NCBI GenBank assembly: GCA_015680905.1
Contig: CM027379.1
Location: 100,305,001-100,369,000, forward strand
Direction of reading: 5' to 3'
Origin: Coptis chinensis
Lineage: Eukaryota > Streptophyta > Magnoliopsida > Ranunculales > Ranunculaceae
DNA length: 64,000 nt
The notes beneath the pieces were generated by a model that made no database searches, had not been told where the DNA came from, and saw only the letters and a program-made list of their open reading frames with translations. Below are positions 1-64,000 of the stretch, one piece after another. The position numbers and the translations under genes are program-made. Each line of letters starts with the position of its first letter. The stretch's first letter is position 1.

Positions 1-545
1 TATCTGATAATACAAGCTTAACGCAAGTTTATTAAAACTCAAGAATATGGATTTTAGTCCTTTAAGTAAGGTGTTCGTTAGTGGATTACATGTGCTTGTT
101 GGGATAAAGAAGCCTATATGGGACTTGGAATTGGAGGCTTACAGGAGTTTTGGCTGGTCAGAAGATGAGGTTATTTCCATGTTCAAGAAGCACCCCTACG
201 TAATGGCCGTTTCAGTGAAGAAGATCAATGTAGCACTGGATTTCTTCATGAATACCCTGAATTGGACTCGAGATGATTTTGCCAGGAACACGACTGCTAT
301 TGATTTAAGCTTGTAAAATAGAGTCTTTCCAAGATGTTATGTTCTTCAAATGCTGATCTCAAAGGGTCTACTAAGTTATAATGTTATTTGTCGCATTAAG
401 AGAAGCAGAAGATGTGTTTTTGGCAAAGTATGTGATCAAGTTTCAGCACGAGGAACCCAAACTCTTTTAGGAGTACCAAATTAAGTTGGGTACTCAAGGT
501 TCGAATATATCTTCCAAAGATGGTTCTACGAATGTGGAATTGTAG
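1..545 (+). pseudogene. mTERF-family protein, 3' end, broken
   Basis: The frame opening at 47 reads as the C-terminal part of a plant mTERF (organellar transcription termination/RNA-processing factor), with typical text such as FGWSEDEVISMFKKHPYV and a following DFF-N-L repeat pattern. It is interrupted by TAA at 314-316, where mTERFs usually have Leu-Glu-Lys/Asn-Arg. The same frame then gives VFPRCYVLQMLISKGLL, after which homology moves to another frame near 375-393 (FLAKYVIKFQHEEPKLF). A second in-frame stop, TAG at 468-470, is read before the natural end near 545. Two stops and one frameshift within 500 bases argue for a pseudogene. The N-terminal repeats lie outside the window or are lost. 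Known for the family: chloroplast or mitochondrial nucleic-acid binding. Family assignment is solid; inactivity is inferred. Confidence 0.8.
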
Positions 546-821
546 AATGTAATCTAGGCAATTTTTTTCAGTTCGATGGTGATTGGTTGGTTGCATAAAC
601 CACGTGGGTAAGTTATATGTTTCTTTGAGACTGCAATTTCCTTAGCTTTGCCAACGGAGGCTCATCGACTTGTCAGAGGTATTCTTATCTCATTTTTCTC
701 AAAGTTCGCCCAGGCTTTTTAACTAGGTGGATCTTGGTCTAAAAGTAAATTTCAGAATTTAATCACCTCTAACTCTTAAGTATGCCTTTTAAGTTTACCA
801 TTCTGTGTTTTGCCTGTTTAA

Positions 822-1028
822 CAATACAATGTTAACACCCACTTCGAGTTTCTGCCATTTCAGTAGAGAAAGAGAGGGCAACTATAATTACCACAGTAGA
901 CTGTAAGCAGCACCAAAGAGACGCTGCGGCTGGCGACAGGCATTGATATGTCCTGGTATCCCACTTCGGCAACATTTATTTAGAAAATAGGATCAGAGCT
1001 CTAGAAAGTGGGTGTTAACTTTGTATTG
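822..1028. repeat. Short MITE-like inverted-repeat element
   Basis: A 207-bp unit bounded by inverted ends of about 25 bp (CAATACAATGTTAACACCCA on the left, its near-complement on the right). There is no coding capacity. The flanks are T/A rich (tttaa on the left, tttta on the right), so the exact target duplication cannot be fixed. It lies between the mTERF remnant and the RING gene. The superfamily is undetermined. Confidence 0.65.
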
Positions 1029-1207
1029 TTTTAAAATTGTTAACATTGTAATTTCATCAAGATCTAGTGATCGAAAAATTAAATAAACTAGTTTGCAAAA
1101 ATTCATATCGATTGATATTAATATTCATTAGAATAAAGAAACTAAGTGGGAACTAAGTTTATCTACAGTTATAAGTAAAAATTTCTAGAACGGTAAGAAA
1201 CTGAAGA

Positions 1208-1996
1208 TTAACATTCTTCTTCTTCTTCAGAAGCGCCTGATGATAGTGGTAGCTCATGCCTACATAAAGGGCAAGTGTGATTAGTCTGTAGCCATTCTTT
1301 GATGCATCCATTATGAAACACGTGTTTGCAAGGCATTAGGGTAACCTCGATCCCCTCACAGAACTCATCTAAACAAACTGGACAACTGCCTTCTTCAGAA
1401 TTTTCCTTCTCAACATATTTTCTGGTCTCTAATGATGCAACAGCAGATGACGCCGCAGAGAGTAAAGGACATTGAGGGCTAGTATCAAACATACCGTCAA
1501 AAAGTACGTAGGGTAGCATAAGTATATTAACAACCTTGAAAACCAAACGTATTGTCATACTCTTAATCCTTCCTTGCTGGTTCGAAGCTCTCCATGCGTT
1601 TATATGCATGGAACGCGGTAGAGTTGCACAGAGTATTTCCCACGCAGCAGGAGAAATAACGTCCTCGGATGCATATTTGTTGCAATGATATTTGAACAAA
1701 ACTTCACACCTTTCAAGAGCGTTTAACAATGGAAAGTCTAGGTTAAAATTTTCGGTAGTAGTGGAGTCAGAACGTTGTTCAATAAATACATAGTTTTCAC
1801 TTGTTCGTGTTGTTATTAGATCCACAGAATCGACGTGAACCTGCAAGATTGCTTCGACAGGTTTCTTTTCTGACTCGGGAATATTAGGATCATAATCGGA
1901 GAATTCAACATTGAAATCGTAAGACTGGAAGGTTTTAGCCCTGAAGGGTTCAAACATAGACACTTCTTCTTCTTCTTCTTCAATTGCTGCTTCCAT
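1208..1996 (-). CDS. RING-H2 finger protein, putative E3 ubiquitin ligase
   Basis: An intronless frame of 262 codons. I start at the ATG at 1994-1996 (MEAAIEEEEEE), because the frame upstream reaches a stop at 2063-2065 without another ATG, and the paralog at 19.0-19.8 kb has a matching MEAS-EE start. An acidic N-terminus is followed by an unrecognised middle region with a conserved NLDFPLLNALERCE block. A C-terminal RING-H2 lies at about residues 205-245: CPVC, then MPCKHVFH, NGC and CPLC, a complete C3H2C3 set of zinc ligands. The last residues are acidic (EEEEEC). RING-H2 proteins of this layout normally recruit an E2 and ubiquitinate targets; the substrate cannot be inferred. No membrane segment or signal peptide is evident. 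It belongs to a small local family, with one broken copy and one orphan promoter nearby. Confidence 0.8.
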   Translation of the reverse strand: MEAAIEEEEEEVSMFEPFRAKTFQSYDFNVEFSDYDPNIPESEKKPVEAILQVHVDSVDLITTRTSENYVFIEQRSDSTTTENFNLDFPLLNALERCEVLFKYHCNKYASEDVISPAAWEILCATLPRSMHINAWRASNQQGRIKSMTIRLVFKVVNILMLPYVLFDGMFDTSPQCPLLSAASSAVASLETRKYVEKENSEEGSCPVCLDEFCEGIEVTLMPCKHVFHNGCIKEWLQTNHTCPLCRHELPLSSGASEEEEEC

Positions 1997-2094
1997 CTCG
2001 ATGTTGAACTGATGAATGAATAGTTCTTTCTCTTGTTCAATTTGTAACTTCAAACACTTTTCTTAAAGAATAGTTGCTAATCCTGTTTATGTAT

Positions 2095-2275
2095 GTAATT
2101 ATTTATAGCGAAGAACGACAGAAGCAATTCGGCTTTACTAAGCCTAGTTGGACTTCTCCTACTAATTGTGGTAGAACTAGAACTAACAGGACTAGAAGTT
2201 CCTCCGGTACTTAGACGGTAGCGAAATAAGAGTTCTGACAGCCACGATGTTCGGCCCAAAGTTCTTAGATTCAAT
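2095..2275 (-). promoter_or_regulatory. Upstream region shared by the local RING-gene copies
   Basis: The stretch just upstream of the RING gene contains a block (GAAGAACGACAGAAGCAATT on the minus-gene side) that recurs near 24241-24262, and in weaker form near 19922-19945 upstream of the second RING copy. Similar downstream text (ACTAATT, GGTAGAAC) follows in the same order. I infer a duplicated promoter/5' UTR. No TATA box was assigned with certainty. Confidence 0.45.
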
Positions 2276-2851
2276 TTTTATTTTGGGTATTTAATTACCA
2301 AATTCAAGCGTAGGCCCATCCGGTTGGAAAATTTCATCCGCTTAGTTCAAAGTTTCAAACCATAAAGGTTTTTACTTTTTTATTTTTTTCCCATTTTATT
2401 TAAAGGCTAACAAAATATAAAAAATGGTTACTATGACGAAAAAGTGAAAAACACACTAAGAACATTGGCAATTGCAACTCTAAAAATAAGAAATTGTAGT
2501 AACACTGTAACACTAACATTCACATACATCTTCTGAGGCAGGGGCAGACCTAGGAGTTGGGTACGAGGAGCTGCAGCCTTCTCCTCCAATTATTTGTTTT
2601 TTTTGGAAAAAAAATCCTGTATATGCATGGCTGACCGATGGGAGTTGACAGACTATAGATCTGTCAACATTCTACAATCAGGGCCGGCCCTAGGTTTCAA
2701 GGGGCCCTATGCAAGCTCCCAAAAATGGGGCCTATATATTAATAAAAAAAAAATAACAACAAAACTCGCAAAATATTTTTTTCTTACCAAATCACTTCTG
2801 ACTGTCCAAGGGGATATGGAGGACATGGACCAAGCATCACAGAGTCAGACA

Positions 2852-3215
2852 CTACCTTCTCATAAAACTTAATTGCACGGTCCAGATCAGTCACACGAAG
2901 CATAACTTGACATAGTGGCTCTGGAGTCGATCCCCTCTGGATTAGCTCAAAAGTATAGTCATTCGGATCCTTCACAAAAGCTATGACTGTCTCCCCACCT
3001 AAAACTGCACCAGGTTCACCTATGACCTTTCCTTCTTTGGCTCACATTTTCAACCAATTCATGAATCTGTAAATGAATGAAGTTAAGAAATTCAAGTTTC
3101 CATATATATCGACGACTATATAATCATTCTAATCTCCAACTCAAACAAAACTTACATCTTCAGTTGCTATAGCAAAATGTCCAAAGCCTGATCCAATATC
3201 ATAGCTATCCTTTCC
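2852..3215 (-). pseudogene. Captured glyoxalase I (lactoylglutathione lyase) gene fragment, hAT copy 1
   Basis: On the minus strand one reads YDIGSGFGHFAIATED, a GT...AG intron of about 80 bp, then HELVENV, GKVIGEPG, AFVKDPNDYTFELIQRGSTP and QVMLRVTDLDRAIKFYEK. This is the end of the first and the start of the second domain of a plant two-domain glyoxalase I (methylglyoxal detoxification). Homology stops after KFYEK, possibly at an exon border. No start codon, no complete domain; it cannot make an enzyme. The same fragment is in copy 2, so capture came before the two copies separated. Retention of the intron points to capture at DNA level. Confidence 0.8.
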
Positions 3216-3661
3216 ATGGTCTACAGATCAGCATAGGCAAAACTCGCAGGTGCAGCTTCTTTCACAGTTTCACTCTTCAAATTTTCTCAACTAAATTGGG
3301 TGTGACTGTCTTAAAGAAGTACATCACTGAAAAAGTGTAAAATTTAGTGGAACATGGCAAATTATTGACAGAGTATGGTAGAGAAAATGCCAAGCGTAAC
3401 ACTCATTATGCTGACAAATCGTGCAAAGTTGTATAATGCATTGGCCTTTGGAATAAAATAAAAAGCTGGTCAGGAACGAAATAAAGGAAGAACAAATATA
3501 TATAACATATTAACATAACATATATATAACTAAGTGTTACCCATCTTGCGCAAAAGCATCAATAATATATATAACTTCTTAAAGGATACCATATAATAAA
3601 GTATATGGCTTTCTCTTTCACTGATCTTATAGCCAATCAAAAAACTACTAATAAACTACTA

Positions 3662-6142
3662 TTAATCAAAAATAGATCTTGAAGCATTTTTACTTGTGAA
3701 ATCACTGATTACGCTTGCATAGTCAATTTTCTCTACCAATCCCTTCTCAATGGACAACATAGCTAACCCATTCAATCTTTCTTGTGACATGCTTGACCGA
3801 AGGTAAGATTTTATCAATTTCAACTTTGAAAAGCTTTGTTCTCCAGATGCAACTCAGAATCGGTATGGTTACTAATATTCTCAGAAGAAATCCATGCATT
3901 TGGAAAACAACTAGCTGTTAACTTCAAATGATCCAACACGCCAACTGCCTTCTTTATGCTTTTCGGCAAATCTTCTCTCAATATCGTAGTTCGAAAATAA
4001 CTCCCTCCCATCAATATCGATATCGTGGTCGTGCTTCAAATACTTTTCAAGGTTCTCACAAGAAGCTTTTAAACTAGTATTATTTTGCAGACTTCAACTT
4101 CTCCAAATCATACAAAACCCAAAAGTTCCTTCAAATTTTTGAAATTCTTCAAATCGACTCCTTAATGAAGAAAAAGAGCTTGGTCAACTATAAATATAAA
4201 GTAGTGGACTCAACAACTTTTCACCGATTGTGGCGGTTCTTGAGTAGAATTCTCATCAAACTGTCTCTTTCTACGAATGATACGTTTTTCACGAAAAACA
4301 GGTTCAACTTGCATAGCAGTCGCGATCTCCTTAGCCTCTACCACAGCCTCATCAAATCCAGTTACTCTATACCTCTCAAAATATGAAATGAGCCCTTCTA
4401 ACTTCTTTATAGCTACATCCATGTGCATGTCTTCCTTTTGCAAGAGTTTGCTAACAGAGTTAACTTGTAACAATACATTGTACCAAATAATCATGCCAAC
4501 CAAGAATTCAAAATTTTCCAACTAGTGTGTTGCTAAAGGCTCAGCATCACTCTTTGTCTTTGGATCATCACTAGTATCAACCAAGCGAAGTAAAGCATCT
4601 CGAATCTGTGGAGCCTGCTCTTTTATCGCTGCAACACTGTCCAAACGGCTTTCCCAACGTGTTGGTGCCAATGTCTTAAGAGTAAGACCACCTTGAACCT
4701 TATCTTTAAAAACTTGCCACCGCTTTGTAGATGAAGAAAACACCGAATATATACGTTGCACCACTCCGAAAAAAGATACAGCTTTTGGACAAGAGTTCGC
4801 CATATCACATAGAGCAAGATTAAGTGTGTGACAACCACATGGAGTATAGAATGCTCTAGGATTAACTTCAAGCAATCTATTTTGTACACCTTTGTGTTTC
4901 CCTTTCATATTAGATCCATTATCATAACCTTGGCCTCTAATATTACCAATGTCGAGTTCAAGAATATCTAGCATATCTTTCAGTTTATTAAAAAGTCCCA
5001 GACCCGATGTGTCATCCACTTTCCAAAATTCTAAAAAATATTCTTCCACCTTCATTGGACTTGTTGAAACATCCACACACCGTACAATAAGAGACATTTG
5101 CTCTTCATGACTTATATCAGGTGTACAATCAAGGATGACTGAGAAATACTTTCCATCTTGGATTTTCTTCACTATCACACCTTTAACCTCACCTGCCAAC
5201 ATTTCTATCAATTCATTTTGAATCTTGTGACCAAGATAATGATGATGAATTTCACTCTTTTGGATACGTTGGAGGTGTTTCTGGATAACCGGATCAAATT
5301 TACCCATCATTTCAATTATACTCAAAAAAATTCCATTGTTCTCTTCATAAATCTTCTCATGCTTCCCGCAAAATGACAAATTATTCTTAGCAAGAGTTTT
5401 CACAACAACAAGTACCCTCTGTAAAAATTCCCTCCAATGTTCTCTTTCCTTTGAAATCTGATCCTGAAGATGTTTATCAATAGTTTCATTCTTGTCTAGT
5501 CGATCCACCAATTCAATCCAATATTTAAGTCGTCTTTTGTGCTCAGGATGTTGCTCATGTTGTTTAAGCCTTGTTGTAAGATTTCTCCAATTGTCATATC
5601 CTTCATCAGTTAACAGAGTAAACTTTCCATTTTGCTTGAACAATTTACAACAAAAGCAATATACCTTGTCTAAAGCATGTGAATAGACGAGCCAACTTCT
5701 ATCTTGCTTCTCCCCATTCTCCAAATGTCGAGTGTAATAAGAGGAAGAAAATCGCCTATTTTCATAATTTCTAGGAAAATTACGACTATGATCTCTTACT
5801 GGACCCTTTTGTACAAGTAAGTCTCTAAATTTTTGGTCAATCTTATTCCAATTTCCTTGATCATAATAATTCACCGGTCTTTCATAATCATTATCGGCTT
5901 GTGCATGTTCTTCAATCACCACATTTTCAGATTCCACATTATTCAATTCTTCATTAACCGGTTCCTCATTTACCAATTCTTCAAACCCTTCATTAATTCG
6001 TTCATCATTTACTTCTTCTCTATTGCCATTGTCATTCTCATGTATCTCGTTAACAGGATTTAGCAATTGAACCCTCTGCTTGTTTCGTAGTCGTAAAGAA
6101 TTTTTTTATAGCTCCTGCTTGAGATTGAGCCAATGCTTCCAT
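3662..6142 (-). pseudogene. hAT transposase (TTF zinc finger / DUF4371 / hAT dimerisation type), copy 1
   Basis: Starts MEALAQSQAGAIKKFF at the ATG at 6140-6142. A TTF-type zinc finger region follows (WLVYSHALDKVYCFCCKLF, later LKQHEQHPEHKRR), then a DUF4371-like catalytic region ([51 protein letters not shown]) and a C-terminal hAT dimerisation part. Breaks: a 1-bp gain near 6061 compared with copy 2, a GAG-to-TAG stop at 4522-4524, a stop at 4210-4212, and further frame changes toward 3662. The longest remaining stretch is 514 codons (4522-6066). This copy cannot make full transposase. Confidence 0.85.
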
Positions 6143-6931
6143 TCTTCGCTTCTGTTTCCTTTTTTCATTACCAGGTGGATACGCTCTAGTCCCTGCCATT
6201 CGAAAAATCTTAAGAAAAACAACAACCTGATAGTCTGATACGTCTTTTCACAATTCCGTTAAAGTGGTTTGGCGCTTGTCTACTTAAAACTTGATGAATG
6301 ATAACGGGATTAACAGATAACCTGTTCAAATAATTTAATATCCAATTGAAAAAACAACAAGAGAAATTAAATAATCCTTTCTACTAGTTAAAAAAAGCAG
6401 TGAAAGCACCAACAAACCATGTCTTGTTCATATTAAATAATCCCTAACTTAAAAAAGAAAGGATTGATTTGGATTATAAAAAAAAAATAAAAATATCAAA
6501 TAAATACGATCCTTTATGAATTTAGAATGGCTTAACCCCGACCAACCGCCAAAACAAAGGCCAAAAAGAGGGAAGATAATACGGAAGGAAGGATAACCGG
6601 GTTTTGTTTTTCGGACTTTGAATTAGAATCGGATTTTTGTTTTGGTGGGCTAAATCAACTTTTAAGTTGACACATGAGTGGGTTTAAGTGGCGGATGGGG
6701 ACTTTATATTTAGCAAACATTTGGGGGCCTTAGGCCTTAGGCAGCATAGGCCTAGGGCCGGCCCTGGTTAATCCCGTTATCATTCATCAAGTTTTAAGTA
6801 GACAAGCGCCAAGCCACTTTAACGGAATTGTGAAAAGACGTATCGGACTATCGTTGTTGTTTTTCTTAGGATTTTCAATGGCGGGGACTAGAGCGATCCA
6901 TCCGTAATGAAAAAGGAAAAATAAGCGAAGA

Positions 6932-9410
6932 ATGGAAGCATTGGCTCAATCTCAAGCAGGAGCTATAAAAAAATTCTTTACGACTACGAAACAAGCAAAG
7001 GGTTCAATTGCAAATCCTGTTAACGAGATACATGAGAATGACAATGGCAATGGAGAAGAAGTAAATGATGAACGAATTAATGAAGGGTTTGAAGAATTGG
7101 TAAATGAGGAACCGGTTAATGAAGAATTGAATAATGTGGAATCTGAAAATGTGGTGATTGAAGAACATGCACAAGCCGATAATGATTATGAAGGACCGGT
7201 GAATTATTATGATCAAGGAAATTGGAATAAGATTGACCAAAAATTTAGAGACTTACTTGTACAAAAGGGTCCAGTAAGAGATCATAGTCGTAATTTTCCT
7301 AGAAATTCTGAAAATAGGCGATTTTCTTCCTCTTATTACACTCGACATTTAGAGAATGGGGAGAAGCAAGATAGAAGTTGGCTCGTCTATTCACATGCTT
7401 TAGACAAGGTATATTGCTTTTGTTGTAAATTGTTCAAGCAAAATGGAAAGTTTACTCGTTAATCGATGAAGGATATGACAATTGGAGAAATCTTACAACA
7501 AGGCTTAAACAACATGAGCAACATCCCGAAAGCACAAAAGACTACTTAAATATTGGATTGAATTGGTGGATCGACTAGACAAGAATGAAACTATTGATAA
7601 ACATCTTCGTGATCAGATTTCAAAGGAAAGAGAACATTGGAGGAATTTTTACATAGGGTACTTGTTGTTGTGAAAACTCTTGCTAAGAATAATTTGTCAT
7701 TTCAAGGAAGCATGAGAAGATTTATGAAGAGAACAATGGAATTTTTTTTTGAGTATAATTGAAATGATGGGTAAATTTGATCCGTTATCCAAAAACACCT
7801 CCAACGATCCAAAAGAGTGAAATTCATCATCATTATCTTGGTCACAAGATTCAAAATGAATTGATAGAAATGTTGGCGGTGAGGTTAAAGGTGCGATAGT
7901 GAAGAAAATCCAAGATGCAAAGTATTTCTCAGTCATCCTTGATTGTACACCTGATATAAGTCATGAAGAGCAAATGTCTCTTATTGTACGGTGTGTGGAT
8001 GTTTCAACAAGTCCAATGAAGGTGGAAGAATATTTTTTAGAATTTTGGAAAGTGGATGACACATCGGGTCTGGGACTTTTTAATAAACTGAAAGATATGC
8101 TAGATATTCTTGAACTCGACATTGGTAATATTAGAGGCCAAGGTTACGATAATGGATCTAATATGAAAGGGAAACACAAAGGTGTACAAAATAGATTGCT
8201 TGAAGTTAATCCTAGAGCATTCTATACTCCATGTGGTTGTCGCACACTTAATCTTGCTCTATGTGATATGGCGAACTCTTGTCCAAAAGCTGTATTTTTT
8301 TCGGAGTGGTGCAACGTATATATTAGGTGTTTTCTTCATCTACAAAGCAGTGGCAAGTTTTTAAAGATAAGGTTCAAGGTGGTCTTACTCTTAAGACATT
8401 GGCACCAAACACGCTGGAAAGCCGCTTTGACGAGTGTTGCAGCGATAAAAGAGCAGGCTCCACATATTCGAGATGCTTTACTTCACTTGGTTGATACTAG
8501 TGATGATCCAAAGACAAAGAGTGATGTTGAGCCTTTAGCAACACACGAGTTGGAAAATTTTGAATTCTTGGTTGACATGATTATTTGGTACAATGTATTG
8601 TTACAGGTTAACTCTGTTAGCAAACTCTTGCAAAAGGAAGACATGCACATGGATGTAGCTATAAAGAAGTTAGAAGGGCTCATTTCATATTTTGAGAGGT
8701 ATAGAGTAACTGGATTTGATGAGGCTGTGGTAGAGGCTAAGGAGATCGCGACTGCTATGCAAGTTGAACCTGTTTTTCGTGAAAAACGTATCATTCGTAG
8801 AAAGAGACAGTTTGATGAGAATGCTACTGAAGAACTGCCACAATCAGCTGAAGAGTTGTTCAGAGTCCACTACTTTATATATATAGTTGACCAAGCTCTT
8901 TCTTCATTAAGGAGCCGATTTGAAGAATTTCAAAAATTTGAAGGAACTTTTGGGTTTTTGTATGATTTGGAGAAGTTGAAGTCTGCAAATAATACTAGTT
9001 TAAAAGCTTCTTGTGAGAACCTTGAAAAGTATTTGAAGCAACGACCACGATCCGATATTGATGGGAGGGAGTTATTTTCTGAACTACAGATATTGAGAGA
9101 AGATTTGCCAGAAAGCATAAAGAAGGCAGTTGACGTGTTGGATCATTTGAAGTTAACAGCTAGTTGTTTTCCAAATGCATGGATTTCTTACAGAATATTA
9201 GTAACCATACCAGTTACAGTTGCATCTGGAGAACGAAGCTTTTCAAAGTTGAAATTGATAAAATCTTACCTTCGGTCAAGCATGTCACAAGAAAGATTGA
9301 ATGGGTTAGCTATGTTGTCCATTGAGAAGGGATTGGTGGAGAAAATTGACTATGCAAGCGTAATCAGTGATTTCGCAAGTTATAATGCTTCAAGATCTAT
9401 TTTTGATTAA
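6932..9410 (+). pseudogene. hAT transposase, copy 2
   Basis: Same protein as copy 1, on the plus strand from the ATG at 6932. The zinc-finger part is open to 7462, where a 1-bp loss creates a stop after KFT. Between 7462 and 7898 several small indels disturb the frame. From 7899 a 503-codon frame runs to the natural stop at 9410, covering the catalytic region and the complete hAT dimerisation domain ([20 protein letters not shown], then [17 protein letters not shown]). Copy 1 is intact where copy 2 is broken and largely vice versa. Neither copy is full length on its own. Confidence 0.85.
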
Positions 9411-9854
9411 TAGTAGTTTATTAGTAGTTTTTTGATTGGCTATAAGATCAGTGAAAGAGAAAGCCATATACTTTATTATATGGTATCCTTTAAGAAGTTA
9501 TATATATTATTGATGCTTTTGCGCAAGATGGGTAACACTTAGTTATATATATGTTATGTTAATATGTTATATATATTTGTTCTTCCTTTGTTTCGTTCCT
9601 AACCAGCTTTTTATTTTATTCCAAAGGCCAATGCATTATACAACTTTGCACGATTTGTCAGCATAATGAGTGTTACGCTTGCCATTTTCTCTACCATACT
9701 CTATCAATAATTTGCCATGTTCCACTAAATTTTACACTTTTTCAGTGATGTACTTCGCTAAGACAAATACACCCAATTTAGTTGAGAAAATTTGAAGAGT
9801 GAAACTGTGAAAGAAGCTGCACCTCTGCGCGAAGTTTTGCCTATGCTGATTTGT

Positions 9855-10216
9855 AGACTATGGAAAGGATAGCTATGATATTGGATCAAGCTTTGACATT
9901 TTGCTATAGCAACCTAAGATGTAAGTTTTGTTTAAGCCGAGATTAGAATGATTATATAGTCGCCGATATATATGGAAACTTGAATTTTTAACTTCATTCA
10001 TTTACGATTCATGAATTGGTTGAAAATGTGAGCCAAAGAAGGAAAGGTCATAGGTGAACCCGGTGCAGTTTTTAGGTGGGGAGACAAATATAGCTTTTGT
10101 GAAGGATCCGGATGACTATACTTTTGAGCTAATCCAGAGGGATCGACTCGAGCCCACTATGTCAAGTTATGCTTCGTGGTGACTGATCCGACCGCAAATT
10201 AAGTTTTATGAGAAGG
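9855..10216 (+). pseudogene. Captured glyoxalase I fragment, hAT copy 2
   Basis: The mirror of the fragment at 2852-3215, with the same exon-intron-exon structure but more damage (small indels around 9880-9920 and 10130-10200). It sits between the transposase stop and the left terminal repeat. It is not expected to code for protein. Confidence 0.75.
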
Positions 10217-10393
10217 TAGTGTCCGACTCTGTGATGCTTGGTCCATGTCCTCCATATCCCCTTGGACCGGTCGGGCGTGATTTGGTAAGAAAAAAATATT
10301 TTGCGAGTTTTGTTGTTATTTTTTTTTTATTAATATATAGGCCCCATTTTTGGGAGCTTGCATAGGGCCCCTTGAAACCTAGGGCCGGCCCTG

Positions 10394-10861
10394 GGATTAA
10401 CAGATAACTTGTTCAAATAATTTAATATCCAATTGAAAAAACAACAAGAGAAATTAAATAATCCCTTCTACTAGTTAAAAAAAGCAGTGAAAGCACCAAC
10501 AAACCATGTCTTGTTCATATTAAATAATCCCTAACTTAAAAAAGAAAGGATTGATTTGGATTATAAAAAAAAAAAGAAATTAAAAATATCAAATACCTGA
10601 TCCTTTATGAATTTAGAATGGCGAACCCGCCGAACCGCGAAAAACAAAGGCCAAAAGAGGGAAGATAATACGGAAGGAAGGATAACTGGGTTTTGTTTTT
10701 CGGACTTTTGAATTAGAATCGGATTTTTGTTTTGGTGGGCTAAATCAACTTTTAAGTTGACACAGTAGTGGGTTTAAGTGGCGGATGGGGCCTTTATATT
10801 TAGCAAACATTTGGGGGCCCTATGCAAGGCCTTAGGCAGCATAGGCCCAGGGCGGCCCCTG
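10394..10861 (-). mobile_element. Detached right end of hAT copy 2
   Basis: GGATTAAC (10394-10401) followed by 460 bp matching the right end of copy 1 (6315-6766), in the same orientation. The terminal repeat here is degraded (ends GGGCGGCCCCTG). The external target duplication TCTACAAT follows directly. No coding content. Confidence 0.8.
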
Positions 10862-11039
10862 TCTACAATGTATAGACGTATAGTTCTTTCCCTTTCTCAG
10901 TTTTCAGTTTTTGGCTATCAGCAAGACAAACACACCTAGCAGCAGCACATAACTACACAAGGATTAACTAGCAGCCTAGCAAGGTCCTTCTTTTGAAGTA
11001 CAAAGGGGCGAAGGGGCAAGGATGATCTCAAATAGGAGA

Positions 11040-11230
11040 GTTTTAAAAAAGAGTTGGACTACAACTTCTATCAACACAAGATGGAGAAGATGAACTGCCG
11101 GAATGCTACAATTGAAACTAACCCATAGTTGGCGTGAAGCTGATTTTGTAGCAAGGAAATTAAAGGTGCAACCCTGGATCAAGGAGTTACATAATGGAGC
11201 CACGACAGACCGGATTTTGTTAATTAGTCT
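11040..11230 (+). pseudogene. LINE RNase H-like fragment
   Basis: One frame reads LKLTHSWREADFVARKLK followed by WIKEL. This resembles the end of the RNase H-like domain of plant L1 LINEs (typical pattern W-R-E-A-N-x-V-A-D-x-L-A). It has an upstream stop and no further LINE sequence. It is short, so the call is tentative. Confidence 0.35.
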
Positions 11231-11365
11231 TTTTAGGACCTATTACCAATGCAAGCAATAACTTGTTACTTCCACATAGGCGCTACATAGGACTATTTTC
11301 CCTCATAGTTATTTTCTTGGTGAGAAGATACTAGGAGTTGTCCAATGGCAGAGGTGACTTTAAAC

Positions 11366-11551
11366 TTCGGACGTAATGTTTTATTCCCATGTAAAAAACG
11401 GAAAAAATGCACGGGATGGAATGTTTATCCGTTTGAAAAAAAAAACAAAAAAAAAAATCGAAAAAACACTCGAAACAGAATGAAACATCCCGTCCAAAGA
11501 AAAAAAAATGAAAAAAAAAAACACAAAACAGAATAAAATGTTCCGTCTGAA
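11366..11551. repeat. Putative MITE with 20-26 bp imperfect inverted ends
   Basis: The left end TTCGGACGTAATGTTTTATT and the complement of the right end (ATTCAGACGGAACATTTTAT) agree at most positions. The interior is A-rich with repeated TTCCGT/ACGGAA-like words. No target duplication was found. The rest of 11230-12000 holds only an A-rich tract (about 11789-11862) and no gene. Confidence 0.4.
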
Positions 11552-11788
11552 TATCACAATTCAACAACTATCCCCATAGCAAATCCTATCCTCATTGTTA
11601 CCTAGTGAAAAACTACCTTCATAATCACCCTTACATTGGGCCATTGTTTTTTGGCTCATAAGGATGACAAGTTGCTATTTCCCCTCAAAGTTGTTTGTAA
11701 TGGGAATGCTCTTAACTATGTTATAAACGCTCCACATGTAATGTGTCACATTCTTTTCTCTCCATCAATAAAATTCTTACTTGCATGC

Positions 11789-11811
11789 AATAAAAAAAAA
11801 CAAAAACAAAA

Positions 11812-11849
<38 letters not shown>

Positions 11850-11862
11850 AAAAAAAAATCCA
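11789..11862. repeat. Poly(A)-rich tract
   Basis: Over 60 of about 74 bases are A, with a long uninterrupted run. It may be the tail of an old retroelement, but no body could be recognised upstream. Confidence 0.7.
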
Positions 11863-12002
11863 ACTTCTATCAACACAAAATAGTCCAATTTCCTCAATTT
11901 CTTTTTAATAAAATAATTTCACCACGTAAAATACCAAACATACTCTACACTTCTACAAAAATTCCAAATTATTAAATTTCATTTATTCTATAAATAAATA
12001 AA

Positions 12003-12222
12003 GGGTTAACACCCCCTAGATGAGCCAATTAGGATTTTCCCCCACTACTAGATGGGAAATTAGGGTCTTCACCCCTCCAAATATACACACACAAAAAATC
12101 ATGGTCAATCGTAAATTTTTTTTTTTTTTTTTTTTTTTTGTGTGTATTTGGAAGGAAAAATCCTAATTTCCCATCTAGTAGGGGGAAGGCAAATCCTCAT
12201 TGGGTCATCTAGAGATTAACCC
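12003..12222. mobile_element. Foldback MITE with 9-bp target duplication
   Basis: A 220-bp element whose two arms of roughly 95 bp are inverted copies. Left arm starts GGGTTAACACCCCCTAGATG; right arm ends with CTAGAGATTAACCC. The centre is a run of T. The exact flanking repeat ATAAATAAA (11994-12002 and 12223-12231) is 9 bp, as Mutator-like elements make. The flank is a simple AT-rich sequence, so chance extension of the match is possible. No coding content. Confidence 0.75.
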
Positions 12223-12549
12223 ATAAATAAATCTCCCAGAATTTACTTATCAAATTCAACCACCCCCAAATTATTACACACACTTTACGCACAGGATTTG
12301 AGATAGCGCAAAGTGTAAAAGCTCTCTGCGCAGAGAGAAAAAAAAATATGCGCAGTAACTTTATTTCTTATCAACATTTATCAACAATCTCCTCAGATCT
12401 AGTTTTTAACAGCCTTTTTTAAAGCCTTAAATCATCAACACAACAACCCCCGCAATCTTCTCTACATTCCAATAATATTTTCTCCACAAAAGACTTCATA
12501 TCTTGGATAAAAATAACACCTTCTCACAACCCTTACACTAGAAACAGAG

Positions 12550-15261
12550 ATGATAACAGACGAGGGTTTCACTGTAGATGAGGCTTTTGTTAAAGACCTA
12601 CAGAGAGATATAGAAAAGAAATGGAGTACACCCTCTCCATTCTTACCAAGGAAAATAAAGTTGGAGAAGCTCAAAGATTGTACAAAAAAAAAGCTGGGAA
12701 AAATCCATTATCGGAAAACTCTACACGTCCAGACGCTTTGATGAAGAAGATATCAAAATGGAACTAGCAAAAAATTGGAAAACAAAACACAAGTTTACAT
12801 TCTCATGTTTAGCGAGAGGACACTTTCAAGCTCAGTTTGAAGATATAGATGATATGAACATTGTACTTGAAAACGGTCTTGACTAATACATGGCTTCGTG
12901 ATGTCCTTCAAAGCATGGATTCCAAATGCTCCTATGGAATAGTACAACTTCAGTGTCTTTAAAATGTGGATACAAATATTTGGTATACAAAGATCCCAAT
13001 GGGAAGAAATACATGCCCTGGGATCGGACTTTAGCGAAGTGGTGGGATTGGACTCAGTAGGCGGATCCGAAGATGGTCTAATATATTTCCAATTCACAAC
13101 ACAAAGAAAAAAAAAAATAGAATCAATCAATAAAAAATAAAAAACAACTTGAATTTGGACCCAAAACCATATCTGTAAATTTGAAATTTTTTTCTCGTAT
13201 TTTACTATTTGTAAATTGATTATTTTCTATAACATGATAAAATGAAGATGGGAGCGAGGATCTATGGTACAAAACAATAAAATATAAACTAAAAGAATTC
13301 GAAATTAATACAATGATGAATGATTCATTTTCTCCGAAATTTGAAAGTTAAATTTGAATTTTTAATATTTGCCCAATGTTCAAACTTGAATATGTGAAAT
13401 TGGTGTTGAACTCATAAGTTTGTATTCATATCTCTCAAATTCCTACAAAAGTGAAAAGAAAATATAAACAAAATATAAAAATATTAGAGTTAGAGTCTTG
13501 AAATTGTGCGGGTCAATGGCTTTTAACACGGTGTGGGTCGGGCAGTTTGACGGGTCGGGTTTGAGCATAGAATCTACACCTATAGTCCGACACTCCGACC
13601 GCGTAAAAACGGTAGCGGGGCGGGTCTTTTTTCAGGTCAGTGCAAGTTTGGGTGGCGGGTGAAAATCGAGTACCCTACTGAATGATGGGTCAACGGTTTT
13701 TTTTTACACTCCTAGAACTCTACTTTGCTCAAGAGTCCAAGTTGAATACCTTAACAAGCGACCTATGGAGAAAGAAGCAGAATTAGATCTCGGTACAACA
13801 TGTCAGCAAAGCTAGTTTTTAAATATGAAAGAGCTCATTTATTTTGTTATCACTGTGGAATCATAGGACATGATTACAATGAATGTGAAGGGTATTTGAA
13901 TCATCCAGATGTGATAAATCAAAAAGGGAAGGTCAACACCAACAATATTCTTCAGTTTTCCAAAAATATGCGAGCTAAAACTTACAAGCTGGGCAAAGGA
14001 ATACAGGAAAAAAGAGTTGTAGAAAAACAGAATGATGAAGATCTAATGGATATAGTGAGGAGAAGTAGAAGCAGGAAGGAGCAAGTTAGAATGAGAAGGA
14101 CTGGTAATGGAGCTTATTCAAGGGAGAGAAGCGTATCAGAAGGGACGGGAAAGATGACGGAAATTGGTCCAGTTAACAGAGAGATAACGGAAAAAGCTGC
14201 TGGAACGGTTATAGATAAGTTAAACGAAGGAACGATCCAAGACATGGAAATTCCCAATGCTGAAGAGACACCTGGCATAGAAACAAAAAGAATGGAATCT
14301 CAGATGGTCCGAGAATCCCATGAAAAATAGGCATCAGGAGCAAACAGCGAGAAAACAAGATAGGGTCAAGTCAAGACAGAATGAGGTCAAGAAAGGTCAG
14401 AATAGTAGAGGGACATCAGAGATGGAGCTGGATCAGCCAGTACAGAAGTTAGATACCGATATAACAATTGGGCTTGAAGACCTAGGCCCAGGAGATATGG
14501 AAATAGAGAACGGATTAGTACAAAAAAAGCCCAAATGCAATTCAGCACTCTCAAGCCACTGTAACAGAACAACTTGTACCAAACCCAATGAATACAGAGG
14601 AAGCCCAGAAGGAAACAAATATACATAATAGCCCAGAAATTCACAAGAAATACTATTTCAAGAGACTCCACCTGAAGAGCAAGGGTATGTCTCTGAAGCA
14701 ATGATTCTTCTCAAGGAAGGAGAACCAACAGTGCCAGATAGAAGTATTGTAGTAGATGTCCCCAATACTGAAGAGAAGCAAAGTGTAGAAGAAGAAGTGG
14801 ACAAACCATAAGATACCAATCTTAGTCATGAAACAGCTGAACAAATGAAAATGGGAGAAAAGAGACCATTTGCTGGGAATAAACTGAATGAAACAACAAG
14901 AAACAAAAGACAGAGAATTATCATAAACATATTCAAAAGGAAGGCCAAAAAAACGGAAGAAGAGGAGAAAACAAAGATAAAGAAAAGGCACTGCAGTGTA
15001 AAAGAGAATAAAAATACTTCAGCACTGAAGACAAGAAAGGAACAGGAAGAAGACTCAGAAGCCAAGTCCAATGAGGAATCATCAACAAAAAAAGGAATAG
15101 GAAGACAAGGGAATATGAATACAGAAAAAATCAATGATAGAGATGAAACAGAAAAGGATGAAGTGGAAAGTGGACAAGCACAGGAAGTACAAGAACAGAA
15201 TACCACAAGCTCAGAAGGGTTCGTGGTTGCTGACCCAAATCAGCGGCCTCATCAGATATGA
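12550..15261 (+). pseudogene. LINE ORF1 (DUF4283-like plus CCHC zinc knuckle), broken
   Basis: The N-terminal part from 12550 (MITDEGFTVDEAFVKDLQRD) and the next frames (KFTFSCLARGHFQAQFED; later YMPWDRTLAKWWDW) look like the DUF4283 domain found in plant LINE ORF1. After a 0.6-kb interruption coding resumes near 13710 (EKEAELDLGTTCQQS), shifts frame near 13795, and gives the knuckle FCYHCGIIGHDYNEC (C-x2-C-x4-H-x4-C). A long charged tail follows in several frames to the stop at 15259-15261. That stop overlaps the ORF2 start (ATGA). Function in the family: RNA binding during retrotransposition. Confidence 0.75.
13090..13705. repeat. Non-coding insertion inside LINE ORF1
   Basis: About 610 bp without LINE coding similarity separate the DUF4283-like part from the part before the zinc knuckle. 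The left portion is AT-rich. The right portion (13500-13700) carries repeated GGGTCGGG-like words and ends TTTTTACACTCCTAG, reminiscent of hAT-Ac type MITE ends. I could not find the matching left end or a target duplication, so borders are approximate. Confidence 0.4.
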
Positions 15262-18200
15262 TAGCCATGAACTGTCGAGGAATGGGTACCTCCTCTTCAG
15301 TTCAATTCACAAAAGACCTCATCCGTGCCCATACCCAGATGTCCTTTGCTTTTCAGAGACAAAAGCAATAGGAAAGAGAATGGAAGTAGTAAGAAAGCAG
15401 TTGAAATACAAAAGGAACTATATAGTGCCAGCAGAAGGGAAGAAAGGAGGACTAAACCTTGAAAGTTCCAACTCCTGGTTATTTAGCCTTATCCATAACC
15501 TTTCACAAACTAGAACTCATACCAAAAAAACCCTTCAGATTTTATGAAATGTCGCTCAAGCATGGAATTCTATAAACGATAACAGTACTTCAAGCATAGT
15601 TGGGCAGAAACAAGAAGCCACAAGAGAGAAACTAAAGGTCTGGAGAAAAAGGGAGTTTGGTAATGTAGTTTTCGAAATAAATAATATTAAGAAGTAGCTG
15701 GAGAAAATGATGACAGGAAACATGAATGAAAAGAAGTACAAGAGCATTCAAAACCTCAAGAAGGTGCTAGAGGAATTACTTGAGAGGGAAGCAAGCATGT
15801 GGAGGCAGAAGTCTAGACAAAATTGGGTAAAAGACTATGCAAAGAATACCAGATTCTTCTATATATCGACAATGTACAGAAGAAGAAAGAACAAGATTGA
15901 AAAGTTGAAGAACATGGAGGAAAGGAAGAGAAAAAGTTAGTGAAGTAATCAACACTTTCTTTACATACCTTTTCACCATTGATAGGCCCGTAACTGATCA
16001 ATCCATTTTGAACTTTTTCAAGCCAGTTATCACCAATATAGAAAATTACATTCTGGGAGAAGTACCATCTGATGTGGACATATGGATAGTAGTCAAGAAG
16101 TTAAACCCCCTTAAAGCACCTGGCCCTGATGGCTTCCATGGGGTGCTTTACCAAAGTTGTTGGGATATAGTGGGTCCAACAATCAATAAAACTATCAATG
16201 ATTTCTTTATCTACAACATTTTTCCACCTTACCTAAATGAAACTTTTATCGCCCTTATCCTAAAAATTCCATGCCCAGACCATATATCCAAATTCATACC
16301 AATAAGTATTTGCAACTTTACCTACAAAATCATCTCAAAGCTTTTAGCCAATAGATTAAAAGTCCACCTCCACAAGATCATATCCCCCTTCCAAGGAGCA
16401 TTTGTTAAAGGAAGGAACATAGGTGATAGCATTGGCCTTGCAAGTGAAATTCTCCATCATATGAGAAAGATGAAAAAGAAGAAGCAAGGATGGTTTGCGC
16501 TCAAACTGGACATGAAGAAAGCATTTGATAGAGTGGAATGACAATTTCTATATCAAGTTCTGGAGAAGCTTGGATTTAGTAAAAAAATGGATAACAATGA
16601 TCAAGAAATGCTTGGAATCAGTCTCTTATATAGTGTTTTTGAATGACTCTCCACTAAGCCATATCTTCCCAGAACGAGGGCTCAGACAAGATATGGCTCT
16701 CCACGAAGCCATATCTCCCCTTATCTATTTATACTTATTACTGAAGCATTATCAAGACTTTTGAAGATAGCAGAAGAAGACAAGAAGCTGAATGGGATCA
16801 AGGTTAGGAGAAACTCACCTCCAATAAGTCATCTACAGTATGCAGATGATTTGATCACTTTTAGCAAGGCCAGCTGGGAAGAAACAAGCAGCATGAAGGA
16901 TGTTCTCAGTAAGTACTGTACAACTACAGGACAGGAGGTCAGTTAGGAGAAATCTAGCGTCTTCTTCAGTAGCAATGTGCATCACAAGCATCAGAAAATA
17001 TTGATGAGAAGATGGAAGGTCAGAAGCTTTAAAGAGAAAGAAAAATACTTAGGAGTCCCAATACTTTTGAGTAAAAAGAAAGGAGAGAATTTCGAGTACT
17101 TAATAGAAAACTTGCATAAAAAGGTAACAGGTTAGAAAGCCAAAGTACTTTCTCAAGCCAACAGGACAACAATGGTTAAAGCAATAAGGCAAACAGTCCA
17201 TATATATGCTATGAGGGTGTATCAACTACCAAGAAGAATCCACAATAAGTTAGATCAAATAAACAGAGATTTCTGGTGGTGTGGGAAAAAAGATGCCAAG
17301 GTTTGACATACTTTGAAGTGGGAAACCTTATGCAGACCTAGGACACATGGAGGACTTGGATTTTGAAGAGCAAAGGACATGAATATTGCTATGCTTGCAA
17401 AACATAGCTGGAGGTTGATAAACGACAGTGATTCAATTTGGACCCAAACTTTTTAGAAGCATTTATAAGTGGGATTCATTTTCTCAAGAGACACAAGAAA
17501 AGAAAACACCAAGGTCTTATTTCTAGAAAGGAGTCATGAATAGTAACAAGTAGTTGAGAAATGATACATGTGGAGATTGGGAAATGGAGCAAGTATAAAA
17601 ACTTTTACTGAACCATGGATCACCCTTAACAATAAACTTATCCTTTTGTCAGAATACATGAAGGAAGAATTCTCTTTCTCAGCAGTGGATGGTAGTAAAA
17701 AAGTTAGTGATCTACTGCAGTTAAATCATATTGACTGGAATCAAGAAAGGTTGGGAGAATTGTTTCCCGAACCAATATCAGAAAGCATCGAGCTCAAAGG
17801 AGTAAGACAAGACTCTCAGGATAAGATAATTTGGTGGAGAGATACAAAAGGTGCTTTTAAAGTAAAATCAACTTATAAACATGTTTCTAAAGCAACTGAG
17901 AAGGGAGAATGCTCGAAGACAAATCTCAAAACTATACGGAAAATATGGGAGTTAAACATAGACGCAGGAACTCATCAATTCATATGGAAATTGTATGTTG
18001 GAGGGCTTCCAACTAGGGATGTCTTGTTGAAAAAAAATTCAAAAGAGATGCAAGTTGTGCTTTTTGTGGCAGAGAACTGAAACATATTATCACTGTTTCT
18101 TTGGCTGTGAATGGAGTAAGGCAGCATGGATGGGATCAGAACTTGGGTTAAGAGGGATACAGAATGCACAAAAAGATGTCTGAATAATACTGTATATTAT

Positions 18201-18872
18201 GTTGAACTGGAGAATCAAGAAGAATGACACTGAAGGAGAGTTTGCCAAACTATACAGCTTGAAACTGCTGATGGAGATTTGGAAAGGAAGAAATAGCATC
18301 AAATTCCCCCATCTTACTTAGAATTATATAGACAAGCTTCTTTCCACACCAGTCAAGTTCTTGAAGCCTACAAACCCAATGAAGAACTCTTTATGGCCAA
18401 TAGGATCCCTGAGCCTCTTGCACATACTATAGAATTTGGTAACAGAGAGGAGTTATACAAGGATAGGCATACAATATATTTTGATGGAGCATATGACAGA
18501 AGAACAAATAGAGGAGCTGCAGCTGCGATATGTAAGTGTTAGACAGGAAGAATACAAGGAGCAGTATATGCCAAATTCAAGTGCCAAGATGCAATACAAG
18601 CAGAATGTGTAGGAGCAACTCTATCAGCAATGCCAACAAGGAAACTAGAAGTGTCTAGCATAGTGATACTGGGAGACAATCAAGTTTTCATGAAAGCATT
18701 AACTGAAGATTCTAGTTTGGCATGGATTTCAGAAGAACACTTCAGCATAACAAAAGAGGCTTTTAGAATATGTCAGGATACCTTTAATGTAAAGTTTTTT
18801 TGGATTCCAGGAAAATGTAATGGTGAGGCACACAAAATTGCCAAGTGGGGCAAACAGATATGCAGGGATTAG
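15258..18872 (+). pseudogene. LINE ORF2 (endonuclease remnant, reverse transcriptase, zf-RVT, RNase H), broken
   Basis: Starts MIAMNCRGMGTSSSVQF at 15258, the usual endonuclease start, then shifts frame (PDVLCFSETKAIGKRM). Most of the endonuclease domain is missing around 15470-15550. The RT domain runs from about 16008: LNPLKAPGPDGFHG, then FVKGRNIGDSI, LKLDMKKAFDRVE, and YADD at 16839-16850. A zinc-binding part lies at 17568-18080 (IWKLYVGGLPTRDVLL). The RNase H part reads FDGAYDRRTNRGAAAAI and ends NGEAHKIAKWG before the stop near 18872. Many stops look like single transitions from expected codons: TGG to TGA at 16539-16541, CAG to TAG at 16944-16946, TGG to TAG at 17133-17135 and 18540-18542, CGA to TGA at 17364-17366. 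Confidence 0.85.
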
Positions 18873-19041
18873 CCCCCCACCAAGCTGGATTTATGACTCA
18901 GTAACCCCTATCTATAAAGTTTAGAGATAAATGAAAAGTTTATTATTGAAGGAAAAAAAAACAAAAAAAAAAAGATAGCGCAAGCATTGCCATAACATCT
19001 TCGACATAATTAGCAAAGTATGCCAAATTTTAAAGGTCGCG

Positions 19042-19817
19042 CTACTCAAGACCTTCTGAACCATGCAAAACAAAGCGACATAAAGGACAACTATTCGTCC
19101 TCTGCAACCACTCTCCTAGGCATTCTTTGTGGAACAAATGTCTGCAAGGCATCCGCATAACCTCGACACCAATTGAGAACTTGTCTAAACAAACTCTGCA
19201 AGTATCTTCGTCCAATTCTTCCTTTTCACCGTACTTTTTAGTCTTTAACACTGCAATAGAAGATGGCGAAGCTCGGACTAGATGACATTCACTGTTAATT
19301 TGATCAAGCCAATTCTGGAGGATGGAATATAGTACCGTAAATACGTTGGTAACTTTCACATCCAAAATTATAGTTATCCTCTTAATCTTCCTTTCTTCTC
19401 TCAAAGCCCCCAATGCATGTTTGTGAATGTAAAGTGATACATCTTGAAAGAGTTCACACCACAATTCAGGAGAAATAACGTTCTTGGATACATAATTGTA
19501 AAGATAATGTGTGAGTATAATTTTACACCTAGAGAGAGTGTTTAACAATGGGAAATCGAGAGTAAACAAATTGGTAGCAGTGGGTTCTAATCTTTCTTCT
19601 AGTGGTACGTAACTTAGATCATCTTCATCTGAGTGTGTTATTGTTTGATTTATTGTATGGACGTTAAACATCAAGAATGCTTCAATAGAAAAAATTCTTT
19701 TCTGACTCAGGCGTGTTAGAATCATAATATACAAACTTGACAGACCTACTGTAAGAGTTCCCTAGAAGCACACACGGTGGGCAGATCAACAGACGTACAT
19801 TCTTCACTTGCCTCCAT
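19042..19817 (-). pseudogene. RING-H2 protein, second copy, frameshifted
   Basis: Paralog of the gene at 1208-1996. The ATG at 19815-19817 (MEASEECTSVD) corresponds to that gene's start. The homologous segment VKFVYYDSNTPESEK lies in a second frame, and the rest (IEAFLMFNV onward to the stop at 19042) in a third, so two frameshifts are needed. The remaining open frame, about 227 codons from an internal ATG at 19723-19725, still has LFTLDFPLLNTLSRCK and a complete RING-H2 (CRVC, MPCRHLFH, KEC, CPLC). A shortened protein from the internal ATG is possible, but the frameshifts favour a pseudogene. Confidence 0.7.
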
Positions 19818-20289
19818 CAACAAACTCGCTTTTCAATTCCTTATCAAGGTTGTAGTTTTCTGACTTCAACAATCAATATGCTATCTTGAAGAAAATATAG
19901 AATCGTTGTTATTTTATCTTGTGATGAACGAAACTAGCAATTTACTGGACTTCTAATTAGTAAACAACATGAACTCTAGAAAGGGTACGGAGTAAAAAAT
20001 CATAATTGGGGCCTGGGCCCAATTTATCGATATCCAACCCACACTACCTAGGGTAATAAAAGGCCCACCCAACAACCGCCACTTATCGCTTGCTGGTCTG
20101 ATCTATAATTAGCATTCCGTTCTTGTTGCGTACTTTCAATAATGAGACGGCTGCTGATCCAAAGGTAACTAGTCAAGTCTCTTCTTCTTTTTCATTTGAT
20201 TCACATGGGTTTGATGAGGCAATGGGTTTATTCAGTCAACTGATTTCACATGCGAGAGTTACCTTCCATTTTCCTTTTCAATGCGAGTC

Positions 20290-21012
20290 ATTATGAGCAT
20301 TGTCACTAATTTCAGCGTTTTTTCGAAAAAAACGCGTTTAAAATCCGAGATATTGGTAAGTCGTCTGATTCCAGTTTAAAACCGGGTTTTTTTTAAAAAT
20401 CCGTTTTAAATTTTAAAAAAAACTTTTAAAACCCCGTTTAAAACTTTTTTTTTTTTTATCTAAAAGAAAACACAAAGAAAAAAAAAGAGTTTTGGAGTTT
20501 ACCTTTTTGAAGAGTGGGCGTTAGATTGACTTATTGAGACAGTTTTATTTTGTTTTGGACTATTAATAATTAATTATAAATTTTAAAGTTATTAACTTAT
20601 TTGTAGAACTTGATTATGCTATTATGGTTGGTAATTAGTAGTATCTTATTTAGAAATGTGTTTTGGTACTTAATCTAAAACTTCTAGTATTTGGATGAGT
20701 AATGATAATTTGATACTTTCATATATTTGAATTTTCTTTCATTTGTATTATTTTTATTTTTATTTTATGTGTCAATTTTTTTTTTTTACTCTTATAAAAA
20801 AAATCAAATTCTTTATCTATTATATTTTTTATCATTGGTTTTTACCATTTTTTTACGTATTATACGTTTTAAACCCGTTTTTTATGCCTCACGTTTTTTT
20901 ATGATTTTTTTTCCGTTTTTTTTTCCTAGATGTTCCATTTAAAACACGAATTAAGTTTTTTTCAAATACACCGTTTTAAACCCATACCGTACTTGGTGAC
21001 AATGATTATGAG
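20290..21012. mobile_element. Non-autonomous hAT-like element, 707 bp, with 8-bp target duplication
   Basis: The element 20298-21004 has inverted ends CATTGTCACTAA and CATTGTCACCAA (complement of the right end), flanked by the exact 8-bp repeat ATTATGAG (20290-20297, 21005-21012). The interior is rich in words like GTTTTAAA and CCGTTTTAAA in both orientations. There is no transposase. Confidence 0.8.
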
Positions 21013-21289
21013 TACAATATTCCTCCGTGTTTTCTTTGAGGATCCAGCTTGAGGTTGTTTTGAAGTAACTGTTGATTTCTTAAGATTGGGTCGTGTGTTT
21101 GGAATGCTATTTTCCACAGACGAAGACGAAGAATTGGATTGTCTATCTGGAACCATATCTAACAGGAAGGGACAGAAGCAATATTATGTCGAATCAAGTA
21201 CATCATTGAAAAAATACCACGTCGAATTGAAACATCAATGAATTAGTATCTCATTAGTTATGGGGGTTATCATGCTAGGGATGGTTGGG

Positions 21290-21800
21290 AGAACTTGTAA
21301 ATGATATGTATTCTCATTGGCAGGGTCAAAGTGTTGTCACGCATAGTGCACTAATATATGGATTGTATGCATATGGGTTGTTTCAGAAGTTTTGAAATAG
21401 TTTTGTATGATAGAAATTGGATATGGGCATGCTAAGGAAATTGGATGACACAAAGGGAGTTGTTTTGCGTCTTGTCAATAAAGAATTTGCAACCTGACAC
21501 CATAACCTATAAATAGTTTTTGCAAGAGAGGGATGGTAAACAAGGCTAAAAAAATACTGGTAGAGATGGATGAAAAGGGTATTGCTCCAAATGATTTCAG
21601 ATTCAATATTATGATATAAGGATTACTCAAGGAAAATGATATTCCCAATGCAAATACGACTTCCTAATTATATGGGTAGGAGGGGTCTCTGCCTCTCTGG
21701 TGGCAGTAGAAACTATGACTATATTAGTGGATTTTCTTACAAAAGGTGAATTTAATCGTGGACATACAGAGATGCTTCACAAGTTCAGTGACTTGTATTT
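21290..21800 (+). pseudogene. Pentatricopeptide-repeat (PPR) protein fragment, broken
   Basis: Successive frames read VVTHSALIYGLYAYGLFQK, then LQPDTITYK, then MVNKAKKILVEMDEKGIAPN and DFRFNIMI, and finally ETMTILVDFLTKGEF with MLHKFSD. These are PPR-motif patterns and a typical PPR C-terminal end. Stops and frame changes separate them (for example TAG after ITYK and TAA after FNIMI). The N-terminal repeats are absent. PPR proteins normally bind organellar RNA; this fragment is not functional. Confidence 0.7.
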
Positions 21801-21929
21801 TTGGTTTTTTTTGGGCGTTTTTTGTTGCATTATTGACTTGTGTAAAATTGCATGTTATTCATTTCTGTTATTCATTTCTGTTCTGTTTTCACAATATGTC
21901 ATCCTTTATTTTGTTTCGATGTTGGGTTG

Positions 21930-23740
21930 TTAGGTTATAAGGGGATACCTCGTAATTGTCTTCAAGTGAATGAAAGCAGTACTATAGTTTTTCGTAATTT
22001 TTGTACTGCGATTCATTTTTTTGCTTCTTCAATTATCGTTACTAAATTGATCTAAAAGAAAGAACAATGTGAAGGTACTCTTTACTAATGTGTCAAATAC
22101 AATGATCCAGCTCTTTTCAGGGAAGATATATGGAAGAAATATAAGCAGTCATATATGCTTAGACTTAGAAGTTGAAGCATCAGAACTTTTTTTTTATAGA
22201 TGTTTTTGGCTGTTCCTTTTTGTAATCTTTGTTTATCTGCTTGACTAGCATTTTTTCAATCTAACGGTAGCTTTATTCTATCTATATCCATTAAAGTTGA
22301 ACAACCTTTGGGATAGGTATTTTAATCAATAATATATGCAAGCCTTTTATAGTTCGTCAATTCGGCAGATTCGTGTTACTCTTCTTAGGGTTGAAAGTGA
22401 ATTTCTACTCTTGGTTAAATTCAGCAGATTGAGATTGGCCAAGTTGCACAGTGTTTGTTTGGCTACATGTATAAGATAACTTTTTGATGCTGGTGGGTTC
22501 GAGTCCCAGACCCCTGGTATCATCACCTAAAAGTTTTACCGACTTTGCTAGTCGGCACCTGCTATTTGTTTTTTCTTTAATTTTCTGTAAAAGCTGGTTT
22601 GGTGTGCTAATTGACCATTTTATTTACTAATGGGGTCTGGAGTTATTTTTGTCAAGGATCACATCATCAGCCTGTCCAACTGTAAACCCCAGTTTTTGTA
22701 AAGCATGCAGCCTAGAATCTGTGAATGTATGAAGTACCATTGGTATACCGACCGCTTGACTCTTTTCTCTAGGTCGTTAATGGCTATACCCAAATGTGAA
22801 GTTCTTTAGTTGTGTTAGGTAGTCATGTTCCTTTGCAGTATGTCTGAATATGAAATGCTAATGGATCAAGAGAAGTTGATTATGGAGAATCTTTTTGTTT
22901 TTGTGTTTACAAGTAGTGTATACTGCCATCTCCAACATTACTTTTTCTAGAATGAAGTATGCAACTGCAAAACCCAAGTTGGAAAAGTAAAAATAAACCT
23001 GATTTTTTGGTGTCTTCACAGTTGACGAAGAGGTATAGATATATGCGTATGGAATAGAGAGAATCTTCTTATTGTTTTGATTGTTATTGAAGGTCAACAT
23101 GCTGAATGCTGAAACCTTCCAGTGGTTACTTTTTATCTGACAAAATGTCTACGTTTGGGCTCATGATTCATGAACACAGTATGTGCCTGAATACTAAGTG
23201 CTATCTTCTCAAATTCATGTTTAAATTGTTGTATATTTTGCATTTACGTCGTTCTTTTATGCAGTTTCCCTTGGTTTTATATTCACAAGTATTTTTCCAG
23301 GATTTTAGGCCTGCAGATGATTGCTCTACTGAGTTTTTAGGGCCTTTGCACGAGAGCCATCGACGCCTTAGTCACTGTGAGCTTAGCAATCAAACCTTCC
23401 CCTATCGTTGTAGCCTTTTCGGAAGCAATGAGGATGTTGCCAGCAATAGAAATGGCCCTTGGATGACTACTAGTGCTGAGAGACTGAACGCTATATACTG
23501 TATGAATGTGAAAAAAATCAAAAAATAGAGGCGGGATAAATCAGATAAACGGGCCTCAAAATGTGCTTGATAAATCGTGCATGTCGTTTGATGGGACCGG
23601 GCTTTAGTGGCTCACCATTGTTAAGTTTGTTCAAACAAACTCCTGAAAGATGAGTAGGCTGACTGACCCAAATAATCCGAGAAACACATGTTGCCCAATC
23701 TAAAGTCAGATTATATCTAAAATCATATTATTTTGTTTAA
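21930..23740. other. Intergenic region without a recognisable gene
   Basis: No conserved protein could be read here. An open stretch of 140 codons at 23106-23528 (plus) resembles no family I know, and its base composition does not favour coding. A tRNA-B-box-like word GGTTCGAGTCCC occurs at about 22497-22508, but no matching A box or tail was identified. Confidence 0.5.
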
Positions 23741-23743
23741 CTC

Positions 23744-23905
23744 ATGCATCCAGATAGTATGATCGGGTCACCAGGCTATGATAGCAAACTTATGCATCCA
23801 GATAGCATGGAATTGATCAGGGCAATGCAAAACAGAAGACAAGAGTGGTCCTTAAAGCAAACTTGTTTATGTTTACAATTTGATTTTGCTTCTGTCATAT
23901 TGATG
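23744..23905. repeat. Duplicated segment, copy 1 (pair with 24941-25077)
   Basis: CCAGATAGTATGATCGGGTC, ACCAGGCTATGAT and a following AAGAGTGGTCCTT block recur in the same order at 24941-25077 (CCAGATAGTCTGGTC, CACCAGGCTATGAT, GAACAGTGGTCCTT). Copy 1 also has a local tandem repeat of ATGCATCCAGATAG. The copies are clearly diverged. Copy 2 ends near the 3' end of the RTE1-like gene, so these may be old duplicates of its 3' flank. Confidence 0.55.
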
Positions 23906-24109
23906 ATAACCGTGGAAACAGCAAACTTTTAATCTAAGTATAACAATAACATAACAATTAATTCGGCATAATCATTACAGATCTAAAATCGATCTAAATA
24001 GAAATGAACGTTCATTAGGAAAAAAATGTAATTAATAACATCGCCAGAATTGAAACTAAGAACACGCCAGTTACATGTTTAGACTTCAACAGATAAGAAA
24101 TTGTAGTAG

Positions 24110-24400
24110 ATCTCGATATAGTTAAACTTAACTTGATCGAACAGCTCCCCTTGTCAGAAAGTTTAATAAACAGTCTTTCAAGTTTCAACACTTCTTGAAA
24201 AAGAATGGAAAAATTGAGAACCCTCAGACTAATATATAGGGTGAAGAACGACAGAAGCAATTGGCATTACTAATCCTTGTTAAAAAAGTTCCCTAATTTT
24301 GGTAGAACAAGAACGTACTACACTAGTACACTAGAACTAGAAGCTTCCAGAATCCAGACTCCCTAATTGTCGTAGTGATTTAAGAATTCTGACTTGTGAC
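24110..24400 (-). promoter_or_regulatory. Orphan upstream region of a lost RING-family gene
   Basis: On the minus strand this carries the block GAAGAACGACAGAAGCAATT (24241-24262), then ACTAAT and TTTTGGTAGAAC in the same order as upstream of the intact RING gene. A weak match continues to ATCGAGAT near the expected start codon. No RING coding sequence follows at lower coordinates. I infer a third family member whose coding part is gone. Confidence 0.45.
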
Positions 24401-25185
24401 ACTTTATAGATGACATGGACACATTATCACATACCACAGCAAGGAAACTCTTCATAAATGACTTGCCACGTACAGCAAGGAAACTCTTCTTGGATTTTTG
24501 AAGGAAAATGGACCAAGTACCGAGTCAAAACAAACCAACTGAAACAATAGAAAGTTAGAAACACATAGGTGCCATCTATCAAGTAGACTACGTTCTCTAT
24601 ATTTGTTAAATGTTAATCTATCAAGGACTCAGACAGATTATCTTCTTCGCATTCTCTATATTACAAGGCTATCAAAAGACGGTGTGCAACGTTAATCTGT
24701 ACTTGGTAATCTTAGATCATTTAGAAAGTTATGACCAAATTTTTTTTCATGCCTCACTATTGCAATCAGTGACATCCAAAGTCATTTTCAATAAAGATGT
24801 AAGCTCCCATGCTATTTAGTTTACAACACTTTCTGTTTCCCTCTTGAAAAACCTTTTTGTGATTCTACAACAAAGTGGTGCTGGGGGATTGTCAACATGC
24901 TATTCAACTACACAACTAGAGTATATTGTGAGCTGAAACCAAATGGCTCCAGATAGTCTGGTCATTTCACCAGGCTATGATATTACGGAATAGACCCAGA
25001 AATGCAAAATGAAAGAGAACAGTGGTCCTTGCAAAGTTGAATTGCAATTCGATTCAGATTTTGATTTGTACACTTCAAAGCTTATAAACTACTCATATAC
25101 ACACTCTCCAAAAGACCATGAAAAGGAAAGACATCCCCTCTTGCGACTTTCCTAGAAACTAAGTTCATTACAGATTTACAGGACA

Positions 25186-26030
25186 TTAACACTGTAACAG
25201 ACCCTTGGCACAATACGTACCGAGGAAATACCAAAAACCAAGGAGAAGAGAGAAGGATCCTAAACCAAATAAAAAAGACCACCCGACCATTGATATACCC
25301 AAGCATAGTACTGCGACAAAAGGGAAAAACGATCTTACCACTGACATGCTGCCAACCCAATGCCCCTTTGATAATATAAGAGCAGCAACATTGACCATGT
25401 TCCATTTTAGGTTGCCACCGTAACAAAGCCTGTTCAAACAGTTGGCAACATATGAGTGGCAGTTGCATGTGAAGAGGTTGTAGGATTTGTGCTCAAAATG
25501 ACGCATGCTCAAATTTAGTGCATCGTCCCATGACATTGCTGCCCCGTGTTCCATGTGCTTGTAAGCATGTTTGCAAGTGTGCCCAGACAAGTTTGGAGAA
25601 AAGCAGCACTGTCAAGCATTTAGCACCAGAAGAATACTTCATCAATTCCTCAAAGTAAGCACCTCCAAATGGTTGCAGATAATCATCAACTATAATCAAT
25701 ACTAACAGAAACGAGAAATACTCGAAAATGAATGTTGATTGTTACCTGTTCTCTGTCAAGATCAAGATATCTCGCGACAGCACCGAAAGCAAAGTCGTTT
25801 ACATGCACAAAGTTGGAACCAGCAAAATCTAAGATAGTCCCATCCTCCCGGCAGATGCCAACATGTCCAATAAAAGGTGCCAGCCATGAAACTACAGGGA
25901 GTGGAGTCCAAACTAAACAACAAGGGAAACACGCCATTTTTGAATCAACTGCATTAAGGGGCCACAGTTCATGGCGCATTCTTCTATCACGATTGATATG
26001 TTCAAAATCTCCAGCTCCGGTTAACTCCAT
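25186..26030 (-). CDS. RTE1: RTE1/RTH-type protein (REVERSION-TO-ETHYLENE SENSITIVITY1 family, DUF778)
   Basis: Two coding exons, 25746-26030 and 25186-25608, joined at CAG|GT and AG|TGC, give 235 codons without a break. Exon 1 has the family hallmark [40 protein letters not shown]; exon 2 has [29 protein letters not shown] and a hydrophobic C-terminus with probable membrane segments. RTE1 family members are Golgi/ER membrane proteins; RTE1 promotes the ETR1 ethylene-receptor signalling state. I cannot decide between RTE1 and its homologue RTH from memory. A 5' UTR intron is likely: acceptor CTACTAG near 26058, donor AAAG|GTTAGT near 27252, and a (GA)n-bearing leader exon upstream. The gene appears intact. 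Confidence 0.9.
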
Positions 26031-27252
26031 TGAAGACCTTGTTTCAGTGGATTTCTAGTAGGGATAACAATGTCAAGCTACTGCATCCAGACAGTTATAC
26101 ATAATGAAAATCCTCTCCAATCATAGCACAGAAGAGGAAAGAACAAAGAAGATGGAGTAAAAACGAATTGAAAATAGTCAATTTGATTGTTAGAAAAATA
26201 AATTGGCACTTTCAAAAGACAAAGCCAACGAAGAGACTAAACAATATATACGTACACATGTTTTTAAGACTTTATTCTATAAACTACAACCTGTTATAAC
26301 CTATAGACCTACGAAATAACAGGATTTCAGGAAGAAAAAGGATTGAGTACGAGCTTTAATACCCTAGCAGATAAAATCTTCTTCAACTAACCTTCACTAG
26401 ACCTGGACAGTAATTATCATAACGAACACACGACAGTTGCCACGATGATTGCCACAACTACTAGTAAATTATGTCTACCACTATCAATGTCACAACTACC
26501 AATAGTGGCCACCAAGACAACTGCTAAACCATATACCACAACCACAATTGCAAGTATACTACTTGATGCCGAAACATATGTTTAAGGTTTCACAAATCTA
26601 TATACAAAAAGGTCGAGTTTGATTTCCCCATACAAAGGAAAGGAGCAGCTTCTAAAACCAACCAGTATCCTATCAGATCTGTGTCTTACTAAAATTCTTA
26701 ACCTGCAATTGTTCATACCATAGAATGGTAACTTAGTCCTCCTACCATTCTTTTATTCCTACAGTTGGAAGCCTCTAAACTAGTACTTAATTCCTTCCTA
26801 TTCGCATTCCTTCTTTTAGAACTGAATCCATTACCTCTTTCAATCATCACTACAGGTAACTAAACAGCAACTACCTAGTTGGCAGAGATGTTGAGGTTTT
26901 TCTCAATTAAAACCAAGTCTTCTGTTTGACCGCTATGACAGTGCCTTCTAAAAGAAGTATAATCATAACTCAGCATTTTCCTAGTTCAAATCAGAATTAT
27001 ATCTTTTTCCAATTCCCGAATTCCATGTTTAAACAAAATTTCCTCGCAAATCTTATTAATCATAACCAGGCCAACAACAATATTGAACAAATATCCAGCC
27101 AAGTCATCAATGAAACAAGCATGCATCATTTTAATATTTAATTCACCAAGTAACGTAAACAATCAATCTCCAGAAAAGATTACCAAGTAAAATCATAGTA
27201 GTCAAATGCATATATAATTCAGCTGAAGAATCAAGCAAACACAAGGACTAAC

Positions 27253-27435
27253 CTTTGTAAGACAGGATTTCACCACCAACACCTTGTGAAGAGAGAGAGA
27301 GAGAGAGAGAGAGAGTGAAAAGTTAGAAATATACTCCCTTGTTTTCATGGGAAGATGTAGAGTGAAAGGAAGTACGAAGAAAGTGGAAGGTGCATGAACC
27401 CGCCCAGTTTTTCTTATGAATTCTGACAAAGGAGA
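27253..27435 (-). promoter_or_regulatory. Probable 5' leader exon and promoter edge of the RTE1-like gene, with (GA)n tract
   Basis: On the gene strand a pyrimidine-rich (CT)n run (27288-27316) precedes GGTGTTGGTGGTGAAATCC and a good splice donor. This supports a non-coding first exon. The transcription start is not determinable. Confidence 0.5.
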
Positions 27436-27439
27436 CATG

Positions 27440-30330
27440 GACCCCACTGTTTCTTTCTTTAATTATTACTATTATTATTATTAAGCTTCTAGATTGTTCC
27501 ATGTGGAAAATATTGTTCAGGTTTTTCGACCAAATGACAGGCCAGTGCCACAATGACGGCGGACGGCCTTGTCTCAATCTTTAACAACTCGTTTCATGGG
27601 TTTGTAAGCAACGAATTCACAGATGCTAATTGTGCATTAGATGCTGAATTATAGGTACTTACTTTCCCAGTGTCTTGGAAAAAATATAGTAATTAAAATA
27701 TATTTGTGACTGAGGCTTTTGATACAGGAAGTTATAGGTACTCGAATTATGATGCTCGATTTTTCGAGATTATCCACGACTTTCCCGGTGATAATCGATA
27801 TATATCGGTTGACTTTTTCACCAATTGTTAATAATTTAATATTGTGTCTTGGAAAAAATATTTGCCTCTTTGATGGGGATGTATATCTTTTTAAACACCG
27901 TCCGATATAAATTTTGGGCTTATCTTTAGGTCTGCACATCAGTTTGTAAAAAATGACTGAAGATGCACGTATGCTAGATTCAGCCGACTTGTTAAAACAT
28001 AATAAATGTTACTAATGCCCTGGGTAGTGTATTGTCGGATCAATAATTGAATGCTTAAAAGTGCTTCTTCTTATTTGTAGCAAATATATCCATGACTGTG
28101 ACTGCCTAAGATTGTTTTCCCTTTAAAGATAGACCAAAAAACAATAATTTAAGGGAATAAAATAAATAGTTGGGATAACTTCCACTTCAGATGTGGTAGT
28201 TTGTTTGGTTATCTGCACCTGAGCAACTCATCTTTCGCCTATTCAGCTGTTTGCATGACTTCTCACGAGATAGTTTTCTCTTCAAATAAGAAAGTGCTGA
28301 CAAATTTTTGATATAGATAAGTCAAGAAGTTGGATTCATACAAGTAAACCTAAAACATTAGAGAACCAATAATTCTAGGGAGACCGATTTCAGTTACCTG
28401 TTGACGTGTCCCTCCCTCTCACATGGATAACAAGAAAAGCAAACAAAAAAACACACAAAACCCATTCATTTTTCTTCTTCCTCTAGGCCTCCTTTTTAAT
28501 TGAACATGTGTAACTTTCTTTCCTTTCTATCTCTTTCATTGTTCTTGTGTCTTTGTAAAGCCACCACACATTAGATCCTAAAACTCCAAATTAGTATTAT
28601 CGTAGATAAATATAACACTCAAAAATTAAAGCTTAAACCAATTAATCTATCATAGTCAAGATACTTAAACCAACTATTTGCCCGAGGGTTTGTATTTTAG
28701 TGAGGCAAAATAGACAAATCTTTTGATTATTAGAATAAATTAATCAATCAAGTGATCATTTGAATCTTAATTTTACTTTTCTATTTAGTAATTTTTTTGG
28801 TTTTCCACATCTTTATTTCTCACTGACACTATTAGAACACAAAGATTTGAGAAGATTGTGGGTGGGGATAAGAGATTCAAGCGGGATCATAGAAGAATTG
28901 AGGGGATGGCATATTTTGCTCCTCTATCACATGCATTTAAACAACAAAATAAAATAAAATATATGTCAAATCTTTTTTATCTCTTTCACCATGGCTTCTC
29001 TTTCTTTCACCTCCTCTGCGACTAGTCGATTACCATCAAAAGCACTTTATCATTTAATCTACAATGAGTATTGAGGGTATTTCCTAATGTCTCAAAGTTT
29101 TCAATTTTAAAAGAAAAAAACAAATCAATCTCAATTAATCTATAAACAACCCCAACACAACAAATGAATGAAAAATTGAAGAGTTTTTATATTAGTTATG
29201 TTAAAATAATATTCATTTGTTTTTTACTGTTTTCAGAAAGAGAAAGAGAAGAAACAAATTTTATTTTATTTTTTTGTAATTTAAATGGCATGTGAGTGAA
29301 AGGGAGGGGGTGCAAAAGTTGAGTTCCACATCACCCAGCCACTAGAACAGGCTAAAAACCCTGTTTCCTTATAATTATTGATAAATAAAGTATCAATGCC
29401 TTGGTAATACAATAATTCTAGGATGACATTATTTTTGGCATGGTTTAGTAACATGGATGATGTGGCAAATTATTTTTGATTTTTTAATTTTTTTCCCATG
29501 TGACAAAAAAAATTAAAAAACCGAAAATAGCTCCCAATTCCTTCATTTGTAACTTTTCATAATTGGGAATAAGAATGGTAGTAGAATAATTATGTTTTTT
29601 TTGTTTTTTTTGTTTGAGTGGTAGATTTGAGAGAGCAGTAGAAAATTGCTGTCTCTTGTCTCTGTAGAATTACTGATAGAATTAAGTTGATGTATGAGAG
29701 ATCTTCTGACAGAACACATTTTGAGCACCACTAATTTCTGAGAAAGCAATGCTGACATGAATGAACTATGAACACACTTAAAGAAGCAGTAAAGTTTCAA
29801 GACCATGAAAACAAGTAAGAACGCAGGAATACAGCTTTTGTGTTCCCAAAGTTTTCATTTTTCTTTCTTTTGTCGCCTAATTAACTTTTTTTTCCCCACC
29901 AATTATCAGCAGAGTTTATATGTATACAACTTTTGAAGCCGACAAGCTTCCATAAATAAAGTCCTCAAAACACAAACAATAAGATTGTACAGCTTTTCTT
30001 CATTTTATCTTTTTTTTTCCGTCGGAACTTTCCTTCTCTTTTTTTTTTTTTTTTTACCCCTCCTTTTTTCTTTTCAGTCTTCAACTAATTATTCAATTTG
30101 TTTTTCCTATAAACAGGGTGGATAAAATACAACTTTCCTCCTATGTCCCTCACTGCACTTTGCGCAGTCGTACAAACAGAGGATCTCCACATCTTGGCAT
30201 AAATCATTCTGCCTACAGTTGGTTGTGGTCCCCACTTTGAATGAACCATCAACCCAATTTAAATCTACTCCGACTATTTTTGTCATATGTTTCTGCTACC
30301 CAGCTCTTTGAGCAGGACGCAAATGCTTCT
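27440..30330. other. AT-rich intergenic region, RTE1-like to Raf-like kinase
   Basis: No gene was recognised. There are simple repeats (ATT)n at about 27465-27482, scattered homopolymers, and a repeated word TGTCTTGGAAAAAATAT at about 27670 and 27845. The last part (30150-30380) is the 3' flank/3' UTR of the kinase gene. Confidence 0.5.
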
Positions 30331-30379
30331 GTATCATACAACAGTGCTGTTACTGTCATTTTCTTCAATTTGTCTTGGG

Positions 30380-33300
30380 CTACGTCTTCTCGGCAGCCAA
30401 CCGTTGAAGCCGCTTAAGCTTAGACATAAGCTGTGAGAAAGAGGGACGCAGATTCGGGTCACTGCAGAGCAACAAATAAGAAATGAACTAATTAGAACGT
30501 ACAGATCCATCATAGAGAATATAATTATCACATTGAAATAGTATGTCAAAACCGGCATCTGAGACAACTTTATGGCTAAATAACAACTCACGTGGTTAAA
30601 CTGAAAACATACCTCTCCCAACAATCACTTATAGTCTGCGCAACCACTGGGTCAACATCTTCAGGTATTTCAAGACGTCTATTCTGGAATCCAACAGCTC
30701 CAACTACCTGCATTGGGTTCATCCCACTCCATGGCATACGCAAAGTAGCTAACTCCCATAGTATCACACCAAAGCTATAAACATCACTTCTGCAAACAAG
30801 AACATCAAATTAACATCAGATAATTTCCGAATAGTAGACCAGTATAACTCTCTCTCTCTCTCCGTGGATCATGGACTATAAAAGATGTTATATGCTTACT
30901 TCTCGTTAGAAGGTTCATTTCGTAGAACTTCAGGCGCCATCCACTCTGGCTGTGATAAATAAACAAACATGTAAATCATACTTTGTCGAAGATAAGAGCA
31001 CAAATTAGCCCAACATCTTGAATGATGTTAAGTTCAAGAGAGCATAAATTAGCTCATTAATTAAACACTATAGTTTACCGTTCCAGCTGTGGATTTGGAA
31101 GACAGGAAAGTGTGGTGCTTCAGACGGGATAAACCAAAGTCACAAACCTGCACAGACATTGTTTGTTACTGTCATCAGACATGGAGACAATCGCAAACTC
31201 ACTATATACAGTACTTATTATACAGTCACACTTTTTTGTGTTTGTACATTCTTTGAAATACATATAGATATAAGAATCCCATACTTTTTCCAAATTGATC
31301 TGTCTAATCCACATTGACACCTGTTGGAGTATGAGGGCGTGCGCCCCTCCAACAACACCGACGAACTTTGATTCCAGACTTAGTTACTATATCTGAAATA
31401 GTTTGATAAAGACTTGTGCAGGCACAACAATTTCTGTTTAATTGCAGATATTCCTCAAATAATGGCTCAATGAAGAGGAAGCTCAGTGGTAAATGTTATG
31501 TGTTAGTTGTTATACAAATTTTGAGCATGTTGATTCAATAATTTTCATGTACTCTCTCACCAATAAAAACAACATGAATTATGACCTCAAAAGATCATGC
31601 AACACAAGCAATCCTTGACCAACATCGTGAGCAGCAATCAACACAGCTGTTACATACTTGTGACATAAATCTAGATCTCATAATGTCACACTTTATTGTA
31701 TTAATGAAATATAATGTTATAACGATGTATCACTTATGCTAGACTACATATAAGTTGTTATCTCTTCTAGGGATAACTTCTTTGTAACTCTAATAGAGAC
31801 ATCTTTTGCAGAAGATTCAGGACTTTTGGGCGAGACGATTAGTGAGAATCCTTGACTCCAGTATTACTCATAGAGAAGCCTTTTGCTCTTCACGAAATAA
31901 ACCATGCAATTTCATAGTACAACTATTATTGACTTGCCATTTTTATTTCACTTCCACATGTTTTTTCACTATAATGCACTAGTATATTAGAATGATTTAA
32001 GGAACTATTGAAATTGAATTCATATATTATATACTATATCCAAGACTCTTGAGCAACGACAATCTAAAACTTGCATGAGTCTACAAAATGTTCACGTTCT
32101 CCAAATTATTTTAGATTATTCACCACGCCATAACTTTCAATTTGCAATAAATCAACAATAATGACATTAATGAAAGAGGAATGCTAGCGAGCTAACCCTT
32201 AACCCGTGACACCTCTTAAAAAAACAAAGAAAGTGACTTGCTGACCTACCTAACCCGTTTCTTTTTTTTTTTACGTTGAAAGCAAACACATGAAACTCTC
32301 TGGTAAACAAAGTTTACAAGTTCTTCACCCCAATTCAAGTTAAGTTTCAAATTTATATTTGTGAAAGGGGACACAAATTAAGTAGCACTCAAAGATGAAG
32401 ATGAGAATTTCACACCTAATTCACCAAAAACTGCTATTACAACAAGAGATCTCTTTCAACAAAGCCTCGCGAATTTAAACCCAACTTAGGTAATTCAAAT
32501 TCAAAGCAAAGATTTCAATGACCAATGCATATTTTTTTTGAAAAACTTTACCAACATCATATGATTAACTCAAGTTGAAATCCCAAAGAAAATTAATTGG
32601 GTTCAAGGTGAAAGAATGGTGATGCAACAAAAAGATGGGTAAGAGGGGGAAGAATAGGCTCCGGATGGTGGAGCAAGCAAGAAGATGTGTAGTCTATCTT
32701 TTCTTTTCATTTTATGATTTTACCCTTCTCATTTTCCGCCAGTTTTAAGTTACTTTATTTTGTTTTTTTAAGAGGTATCACGGTGAGGGGTAGCTCGCTA
32801 GCATTTCTCTTAATGAAAAGCTCCATTCAAGATCTTTGAAACAAACTGCACATAACTGTTTATAGATGATACAACAAAGCCTGGAAAACTAAATTCTGAG
32901 CACTGAATAATAGCATGTACAAATTCAGCATTGCTTCTTCACTCATTGTCCTTCAGTTCAATAGTTGTCCCTTCCCATGTCTATCGTACTTCCCATCACA
33001 TATATTTGCCAAAAGAATATTTCAACAGAAGTTGTTAAACTCCTAATACAAGTTTACGTGCTTTCACCACTTGTTCATAGCACACTCCTCCATTTTAACT
33101 TTGCATGCAATTGGCATTCCCCCAAGTCCCCAACACTGCTTTCGCCACGCCTCTTCATATTGAATAATAATTTGTGCTTAATTAAGGAAAACTTTCTCCC
33201 AAATATTGAATTATTATGTACGTCATAATTTTATGTAGTTTTAACCTTTTGGGTAGTCTGTTTTGCTTTACGGATGAGCCACTTATTACCATCCATAATT

Positions 33301-33741
33301 CCATATTGTTGTGTATTTCCCATTCTGCTTCTCATCAATAAGATTTTACAATCTCCCTTCACATTTACACCATCTATCTCTTCCACAACTGCATGCTCCT
33401 TTCTTGCCTCCTTGTTACGCCTTAACGTAGTAATCAGTGGGAGACAATCTCAACCTGAAGATCTAGGATTAGAAGAAAACCCAAAGCTTTCAATCTCAGT
33501 TGACAGTTGAGCAGCTTGTGCCATAAATTATGGCAAACAATCTAACTTCCTTCCAAAACCATCACAACGATGAAGTTGTCCAGCATTAGTCTAAGAAAAT
33601 CTCTTACTCTCAAAAAATCTCTGGACTATATAATAAAATTTCGGATCCTTGTACAATCTGATAAAACTGTATTAATTATGTTGTATACACAAAATTAATT
33701 TTCCTTTTTATATCATTTGACCTAGATCAGGTTTGTCTAAA

Positions 33742-33773
<32 letters not shown>

Positions 33774-36700
33774 TTCTAGGGTGGATATACTATCTTTTTT
33801 TATTTCCCATTCATAAGACTCCGCTACAACTTTCAAGCTCCATGCCCCACACAGAAAAGAAGGAAATACATCTTCATTTAGATCAGTGATACAAATTTTA
33901 TTAAAATCAAGTAAAGATTGTTACAACTTACAAGAAAGTTGTGGAAGATCCTTATAAAAGAATAAAAAAGTCATAATTACACAGCGGAAAGGCAATGCAA
34001 TCAAGATACTTTCTCACTACCTCGTCCCATACTTTTAGCTTGTAGAGTTTCTTTTTCGTGTTTTTTTTTTTCAATTTTGGTGTGATTCTTCTCCCTTTTT
34101 TCTTTTTTCTTTTTTTTGGTCTTGTTCTAATAAGAACACTGCAAACTTTAGATAGTACTATAAGCCTTAGTATTGGAGATTTTGAAGTATTTCGTATTGC
34201 ATTTCTAACAATTTAAATAAGAGTCTTTATTCTTGTAGCAAGAGCTTCAGCAAAGAATTTGTGTTTAATAGTAGCAATTTGAGAGTTTCCAACAAACCGC
34301 ACTTGTACGGAGCTCAAAATCTCTCTCTCACTATGTAGCTTTATCAAAGTCACATCAGAACTAATCATCTACACTGTCCATTATTTTAAGTGACAAGAAA
34401 ACCATTGCATGGTTTGAAAGTTCAGAGAAGGTAAGTATACCAAACATATCCTTCCCTGAATAGCTTCTACAGAGAACAATAAGTTTTTACAAGGGACTTC
34501 ATTATTTGAATGTTTAGTAATCAAGGTTCTTTCACAAACTCATGCAAACAACTAAAGTGACATGTACAGCAAAAACAAAAGTGTGATCACATGTTTACAT
34601 TCCATGGTAAGATCACGCGAAAAGTTAAAAGACTTATATATGCATCAACTCTAGAAAAAAACGACAAAACAAATACAAATTACTGGTCAAGGATATCTAT
34701 TCTCCTTTAATAATAACCAGGAACATATCAACGAGAATTTTAAAAGTACCTTAACATTCCAATTTTTGTCAACAAGTAGATTCGGAGACTTCAGATCACG
34801 ATGAACAATTGTAGGGTGGCTCGTGTGCAAGTAATTCATTCCCTTAACCTGCAATAAACTAACTACAATCAATGAACCCCAAAGAGGCCAATCACTTTAC
34901 TGAAAATGAGTCTCCAACAAATACCACATCCAGAGCCATCCGCAGCCGTCGCTTTTCGTCGATTTGTAGGTTGGGTCGATGCAATAACCTATACAAGCTC
35001 CCCCTGCAAACAAACAATTGAAATTGAGCTCTTATGTATTATGTGTGTGTGAAATGCATTCTGCAATTCAGGACAACGGATTGCTGCTCATGAATTATTA
35101 GTTCAGGTACCACTAATCATTTCTGGCATAGTGAAGAACAATTCAATCTTGTCACTACTCACCACTAAGACTCTAAGAGCTTCAAAGAGTAAGATCTATG
35201 TTACTTATCGAATCCTTCACTAAGGAGAGGAAGAAAGAGGATTCCACAATTATCTCTTCATGATTTTCTTTTTACAACTTCTTCGAAAACATATATCCTA
35301 AAAAGATATCTTAGTTTAAGATCGAAGTCACCAGGATATGACAACTTCAATTCCAGAAAACTCAATATTTAACAGAATGGAAAATAGTCAAATGCCACAG
35401 TAGGTATTTCGAAACATATCTATAAATAAAAACACAATTATATTGAACTGCTGGAATATACATAATTTCACCCGGCAAACATAACCACTGTAAAACACAA
35501 CAACATGCATGGGAATCATCCATCTCACATGCTGAATATAGAAAACTTTGTCTTCATCAAAAGACAACAGTTTGGTTGTAATATGTCAGAGTTTTTCTTG
35601 ACCTTCGTGGCTGTAAAGGGGTGTTCATACTTAGTAGGGGAGAGACATAGTAAAGTAGGTGGGGGTTGGACAGACTGATTTAAGATTGGTATTTGGTAGG
35701 TGTAACCGTGTAAGTAGTAAGTACTATCTAGAGTACTAGACACTAGACAAGGAAGATTGTCTAAGACAAAGATAATATAGGATAACTTTTGATATATCAT
35801 GGATTATGACAAGATTTAAGAAAAAAACCCACGACTAATCACAAACTAACCCAACACTGGAATTGCTCAATGAAAACCGTCGGGAAAAAAGTAGGTGTTT
35901 TTTTTCCATAAATCACAGAGACCAAGTAATACATAAGAAAGCTGTAACAAAATGAGTATTCTGCAATTATGTTTGCAATGGGATTTTGCACTAAATTTGA
36001 TAGCTGAAACATTGAAGACTACCAACTACCCGTACAAGTGTAAACACAGAGATCAGACACAACTTTGCAAATTAATCATCAAGCAAACACACACGTATAC
36101 TGAGACTGATATACATATTCCAACATAAGTATGGTCTCAGCATGCATATACAAGTAAAACCTACCTAGGATAAAATTCTGTCAATATTGAGAGATTAGGA
36201 GGACGTGTAACTGCCCCCATAAAGAGAACAACATTTGGGTGCCTCAGCCTTAGCATGATTCTGACCTGCACAGTGCCACCAACACAGGTAGAATTTGATT
36301 ATTGTCTAAGGGAAGCAAAAATTGTGGTTTTTAAAGTTAAAGTGGTCAGTAACAAGATGACAATGCTCTAATTAATTAACTAGATTCTATTAATAGATAC
36401 TGTGCCCCCCATATATTTTTGAGGCATGGAATTTGTTTCAATTGCCCTTCTTCCTGAGCTTATGCATTATATTTTCTCTTGATGTATCAGCTATATCAAT
36501 AAAACGCATAGACCATACTATAAAAATGAGATTATAGTAAGTTTACACCACAGGACACAGTTTCTTTTCAGTTTTAAAGCTTACTTCACATCGAAACTGC
36601 TCCAATGCATCACCAGAAAGGTCTTGGTCCAAGAACTTTTTCACAGCAACTTCCTGAAATGAGCTACAGAGATGTCATACCAGTCCATATTAAGAAACTA

Positions 36701-39700
36701 TTTCAGCTGAATATCAGTCTTACTTTAAATTTCACAAACGTGGAAAATTTCACAAACGTGGAATAAAGTGCAACGGATAAATAGAAATGCTGCTTGTAGA
36801 TAAAACCTAATTGGTAAGACTTGAAGGTAATTGACAAGGGAAAATGGATGAAAAAAAAGAATAAAAAGGAATTTTGGTGTTAGACCAGTGTTAGCCATGT
36901 ATACAAAAATGATTACTTACATAAACACAACTGTTCGAGACATCCCTATGAGTCAAATCAAGAACAGGCTTACAGGGGCATTCCCATTCCTAGATATCCC
37001 TAAGAATCAAATCAGGAACAGGGATACAGCCATACAGGCCTAAACAGAAAGAGCTGGATTCCATCTGAAAGAATATAATCATATTTTTCCTATGAGATAA
37101 TTATCTTTTTCTACAAAATGCGTATAGCATTGGTGCGGACAAGATCATACACTTTTTTTTTTTATGTTGTATAAGCAGGTCCAAAAATAGAAATAAACTA
37201 TAAAAAGCCATCTTCACTGACTTGGGAGTTTGTGGGAAACTAGGTAAAGTCGGAGCAAACAAATTTCATACATGCAAATTTCTATTGGGTCAACTATTTG
37301 TCCGAAACTTATAATTTTGAGAAGAGATGGGAAGAAATCCTTTTGAGACCTACATATTGAACTCGGCTATCTATTTGTTAAAAACTCACAATTTACAAGA
37401 AGTAGTTGAAGTGAAACTTTTGTTTCTTGTCCTTTTTCTAGGTGTCCCAAACCATCTTTTTGCTAACCTGATCATTTTTCTAAACAAAACTGCTCTTCAA
37501 AAATAAATGAAGACGAAGATTATGATGATTTTGGTGAATTAAGGTTTAATCAAAATAATATTTTACAACAAAGACGACCAGATACCAAGTAAACATCAGA
37601 ATCGAGATTCCTCATCTGGCACCTTGCCCTCCGATCCTGATATGTTGTTTCAAGAGGATAGATATCCTCTTCTTTAAAGTCTAAAATCCTGAAACCGGAA
37701 TAACATAATAGTCCCTGATAATCTGTTATCCTTCCCTCTAAAACCAAAATTCTATCAAGCCCCCCGTTTGGATATTTTCAAGTTATCCAATTTGACACTA
37801 GACTTTCAATGGTACATCAAAGACTTCAACTGTAAGACAAAAATTGCAGAAACTATATTCTTAATCAGGGATCTGTAGCCTAGTATTGAAGTTTAACTAC
37901 AATCACCATGAACTCAATTCCAACCACCACCGACCAAAATATTTGAACAACATCAAAACATTCAGAAGTAGTGTTTGAAAAAAAAACATTGCATGTTGTA
38001 ACTTAAAACTCAAATGCGAGGGAAAAAAAAACTAAATCATTACTAGTTAAAGTACAGAATCACTTACAGTGCCATTCCAATCGGCACGATAAACCTCTCC
38101 ATATGAACCTGCAATATATTCAAAACCGCTTTTAGTGACCACATTTTAAAAGGCTACTAAATCGGGATTTTTTATGGACTTTTCCTTTTGTGGGGAGTGA
38201 TAATATGTTTGCTTATAAAATGAATAGCACAACAACGGAAAAAAAAAAAAGGGGAAAGGTTGGTGTTCCAAGGGCCACTCATTATGTGCATCACCAGGCC
38301 AAGAAAAAAAGGGTGGAAGAGGGTACGCTCAGGAGCATACATGTACAACATCAAAACAAGCTACTCAACGACAAAACAAAACACAAAAGCCCAAAGTGAT
38401 AAATAATACTATGGAAACATTGCTTCTGACATTCTTTTTACTTGCATTCTATAAGGCGCTTTTAGTAATTATCTTTATTTGTAGAAAATAGATATGAGTT
38501 CTGTCCTTCATAACTAATTGTATTCTATGCATTCTATTATAACTTACTCTACCATTTTCACGTATGCACAGAAAACAAGATTTTAATACGATGTGCCCCT
38601 ATGATGTAATGACTTGTGTTAAAAATAGAGCTGATGAGACATGGAATGAGTGACCAATTTAGGATTGAATGAGAATATAAACTTACATCATTTGTTCAAA
38701 GACCCCAACCAATCATTTAGGATATGAGACCCATGCTTGAAAACGCAGGTAGTAAGAACTCAAAGTAAATACTAGGAAGTAAAAAAGTATTTGCTTCATA
38801 ACCCCATAAGTACAATATTAATTCTACTCATTAATGCCAAAGTAACACACAATCCCTAATAATAAGGAGCACAATTGTTAAATATTTCACTACATGATTG
38901 GAAATTCCTCCAAACTTACCATTTCTTTGTGCCTATCTAGGTAAAGAACTGAAAGCATCTCAGAAATTATTTTATGTCTAGGAAGAAGCCAGAAATGAAA
39001 TCCAGAAATGAATTTCAAACCAGCTTTTGAATATTACAAAGATTGAAATACGAGTGCTATTAAATCGTTGAGTACTCCCCGAGTAATCGGTGAGTACTCG
39101 CTACTCGCTGCTTAGCCGACCCGACTAACAATTTAATCCCTGATTACAATCGGGCTCAAAAACTCCCCGAGTACTCGGCCGATTAGGCCCGATTAGCCGA
39201 GTAATTGTGTTCACTATTTCAATGTTAAACATTGAACTCGACATTTCGCCGATTCAACCAACCCTCGATTCTGTAAAGTTCTACACTTTAATTATATTTA
39301 TTTTAGTTGATTGAGTGTTTTAATTGTTTATTGATTGATTGGGTTCTTAATTGGCTTCATTATGTTGATATTTCAAAGTTAAATATATTTAATAATTATT
39401 TGTAAAGAAATATAGTGTTATGAAAAATCGTCCAATTAATCCCGATTAATCCCCGACCGATTACACCTACTCGCTACTCGCTCTTCAAGTGAGTATCAAC
39501 CGAGTAGCGATTTAACTGCACAATATACGACAATTTGAATTTGGCTATGTATCCCAAGAAATCAACAAAGAACTCCGATTCATAAGAATAAATTATCACG
39601 CGCCCACCCATACACTAAAACACAATATTTCTAATATCAAAGAAAACAATATCAATTAGGGACTTTGGACCAAGGTTGTCAAAGCAGACTGTTTAATGTC

Positions 39701-42700
39701 CTAATGACTCAAGGCCAATCTTAATTTGCATCTTTATATGAAACCACAACTTCAATTAGCTCCACACCATCAAGATCTAAGTTTGACACAATAGAGTTGG
39801 ACATACGGTCCATCGAACACAATCAAGATCAAATCAGATTTTGGAAGGAAAAAATCCATCATAGGTCATATCTCCACATGAACTCAGTAATGAAGAGTGA
39901 AAAAATAGTTTAACCTGAATAGCAAAATTTCCTGAGTGGAGGTTTAGTAAACCAATGCCAAAGGGAAAAATTGCGCTACTGAAAGGAATTATATAAGGAA
40001 ACCTTACAGCTACTCTGTTTCCTCTTTAAGAAAAAAGGTGTTACTTCCTAAAGACTGAAAGAAAATAAGTAAGCATGACATACCCTACTACAACACAAAA
40101 AGAAAAGGTAAACAGTAACACATTGAAGCATAGTGAAACACCAAAGAGACAACAAATAAGCACAAGATGATTAGGCACACGATAATAAGAATCCTCCCAC
40201 CGGAACACAAAGAATTTCCTATGTGAAGACAAAAGTCTTGATTATAACAATCTCCCCACTCCTTCCAACATCTTAAGGCATAGAGACTCTGCACATCTCC
40301 GAATTTTTTCTTGCGGGTCTGGTCAAAGATCCTAGAGCACTTCAAAGGAAATTTATTGTCCAACTATGAAAACCTTGTGATTGGTACAATAAAGCATAAA
40401 GCACGTCACACACATCAATGAACAAACAAACCACATGCTTTCTTCCAGAATAATGAGTAACTTTCTTGATTTGCATCAATAAGTCAATAACATAAGAAAT
40501 ATTTTAAGATGCAGAATTTGTGTGAGTGAGCAAGAAACACAAATCGCTTAAACATTTTGAGCAAAGGAAGCAATAAAATAAAGCACAGTGAAAATTTGTT
40601 ACCCACCAAGCCCAATTCTTTCACCAATCTGAATATCTTCCCATAGAATCTCCCAATCTGCTTTTTTGGCAGGAAAATTCTCCCAATCTGCAACCTCATC
40701 CAGCATTGGGTTAATTCTTTCATTTTGGAAGCTGCTTGTAGTAGCTAAATCAGTATTAGGTGAATCCATAACTTTCACGATGAATCCTTCAGTGCTCTGT
40801 TGACAAACATTTCCTCTAGCTTCTTTACTATTATCTACTGTTCCTTGAGAGCATTGCACAACATCGCCATCCAAGGCATTTCCCAGCACTCTTTGGCTAG
40901 TGTCAACTGCAAACAGTAAAGTTTATCCATTAATCCTTCCCCTGTCAAAATACTTTTAAGGGTGGATGAAAAAAACAACAGATACGATGGCTGCACTCAA
41001 CAATTCTACATAGAACTTACCGTTGACATAATTATCAACCAACACAAACCCATCACTTGTAGTCCGAAAAGGTAATGGTCGACAAACACCTTCATTGCTC
41101 ACATTTGTGTCACCCACAAAATGAAGATCTAAGCCCGTAGAACCGAGATTTTTGGAGTGCAACAAATCTGAACTAGATCTCTCTCCTTTAAAATTGGAAT
41201 AAGCATTGTCTCCTTTCTGTATCCCTGTAACCTCCTCTGGGGGATGGTTCTGCCTGATTCCATAATTAGCTTGATTGAAGGATTGAAAGCCTTCAAAGGG
41301 TATGAGGGAACGCTCCTCATTCTTACATTTGTCATCGACAGTACTGCTCTGAACAAGTACTTTCTGCTCAACCAGATCCTGCGGAAGAGCTAAACCAGCA
41401 AATAAATCTGGAGGAGGTGATGCACCACTCTCTAGTAAAACCGCATGCAATTTCTGCGCAAACTCTGGGTTTTGTGCTGCACTTATCACATATTTGGAGA
41501 CATCTTTAACTTTCATCTTTTGAGCAGGTGAAGGTTTTGCACTAACTACAGACGAGCCTTCACGTGATCTGCGAAGAGTAGGAAGAAGCTTGCCAAATTC
41601 ATGTTCAAATCTCTCAGTTTGATTTTTCTCTGCAAGATTCGAACCATCTCCCTTTGAGGGGCCAACTGCACTTAGAGTTTCATTTGGCATCGAACTACCA
41701 ACTACTAGAGCAAGATCAGAGTCAGAGGAATTGTGATCCCGCATTTCATTTGTAATTTCAGGAAGGTCAAGGATATTTTCGTTTTCCACTTTTGACTCCT
41801 TGACTCTCTCATCAATGGTTATGGAGCTCATTATGTCTAAAGCAGAACTCTGGAGATGGTTACTGGGAATTTCAGCAGGAATAAGTGCTCCAGGAGCTCC
41901 CATCAGATCAATTATATATTCACTGCATCATTCGATATTCAGTCAGTAATGTTCCATGTTTGGATATGGATTTATTTACCCCAGAGACTACGAAGAAATG
42001 ACAATAATATCGCAGAATGTAACTAAGGAAGAATTAAGATATCCATCTTGAATGACTTTATGCCTCTATGAGTTACAAACGAGAAACAGACCTACATTAC
42101 TTTAATACAAATTACGCATGTAGGCGCTGATGTACAAAGAGTTATAGACAGCAAATAAACAGTCCTACTGACTGCATGTTGTGCTTTTCAAAAAGTTAAG
42201 AAAGAAAAAACAAACAAAAGGTCGTATGGACACCACTAAAAAGGTAAAAAGAACACACACGTAGTTTTGGATGTGGATCCACTATATAAAAGAGCTCCAA
42301 ATATCCATATCATATAACAGAAATGACACCAAATAATTACCCAATAAAAGGAAGTAAATTTCAGAAATGAGCTTCAGCAATGGGATACCACGTAAAAACT
42401 GCAGCACCACAAATTGATAAAAACATCCCCCAAACAGCCTATTTAAGTGTATATCAGAGATATCAGAAAGGGCACTCAAGCAGAATATCAGCATTACCTT
42501 TCGTGATCAACTTTAATCAAGTTCACAGCTCCCTCATCAGTACCAGTGTAGTAGCTTCCCTTCACAAGCCTACATGGAAGACTGATCCGATCAGCTAGAA
42601 CCTAGCACAAGAAGTACATATTCAATAAATTTGACGTCTAAGTTAAAATCTGAAACATCCGGAAACTTCTGACTGACAACTAGCAAGCAAATCCATGTTC

Positions 42701-45000
42701 TGCCACAAAGAAAATTATCTACTCAGAAAGTTCATTGTAAACAAACAAGTAGGATGCTTTACATTTCTAAATTGCTTTAAAACAATTGAGTCAACATCGA
42801 TCATTTGTACCACGATATGATGTAAATTAAAAACAATATAGTAAATAGATTGATACTGTAAATTTGGCAGTATGGTCATTTTCCAATGGGGAGTCTTAAT
42901 TATCCAAGGTAAGTCCTTGTCGGGTGTCTTAATTAAATGCCATAAATAGAAGAACATGTTACGTAGACTTATCTCTACCTTCCTTAATTATGAAATTTTG
43001 ATTAATAGAACTCTTCATCTTCACTGGATACTGACAAAAAAAAACACCCTCTGGCAAGAATATTGTGAAAAAAATGCACTGCGACAACCTGAGCATCTAC
43101 TCTACTTCAATTGGGTGTGTGTTACTCATCCTTTCATTGATCCAAATACCAAAAAAACTTCACGCCAGTATGAAAAACAGAAAACGAGGGAGGGGTGCAA
43201 CTACTTCAAACTAAGCTATATTGCTTACATCTGAAGTATAGCCAGGTAAGAGTTATTCAAAGAAACCGGAATGTATGGAACTACAATAAAACTATGTTAC
43301 ATGGATACACCATTTAAAACTAATCCGTGTCGGATATGTATCCACGTGTCTTGTCGGACACAGCACAGACACATATTGTATGTGATGGATATAAATTTTT
43401 TTATTTATCCCCGTGTCAGACACTCCGTATCCGTGTCAATGAAACTTAGCTATAAAGCAGAACAGGGCAACTAGAGCAATCCTTTCTATGATTTATACAT
43501 CTATTAACAAGCTGGAACATGGGTATCATGGATTATTTCATCTCTTTCAAGTTTCAAGGAGTAAAGTAATAAAGAATATATTAGTAATGTAATGATAATG
43601 CTGCATAAGAATGTCTCACGATGGTCCTATATAACAGTTATCACGACAACAAAACCACTCAATGAATAATTAATTGATTTTTTTTTTCAGTCATTCTTTT
43701 CCCCTTTCCTGGTCTATTAATAACAAAACGGATTCTTCCAATGTATAAAAAAAAAATCCAATGGCTTTTGCTACTATGACCTTCCCAACCACAATTTTCC
43801 AGACATTTAACCTCGAAAAAATAAATTATATTGATACTAAACAAAATAATAATAATAAATTGTAAATTAAGTTGAGTATATTATAAATATAAAGAAGTAT
43901 GGGTAAATGGATACAAAAAAAGTGGGTTCCTTCGTTTGAGTTCATAAGATGCAAATCTAGTCTACATCCCAAAAGTGTATGAGCTTAAAAAAAAAAACCC
44001 CCACATCTTCTTTATAACCCTTGACTAAAACAAACAAGAGGCAATTATCATACTTGATATAAAAAAATACAAAAAAAACATTGCACGGATAAAGACTTGG
44101 AGATATTACCTTAAAAAGCAAGGCCCTATGACGTGAAAGCCCAATGTCAAGGCAACCAAGAGGGAGAACAATGGTATTAAGAGAAGTTCTTAATTCATAA
44201 CTCCTAATCGTCCATCTTCTAAGTATATCCTCAGCATCACCAACTGGACCACCCATAGTATTAACAACCAAATTAGCAATATTCTGAACCAAACCACTAA
44301 CAATCGGACCAAGCTCCAACACTCTACATTCCGCAGACAACGAAACTACTGTCCTCTCAAGTTCTTGCAGTGCAGGATCAATAACACGGTTAACTAAAAT
44401 GACTTCATAATCATAGCTATCCGAAATGGACGTGGCGTGTAAGTCCAGCAATAAAGGCATTTTCCCTTGCTTAGTTGAATTGGAGGCAATTCCATACACA
44501 TCATAGAATCCATCAACTACTTTCTCGTCATAATTCACAACATTATAATTCTGGCAAGTAGACAATCATCATCAGTTTACTCCACATTATTATATAAAGA
44601 AAAATAAACGAGTGGAAATAGTTACCCAATAGCGGAGAGATAAAAACTCGAAAAGAGAGTCATCGTTATTGGAAGAAGCAGAAGAAAGGAGAGATGAAGG
44701 AGAGCAGGAAACAAGGCTTAATTGTTTAGCAGCCTTGATCTGAAAATCATTATTATTATTACTATTACTATTACTATCTGGATCCGATGCACTTATAGCT
44801 AAAGCTAATTGCACTTGAAACTCTTCCTCAAAAAAATTGAAATCCACTGAAGAACTATTCTCACTTGGCTGTTGAGAAGGGGAAGGAGAAGTAGTGGGTT
44901 GTCGGGTATGGGTATTATTATTATCCACGACCCGGTTTTGATTATGTTCGGTGTTTCCTCCGATGTGGAGTTTGCGTAGGAGATGTTTCATTTTAGACAT
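30380..45000 (-). CDS. RAF3: Raf-like MAPKKK, group B3 (EDR1/CTR1 relatives; RAF3-like)
   Basis: Fourteen exons: 44626-45000, 44110-44550, 42498-42601, 41021-41922, 40607-40906, 38068-38108, 36585-36653, 36165-36265, 34925-35003, 34750-34848, 31079-31147, 30900-30949, 30613-30789, 30380-30461. All junctions are GT-AG and in phase: 2073 nt, 690 codons. I start at [15 protein letters not shown], as in close relatives. The EDR1 domain ([17 protein letters not shown] to APGALIPAE) covers about residues 50-330. The linker includes [19 protein letters not shown]. The kinase domain is about 428-685: GLGSYGEV loop, lysine in [25 protein letters not shown]. Key residues are present. B3 Rafs act in ethylene, stress and defence signalling. 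It matches RAF3 better than EDR1 or CTR1 as I recall them. Odd: KSDVYSFG where relatives have KCDVYSFG. Confidence 0.93.
32167..32818. mobile_element. Mutator-type MITE in intron 10 of the Raf-like gene
   Basis: The element 32176-32809 (634 bp) has inverted ends of about 48 bp. Left starts GAGGAATGCTAGCGAGCTAA; the complement of the right end starts GAGAAATGCTAGCGAGCTAC, and both run on to CTCTTAAAAAAAC. The exact 9-bp flanking duplication is TTAATGAAA (32167-32175 and 32810-32818). No transposase. The interior is AT-rich and unrecognised. It sits in the largest intron (31148-34749) of the kinase. Confidence 0.85.
39055..39518. repeat. Dispersed repeat with ACTCGCTACTCG words, intron 5 of the Raf-like gene
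   Basis: GC-rich ends (GAGTACTCCCCGAGTAATCG on the left, ACTCGCTACTCGCTCTTCAA on the right) enclose an AT-rich core. The outermost bases TTAAATCG and CGATTTAA are inverted. No sure target duplication. Looks like a MITE, superfamily unknown. Confidence 0.5.
43318..43450. repeat. GTGTCGGACAC-type dispersed repeat, intron 2 of the Raf-like gene
   Basis: Alternating words such as CCGTGTCGGAT, GTGTCTTGTCGGACAC and CCGTGTCAGACACTCCG around a short AT core. I recall similar sequences as common dispersed plant repeats but cannot name the family. Confidence 0.4.
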
Positions 45001-45129
45001 GGGTGTAGATCGGGGTCGTTGAAATAGTTTAATAGAATACTGGAGAGAGATCGTCGTGAGGACACCAACTGGAGAGAAGAGCCCTTTTTTTTTTGTTCCC
45101 TCCAATTGAAAGAAAGAGAGGAGGAGAAT

Positions 45130-46555
45130 AAGTTAAAGAATAGACATGTGAGAGAGAGTCTTAAGAGGGGTAATTAATTATTAATATGGATAAAATATAA
45201 TATATTTAATTATTATACTTTTTCATAGTTAAAAATAGATGTTGAGTTAAGTTACTATTAGAGAGAATAAATCATGGTTATTTTCATTATTGATTTTGAA
45301 TTAATAATTTAGCGAGAGGACTTTGCATTGTAAACTCCTCGGCTACTAAGACAAATTTTAAAATGCTAACCAATTTGCTGCATTTTTATTTTCTTCCTTT
45401 GCTTTTGGATTTTTTTGTTTTGTTCGGTGAAAGAGAAAGAAAAAATGTTTCATCACTCGTCACTAATGCTATACTCATCTTCACATTATCTATTATAAAT
45501 TGATAATTATGGCTAAGCCTTAACTCTGCCATCCAACAGACATTTCTGTTTCATTATTAAGAATACATCCTCCAATCGAATTCCATACATAGGACCTACA
45601 GTTAGTAGTTGGTACTACTCAACAAACTACACAATCCTACTGTGGAAGGAGTCGGCAGGAAACAATGATTAGTTAAAATCAAGGTATTAAGATGATTGAT
45701 ATTTTTTTGGTAAAGAAGTAGATGGATAAGTTTAACTGCATGTTTAAGCCCATACAATTAATAATAATACAATTCTTAGGACATTGTTGAGAAACGTATA
45801 CACTATTGTATGGTCCTAAAACTCGTTCGACATGTCCCAATCTAGTTATGAAATTTGTGGTTTGACTTGATCAAGTTACATAGTAATACCCGAATCTTAT
45901 TGTTTCCACCCAGTTCATACTTCATAGGCTGCCCGGTAGGCCATGGAGTACGATAAATGTAAATGAGATAAGGTCATAAAGATTAACTTTACATAATTGG
46001 GAAGGTACTGAATGAAGGGAAAGGGTTTCCCTTTTGTTACGATTTTTTTAGGATCATGATCCCTATATAATCCGAGCTTATTGAGCTATTTTTCACTGCA
46101 AATGGGCCACTGGACCCAATTGATGGTCACCGTGAACTTACTATACAAGGTGGGATATGGTTCATATATTAAATAGCAGCATGCACCAAAACTTCGAAAG
46201 TTACTACATTTCTAGTAAGAGAAAGTGATAGGAATTGAAGACTGTATCTTGGAGTTAACAAACAAAAGATTGAGAAGAGATTATGATTTATGAGACAGCA
46301 AAGATATGAGTTGAATACTTGAATATAATGGATGGATACAAACCAAACAAGACACTTGTGAGTGAGATTGACGTTACCTCTGTTTTTCAATCTTTCATAT
46401 ATCCAATGCTTGTCCTTCTCAAGCATTCAAAAGTAGAAAGTTTAGATTTCGTATCTTATACTAAATTTATCCATTTCGTGAGTGAGGATGAGTGTGTGAC
46501 TGTGTGGGGTAACTTTAAGTTAGATTGGGACTGTGATAGTCTAAAAGCATTCCAA
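45130..46555. other. Intergenic region upstream of the Raf-like gene
   Basis: It should hold the promoter of the kinase gene near 45000-45500 (minus direction), but I can point to no specific element. The rest shows no coding homology. Confidence 0.4.
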
Positions 46556-47586
46556 ATTTGGATCCTTGTTAGCAATTCGGGATACGGTAAAAATTCGGTC
46601 CGAAAATAATTCTGATAAAAAATTCGGGATACGGTAAAAATTCGGTCCGAAAATAATTCTGATAAAAAATTCGCAATACGTAATTATGTGGTGTTTAATT
46701 AATACATATTTTAAATGTTTGGTTGTAAAAATTTAGAAATAAAAAAAACCGTGATATTATGTTAATAAATATTAATAATAGTTGTCATTTTTTACAACAT
46801 AACAAACATATCTAAACAATTTAGCTACAAAAACACTGAAACTAATTGAATGGTCCACATAGGTACCTTCATTTATTTGTTATTTGATTGAAACTAGCAT
46901 GTATCCTGTGCTACACATCAGTTCGCCAAGTTGTAAAGAACTAAAATGAAAATTGTTAAAAAAACTAAAGAGAAACAATTTTTTGTGAATCTCTCACTAA
47001 GAAAAGAGAAACAATTTTCAAAAAATAGGAAAGATATACAATTCTATACATAAATTTTAGCTTTTAAATTAAGAAGACTATTCTAAAATTATTGAAGAAG
47101 GAGGTGGTTCAATTTTAATAGAGATCAAGGAGCCAATTGTAATTAATAAATATGAGAGATGTAATTTAAATAAACGTAGGGAGGTGGTTCTAAAATCTTA
47201 AAATTGAGATATTATAAATACACTGTTCGGTTGAGAAATGTGGTTCCTAGAAACCCGGCTATCATATAGTGTAGAGATTAACGATCAAATTTCAAAATAC
47301 ATACACACCGTGACATGATAATTTTAATATTGCCCAAAAAGTATAAAAACAAAATTTTTGGATTAATTTATCACTAAAAATATAAGAGTGAAGACATAGA
47401 GTACATAAAAAATAATAAAAACACAATAGAATTTTAATTTTATTTTATTTTTAGCCGAATTTTTCCATATTATTCGTTTCGAGACAAAAAATCGCGAATT
47501 ATTGCAAATCTTTCAAACTTTCGGAAGTATTATACGTTTTACCCTTCAAAAATTCAATTTGCATAATTGCTAACAAGGATTTGGAC
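46556..47586. mobile_element. Non-autonomous hAT-like element, 1015 bp
   Basis: The element 46564-47578 is bounded by CCTTGTTAGCAATT and its exact complement. Flanks are ATTTGGAT (46556-46563) and ATTTGGAC (47579-47586), an 8-bp duplication with one mismatch. Next to the left end a unit of about 46 bp starting TTCGGGATACGGTAAAAATT is repeated in tandem (46576-46668). No transposase. The interior is AT-rich. Confidence 0.75.
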
Positions 47587-47769
47587 TACTGATGGATGAA
47601 AATTGGTCTCATGAGTCATGACTCATGTCATGTTTTATTTATGATGGGTGTTAACAAATTGATACTCGGTATAATTCGTGTGCAAGGATGTTTGCTTGCA
47701 GCCTGCAGTAGAGAAATATCATTTCATCTTTTCCCCCCTAGAAAATGGAAAGTAGGGTTTAATATATAT

Positions 47770-47960
47770 GCATAGTTCGGAATTTCGGAATTCTGATAAA
47801 TTCAAAAACCAAAATTCATTAAATTTCGACCCCTATTATATTTGGAATTTCATATGATTTCAGAATTTCAAATATTTCGATTCTATATTTGGAATTCCAA
47901 TTTTTTTAAAAACCAACATTTCAAACGGAATTCCAAAATTTCGTTCGAAATCACGAAATA
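47770..47960. repeat. TTCGGAATT-rich repeat
   Basis: Words TTTCGGAATTCTGATAAATT, TTTGGAATTTCA, TTTGGAATTCC and CGGAATTCC recur within 190 bp. The first resembles the end repeats of the element at 46.6 kb (TTCGG and TTCTGATAAA). Probably a related broken element. Confidence 0.4.
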
Positions 47961-48879
47961 TATGAATATATGCAGATGCTTCCACAGTGCCGCCAATCCC
48001 CGCCATGTATGTCAGATTGTCAGTTCTTGGTCCCAACTTGCATATATCTTCCACATTACTTTCTGCCTATTGACCAACAAATAAAAATGACAAAAAGAAA
48101 ATAAAGCAAAAATCCTATTTATTATTTCCTGTTTAAGTATTCAACACGAAAAAGACACAAGTTATTGTAGACTGTAGTACATATCCGAATCCGATATTCT
48201 CATTCCCTCGGGGAAAATACATTCTTTGTATACTGTAGTACATATGTACAATTAGCATCTTCTGTACTTCCATTTGGTTCCAACTTCTAACTCCACCTCA
48301 TCCTATTCTTTTTAATGCAATTTGCTAAAATAATCAGCGAGATCAAAACAAATGGCTGTGCATGGATAATGGACTCCCCTTTAGTTTATTATTATTTCAT
48401 TTTCTGAATCTGGCATCAGCTTTATACTTCCATTTGCAATTTCCCATTATTTTCATTTAATTTTAAGCATGTAATAACTAATAAGTTTACGAAACGCCAT
48501 CAAATTCCTTTTTCGAATCCAGCTACGCTTGAAAAGTTTGTTTAATGAGATGGACTGCTGTACAATCTAGACATGGAAATGAATTAGTTAAATTGCACCA
48601 CTAATGCATCTACCCCTTATTGAAATCCATTTTGTTTGTGGGATTTATTTTATTTTCCATTGATTTACATTCATAACACAGTCATTGTACACCTATACTT
48701 GTAGTGCAAGACTGCAAGTATCTTTGAATCATAATGAACATTTTCAAAATACTTTCCCTTTTTCTTTTCTTCATCTTTCCGATTGGACTTTTCCCATTTA
48801 AAAAAAAAAAATTAATTGCTACATTCATTTGACCTGTTTCAGTGATATAATCTCCAACACGTACCTTTCTGATGGTACA

Positions 48880-49050
48880 AACAAGTGGTATACGGTTACC
48901 AAAAAAAAAAAAACAAGTGGTATACAGTACTAGGGTGTATGTGCCATTGAATTTGCATGAATTACAGCACCAGAGTTGCACACAAGTAGTATGCAGTACC
49001 TCCCCTAAAGACAGAGAAATTGGCATGAATTACAGCACCTTAGTTGCAGT
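48880..49050. repeat. Local direct repeats in the 3' flank of GLDP
   Basis: ACAAGTGGTATAC at 48880 and 48912 with a third variant at about 48980, and GCATGAATTACAGCACC at 48955 and 49023, each followed by AGTTGCA. These look like small tandem/slippage duplications, possibly in the GLDP 3' UTR (minus strand). Confidence 0.55.
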
Positions 49051-49202
49051 CAGCAACTAAAGTAACTATCCAAATAATAATATATTAAAACAAGAGTAAA
49101 CAGCTGTAGGAGTGCATCTTTATGGATGGTTCTATATACAATTGATAAGAAATGGGAATCACAAATGAGAAGTTCCCCAGAAAGCAGTGTGCAAGCTAAA
49201 GA

Positions 49203-52200
49203 TTAAGCAGTGGCAGCAGCTTGTTCTTCAGCCATCTGTGATACTGGGAGAAGAGTACAGGTGAGGTTACGGTCACCATACACGTTGTCCACACGTCCTG
49301 TTTTACAGCAAGATATGAAAATTCATTAACAGCAAGAAATTATAATTCTAAAGAAACACAGAAACAAGAAATGGAGACATGGAGCAAGGCAAACATGGAA
49401 AAATAAATAAAACCGCCTCTAATAAAATCATAGAAGTGAGGCATTGGGACTGATGTATACCTGTAGTAGGCCAGAACTTGGAAACTCGAAGCCAGGGAGC
49501 AGGGAAGGCTGCATATTCTCGTGAGTACGGTTTTGTCCACTTGTCCCCCATGAGCACAGATGGTGGATGAGGTGCTCCCTGCACATGTTCTTAGTTAAAC
49601 TCCCTCAATATAGAAATTCAATATATTTCTTGATCTCTATGGAAACTCAGAATTTCATGCTAGCACGTTTAAGACAAATTCAAAGAATCTACTGAACAGT
49701 TTATGAACTGACTTTACCTTCAGTACGTTATTGTGGACATCAGCTTTACCACTTTCAATCTGTGCAATTTCTTCTCTAATGGATATAAGAGCATCACAAA
49801 ACCTGTCTAACTCGTCCTGCAATACAATTAAGATTCTTAAGACTATATTAAGAGAAATGAAAGGAAAAGATGAGGAAAGAGTGGGCGAGGAGGAGGAGGA
49901 TGGGGCGGGTCTTAAATGCTTACTTTGCTTTCACTTTCTGTGGGTTCAATCATAAGTGTGCCAGGCACTGGCCATGACATTGTAGGTCCATGAAATCCAT
50001 AATCCATAAGACGTTTGGCAACATCTTCAGGTTCTATGCCAGCAGTATTCTACAACAATAATCCAAGTACATTAGCTGCAAAAACATAAAGGTTTATAAA
50101 AGGCAGTAAACTCTTCACTGTACCTTAAAGCCTCTCAAGTCAATAATAAATTCATGAGCGACTGTACCATTGACACCACGGAAAAGAACGGGATAATGGC
50201 TCTGTAAAACCCAAAGAGCAAATGAGAAAATAACAAAAATGAATGCATGTACCATTGTACCTTATGGAAAACAACCAATATCTTTCCACATAGGTGCCAC
50301 ACAGTTGCTGATAGATTGTTTTCTTAAAGTTGTAATTCTAAAATCATATGCAGAGAATGTTAGAAATGAGAACCTCCAAACGTTTTGCCATGTAATTTGC
50401 GTTCAGTATGGCTATCTTTGATGCATCTGTCAGACCCTTGGATCCCATCATCGCTATGTATGTGTAGGAAATGGGCAAAATAAGTGCAGAACCCCAAGGT
50501 GCAGCAGAAATGGTACCAAGCGGCTGGGCCTTATCAGGGGCTGGTATACCACCAGTAGCTACCTTCAGAAGTTAACAGTTAGAATAGTCAGTAACCGGAA
50601 ACAAAAAAAGATTAGTGCAGTTTGATTTGCAGACACAAAGAAAGATGCGCTGCAGTTAAGGAAATTTAGATCTGGATATAAATGCATGCATCTTATAATA
50701 ACACACTCAAAACCAGAGCTAAAAAATGATGCAATTGATAAATGAGTAGGATATCTTCTATTGCCATCGTGAGTAATGTCCCAAAGAACCAGGAAGTTTC
50801 TAGGCTTTAGAATTCCAGCAACCTCAGGCTAGCCCTTAGTATTAACCACAAACTTAGCTTTGTTGTGGCAGAAAGCATCAAATTTTTCTAAGATATCTAT
50901 TATATGAACCTTCTCTATATAAATAGGGAGAGAAGTGCTACACAGAACAAAATCAAACCTACCATTACTAGGACACAACTTTAAGTTAACTAAATCTAAT
51001 ATTGGTTAACTTTATTGTCCAAGACTCACCTCTAGTTAGAACTTTATGTCCAACTTGAAAACAATAATTCAAACCGAAGTTAACAAAATTAAGAAAACTA
51101 TCAAGTAACACCTTAATTAGAACTATGCAGTTAAAGTCGCAAAAGCTAGGAGTTGGCGCCTAAGGGGTGAGCATAGACCCTGCTTTTGACTGCATAGATT
51201 AGTGCGTTTAGAAAGACAAAACATGGAGACTAACTTGAAATCAGTTTCTCATTTTTCCTTTCTCCAAAACCAAGCTTACATACAAATATACAACCTCTTA
51301 AACTTTAGGAGCACCCAACTCAAAACCAATTAGTGATGAATGGAGACTGGAGAGGTCCAAGACCTTATACTACACTGCATGGATTTAAAATCCCATCTGT
51401 GCATATACTAAACATCTAAACACGGTTGGGTATCTTAAACTTTAGGTGCATCCAACTCAAAACCAATTGTTGATGAGTGGAGAGTCCCAGAAACTTTTAT
51501 ACTACAATGCACGGCTTTAAACATCCCATGTGGGAATTAAACATATCAACACAACAAATTGCATCCCCTCTCAACATCAGCAGTATAAAGGTGGTAGACT
51601 TGCAGTTACTTGATAACAGGAAACAATTGTCATCGTAGTAAAAAATGCCATGAAACTTCAAGCAATATCACAATATTTGTCATTTAATTGGGTGCCGAAA
51701 TTACAAAGTCTTATAAAATGTTGCAATTTGCAAAATTGGTTTTTCAGGATCATTATGGCTTGGTATTTTCGAAAATAACAGCTTCTAGGGGTGCCACAAT
51801 GTTGTCTGAAATCATCATTTCAAACTTTTATTGTCATGGAAGAAAATTTTCTTACCACAGGGTGTGATGGCAGAAAAGGTGCCAAGTGTTTCTTCACACC
51901 AATGGGACCCATGCCGGGACCACCTCCACCATGTGGGATACAAAACGTCTTGTGGAGATTGAGATGGCACACATCGGCTCCAATCCAACCTGGGCTTGTC
52001 AGACCAACCTGTAGTGAAAGAAGATTTCTCTTTTCAGTAAATCATAAACAGGAAAAGAACATGGACCTTTAAAAGCAGTAACTTTTCCTTAGAAGATCTA
52101 CTGACTCTACGCAATGGCAATAGAAGGTTATACCATATGCACCAACTAATGCTAAACTCTAAGCTGATAAATTTCTGGACAGAATATTTGTACATGACTT

Positions 52201-55200
52201 GGACAGCAAATATTTTTGTGATTGAGAGTTCAAAAAAGAAAATTTCCTTTTAGATACCCAAAGCAGTTGTGTCCATCAGAGAGTGAGGTCCATGGTAGCT
52301 CGCAAAAAGCAAAGCTATCGTACCAAACTCAGAATATACATAATACGAAATTTCAAGTTTGATTTTATTCTTCAACTTGAATGGATGATTAAGGCACAGA
52401 GCATAACAATTATTAACCTTTAGGAAAACGTAGTAAATTAAGTAAAACTACAAAAAATGACACAATCAAGAAACAATCAATAAGTTGGTTTGACTTTGAA
52501 ATCAGGACACAAAACCAACTAATGGTTCCTTGACAAGAATGACAACCTTTTTCTAGTGTTTTTGTTGTGTGCTTGAACCAAACTCTTCACTCATTAGGAA
52601 ATTCCGGAAGTCAAGTCAGTCATCATGCTCAAAACAAGCAAATCGGAACAGCAGAAGGTCATACTTGGTACCTTTTAACTTAATTGGCCGATTGCCACCT
52701 TCTTCATAGTCCATATAAAGGAGAGATAATAGGACGTTTGCCCATAAAATTTAAGATAGATGGTTCAAGTCAAAGTACACTCCTTTATTGCTTTATTGGC
52801 ATGTGATCATGAAACCAATCCATTGAAAATGACATTTTCATAGGAAACAGCTATTCTGGGCCTCACTGTTGGTAAATTAGGGTACACAAAATTCTTAGAC
52901 CGAAGTAGCAGATCAGAGACAAGGTCAAAACTAAAGGAATACAAGACCAAAATAACATAGGAACTGATCCAACTCAGAAATTGTGAATACGCACCTTTCC
53001 TCTCGTTAGAGCTGTATTTAAATTTTCACTTCTATACGTGCTTAAATTAAGATAAGCATAAAACTTATAAATTCCACAAATGACATACTATGGACATATT
53101 GAACGAGAAAGAAACAAACCTGAGCATTCATGTTAGCCCCATCCATATAAACTTGACCCCCATTGTCATGAATTATCTTGCATATCTCATCAATACCTTC
53201 CTCATAGACTCCATGAGTTGACGGATATGTTACCTGGTGATTCGAATAGTTCAACTTTTTGTTAAGGTTTGTGCATACATGTCTATAATTTATAATGTGC
53301 ATGACTCTAGTCTATCAGAATGCCATTTGGAGATTGCATGCAATGCATGATCGTCATGCATAACTAGACTATTCCAACTGCCCACACCTCCCTTTTCTCT
53401 CTGCCTCAAGATCAGTGACGCCATGACTTCTTATCTATTCTTTTTTTGATAACAAGTATCTTATTCATTGATCAAAGGTTACAAAGGGTGAGAGAGAAAC
53501 TCAACATATACACAAAAGACAAAAGAAATAACAGATAAAAGGTTTAAAAAAATAAAATAAAATAACAACAAGGAAAGAAACTAAACAACCCCAACTAAGT
53601 AAGACCCAAGATGACAACCCCCCAATCTTGAATCAGGCTACCGAAGGAGATCCACCTTCCTCTCATTATCCATAGTGAAGTCATGACTTTGAGTGCACAA
53701 ATTGGATTCCTTATTCAACAACTTAAACCACAAATTTTTTGAAAACATAAAATAAAATATTGCCCATTCTAAAGGTCCCATCAAGATCTCTAAGCTGCAC
53801 CCGAATTGAATGGATTTGGTTTGTTACAATGGAAATAATTAGAGAGACTTCCTGTGCCTATGATATCCCCGGTCTATATAAGTCAATATGGTGCTATATA
53901 AGCCATCTAATCATTTATTCACTGGCCGGTCCCCAGTCTAATTAAAACAAATTATATCAAGAAAGAAATGGAAACAGTTTTAAGTTCTAATACTCTCTAA
54001 AACATTCATCAAGGTACACAAGATGCAATATAATCATACCATAAGAGCAGATAGGTTGTCCTTGTGTTTTACTGCAGCATTCTTAAGCTCTTCAATGTTG
54101 ATGTTTCCCTTCGCATCAGTTCCAACAGCAACAATTTTCATTCCACACATAGCTGCACTTGCCGGATTGGTTCCATGTGCAGATACTGGTATGATGCAAA
54201 CATTGCGATGATGATCTCCTCTTGACTAAGATTTCATGCACCGAATGAATCATATAGTCATTGGAATGTAAACCTTGGAAAGAAAAGTTTGTCGATGTAT
54301 GAGACAGAAATTCTCATAATAAATCATGCAACCTACCATATGGTATGCACGAATAACCATCAGGCCAGCATATTCACCAGCAGCACCAGCATTGGGTTGC
54401 AATGAAAAGGAGTCGAATCCGGTTATTGTGCACAACAAGTCACCAAGGTCTTCAAACATTTCCTAAGAGAATAAGAACTACATAAATCAAAACTGCCGGC
54501 CAACACTAGCTCACGAAGGCAAAACATAGAATGCACAAACACATGCATACTTTTGGTTGTCACAAGTTCCACAAAGAAGAAGAATTATTGATACCTGGTA
54601 ACCTTGAGCTTGTTCTGTAGGAGCGAATGGGTGCATATCTGCAAAACTAGGCCATGTCACTGGTATCATCTCAGCTGTGGCATTCAATTTCATTGTACAT
54701 GATCCCAGGGGAATCATGCTGTGGCATAGTGAGAGATCTTTCGCTTGCAAGCGGTTAAGGTATCTAAGTAGCTCATGCTCTGTATGGTATCTGATACGGT
54801 ATAATAACAGTCAGAGTGTCTCATAAAGCACAAATATGCAGATACATAGAGCTTGGCAAAGTGAGGAGAGTCTTACGTGTTGAAGACTGGATGGGTCAGA
54901 TATGGACTCTCTCTTACAAGCCCATCTGGGATTGCAGTCTGAACCTCAGGAGCAAGAGATTCAGCACTGAAGTTGACCTGAGTATTTCAGAAAAACGAAT
55001 TGATATTATAGACCAGTTAATGTTTAATTTCATCAATCAATTGTCCTATAGATAGATTGATGCTCACAGGTTTCCCAGAAGCAAACACTTTGAAAAGCTT
55101 ATCCACATCCTCCAAAGTTGTAGTCTCATCAAAGGACACCGTGACCTGAAATACCACTGAAACTGCATGAGAGCTTACACTTCATATCAATTTTATCAAT

Positions 55201-56780
55201 CAATGATACGGATCTAAATCACACTTACAGTTTTTGAATCCACAATGCGGAGATTCATCTCGCTCTTCCAAGCAGCATCAGCAATTGCATGTGCATCAGC
55301 ACACTTGACCTTTACAGTATCAAAGAAAGGAAGGCCTTGGACATCCACCGTCCCGAGTTTCTTCAGTCCAAGTGCAAAAGTTGCAGCAAGACCATGGACT
55401 CTTTGAGAGATGGTTTTAAGGCCTTCAGGTCCATGATACACAGCATACATAGCAGCCATGTTTGCAAGCAATGCCTAGACACATGAACACAACAATTTCC
55501 TTCGATAAACACACAAGACATAACAGATCTAATACCATATAATTCTACTAAAAAAGAAGACTGTACTATTACTCTCAGACCTGAGCAGTGCAGATATTGC
55601 TGGTAGCTTTGTCTCTACGAATATGCTGCTCTCTCGTCTGCATTGCCATACGCAAAGCAGGCTTACCGAAAGAATCAACACTAACACCAATAATTCTTCC
55701 AGGCATCATCCTCTTATACTCCTGAGACGTAGCCAGAAACGCAGCATGAGGACCACCATATCCCATCGGAACACCAAACCTCTGTGCGGAACCAACAACA
55801 ATATCGGCACCAAACTCACCAGGAGGCTTCAACAAAGTCAAAGCCAAAAGATCCGATGCCATAACAACCTTAACCCCATTAGCATGAGCAGTCTTAATAA
55901 ACTCCCCGTAATCCAAAACCTCCCCTTCCGTCCCCGGATACTGAACTAAAACCCCACAAACATCATTCCCCTTATAATCAAAATCTTTCAAATCCTTGAC
56001 AACTACTTTCAAATCAAACCCATCGGCTCTAGTCTTACACACATCAATAGTCTGCGGGTGGCAATTACTGGCAATAATAAACGTCTTCTTTTTACCTTTC
56101 AATATATTATTACACATAGCCATAGCTTCCGCAGCCGCAGTTCCTTCATCAAGTAAACTTGCATTGGACATTGGCAAACCAGTTAAATCAGAAATCATGG
56201 TCTGATAATTAAGTAAAGATTCAAGTCTACCTTGCGATATCTCAGCTTGGTAAGGCGTATACTGAGTATACCAACCGGGGTTTTCCATTATATTCCTCAA
56301 AATAACAGCTGGTACAGAAGTGTTATAATATCCCATTCCTATAAATGACTTGAACACTTTATTCTTTCCTGCCAATTCTTGCATGTGTGATATCATTTGA
56401 CTCTCAGTCAATCCGGAATCAAATTTCGAAAACTTCATTGATTCAATACGAATAGATTTGGGTACAGTTGCATCTATTAATGAATCAATTGATGAAAATC
56501 CACACATTTCAGACATATTCTTCTGGTCATCTGGTGTGGCTGAGTTATGTCTACGTGGAAAGGTGTCACTTGGCTGCAATGATTCAAGTGTTATGGATCG
56601 GTACTGAGTTGGATAATAATGATCGGATCCAAACAACTCGTTTCTTCTGGATGATGTTGGGATTATTGATGGGGCGAGTAATGAGACGTATCTTGATGCG
56701 GGTGAGTTGTGGGATCGTTTTGACTCGGAAATGAGTCGTTTGATAATGGACCGGTTCGCGAGTCGGCGAGCCCGTTCCAT
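49203..56780 (-). CDS. GLDP: Glycine dehydrogenase (decarboxylating), mitochondrial P protein
   Basis: Fifteen exons: 55581-56780, 55229-55474, 55068-55145, 54877-54977, 54595-54790, 54337-54462, 54040-54225, 53120-53233, 51856-52008, 50374-50562, 50124-50201, 49924-50049, 49718-49816, 49461-49578, 49203-49297. All borders are GT-AG; the total is 3105 nt, 1034 codons, the usual length for plant GLDP. The first about 65 residues ([17 protein letters not shown], Arg/Ser rich) are a mitochondrial targeting peptide. [42 protein letters not shown] and [16 protein letters not shown] are family signatures. The pyridoxal-phosphate lysine is in HLNLHKTF (exon 9). With H, T and L proteins it decarboxylates glycine in photorespiration and one-carbon metabolism. 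No defect is visible. Confidence 0.97.
51290..51550. repeat. Direct duplication inside a GLDP intron
   Basis: A segment beginning TAAACTTTAGGAGCACCCAA (about 51299) recurs near 51440 as TAAACTTTAGGTGCATCCAA. Both continue with CTCAAAACCAATT, GATGA-TGGAGA, ACTACA-TGCA and ATCCCAT in order, about 140 bp apart. It lies in the intron between exons 9 and 10. The source is unknown; it resembles LTR-retroelement-derived text. Confidence 0.6.
53436..53700 (-). repeat. Antisense LINE-like 3' end in a GLDP intron
   Basis: On the minus strand the sequence reads GTAACCTTTGATCAATGAAT, AAGATACTTGTTATCAAAAA, matching the style of plant L1 LINE 3' ends before the A tail. No ORF remains. It is in the large intron between exons 7 and 8. 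Confidence 0.4.
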
Positions 56781-57359
56781 TTTTTTTTTGTTTTTGTTTT
56801 TGGGAGAAAGGGGGAATGAGATTTGAGGAGAGGGGTGAGGGATTGGGTATTTGTGTCTATTTGAGTGGTTGGTGAGAGAGGGAGTGACGTGGCAAATGTG
56901 ATGTCTCCCAATATTGAGATTTTGTGGAAGGGTTTTCAGTGAATCATATTTAGTAGGTGAAGAGAGGATGGGAATTGGATGGAATTTCGGTGGTCTCAGT
57001 TTCGTTTTGTTTAATCCATTGGCGCGCTCTTTTTTTTTTTTTTGAGATCAGCTCCTTTTTTAATTCAGGGTATTGTTCAACGTGCCCTTAACTGTTGGGC
57101 TTTTGACTTCAACAACTTTCTGTTATGCTTTTCGCCAAGAAGACGTCCAGCTTTTTTAAATAACTAACTACGAGATTCTCGAACTGTTCAAGGCAGCTCT
57201 CACCTTAAAAAAAATTCAGTTCATACTCCATTGTAGATGTGAAGTAGAATGCTTAATTATTGGTAATTATGGTTATCAAAAATATATTAAGTATATTATG
57301 GTTAACTCTATTTGGAAAATGGAAAATAGGCTTAGGTTTGATTATTGATATCTAGAAAG

Positions 57360-57862
57360 ATTCTTGGATCCTAGCCACGGCCCTAGCTTCGGTGAGGCCT
57401 TAATCGAAACTTAGACCTTGAGGCCTTTTTCCAAACCAATTTTTTACATTTTAAGTTAGTTACTTATTTTTTGTTTGCAATTCTATGTTACAAAACAAGC
57501 TTTCTTTGCCTAATAGGATTGAAATTTATGCTTATTTTGATTAATTTGTTTCTCATAGGTCTGATTAGACTTATAGTATAGAGATGGAAAATTGAAAATT
57601 TAACCATTTGAAATTTGAGGTATTTTCGGAAATTCTTTTTAACATAAGAGAAGGAGAGTTATTATCTTTTATTAGGAGACTTGTATGGGATATGTATTAT
57701 GTTTTTTAGTATCCAAAAATCTTTTAGTAAAATTTATTGCCTATTTAGTAGGAATTTTATGTTGGGCATAGTATGATTTTTGTGGAAATTTGAGGCCTTT
57801 TTTCACTCAAGGCTTTAACCAATCGCCTAACTTGCCTTATGGACGAGTCGGCATTGATCCCA
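57360..57862. repeat. Degenerate hAT-like non-autonomous element
   Basis: The left end GGATCCTAGCCACGGCCCTA, AGCTTCGGTGAGGCCTT and the right end (AAGGCTTTAACCAATCGCCT, then GAGTCGGCATTGATCCCAG) resemble the sub-terminal parts of CAGGGCCGGC-type hAT elements. Terminal repeats are eroded and no target duplication is clear. Confidence 0.35.
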
Positions 57863-57869
57863 GGCATAC

Positions 57870-58960
57870 ATGAAGAAAAAGTTTTTGCTTCAAACTTGGA
57901 AAGTGGATATTATCTTTAATCAGTTTTTTGACACTAATACTAGCAAGCATATACATAATATATTTCTATCTAAAAAACATTTACAATATATTCTTAAGTG
58001 GAATAATACTAGGAAATGTGAACGTAATGTAAAATTTATGTATCATGTTCTTAGTGATCAATCTCTCTTGGCTCCAAACAGAACAGATCTTTGTTTCTGG
58101 CAAAATGATAACCAACCTAAAGCTGTCATATTTGCGTGGAAGTATTATAACAATATGATCCCAACTAGAGGCCATCTGGCCCAAATCATTTGTGTTCCTG
58201 ATAAAACTTGTCTTCTATGTGGTTTGAATGTTGAAACCATACATCACTTGCTTTTGAGCTGTTCTTTCGCACAGTCTCTATGGTATGCTACTCCTTGGCA
58301 GTTCACATTAACTCATTTTGAGCATTTGCAGGTTACTTTATGGATTGATATGTGGTTCAATCCACCAAAACACTGGCTAATAGAAAAAAAAAAAAAAAAA
58401 ATGAAATAAATTATGTTTATTTATTTAATGGGCAATCTGGTTAGAAAGATGTGATGTATATCATAAAAGAAGGAAACCTTGTTTATTTAAACTAAATATT
58501 TAGTTTAATAATTTTTTTGAAGGAGAAAAAGATGATACTAACTTGCATGTTCAACAGGAGTCAACTTATATCAATTGGACACCACATTACATATATTGTT
58601 TTACGCTTAATGTGGATGCAAGCTTTACAAAACTTGTTCGATTGCTACCTATGGGTTTGTACTAAGAGATTCAAAGGGATTTCTTATTGGTGCAGAAGCA
58701 ATCAAAGCAGAGCTGCCAATTCAAAACAGGCAGAGTGCAAATGACTACTTAAAACTTTGGAACGGTGCAAGTAGTTCAACTGCCCATAACTAAATGTGGA
58801 GATGGATGCTCAAGCCGCTATTAACTACCTAAATCAGCTTCATTCTAGTCTCTCCTGGAATTTCATGTTAATATTAGATGATGCACTAAATATTATGTCT
58901 ACTGTTTAGATTGTTTCATGCAACTGGATACCTATAACTGTTAGGACTTTGTTTGGCTAC
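57870..58960 (+). pseudogene. LINE ORF2 C-terminal remnant (zf-RVT and RNase H-like)
   Basis: The open frame 57870-58409 carries KAVIFAWKYYNNMIPTRGHL, CLLCG and HHLLLSCSFAQSLW, the zinc-binding domain of plant L1 reverse transcriptases (C-x2-C ... H ... C). It ends in an A-run at about 58385. Downstream, pieces of an RNase H-like domain appear in other frames (NVDASF near 58610, VEMDAQAAINYLNQ near 58797). No RT domain is upstream. It is a broken 5'-truncated copy, different from the LINE at 12-19 kb. Confidence 0.7.
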
Positions 58961-59097
58961 AAGAGATATTGTATTACTTAACTATGATTAGGTGATACAA
59001 GTCATGAGATAAAATACTTGTGTGTTTGGCTCTTATCCTGTCACATGTTTTACATGTTTGGTTGACATTCACACCTATATACTAATTTTTTATATCA

Positions 59098-59099
59098 CA

Positions 59100-59132
<33 letters not shown>
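59098..59132. repeat. Poly(A) run
   Basis: About 32 A in a row. It may mark the tail of the LINE remnant ending upstream. A short (ATT)n tract follows at about 59461-59484. Confidence 0.7.
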
Positions 59133-59136
<4 letters not shown>

Positions 59137-59767
59137 CAAAATTTGCAAATAAAAACTTAAAAACAAATAAAAACTCATAAACAAATAAATTTTTTAAAAA
59201 TGAGCTCTAATTAAATATTGAATACATAAGCACCTAGTTGATTTATACAAAAAACATCTCCCGAAAAAAGAAAATCCCAATTTGCTGAATAATGTGAAGA
59301 TTTAAACACCACTTTTTTGAAGAAAAATATAATAATGTGAGAAAATAAAAAAGGCAGAAAGAGAGAAAATACATAACATTTATGATTTTATTACTAGGAT
59401 TCCCATGAAGGAGAGAGAAAGAGGGAGGAGGATAAAAAAAATAGGGGAGCATTATTTACGTGTTATTATTATTATTATTATTATTTTCTCTCATGGATAA
59501 AAAACACGTTTTAGCGAATATTGGATTTTCCTTTGGATTTGCTTATCCACACTTTTGTGTTCCCGCAATTCAAAGGACTTACTAGAGTATCCACGTTTTA
59601 GACAGACCAAACACCTATACAAGGTAAACATGACTGCCAATCACCAATTCCTTAATATGGACTTTCTATTCACATTGTCAGACATAGCCTAACAAGGCAA
59701 CACACCAGATTGCTTTTTTTGGCCCATCTCTCCCTAACTTTGTGGAATAGTTAGATACACTTTCACT

Positions 59768-61121
59768 ACTAGCTTGTAGGCCCGTGCATACGCACATGCT
59801 ATTTTAAAAACATTTATATTTTTTTAGAAAATTAGGACTACTGTTTTAGTCGTTAACTCGTTTTAAGTTTTTAATAAATTATTTTAAATTAAGTATTAAT
59901 TAAAATTTAAAATCTTGTTTTTTCAATTGGGAGAGAGATCCTGTTTTAATAGGAGAATAATTTCCGTTTTAATTAGATATGCTAGATTTTATCTTTTTAA
60001 TAAAGGAGGAATTCCCATTTTAATAGGAAAATGATTCCCGCTTTAATTATAAGTGTTATAATTTGTTTTAATAGGAGAGGAATTCTCGTTATAATAGGAG
60101 ATGAATTTCTATTGTAAAAAAAAAATTATCGTTTTTCAAATATGAGAGAAATTTTCGTTTTAATAGAAGATGACGTGGAATTTTAATAGAGCTCGAAAAA
60201 TACCCCATGTGGGAGCTTTAATATTAAGATATAGACTAGCTTGTAGGCCCGTGCATACGCGCCGACTCTTTTGAAAATATTTATATTTTTTTTAGAAAAT
60301 TGGAACTACCATTTTAGTCCCTAACCCATTTTAATTTTATAACAAATTGTTTTAATTAAGTTTTAAAAATCCGTTTTTTTCAATTGGGAGAGAGATCATG
60401 TTTTAATAGGAGAATAATTCATGTTTTAATTAGATATATATATTAGATATTCCCTTTTCAATATGGGGGAATTCCCATTTTAATAGGAGAATGATTACCG
60501 TTTTAATTAGAAGTATTAAAATTTGTTTTAATATGAGATGAATTCCCGTTATAATAGAAGATAAATTTCCGTTGTAAAAAATGATTCCCGTTTTTCAAAT
60601 AGGAGAGAAATTCCCGTTTTAATTGGAGATGATATGAAATTTTTATAGAGCTCGAAAAATACTCCTTATGGTACCTTTAATATTAAGATATATACTAGCT
60701 TGTATGCCCGTGCATACGCACCGACTCTTTTGAAAATATTTATATATTTTTTTGAAAATTGAGACTAACGTTTTAGTCGCTAACCCATTTTAATTTTATA
60801 ATAAATTGTTTTAAATTAAATTTTAAAACCCCATTTTTTCAATTGGGAGAGAGATTTTATTTTAATAGGAAAATAATTTCCGTTTTAATTAGATACGCTA
60901 GATTTTCGCTTAATTTTCAATAGGGGAGGAATTCTCATTTTAATAGGAGAAAGATTCCCGCTTTAATTAAAAATGTTAGAATTTATCTTAATAGGAGAAG
61001 AATTCTTGTTATAATAAAAGAAAAATTTTCGTTTTAATAGGAGATGACATAGAATTTTAATAGAGCTCGAAAAATATCCATTGTGGGAACTTTAATAATA
61101 AGATATAGATATAGATATAGA
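59768..61121. repeat. Head-to-tail trimer of a roughly 460-bp repeat
   Basis: Three diverged copies start ACTAGCTTGTAGGCCCGTGC (59768), the same (60235), and ACTAGCTTGTATGCCCGTGC (60694). Each continues with ATACGC, TTTAGAAAATT, CAATTGGGAGAGAGAT and repeated TTTTAATAGGAGA-like words, and ends GAGCTCGAAAAATA then AATATTAAGATATAGA. The last copy ends in (ATAGAT)n. There is no coding frame. The source family is unknown to me. Confidence 0.85.
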
Positions 61122-61489
61122 TGGCTTATGAACATACGGGAAAAGGAGAGATTCAGTGCAATTTTTGGCATGTGCAGGTTCTAATCTATATATACATATA
61201 ATCAAAATAATAATAATAATAATTATTGGTAATGAAGGAGGCATCTCTAAATAACTACATTACTAAAGGAATTTTAGCAACTTTAAGAGTTAAGTTATTT
61301 TTTTTTAACTATTATATTGTTGGAGAATTGCCATTCACTTGTTACCTATCTTCTTCTCCCACCTTACAAAATTGAAGTGAATTCCACACTTCCCTTGTCT
61401 CACTCACATATATGATATATCAGAAAAGTGTCTTCAACCACTCATCAGATTATATGGATTCCATTGCAGATTTGCAGATTCAAAACATG

Positions 61490-62040
61490 TTGGTCCCACA
61501 AGTAGGAATCAAACTAATAAAGCATTTAATTAATGGCGGCTTCCCAACCCAGAAAAAGTATAACTTATAAAGTTGGTGAAATTTTTTTTTTAAGATGGTT
61601 CAGTGTCTCTGGGATCATATTTGAGTGCTTGACGAACCAAGAGCATGTATTCCACGTGGGTTTTTCACGTGTTGCTGACGATCTGAACTATGGACCAATT
61701 TGTTGATCGCATACAACAGTGATGCGACTTGGATCTGGTTTGTTATAGAGTTGCGATCAGCTGGGCTTCCTACCCATTGAAAAAAGAGAGTTACCCTCCA
61801 CACCTGCAGCCTTGCAGGAAACAATTGAGAGCACGTCTTAACAAATGGCATTTCATACATCTTCTCGCGTTTCTTTAATAGTTCGAGGAAACATTTACGC
61901 TACGGCAATTCAAGGAGAAACTAAAACGAAACCTTTTGTTTTATATATAAAATGGTTTGAATATGGATTCCATTTCCCCCACAAACAGCAAAGTAGTAAT
62001 CAAACTAATTTTTGTGGCTTACCTACCCAGAAAAAGAAAT
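61490..62040. other. GRWD1 3' flank with a dispersed direct repeat
   Basis: ATCAAACTAAT followed by GGCTTCCCAACCCAGAAAAA (about 61508-61558) recurs at about 62000-62035 (AATCAAACTAAT, GGCTTACCTACCCAGAAAAA). Between them lies an 81-codon minus-strand frame (61615-61860) that I do not recognise. No good evidence for a gene. Confidence 0.4.
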
Positions 62041-62333
62041 TTAAAAACAAAATTACATGATTTGTATCTTTGAAAATTGGCTAATTGCGGCAGTTATTAG
62101 CATTGCAAATTTTAATATTATCAAGAATCATAGTCCGGGAAGAAGTTTCCTTCATCATTTTGATATTATTAATTCTCACTTAAAGCATACAAGAAGCTGA
62201 AGATGCAGAGGAGCAATGTCCATAAACTATGATTCCTGTTGACTCAGTAGGTGATCCATGTTACGGATACACAAGAAGCTGCAGCATTGTTTGGCTCATC
62301 CTCGAATGTGGATTGGTAGAACATATGGTGGTT

Positions 62334-64000
62334 TTAAGCATTATCCGAAGGGAGAGTGTTTTCAATATTTGAGGGCATCAAGACATTGAAACCATCTGAA
62401 GCAGTTGATAGGAGCATCCCTGGGATTTGGGCATGCCAGTGTAGTTCCTTCAAATCTTTCTGACCCTGTTCATAATTTAGAACATAAGTTAGAAATGGTA
62501 GAACTTTACATTATCGTTCAAGTGAGAATAACATATGTTTATTACCTGATGAACAAAGAGCAATTGGGGTGGCAAATCTTCGGGGGCATTGGCTTGCTCT
62601 TTGATTCGAGCTCTGAATTCAGCCTCTTCTTCCTCATCCCTCTCTAATGAAAGGTCCCAAATCCTGATTTCAAAAGCCAATTAGATCGTAAGAGTTAAAA
62701 CAGAGCAAACTGCCCTATCACTTTTATCAGTTTTATTATGTTAGCCAACTTATAAAAATGACATAAGTTTTCTTACGTTAGCTGATTATCTGTTGATGAA
62801 ACTGCCAACGTTGAAGGTTCATGCGGGCTCCATTCAATAGATGTAATAGGTTGTTTATGGTATTCAAAATGTGCCACACGTGAGTCACCCTGCACCAAAA
62901 TGGCAAAATCACACATAAAGTGAGCAGGTTCCTACTAAATAAGCTATAGTTCACTTAGCCGCCTGAAAATTGAGTAGTTCACAATATCCGGCAAGGCATT
63001 GGATATCACATAAATAATAACTACAACTGAGCAGCATTTAACATTTAAATTCTAAACAAATTATACACCCAGGGTAGGTGCAGCTAGAGTATAATTTTTT
63101 CTGCATAAGAACTCTATACGATTAAGTAGCGCAAATTGTACATTACCCCACACAAAAAGATTGAAATGTTAAGGAAATACCTTCAGTAACCGAAGATCAT
63201 GAATAGAAAATGTGCCATCATCACTTCCAGATGCTAACATACAGCTAGCTAGCCTATTCATGATTATGCAAGTACAAGATCAATCTAAAGTTAAAAAGAA
63301 AGATACATGAGAGAACGGTGGAAACATAATATATTAAAATTACCGGTTCCACGAGATAACATTCACATCTGCTTTATGTGCCTTAATAGAAACTGCAGGT
63401 GTTTTTCCCAAACGGGTATCCCATATGGCAAACGTACCATCCACAGAACATGACGCAAAAACATCAGCTTCGGTAGGGCTCCACTGCATGAAGGCATTTA
63501 GACAACTTTTATAACGAAATAGACTTCAAATTGAGGACTTACCGTATTAAAACACGCACACAAAAAAACGAAGAAGTTTTGTTAATCAAGTTAGAGTGTA
63601 CCTGGAGATCCTCAACACTTCCAGCATGCCCAACAAAAGGAGTAGAATCTACTTTCCATGTTCCACTAGACAAAGGCTCCCACAAATGAATAGCCTTCTT
63701 GCAATCCCCTTAAGACATGAAAAAAGAAAAAAGAAAATAGTAGTAGTGTTAGTTTTGAGTAGATTGTTTTGCGGCAACGTAATTCAAATACATCACCAAA
63801 CAAAGATATATCACTTCAAATACACAACGAGACCCTTGAATAGATCTATTCTTGGAGCAAAGTGAATAAAAGAAAAAGATACAATAACAAACATTGTATA
63901 ATATTACCAGATACAAGCCTTCCAGGAACCAGAGGACTCCAGTCTAGAGCAAAACCTTCATCTTTGTGCCCGCTAAACTTCATTAACGGATCCATAGAAA
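62334..64000 (-). CDS. GRWD1: Glutamate-rich WD repeat-containing protein 1 (GRWD1), 3' part
   Basis: The seven last exons are 63908->64000, 63602-63708, 63344-63483, 63181-63253, 62777-62889, 62546-62663, 62334-62465; all are GT-AG and in phase. WD40 repeat text: KFSGHKDEGFALDWSP, SVDGTFAIWDTRLG, DVNVISWNR, ASGSDDGTFSIHDLRLLK, TSIEWSPHEPSTLAVSS, DNQLTIWDLSLERDEEEEAE. The C-terminal signature of the family follows: ANAPEDLPPQLLFVHQ, GQKDLKELHWH, DGFNVLMPSNI, then the stop at 62334-62336. GRWD1/Rrb1-type proteins chaperone ribosomal protein L3 and act in 60S ribosome assembly in the nucleolus and nucleus. The N-terminal acidic part lies beyond the window. The last WD unit has SIHD where SIWD is usual. 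Confidence 0.93.

Follow-up and report, generated by a model that had tools for sequence, protein, structure and literature searches.

Nested insertions arise by ordinary transposition, and in the double Ds of maize, two members of one hAT family are found nested in opposite orientation. The Ac/Ds elements of maize, which belong to the hAT superfamily, also undergo alternative transposition, which can invert DNA, duplicate it in inverted form or delete it and leaves matching 8-bp duplications, as described in excerpts of PMC8225341 and PMC3744419. In Drosophila, crossover between copies of a single transposon, Galileo, gives rise to inversions (PMC2775673, in part), and an excerpt of PMC3440606 describes Mu killer of maize as an inverted duplication of Mutator transposase and terminal sequence.

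The locus described here lies in a 64,000-nucleotide stretch of the Coptis chinensis assembly (the window) and is a near-palindrome built of two copies of one hAT family, one within the other. It resembles double Ds in being a same-family hAT nest of opposite orientation, but its loop is reversed, so that the inner duplication is inverted, and its elements are end-to-end copies of 4.1 kb with the remains of a transposase gene. Like the Ac/Ds products, it has element ends at the borders of an inversion, and the 8-bp duplications found there match. However, the target is inside the element itself, and this is a natural locus in a different plant, read from sequence rather than from an observed event. 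As far as the excerpts go, it differs from the Galileo inversions in that its repeats are nested at one site, with 452 bp between them, and from Mu killer in being a hAT locus known from its sequence alone, the candidate promoter being the element's own right end and not a flanking gene. With Mu killer it has in common an inverted duplication that takes in both transposase and terminal sequence, and with Galileo it would share an inversion made by crossing over between copies of a single transposon.

Architecture of the nested locus

From left to right, the locus consists of TCTACAAT, copy 1, the left part of copy 2 in inverted orientation, the right part of copy 2 and TCTACAAT again (Table 1). 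An earlier note on this DNA had reported the outer 8-bp duplication, the inner flanks GTTAATCC and GGATTAAC as reverse complements of each other, the intact GGATTAAC inside copy 1 and a 3.6-kb inverted repeat, and all of these were recovered. Aligned over 3658 columns, the arms of the inverted repeat show 92 mismatches and 44 gap openings (96.0% identity), and positions 6306-6764 and 10393-10858 form direct repeats with 93.4% identity.

Table 1. Features of the nested hAT locus, in coordinates of the window.
Feature	Positions	Strand	Remarks
Outer target-site duplication TCTACAAT, left	2671..2678	+	One copy in both empty paralogous sites
Outer target-site duplication TCTACAAT, right	10862..10869	+	
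Copy 1, end-to-end hAT element, 4088 bp, left end to right end	2679..6766	+	
Left arm of inverted repeat, 3636 bp, including the 8-bp inner target	2679..6314	+	
Copy 1 transposase gene remains; open stretches of 527 and 103 codons; candidate start codon at 6199	4210..6199	-	DUF4371
Inner target GGATTAAC, uninterrupted in copy 1; about 108 bp upstream of the candidate transposase start	6307..6314	+	
Loop, right end of copy 1, 452 bp	6315..6766	+	TATA-like motif, - strand, near 6708
Inner duplication in inverted orientation, GTTAATCC	6767..6774	-	
Left part of copy 2, inverted; right arm of inverted repeat, 3627 bp	6767..10393	-	
Copy 2 transposase gene remains; open stretches of 183 and 516 codons	6878..9410	+	DUF4371, Dimer_Tnp_hAT
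Inner duplication GGATTAAC	10394..10401	+	
Right part of copy 2; only its 8-mer is within the inverted repeat	10394..10861	+	TATA-like motif, - strand, near 10798

Since the arms are nearly equal in length, the "inverted left block" of which the earlier note spoke is equivalent to a flipped 452-bp loop. The observed arrangement and its uninverted isomer differ solely in the orientation of this loop between the 3.6-kb arms, and their junction sequences are the same (40 bases were compared at 6766/6767, and the other junction was deduced from the block order). Reads across 6700-6800 or 10380-10410 are therefore not decisive. The feature that matters is the orientation of the loop, and the data that matter are reads crossing a whole arm.

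The element family and the kinship of the copies

Self-nesting of a hAT element, with two members of one family involved, is well supported. Twenty family loci were fetched and their duplications read by eye; 15 of them allowed the placement of both ends (five were left unscored), and 13 of these have a perfect direct 8-bp duplication, while L019 and L024 have one mismatch each. The elements have short terminal inverted repeats beginning with CAGGG. The termini of copy 1 share 16 bp (CAGGGCCGGCCCTAGG), and the right end of copy 2 differs from the terminal inverted repeat at two bases. Copy 2 matches the hAT dimerisation domain Dimer_Tnp_hAT (E 1.6e-16) and DUF4371 (E 4.3e-10), and copy 1 matches DUF4371 (E 4.5e-18). 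Neither copy has the unbroken transposase frame expected of an autonomous element, the longest open stretches being 527 codons in copy 1 and 516 in copy 2, and none exceeds 535 codons in L013-L018; these figures leave introns aside, and some of the breaks may be assembly errors.

The earlier note took the lack of an empty TCTACAAT site in relatives as grounds for refutation. Such a site is present in two paralogous flanks of the same genome, L034 and L035, each with one TCTACAAT and no element, and the history proposed there was not refuted by this check. The inner target GGATTAAC is intact in five of the six aligned relatives (L013-L017). Among 37 matches of a right-end search, in a table read by eye, this locus is the only one where a right end adjoins an inverted arm.

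Copies 1 and 2 are sisters in the tree (UFBoot 96, SH-aLRT 91; 3352 filtered columns), a relationship that fits one-step and two-step histories alike. They share seven derived sites, one of which (position 1349) is within a badly aligned stretch. Against sisterhood, copy 2 shares six derived sites with L015 and copy 1 shares three with L016; all nine are C-to-T or G-to-A and are read as recurrent deamination. Further conflicting sites are shared by copy 2 with L014 (four), by copy 1 with L017 (four) and by copy 2 with L017 (three), six of the seven L017 sites falling in the badly aligned stretch 1342-1353. Copy 2 also shares a single site each with L013 and L016, as does copy 1 with L013. In the filtered columns, the counts are four for the two copies, three for copy 2 with L017 and three for copy 2 with L018.

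The two copies differ at 63 of the 3352 filtered columns, a figure probably raised by base errors; 51 differences lie among the 2991 columns of the arms and 12 among the 361 of the right part. The corresponding counts for L014 and L015 are 47 of 2982 and 7 of 359. By this comparison the pair, supported as sisters by the tree, is not clearly younger than the burst of the family.

Origin of the reversed loop

The structure is compatible with two known processes, either of which could suffice, and is a clean natural example of how one alternative transposition and a nest that has undergone crossover come to leave an identical trace. The favoured history, to which a probability of roughly 0.45 is assigned, is an opposite-orientation self-nest whose arms later underwent a crossover. 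Copy 2 would have inserted at TCTACAAT, and its GGATTAAC, just upstream of the transposase gene, would then have been entered in opposite orientation by a closely related element (probably a sister copy). The product would be a near-palindrome of 3.6-kb arms flanking a 452-bp loop, and a reciprocal crossover somewhere within the arms would flip the loop into the present order. By enumeration, one inverted-repeat crossover does convert an opposite-orientation nest to the observed order, and the inner duplication is inverted along with the segment (GTTAATCC and GGATTAAC), as inversion by crossover would have it. The duplications, the empty site in L034 and L035, the intact inner site in relatives and the sister copies all agree with this history, and crossover between opposite TE copies is an established source of inversions according to an excerpt of PMC8225341. 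The earlier note had recombination occur between identical left ends; a crossover between the left arms indeed yields the observed order, but identity is unbroken for the first 117 bp only. Against the favoured history, it is a two-event account with an intermediate that was not observed, whereas a single alternative transposition would be enough, and the copies differ as much as L014 and L015, so that the pair is not clearly younger than the burst.

The two-step account in the earlier note fits, but a single sister-chromatid transposition gives the same order and duplications, and such a one-step self-insertion is a serious contender, if still tentative. The element at TCTACAAT would replicate, the right end of one chromatid would pair with the left end of the other, and both ends would join the second copy at its GGATTAAC, with the right end on the proximal side. 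The element would thereby be duplicated, with the left part of copy 2 and the 8-bp duplication inverted, and an excised chromatid would be the reciprocal product. Two tandem copies undergoing reversed-ends transposition would end in the same arrangement. Among six enumerated single-event outcomes (two standard and four sister-chromatid), only this one matches the observed order, and it predicts the sister relationship that the tree supports. A product of this kind would begin as two identical copies; those seen here are sisters that now differ at 63 of 3352 filtered columns, a count probably raised by base errors. Inversions formed by alternative transposition have matching 8-bp duplications at their breakpoints in the account excerpted from PMC8225341, and here such duplications lie exactly at the element ends, as a nest with crossover would equally have it. 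Partial text of PMC3744419 attributes natural maize dhAT duplications to alternative transposition, and that of PMC12312487 proposes the process for VANDAL21 of Arabidopsis. However, this route is judged rarer than standard transposition, and it too must accommodate copies not clearly younger than other pairs in the family. It is unlikely that the assembly has the loop reversed and that the plant carries an ordinary opposite-orientation nest. The isomers do have their junction sequences in common, and assembly or polishing was seemingly troubled here, with complex and indel differences in alternating blocks, but there are zero N bases in the window, and the Nanopore reads behind this Coptis chinensis assembly, with a mean length of 13.7 kb (PMC8172641, in part), could span the 8.2-kb locus. 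Two unrelated side-by-side insertions flanked by chance 8-mers are scarcely credible: exact reverse-complement 8-mers lie at both element ends, and copy 1 and relatives alike have that 8-mer unbroken at the corresponding position. Chance 8-mers are no serious rival because the family loci mostly carry 8-bp duplications and two flanks have the empty outer site.

A much more speculative proposal, considered very unlikely, combines a natural one-step sister-chromatid self-transposition with a promoter in the right end of copy 2, from which a 3.6-kb hairpin RNA would silence the family in trans. Such a locus, with its putative promoter outside the palindrome and read-through of both arms, would correspond among hAT elements to Mu killer. 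Were it transcribed, it would count as a candidate trigger for silencing across the family.

Probable base error in the differences between the copies

The private differences of copies 1 and 2 alternate along the element. Mapping the crossover by mosaic ancestry was considered and rejected, since the block pattern is confined to complex and indel events, many of these contact CAG/CTG, and a similar change recurs in L016. With differences up to four columns apart merged and events that changed the length by 12 or more left out, the complex and indel differences fall into alternating blocks (nine runs among 58 events, permutation p ~5e-5). Substitutions are interspersed, both the C-to-T changes (14 and 5, seven runs, p 0.30) and the other single substitutions (14 and 11, 12 runs, p 0.37). 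Much of the divergence between the copies has the look of uncorrected nanopore error. In a nanopore assembly, near-identical copies may diverge largely by base error, and dates derived from such divergence would be misleading. No literature naming CAG/CTG as an error site was found; PMC9749173, in the part available, treats plant methylation and base-calling generally, and CHG and CAG are not mentioned there. Block events touching CAG/CTG plus or minus one base number 10 of 20 in copy 1 and 19 of 38 in copy 2; such positions make up 11% of the sequence, and chance contact is higher than that for multi-base events. L016 has a complex change very similar to that of copy 1 at the same CTG-rich place.

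Structure of the locus and its empty sites

The locus is a well-preserved self-nested hAT in flipped form, in which a complete element (c1) adjoins the two parts of a second copy (c2) of the same family. The claim of the earlier note, a self-nested pair with an inverted left block, was confirmed in its structure, the element order and both the outer and inner 8-mers lying where it had placed them. There is no N anywhere in the window (C3:100305001-100369000 of a 935.6 Mb genome), and therefore no junction of the locus is a written scaffold gap. Among the titles and abstract openings covered by a limited literature search, none described a naturally occurring self-nested hAT whose loop is flipped.

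Components of the nested locus and the two paralogous flanks lacking the element
Feature	Position	Description
c1	2679-6766	end-to-end element, 4088 bp
c2 left part	6767-10393	inverted
c2 right part	10394-10861	same orientation as c1
Outer duplication TCTACAAT	2671-2678 and 10862-10869	bounds whole locus
Inner 8-mers	6767-6774 and 10394-10401	exact reverse complements of each other
Inner 8-mer, intact inside c1	6307-6314	
L034	C9 near 70.897 Mb	90% over 1603 columns
L035	C9 near 53.41 Mb	84.6% over 987 columns spanning junction

When the host flanks were joined at the duplication and aligned to the rest of the genome, they matched two other places, L034 and L035, without interruption. Each has one TCTACAAT, preceded by the same 30 bases as in the window, and the element end CAGGGCCGG is absent from both. 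The outer duplication therefore arose when an insertion entered sequence that was already there. The eight bases of the inner site, GGATTAAC, are unbroken at the corresponding position in five of six aligned relatives (L013-L017); the sixth, L018, lacks them. In c1 the site lies about 108 bp upstream of a candidate transposase start codon at 6199.

The transposase remains contain DUF4371 and a hAT dimerisation domain; a single open frame spanning the transposase is found in none of eight copies (c1, c2 and L013-L018), introns being disregarded. Among 20 loci of the family retrieved from this genome, 15 had both ends placed; scored by eye, 13 of these 15 have a perfect 8-bp direct duplication and two (L019, L024) have one mismatch, with L017, L020, L022, L027 and L030 left unscored. 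The left host flanks of L024 and L030, which lie on the unplaced contigs C103 and C29, are identical over 20 bases, so that the two probably represent a single insertion, as alleles or haplotigs. Two more insertions, about 0.5 and 0.8 kb long, break the L017 copy at around element positions 1126-1130 and 1732-1741.

Relationship, age and base quality of the two copies

Sequence comparison supports c1 and c2 as sister copies (UFBoot 96, SH-aLRT 91; IQ-TREE, 3352 filtered columns). They have seven derived sites in common against the other five close copies, four of them within the filtered columns, and conflicting shared derived sites are also present among the copies. In the filtered columns, c1 and c2 differ at 51/2991 sites in the arms and 12/361 in the right part, no less than the family copies L014 and L015 (47/2982 and 7/359), which counts against a young event. 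Their divergence is 1.9% over all filtered columns (63/3352), or about 0.8% from single substitutions outside CAG/CTG only (22 in c1, 10 in c2). At a rate of 1e-8, used for LTRs in PMC8172641, the event would roughly date to 0.4-0.9 million years ago.

Polarised by relatives, the private differences alternate in blocks along the element, c2-rich mostly near c1-positions 118-712 and 1961-3558 and c1-rich mostly near 1177-1570 and 3809-4075. Complex and indel events alone are blocked (20 in c1, 38 in c2, 9 runs; permutation p ~5e-5), C-to-T (p 0.30) and other single substitutions (p 0.37) being interspersed. CAG/CTG, plus or minus one base, accounts for 11% of bases and is touched by 10/20 complex events in c1 and 19/38 in c2; in relatives, the counts are 15/23 (L016), 4/11 (L013), 2/4 (L014), 0/6 (L015) and 4/15 (L017). 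The best reading of the pattern is that nanopore base-calling went uncorrected at methylated CHG sites, where short-read polishing would have mended whichever copy drew the reads. A Coptis chinensis assembly that is probably this genome (936.6 Mb, 916.5 Mb in nine pseudomolecules; PMC8172641) was made from R9.4 Nanopore reads averaging 13.7 kb, with polishing by Racon and Pilon. Blocks rich in complex differences, often CAG/CTG-linked, lie at about 3855-4248 and 6487-6753 in c1 and 6840-8430 and 9680-10280 in c2. These differences are probably uncorrected base errors in the assembly, making translations and dates from them unreliable.

Routes to the present order

With l as left arm, X as the 8-bp target and r as right end, we enumerated six products that one event could make from a lone element at T, two by standard nested insertion and four by sister-chromatid transposition. 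The observed order matches just one of them: sister-chromatid transposition in the inverting mode, the target lying in the copy whose left end was donated. A standard opposite-orientation nest also leads to this order if its inverted l arms undergo a single crossover. We favour this two-step history, at a probability of about 0.45, in which a standard opposite-orientation insertion would have come first and a single arm crossover would then have yielded the present order. It is the history proposed in the earlier note, which fits the locus but is one of two that are inseparable by sequence.

The one-step history is a serious, though still tentative, alternative: it is the sole single-event match, and it requires the sisterhood of c1 and c2 that the tree supports. 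Sisterhood is also expected, without being required, if a sister copy nested. The two-step history is placed first as a matter of judgement, since standard transposition and arm-to-arm recombination are viewed as commoner than sister-chromatid transposition. Both routes are already known for hAT elements. According to PMC8225341, inversions made by alternative transposition have matching 8-bp duplications at their breakpoints, whereas crossover inversions invert duplications already present; in a nest, the pre-existing duplications are two halves of one, and this test for dispersed copies is therefore silent. Natural maize dhAT duplications have been interpreted as alternative transposition (PMC3744419), which has also been proposed for VANDAL21 (PMC12312487), extending it beyond Ac/Ds.

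The observed isomer (P T l X r X' l' X r T D) and the uninverted one (P T l X r' X' l' X r T D) differ solely in which way r, of 452 bp, points. They share every junction (40 bases compared at r/X', the others by block order), so that junction PCR or reads across 6700-6800 cannot separate them. A misassembled loop is judged improbable.

A possible hairpin transcript and neighbouring features

The transposase reads inward from the right end, so a transcript from the c2 right end would cross the first arm in antisense, then the loop, then the second arm in sense, with a 3.6-kb hairpin as a possible fold. Outside the arms, in the c2 right part, a TATA-like motif is situated 63 bp from the end (near 10798, - strand); that of c1 is near 6708. 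Mu killer of maize is a known parallel for such a putative transcript (PMC3440606).

The insertion at 2671 is about 620 bp upstream of the start of a 281-codon ORF (1208-2053, - strand) with a terminal RING-finger-like Cys/His pattern, identified by eye; the segment around this ORF is duplicated twice on C9 (L034, L035), both times without the element. Downstream, a stretch of about 455 bp (11242-11697) recurs at more than 30 genome places, mostly at 71-79% identity, and is followed by a 67-base A-rich run (11792-11858); together they resemble a retroposon 3' end. An imperfect fold-back lies at 12016-12212 (74.5% to its own reverse complement over 204 columns). At 59767-61037, a 459-bp unit is repeated in tandem about 2.7 times, the copies being about 82% alike.
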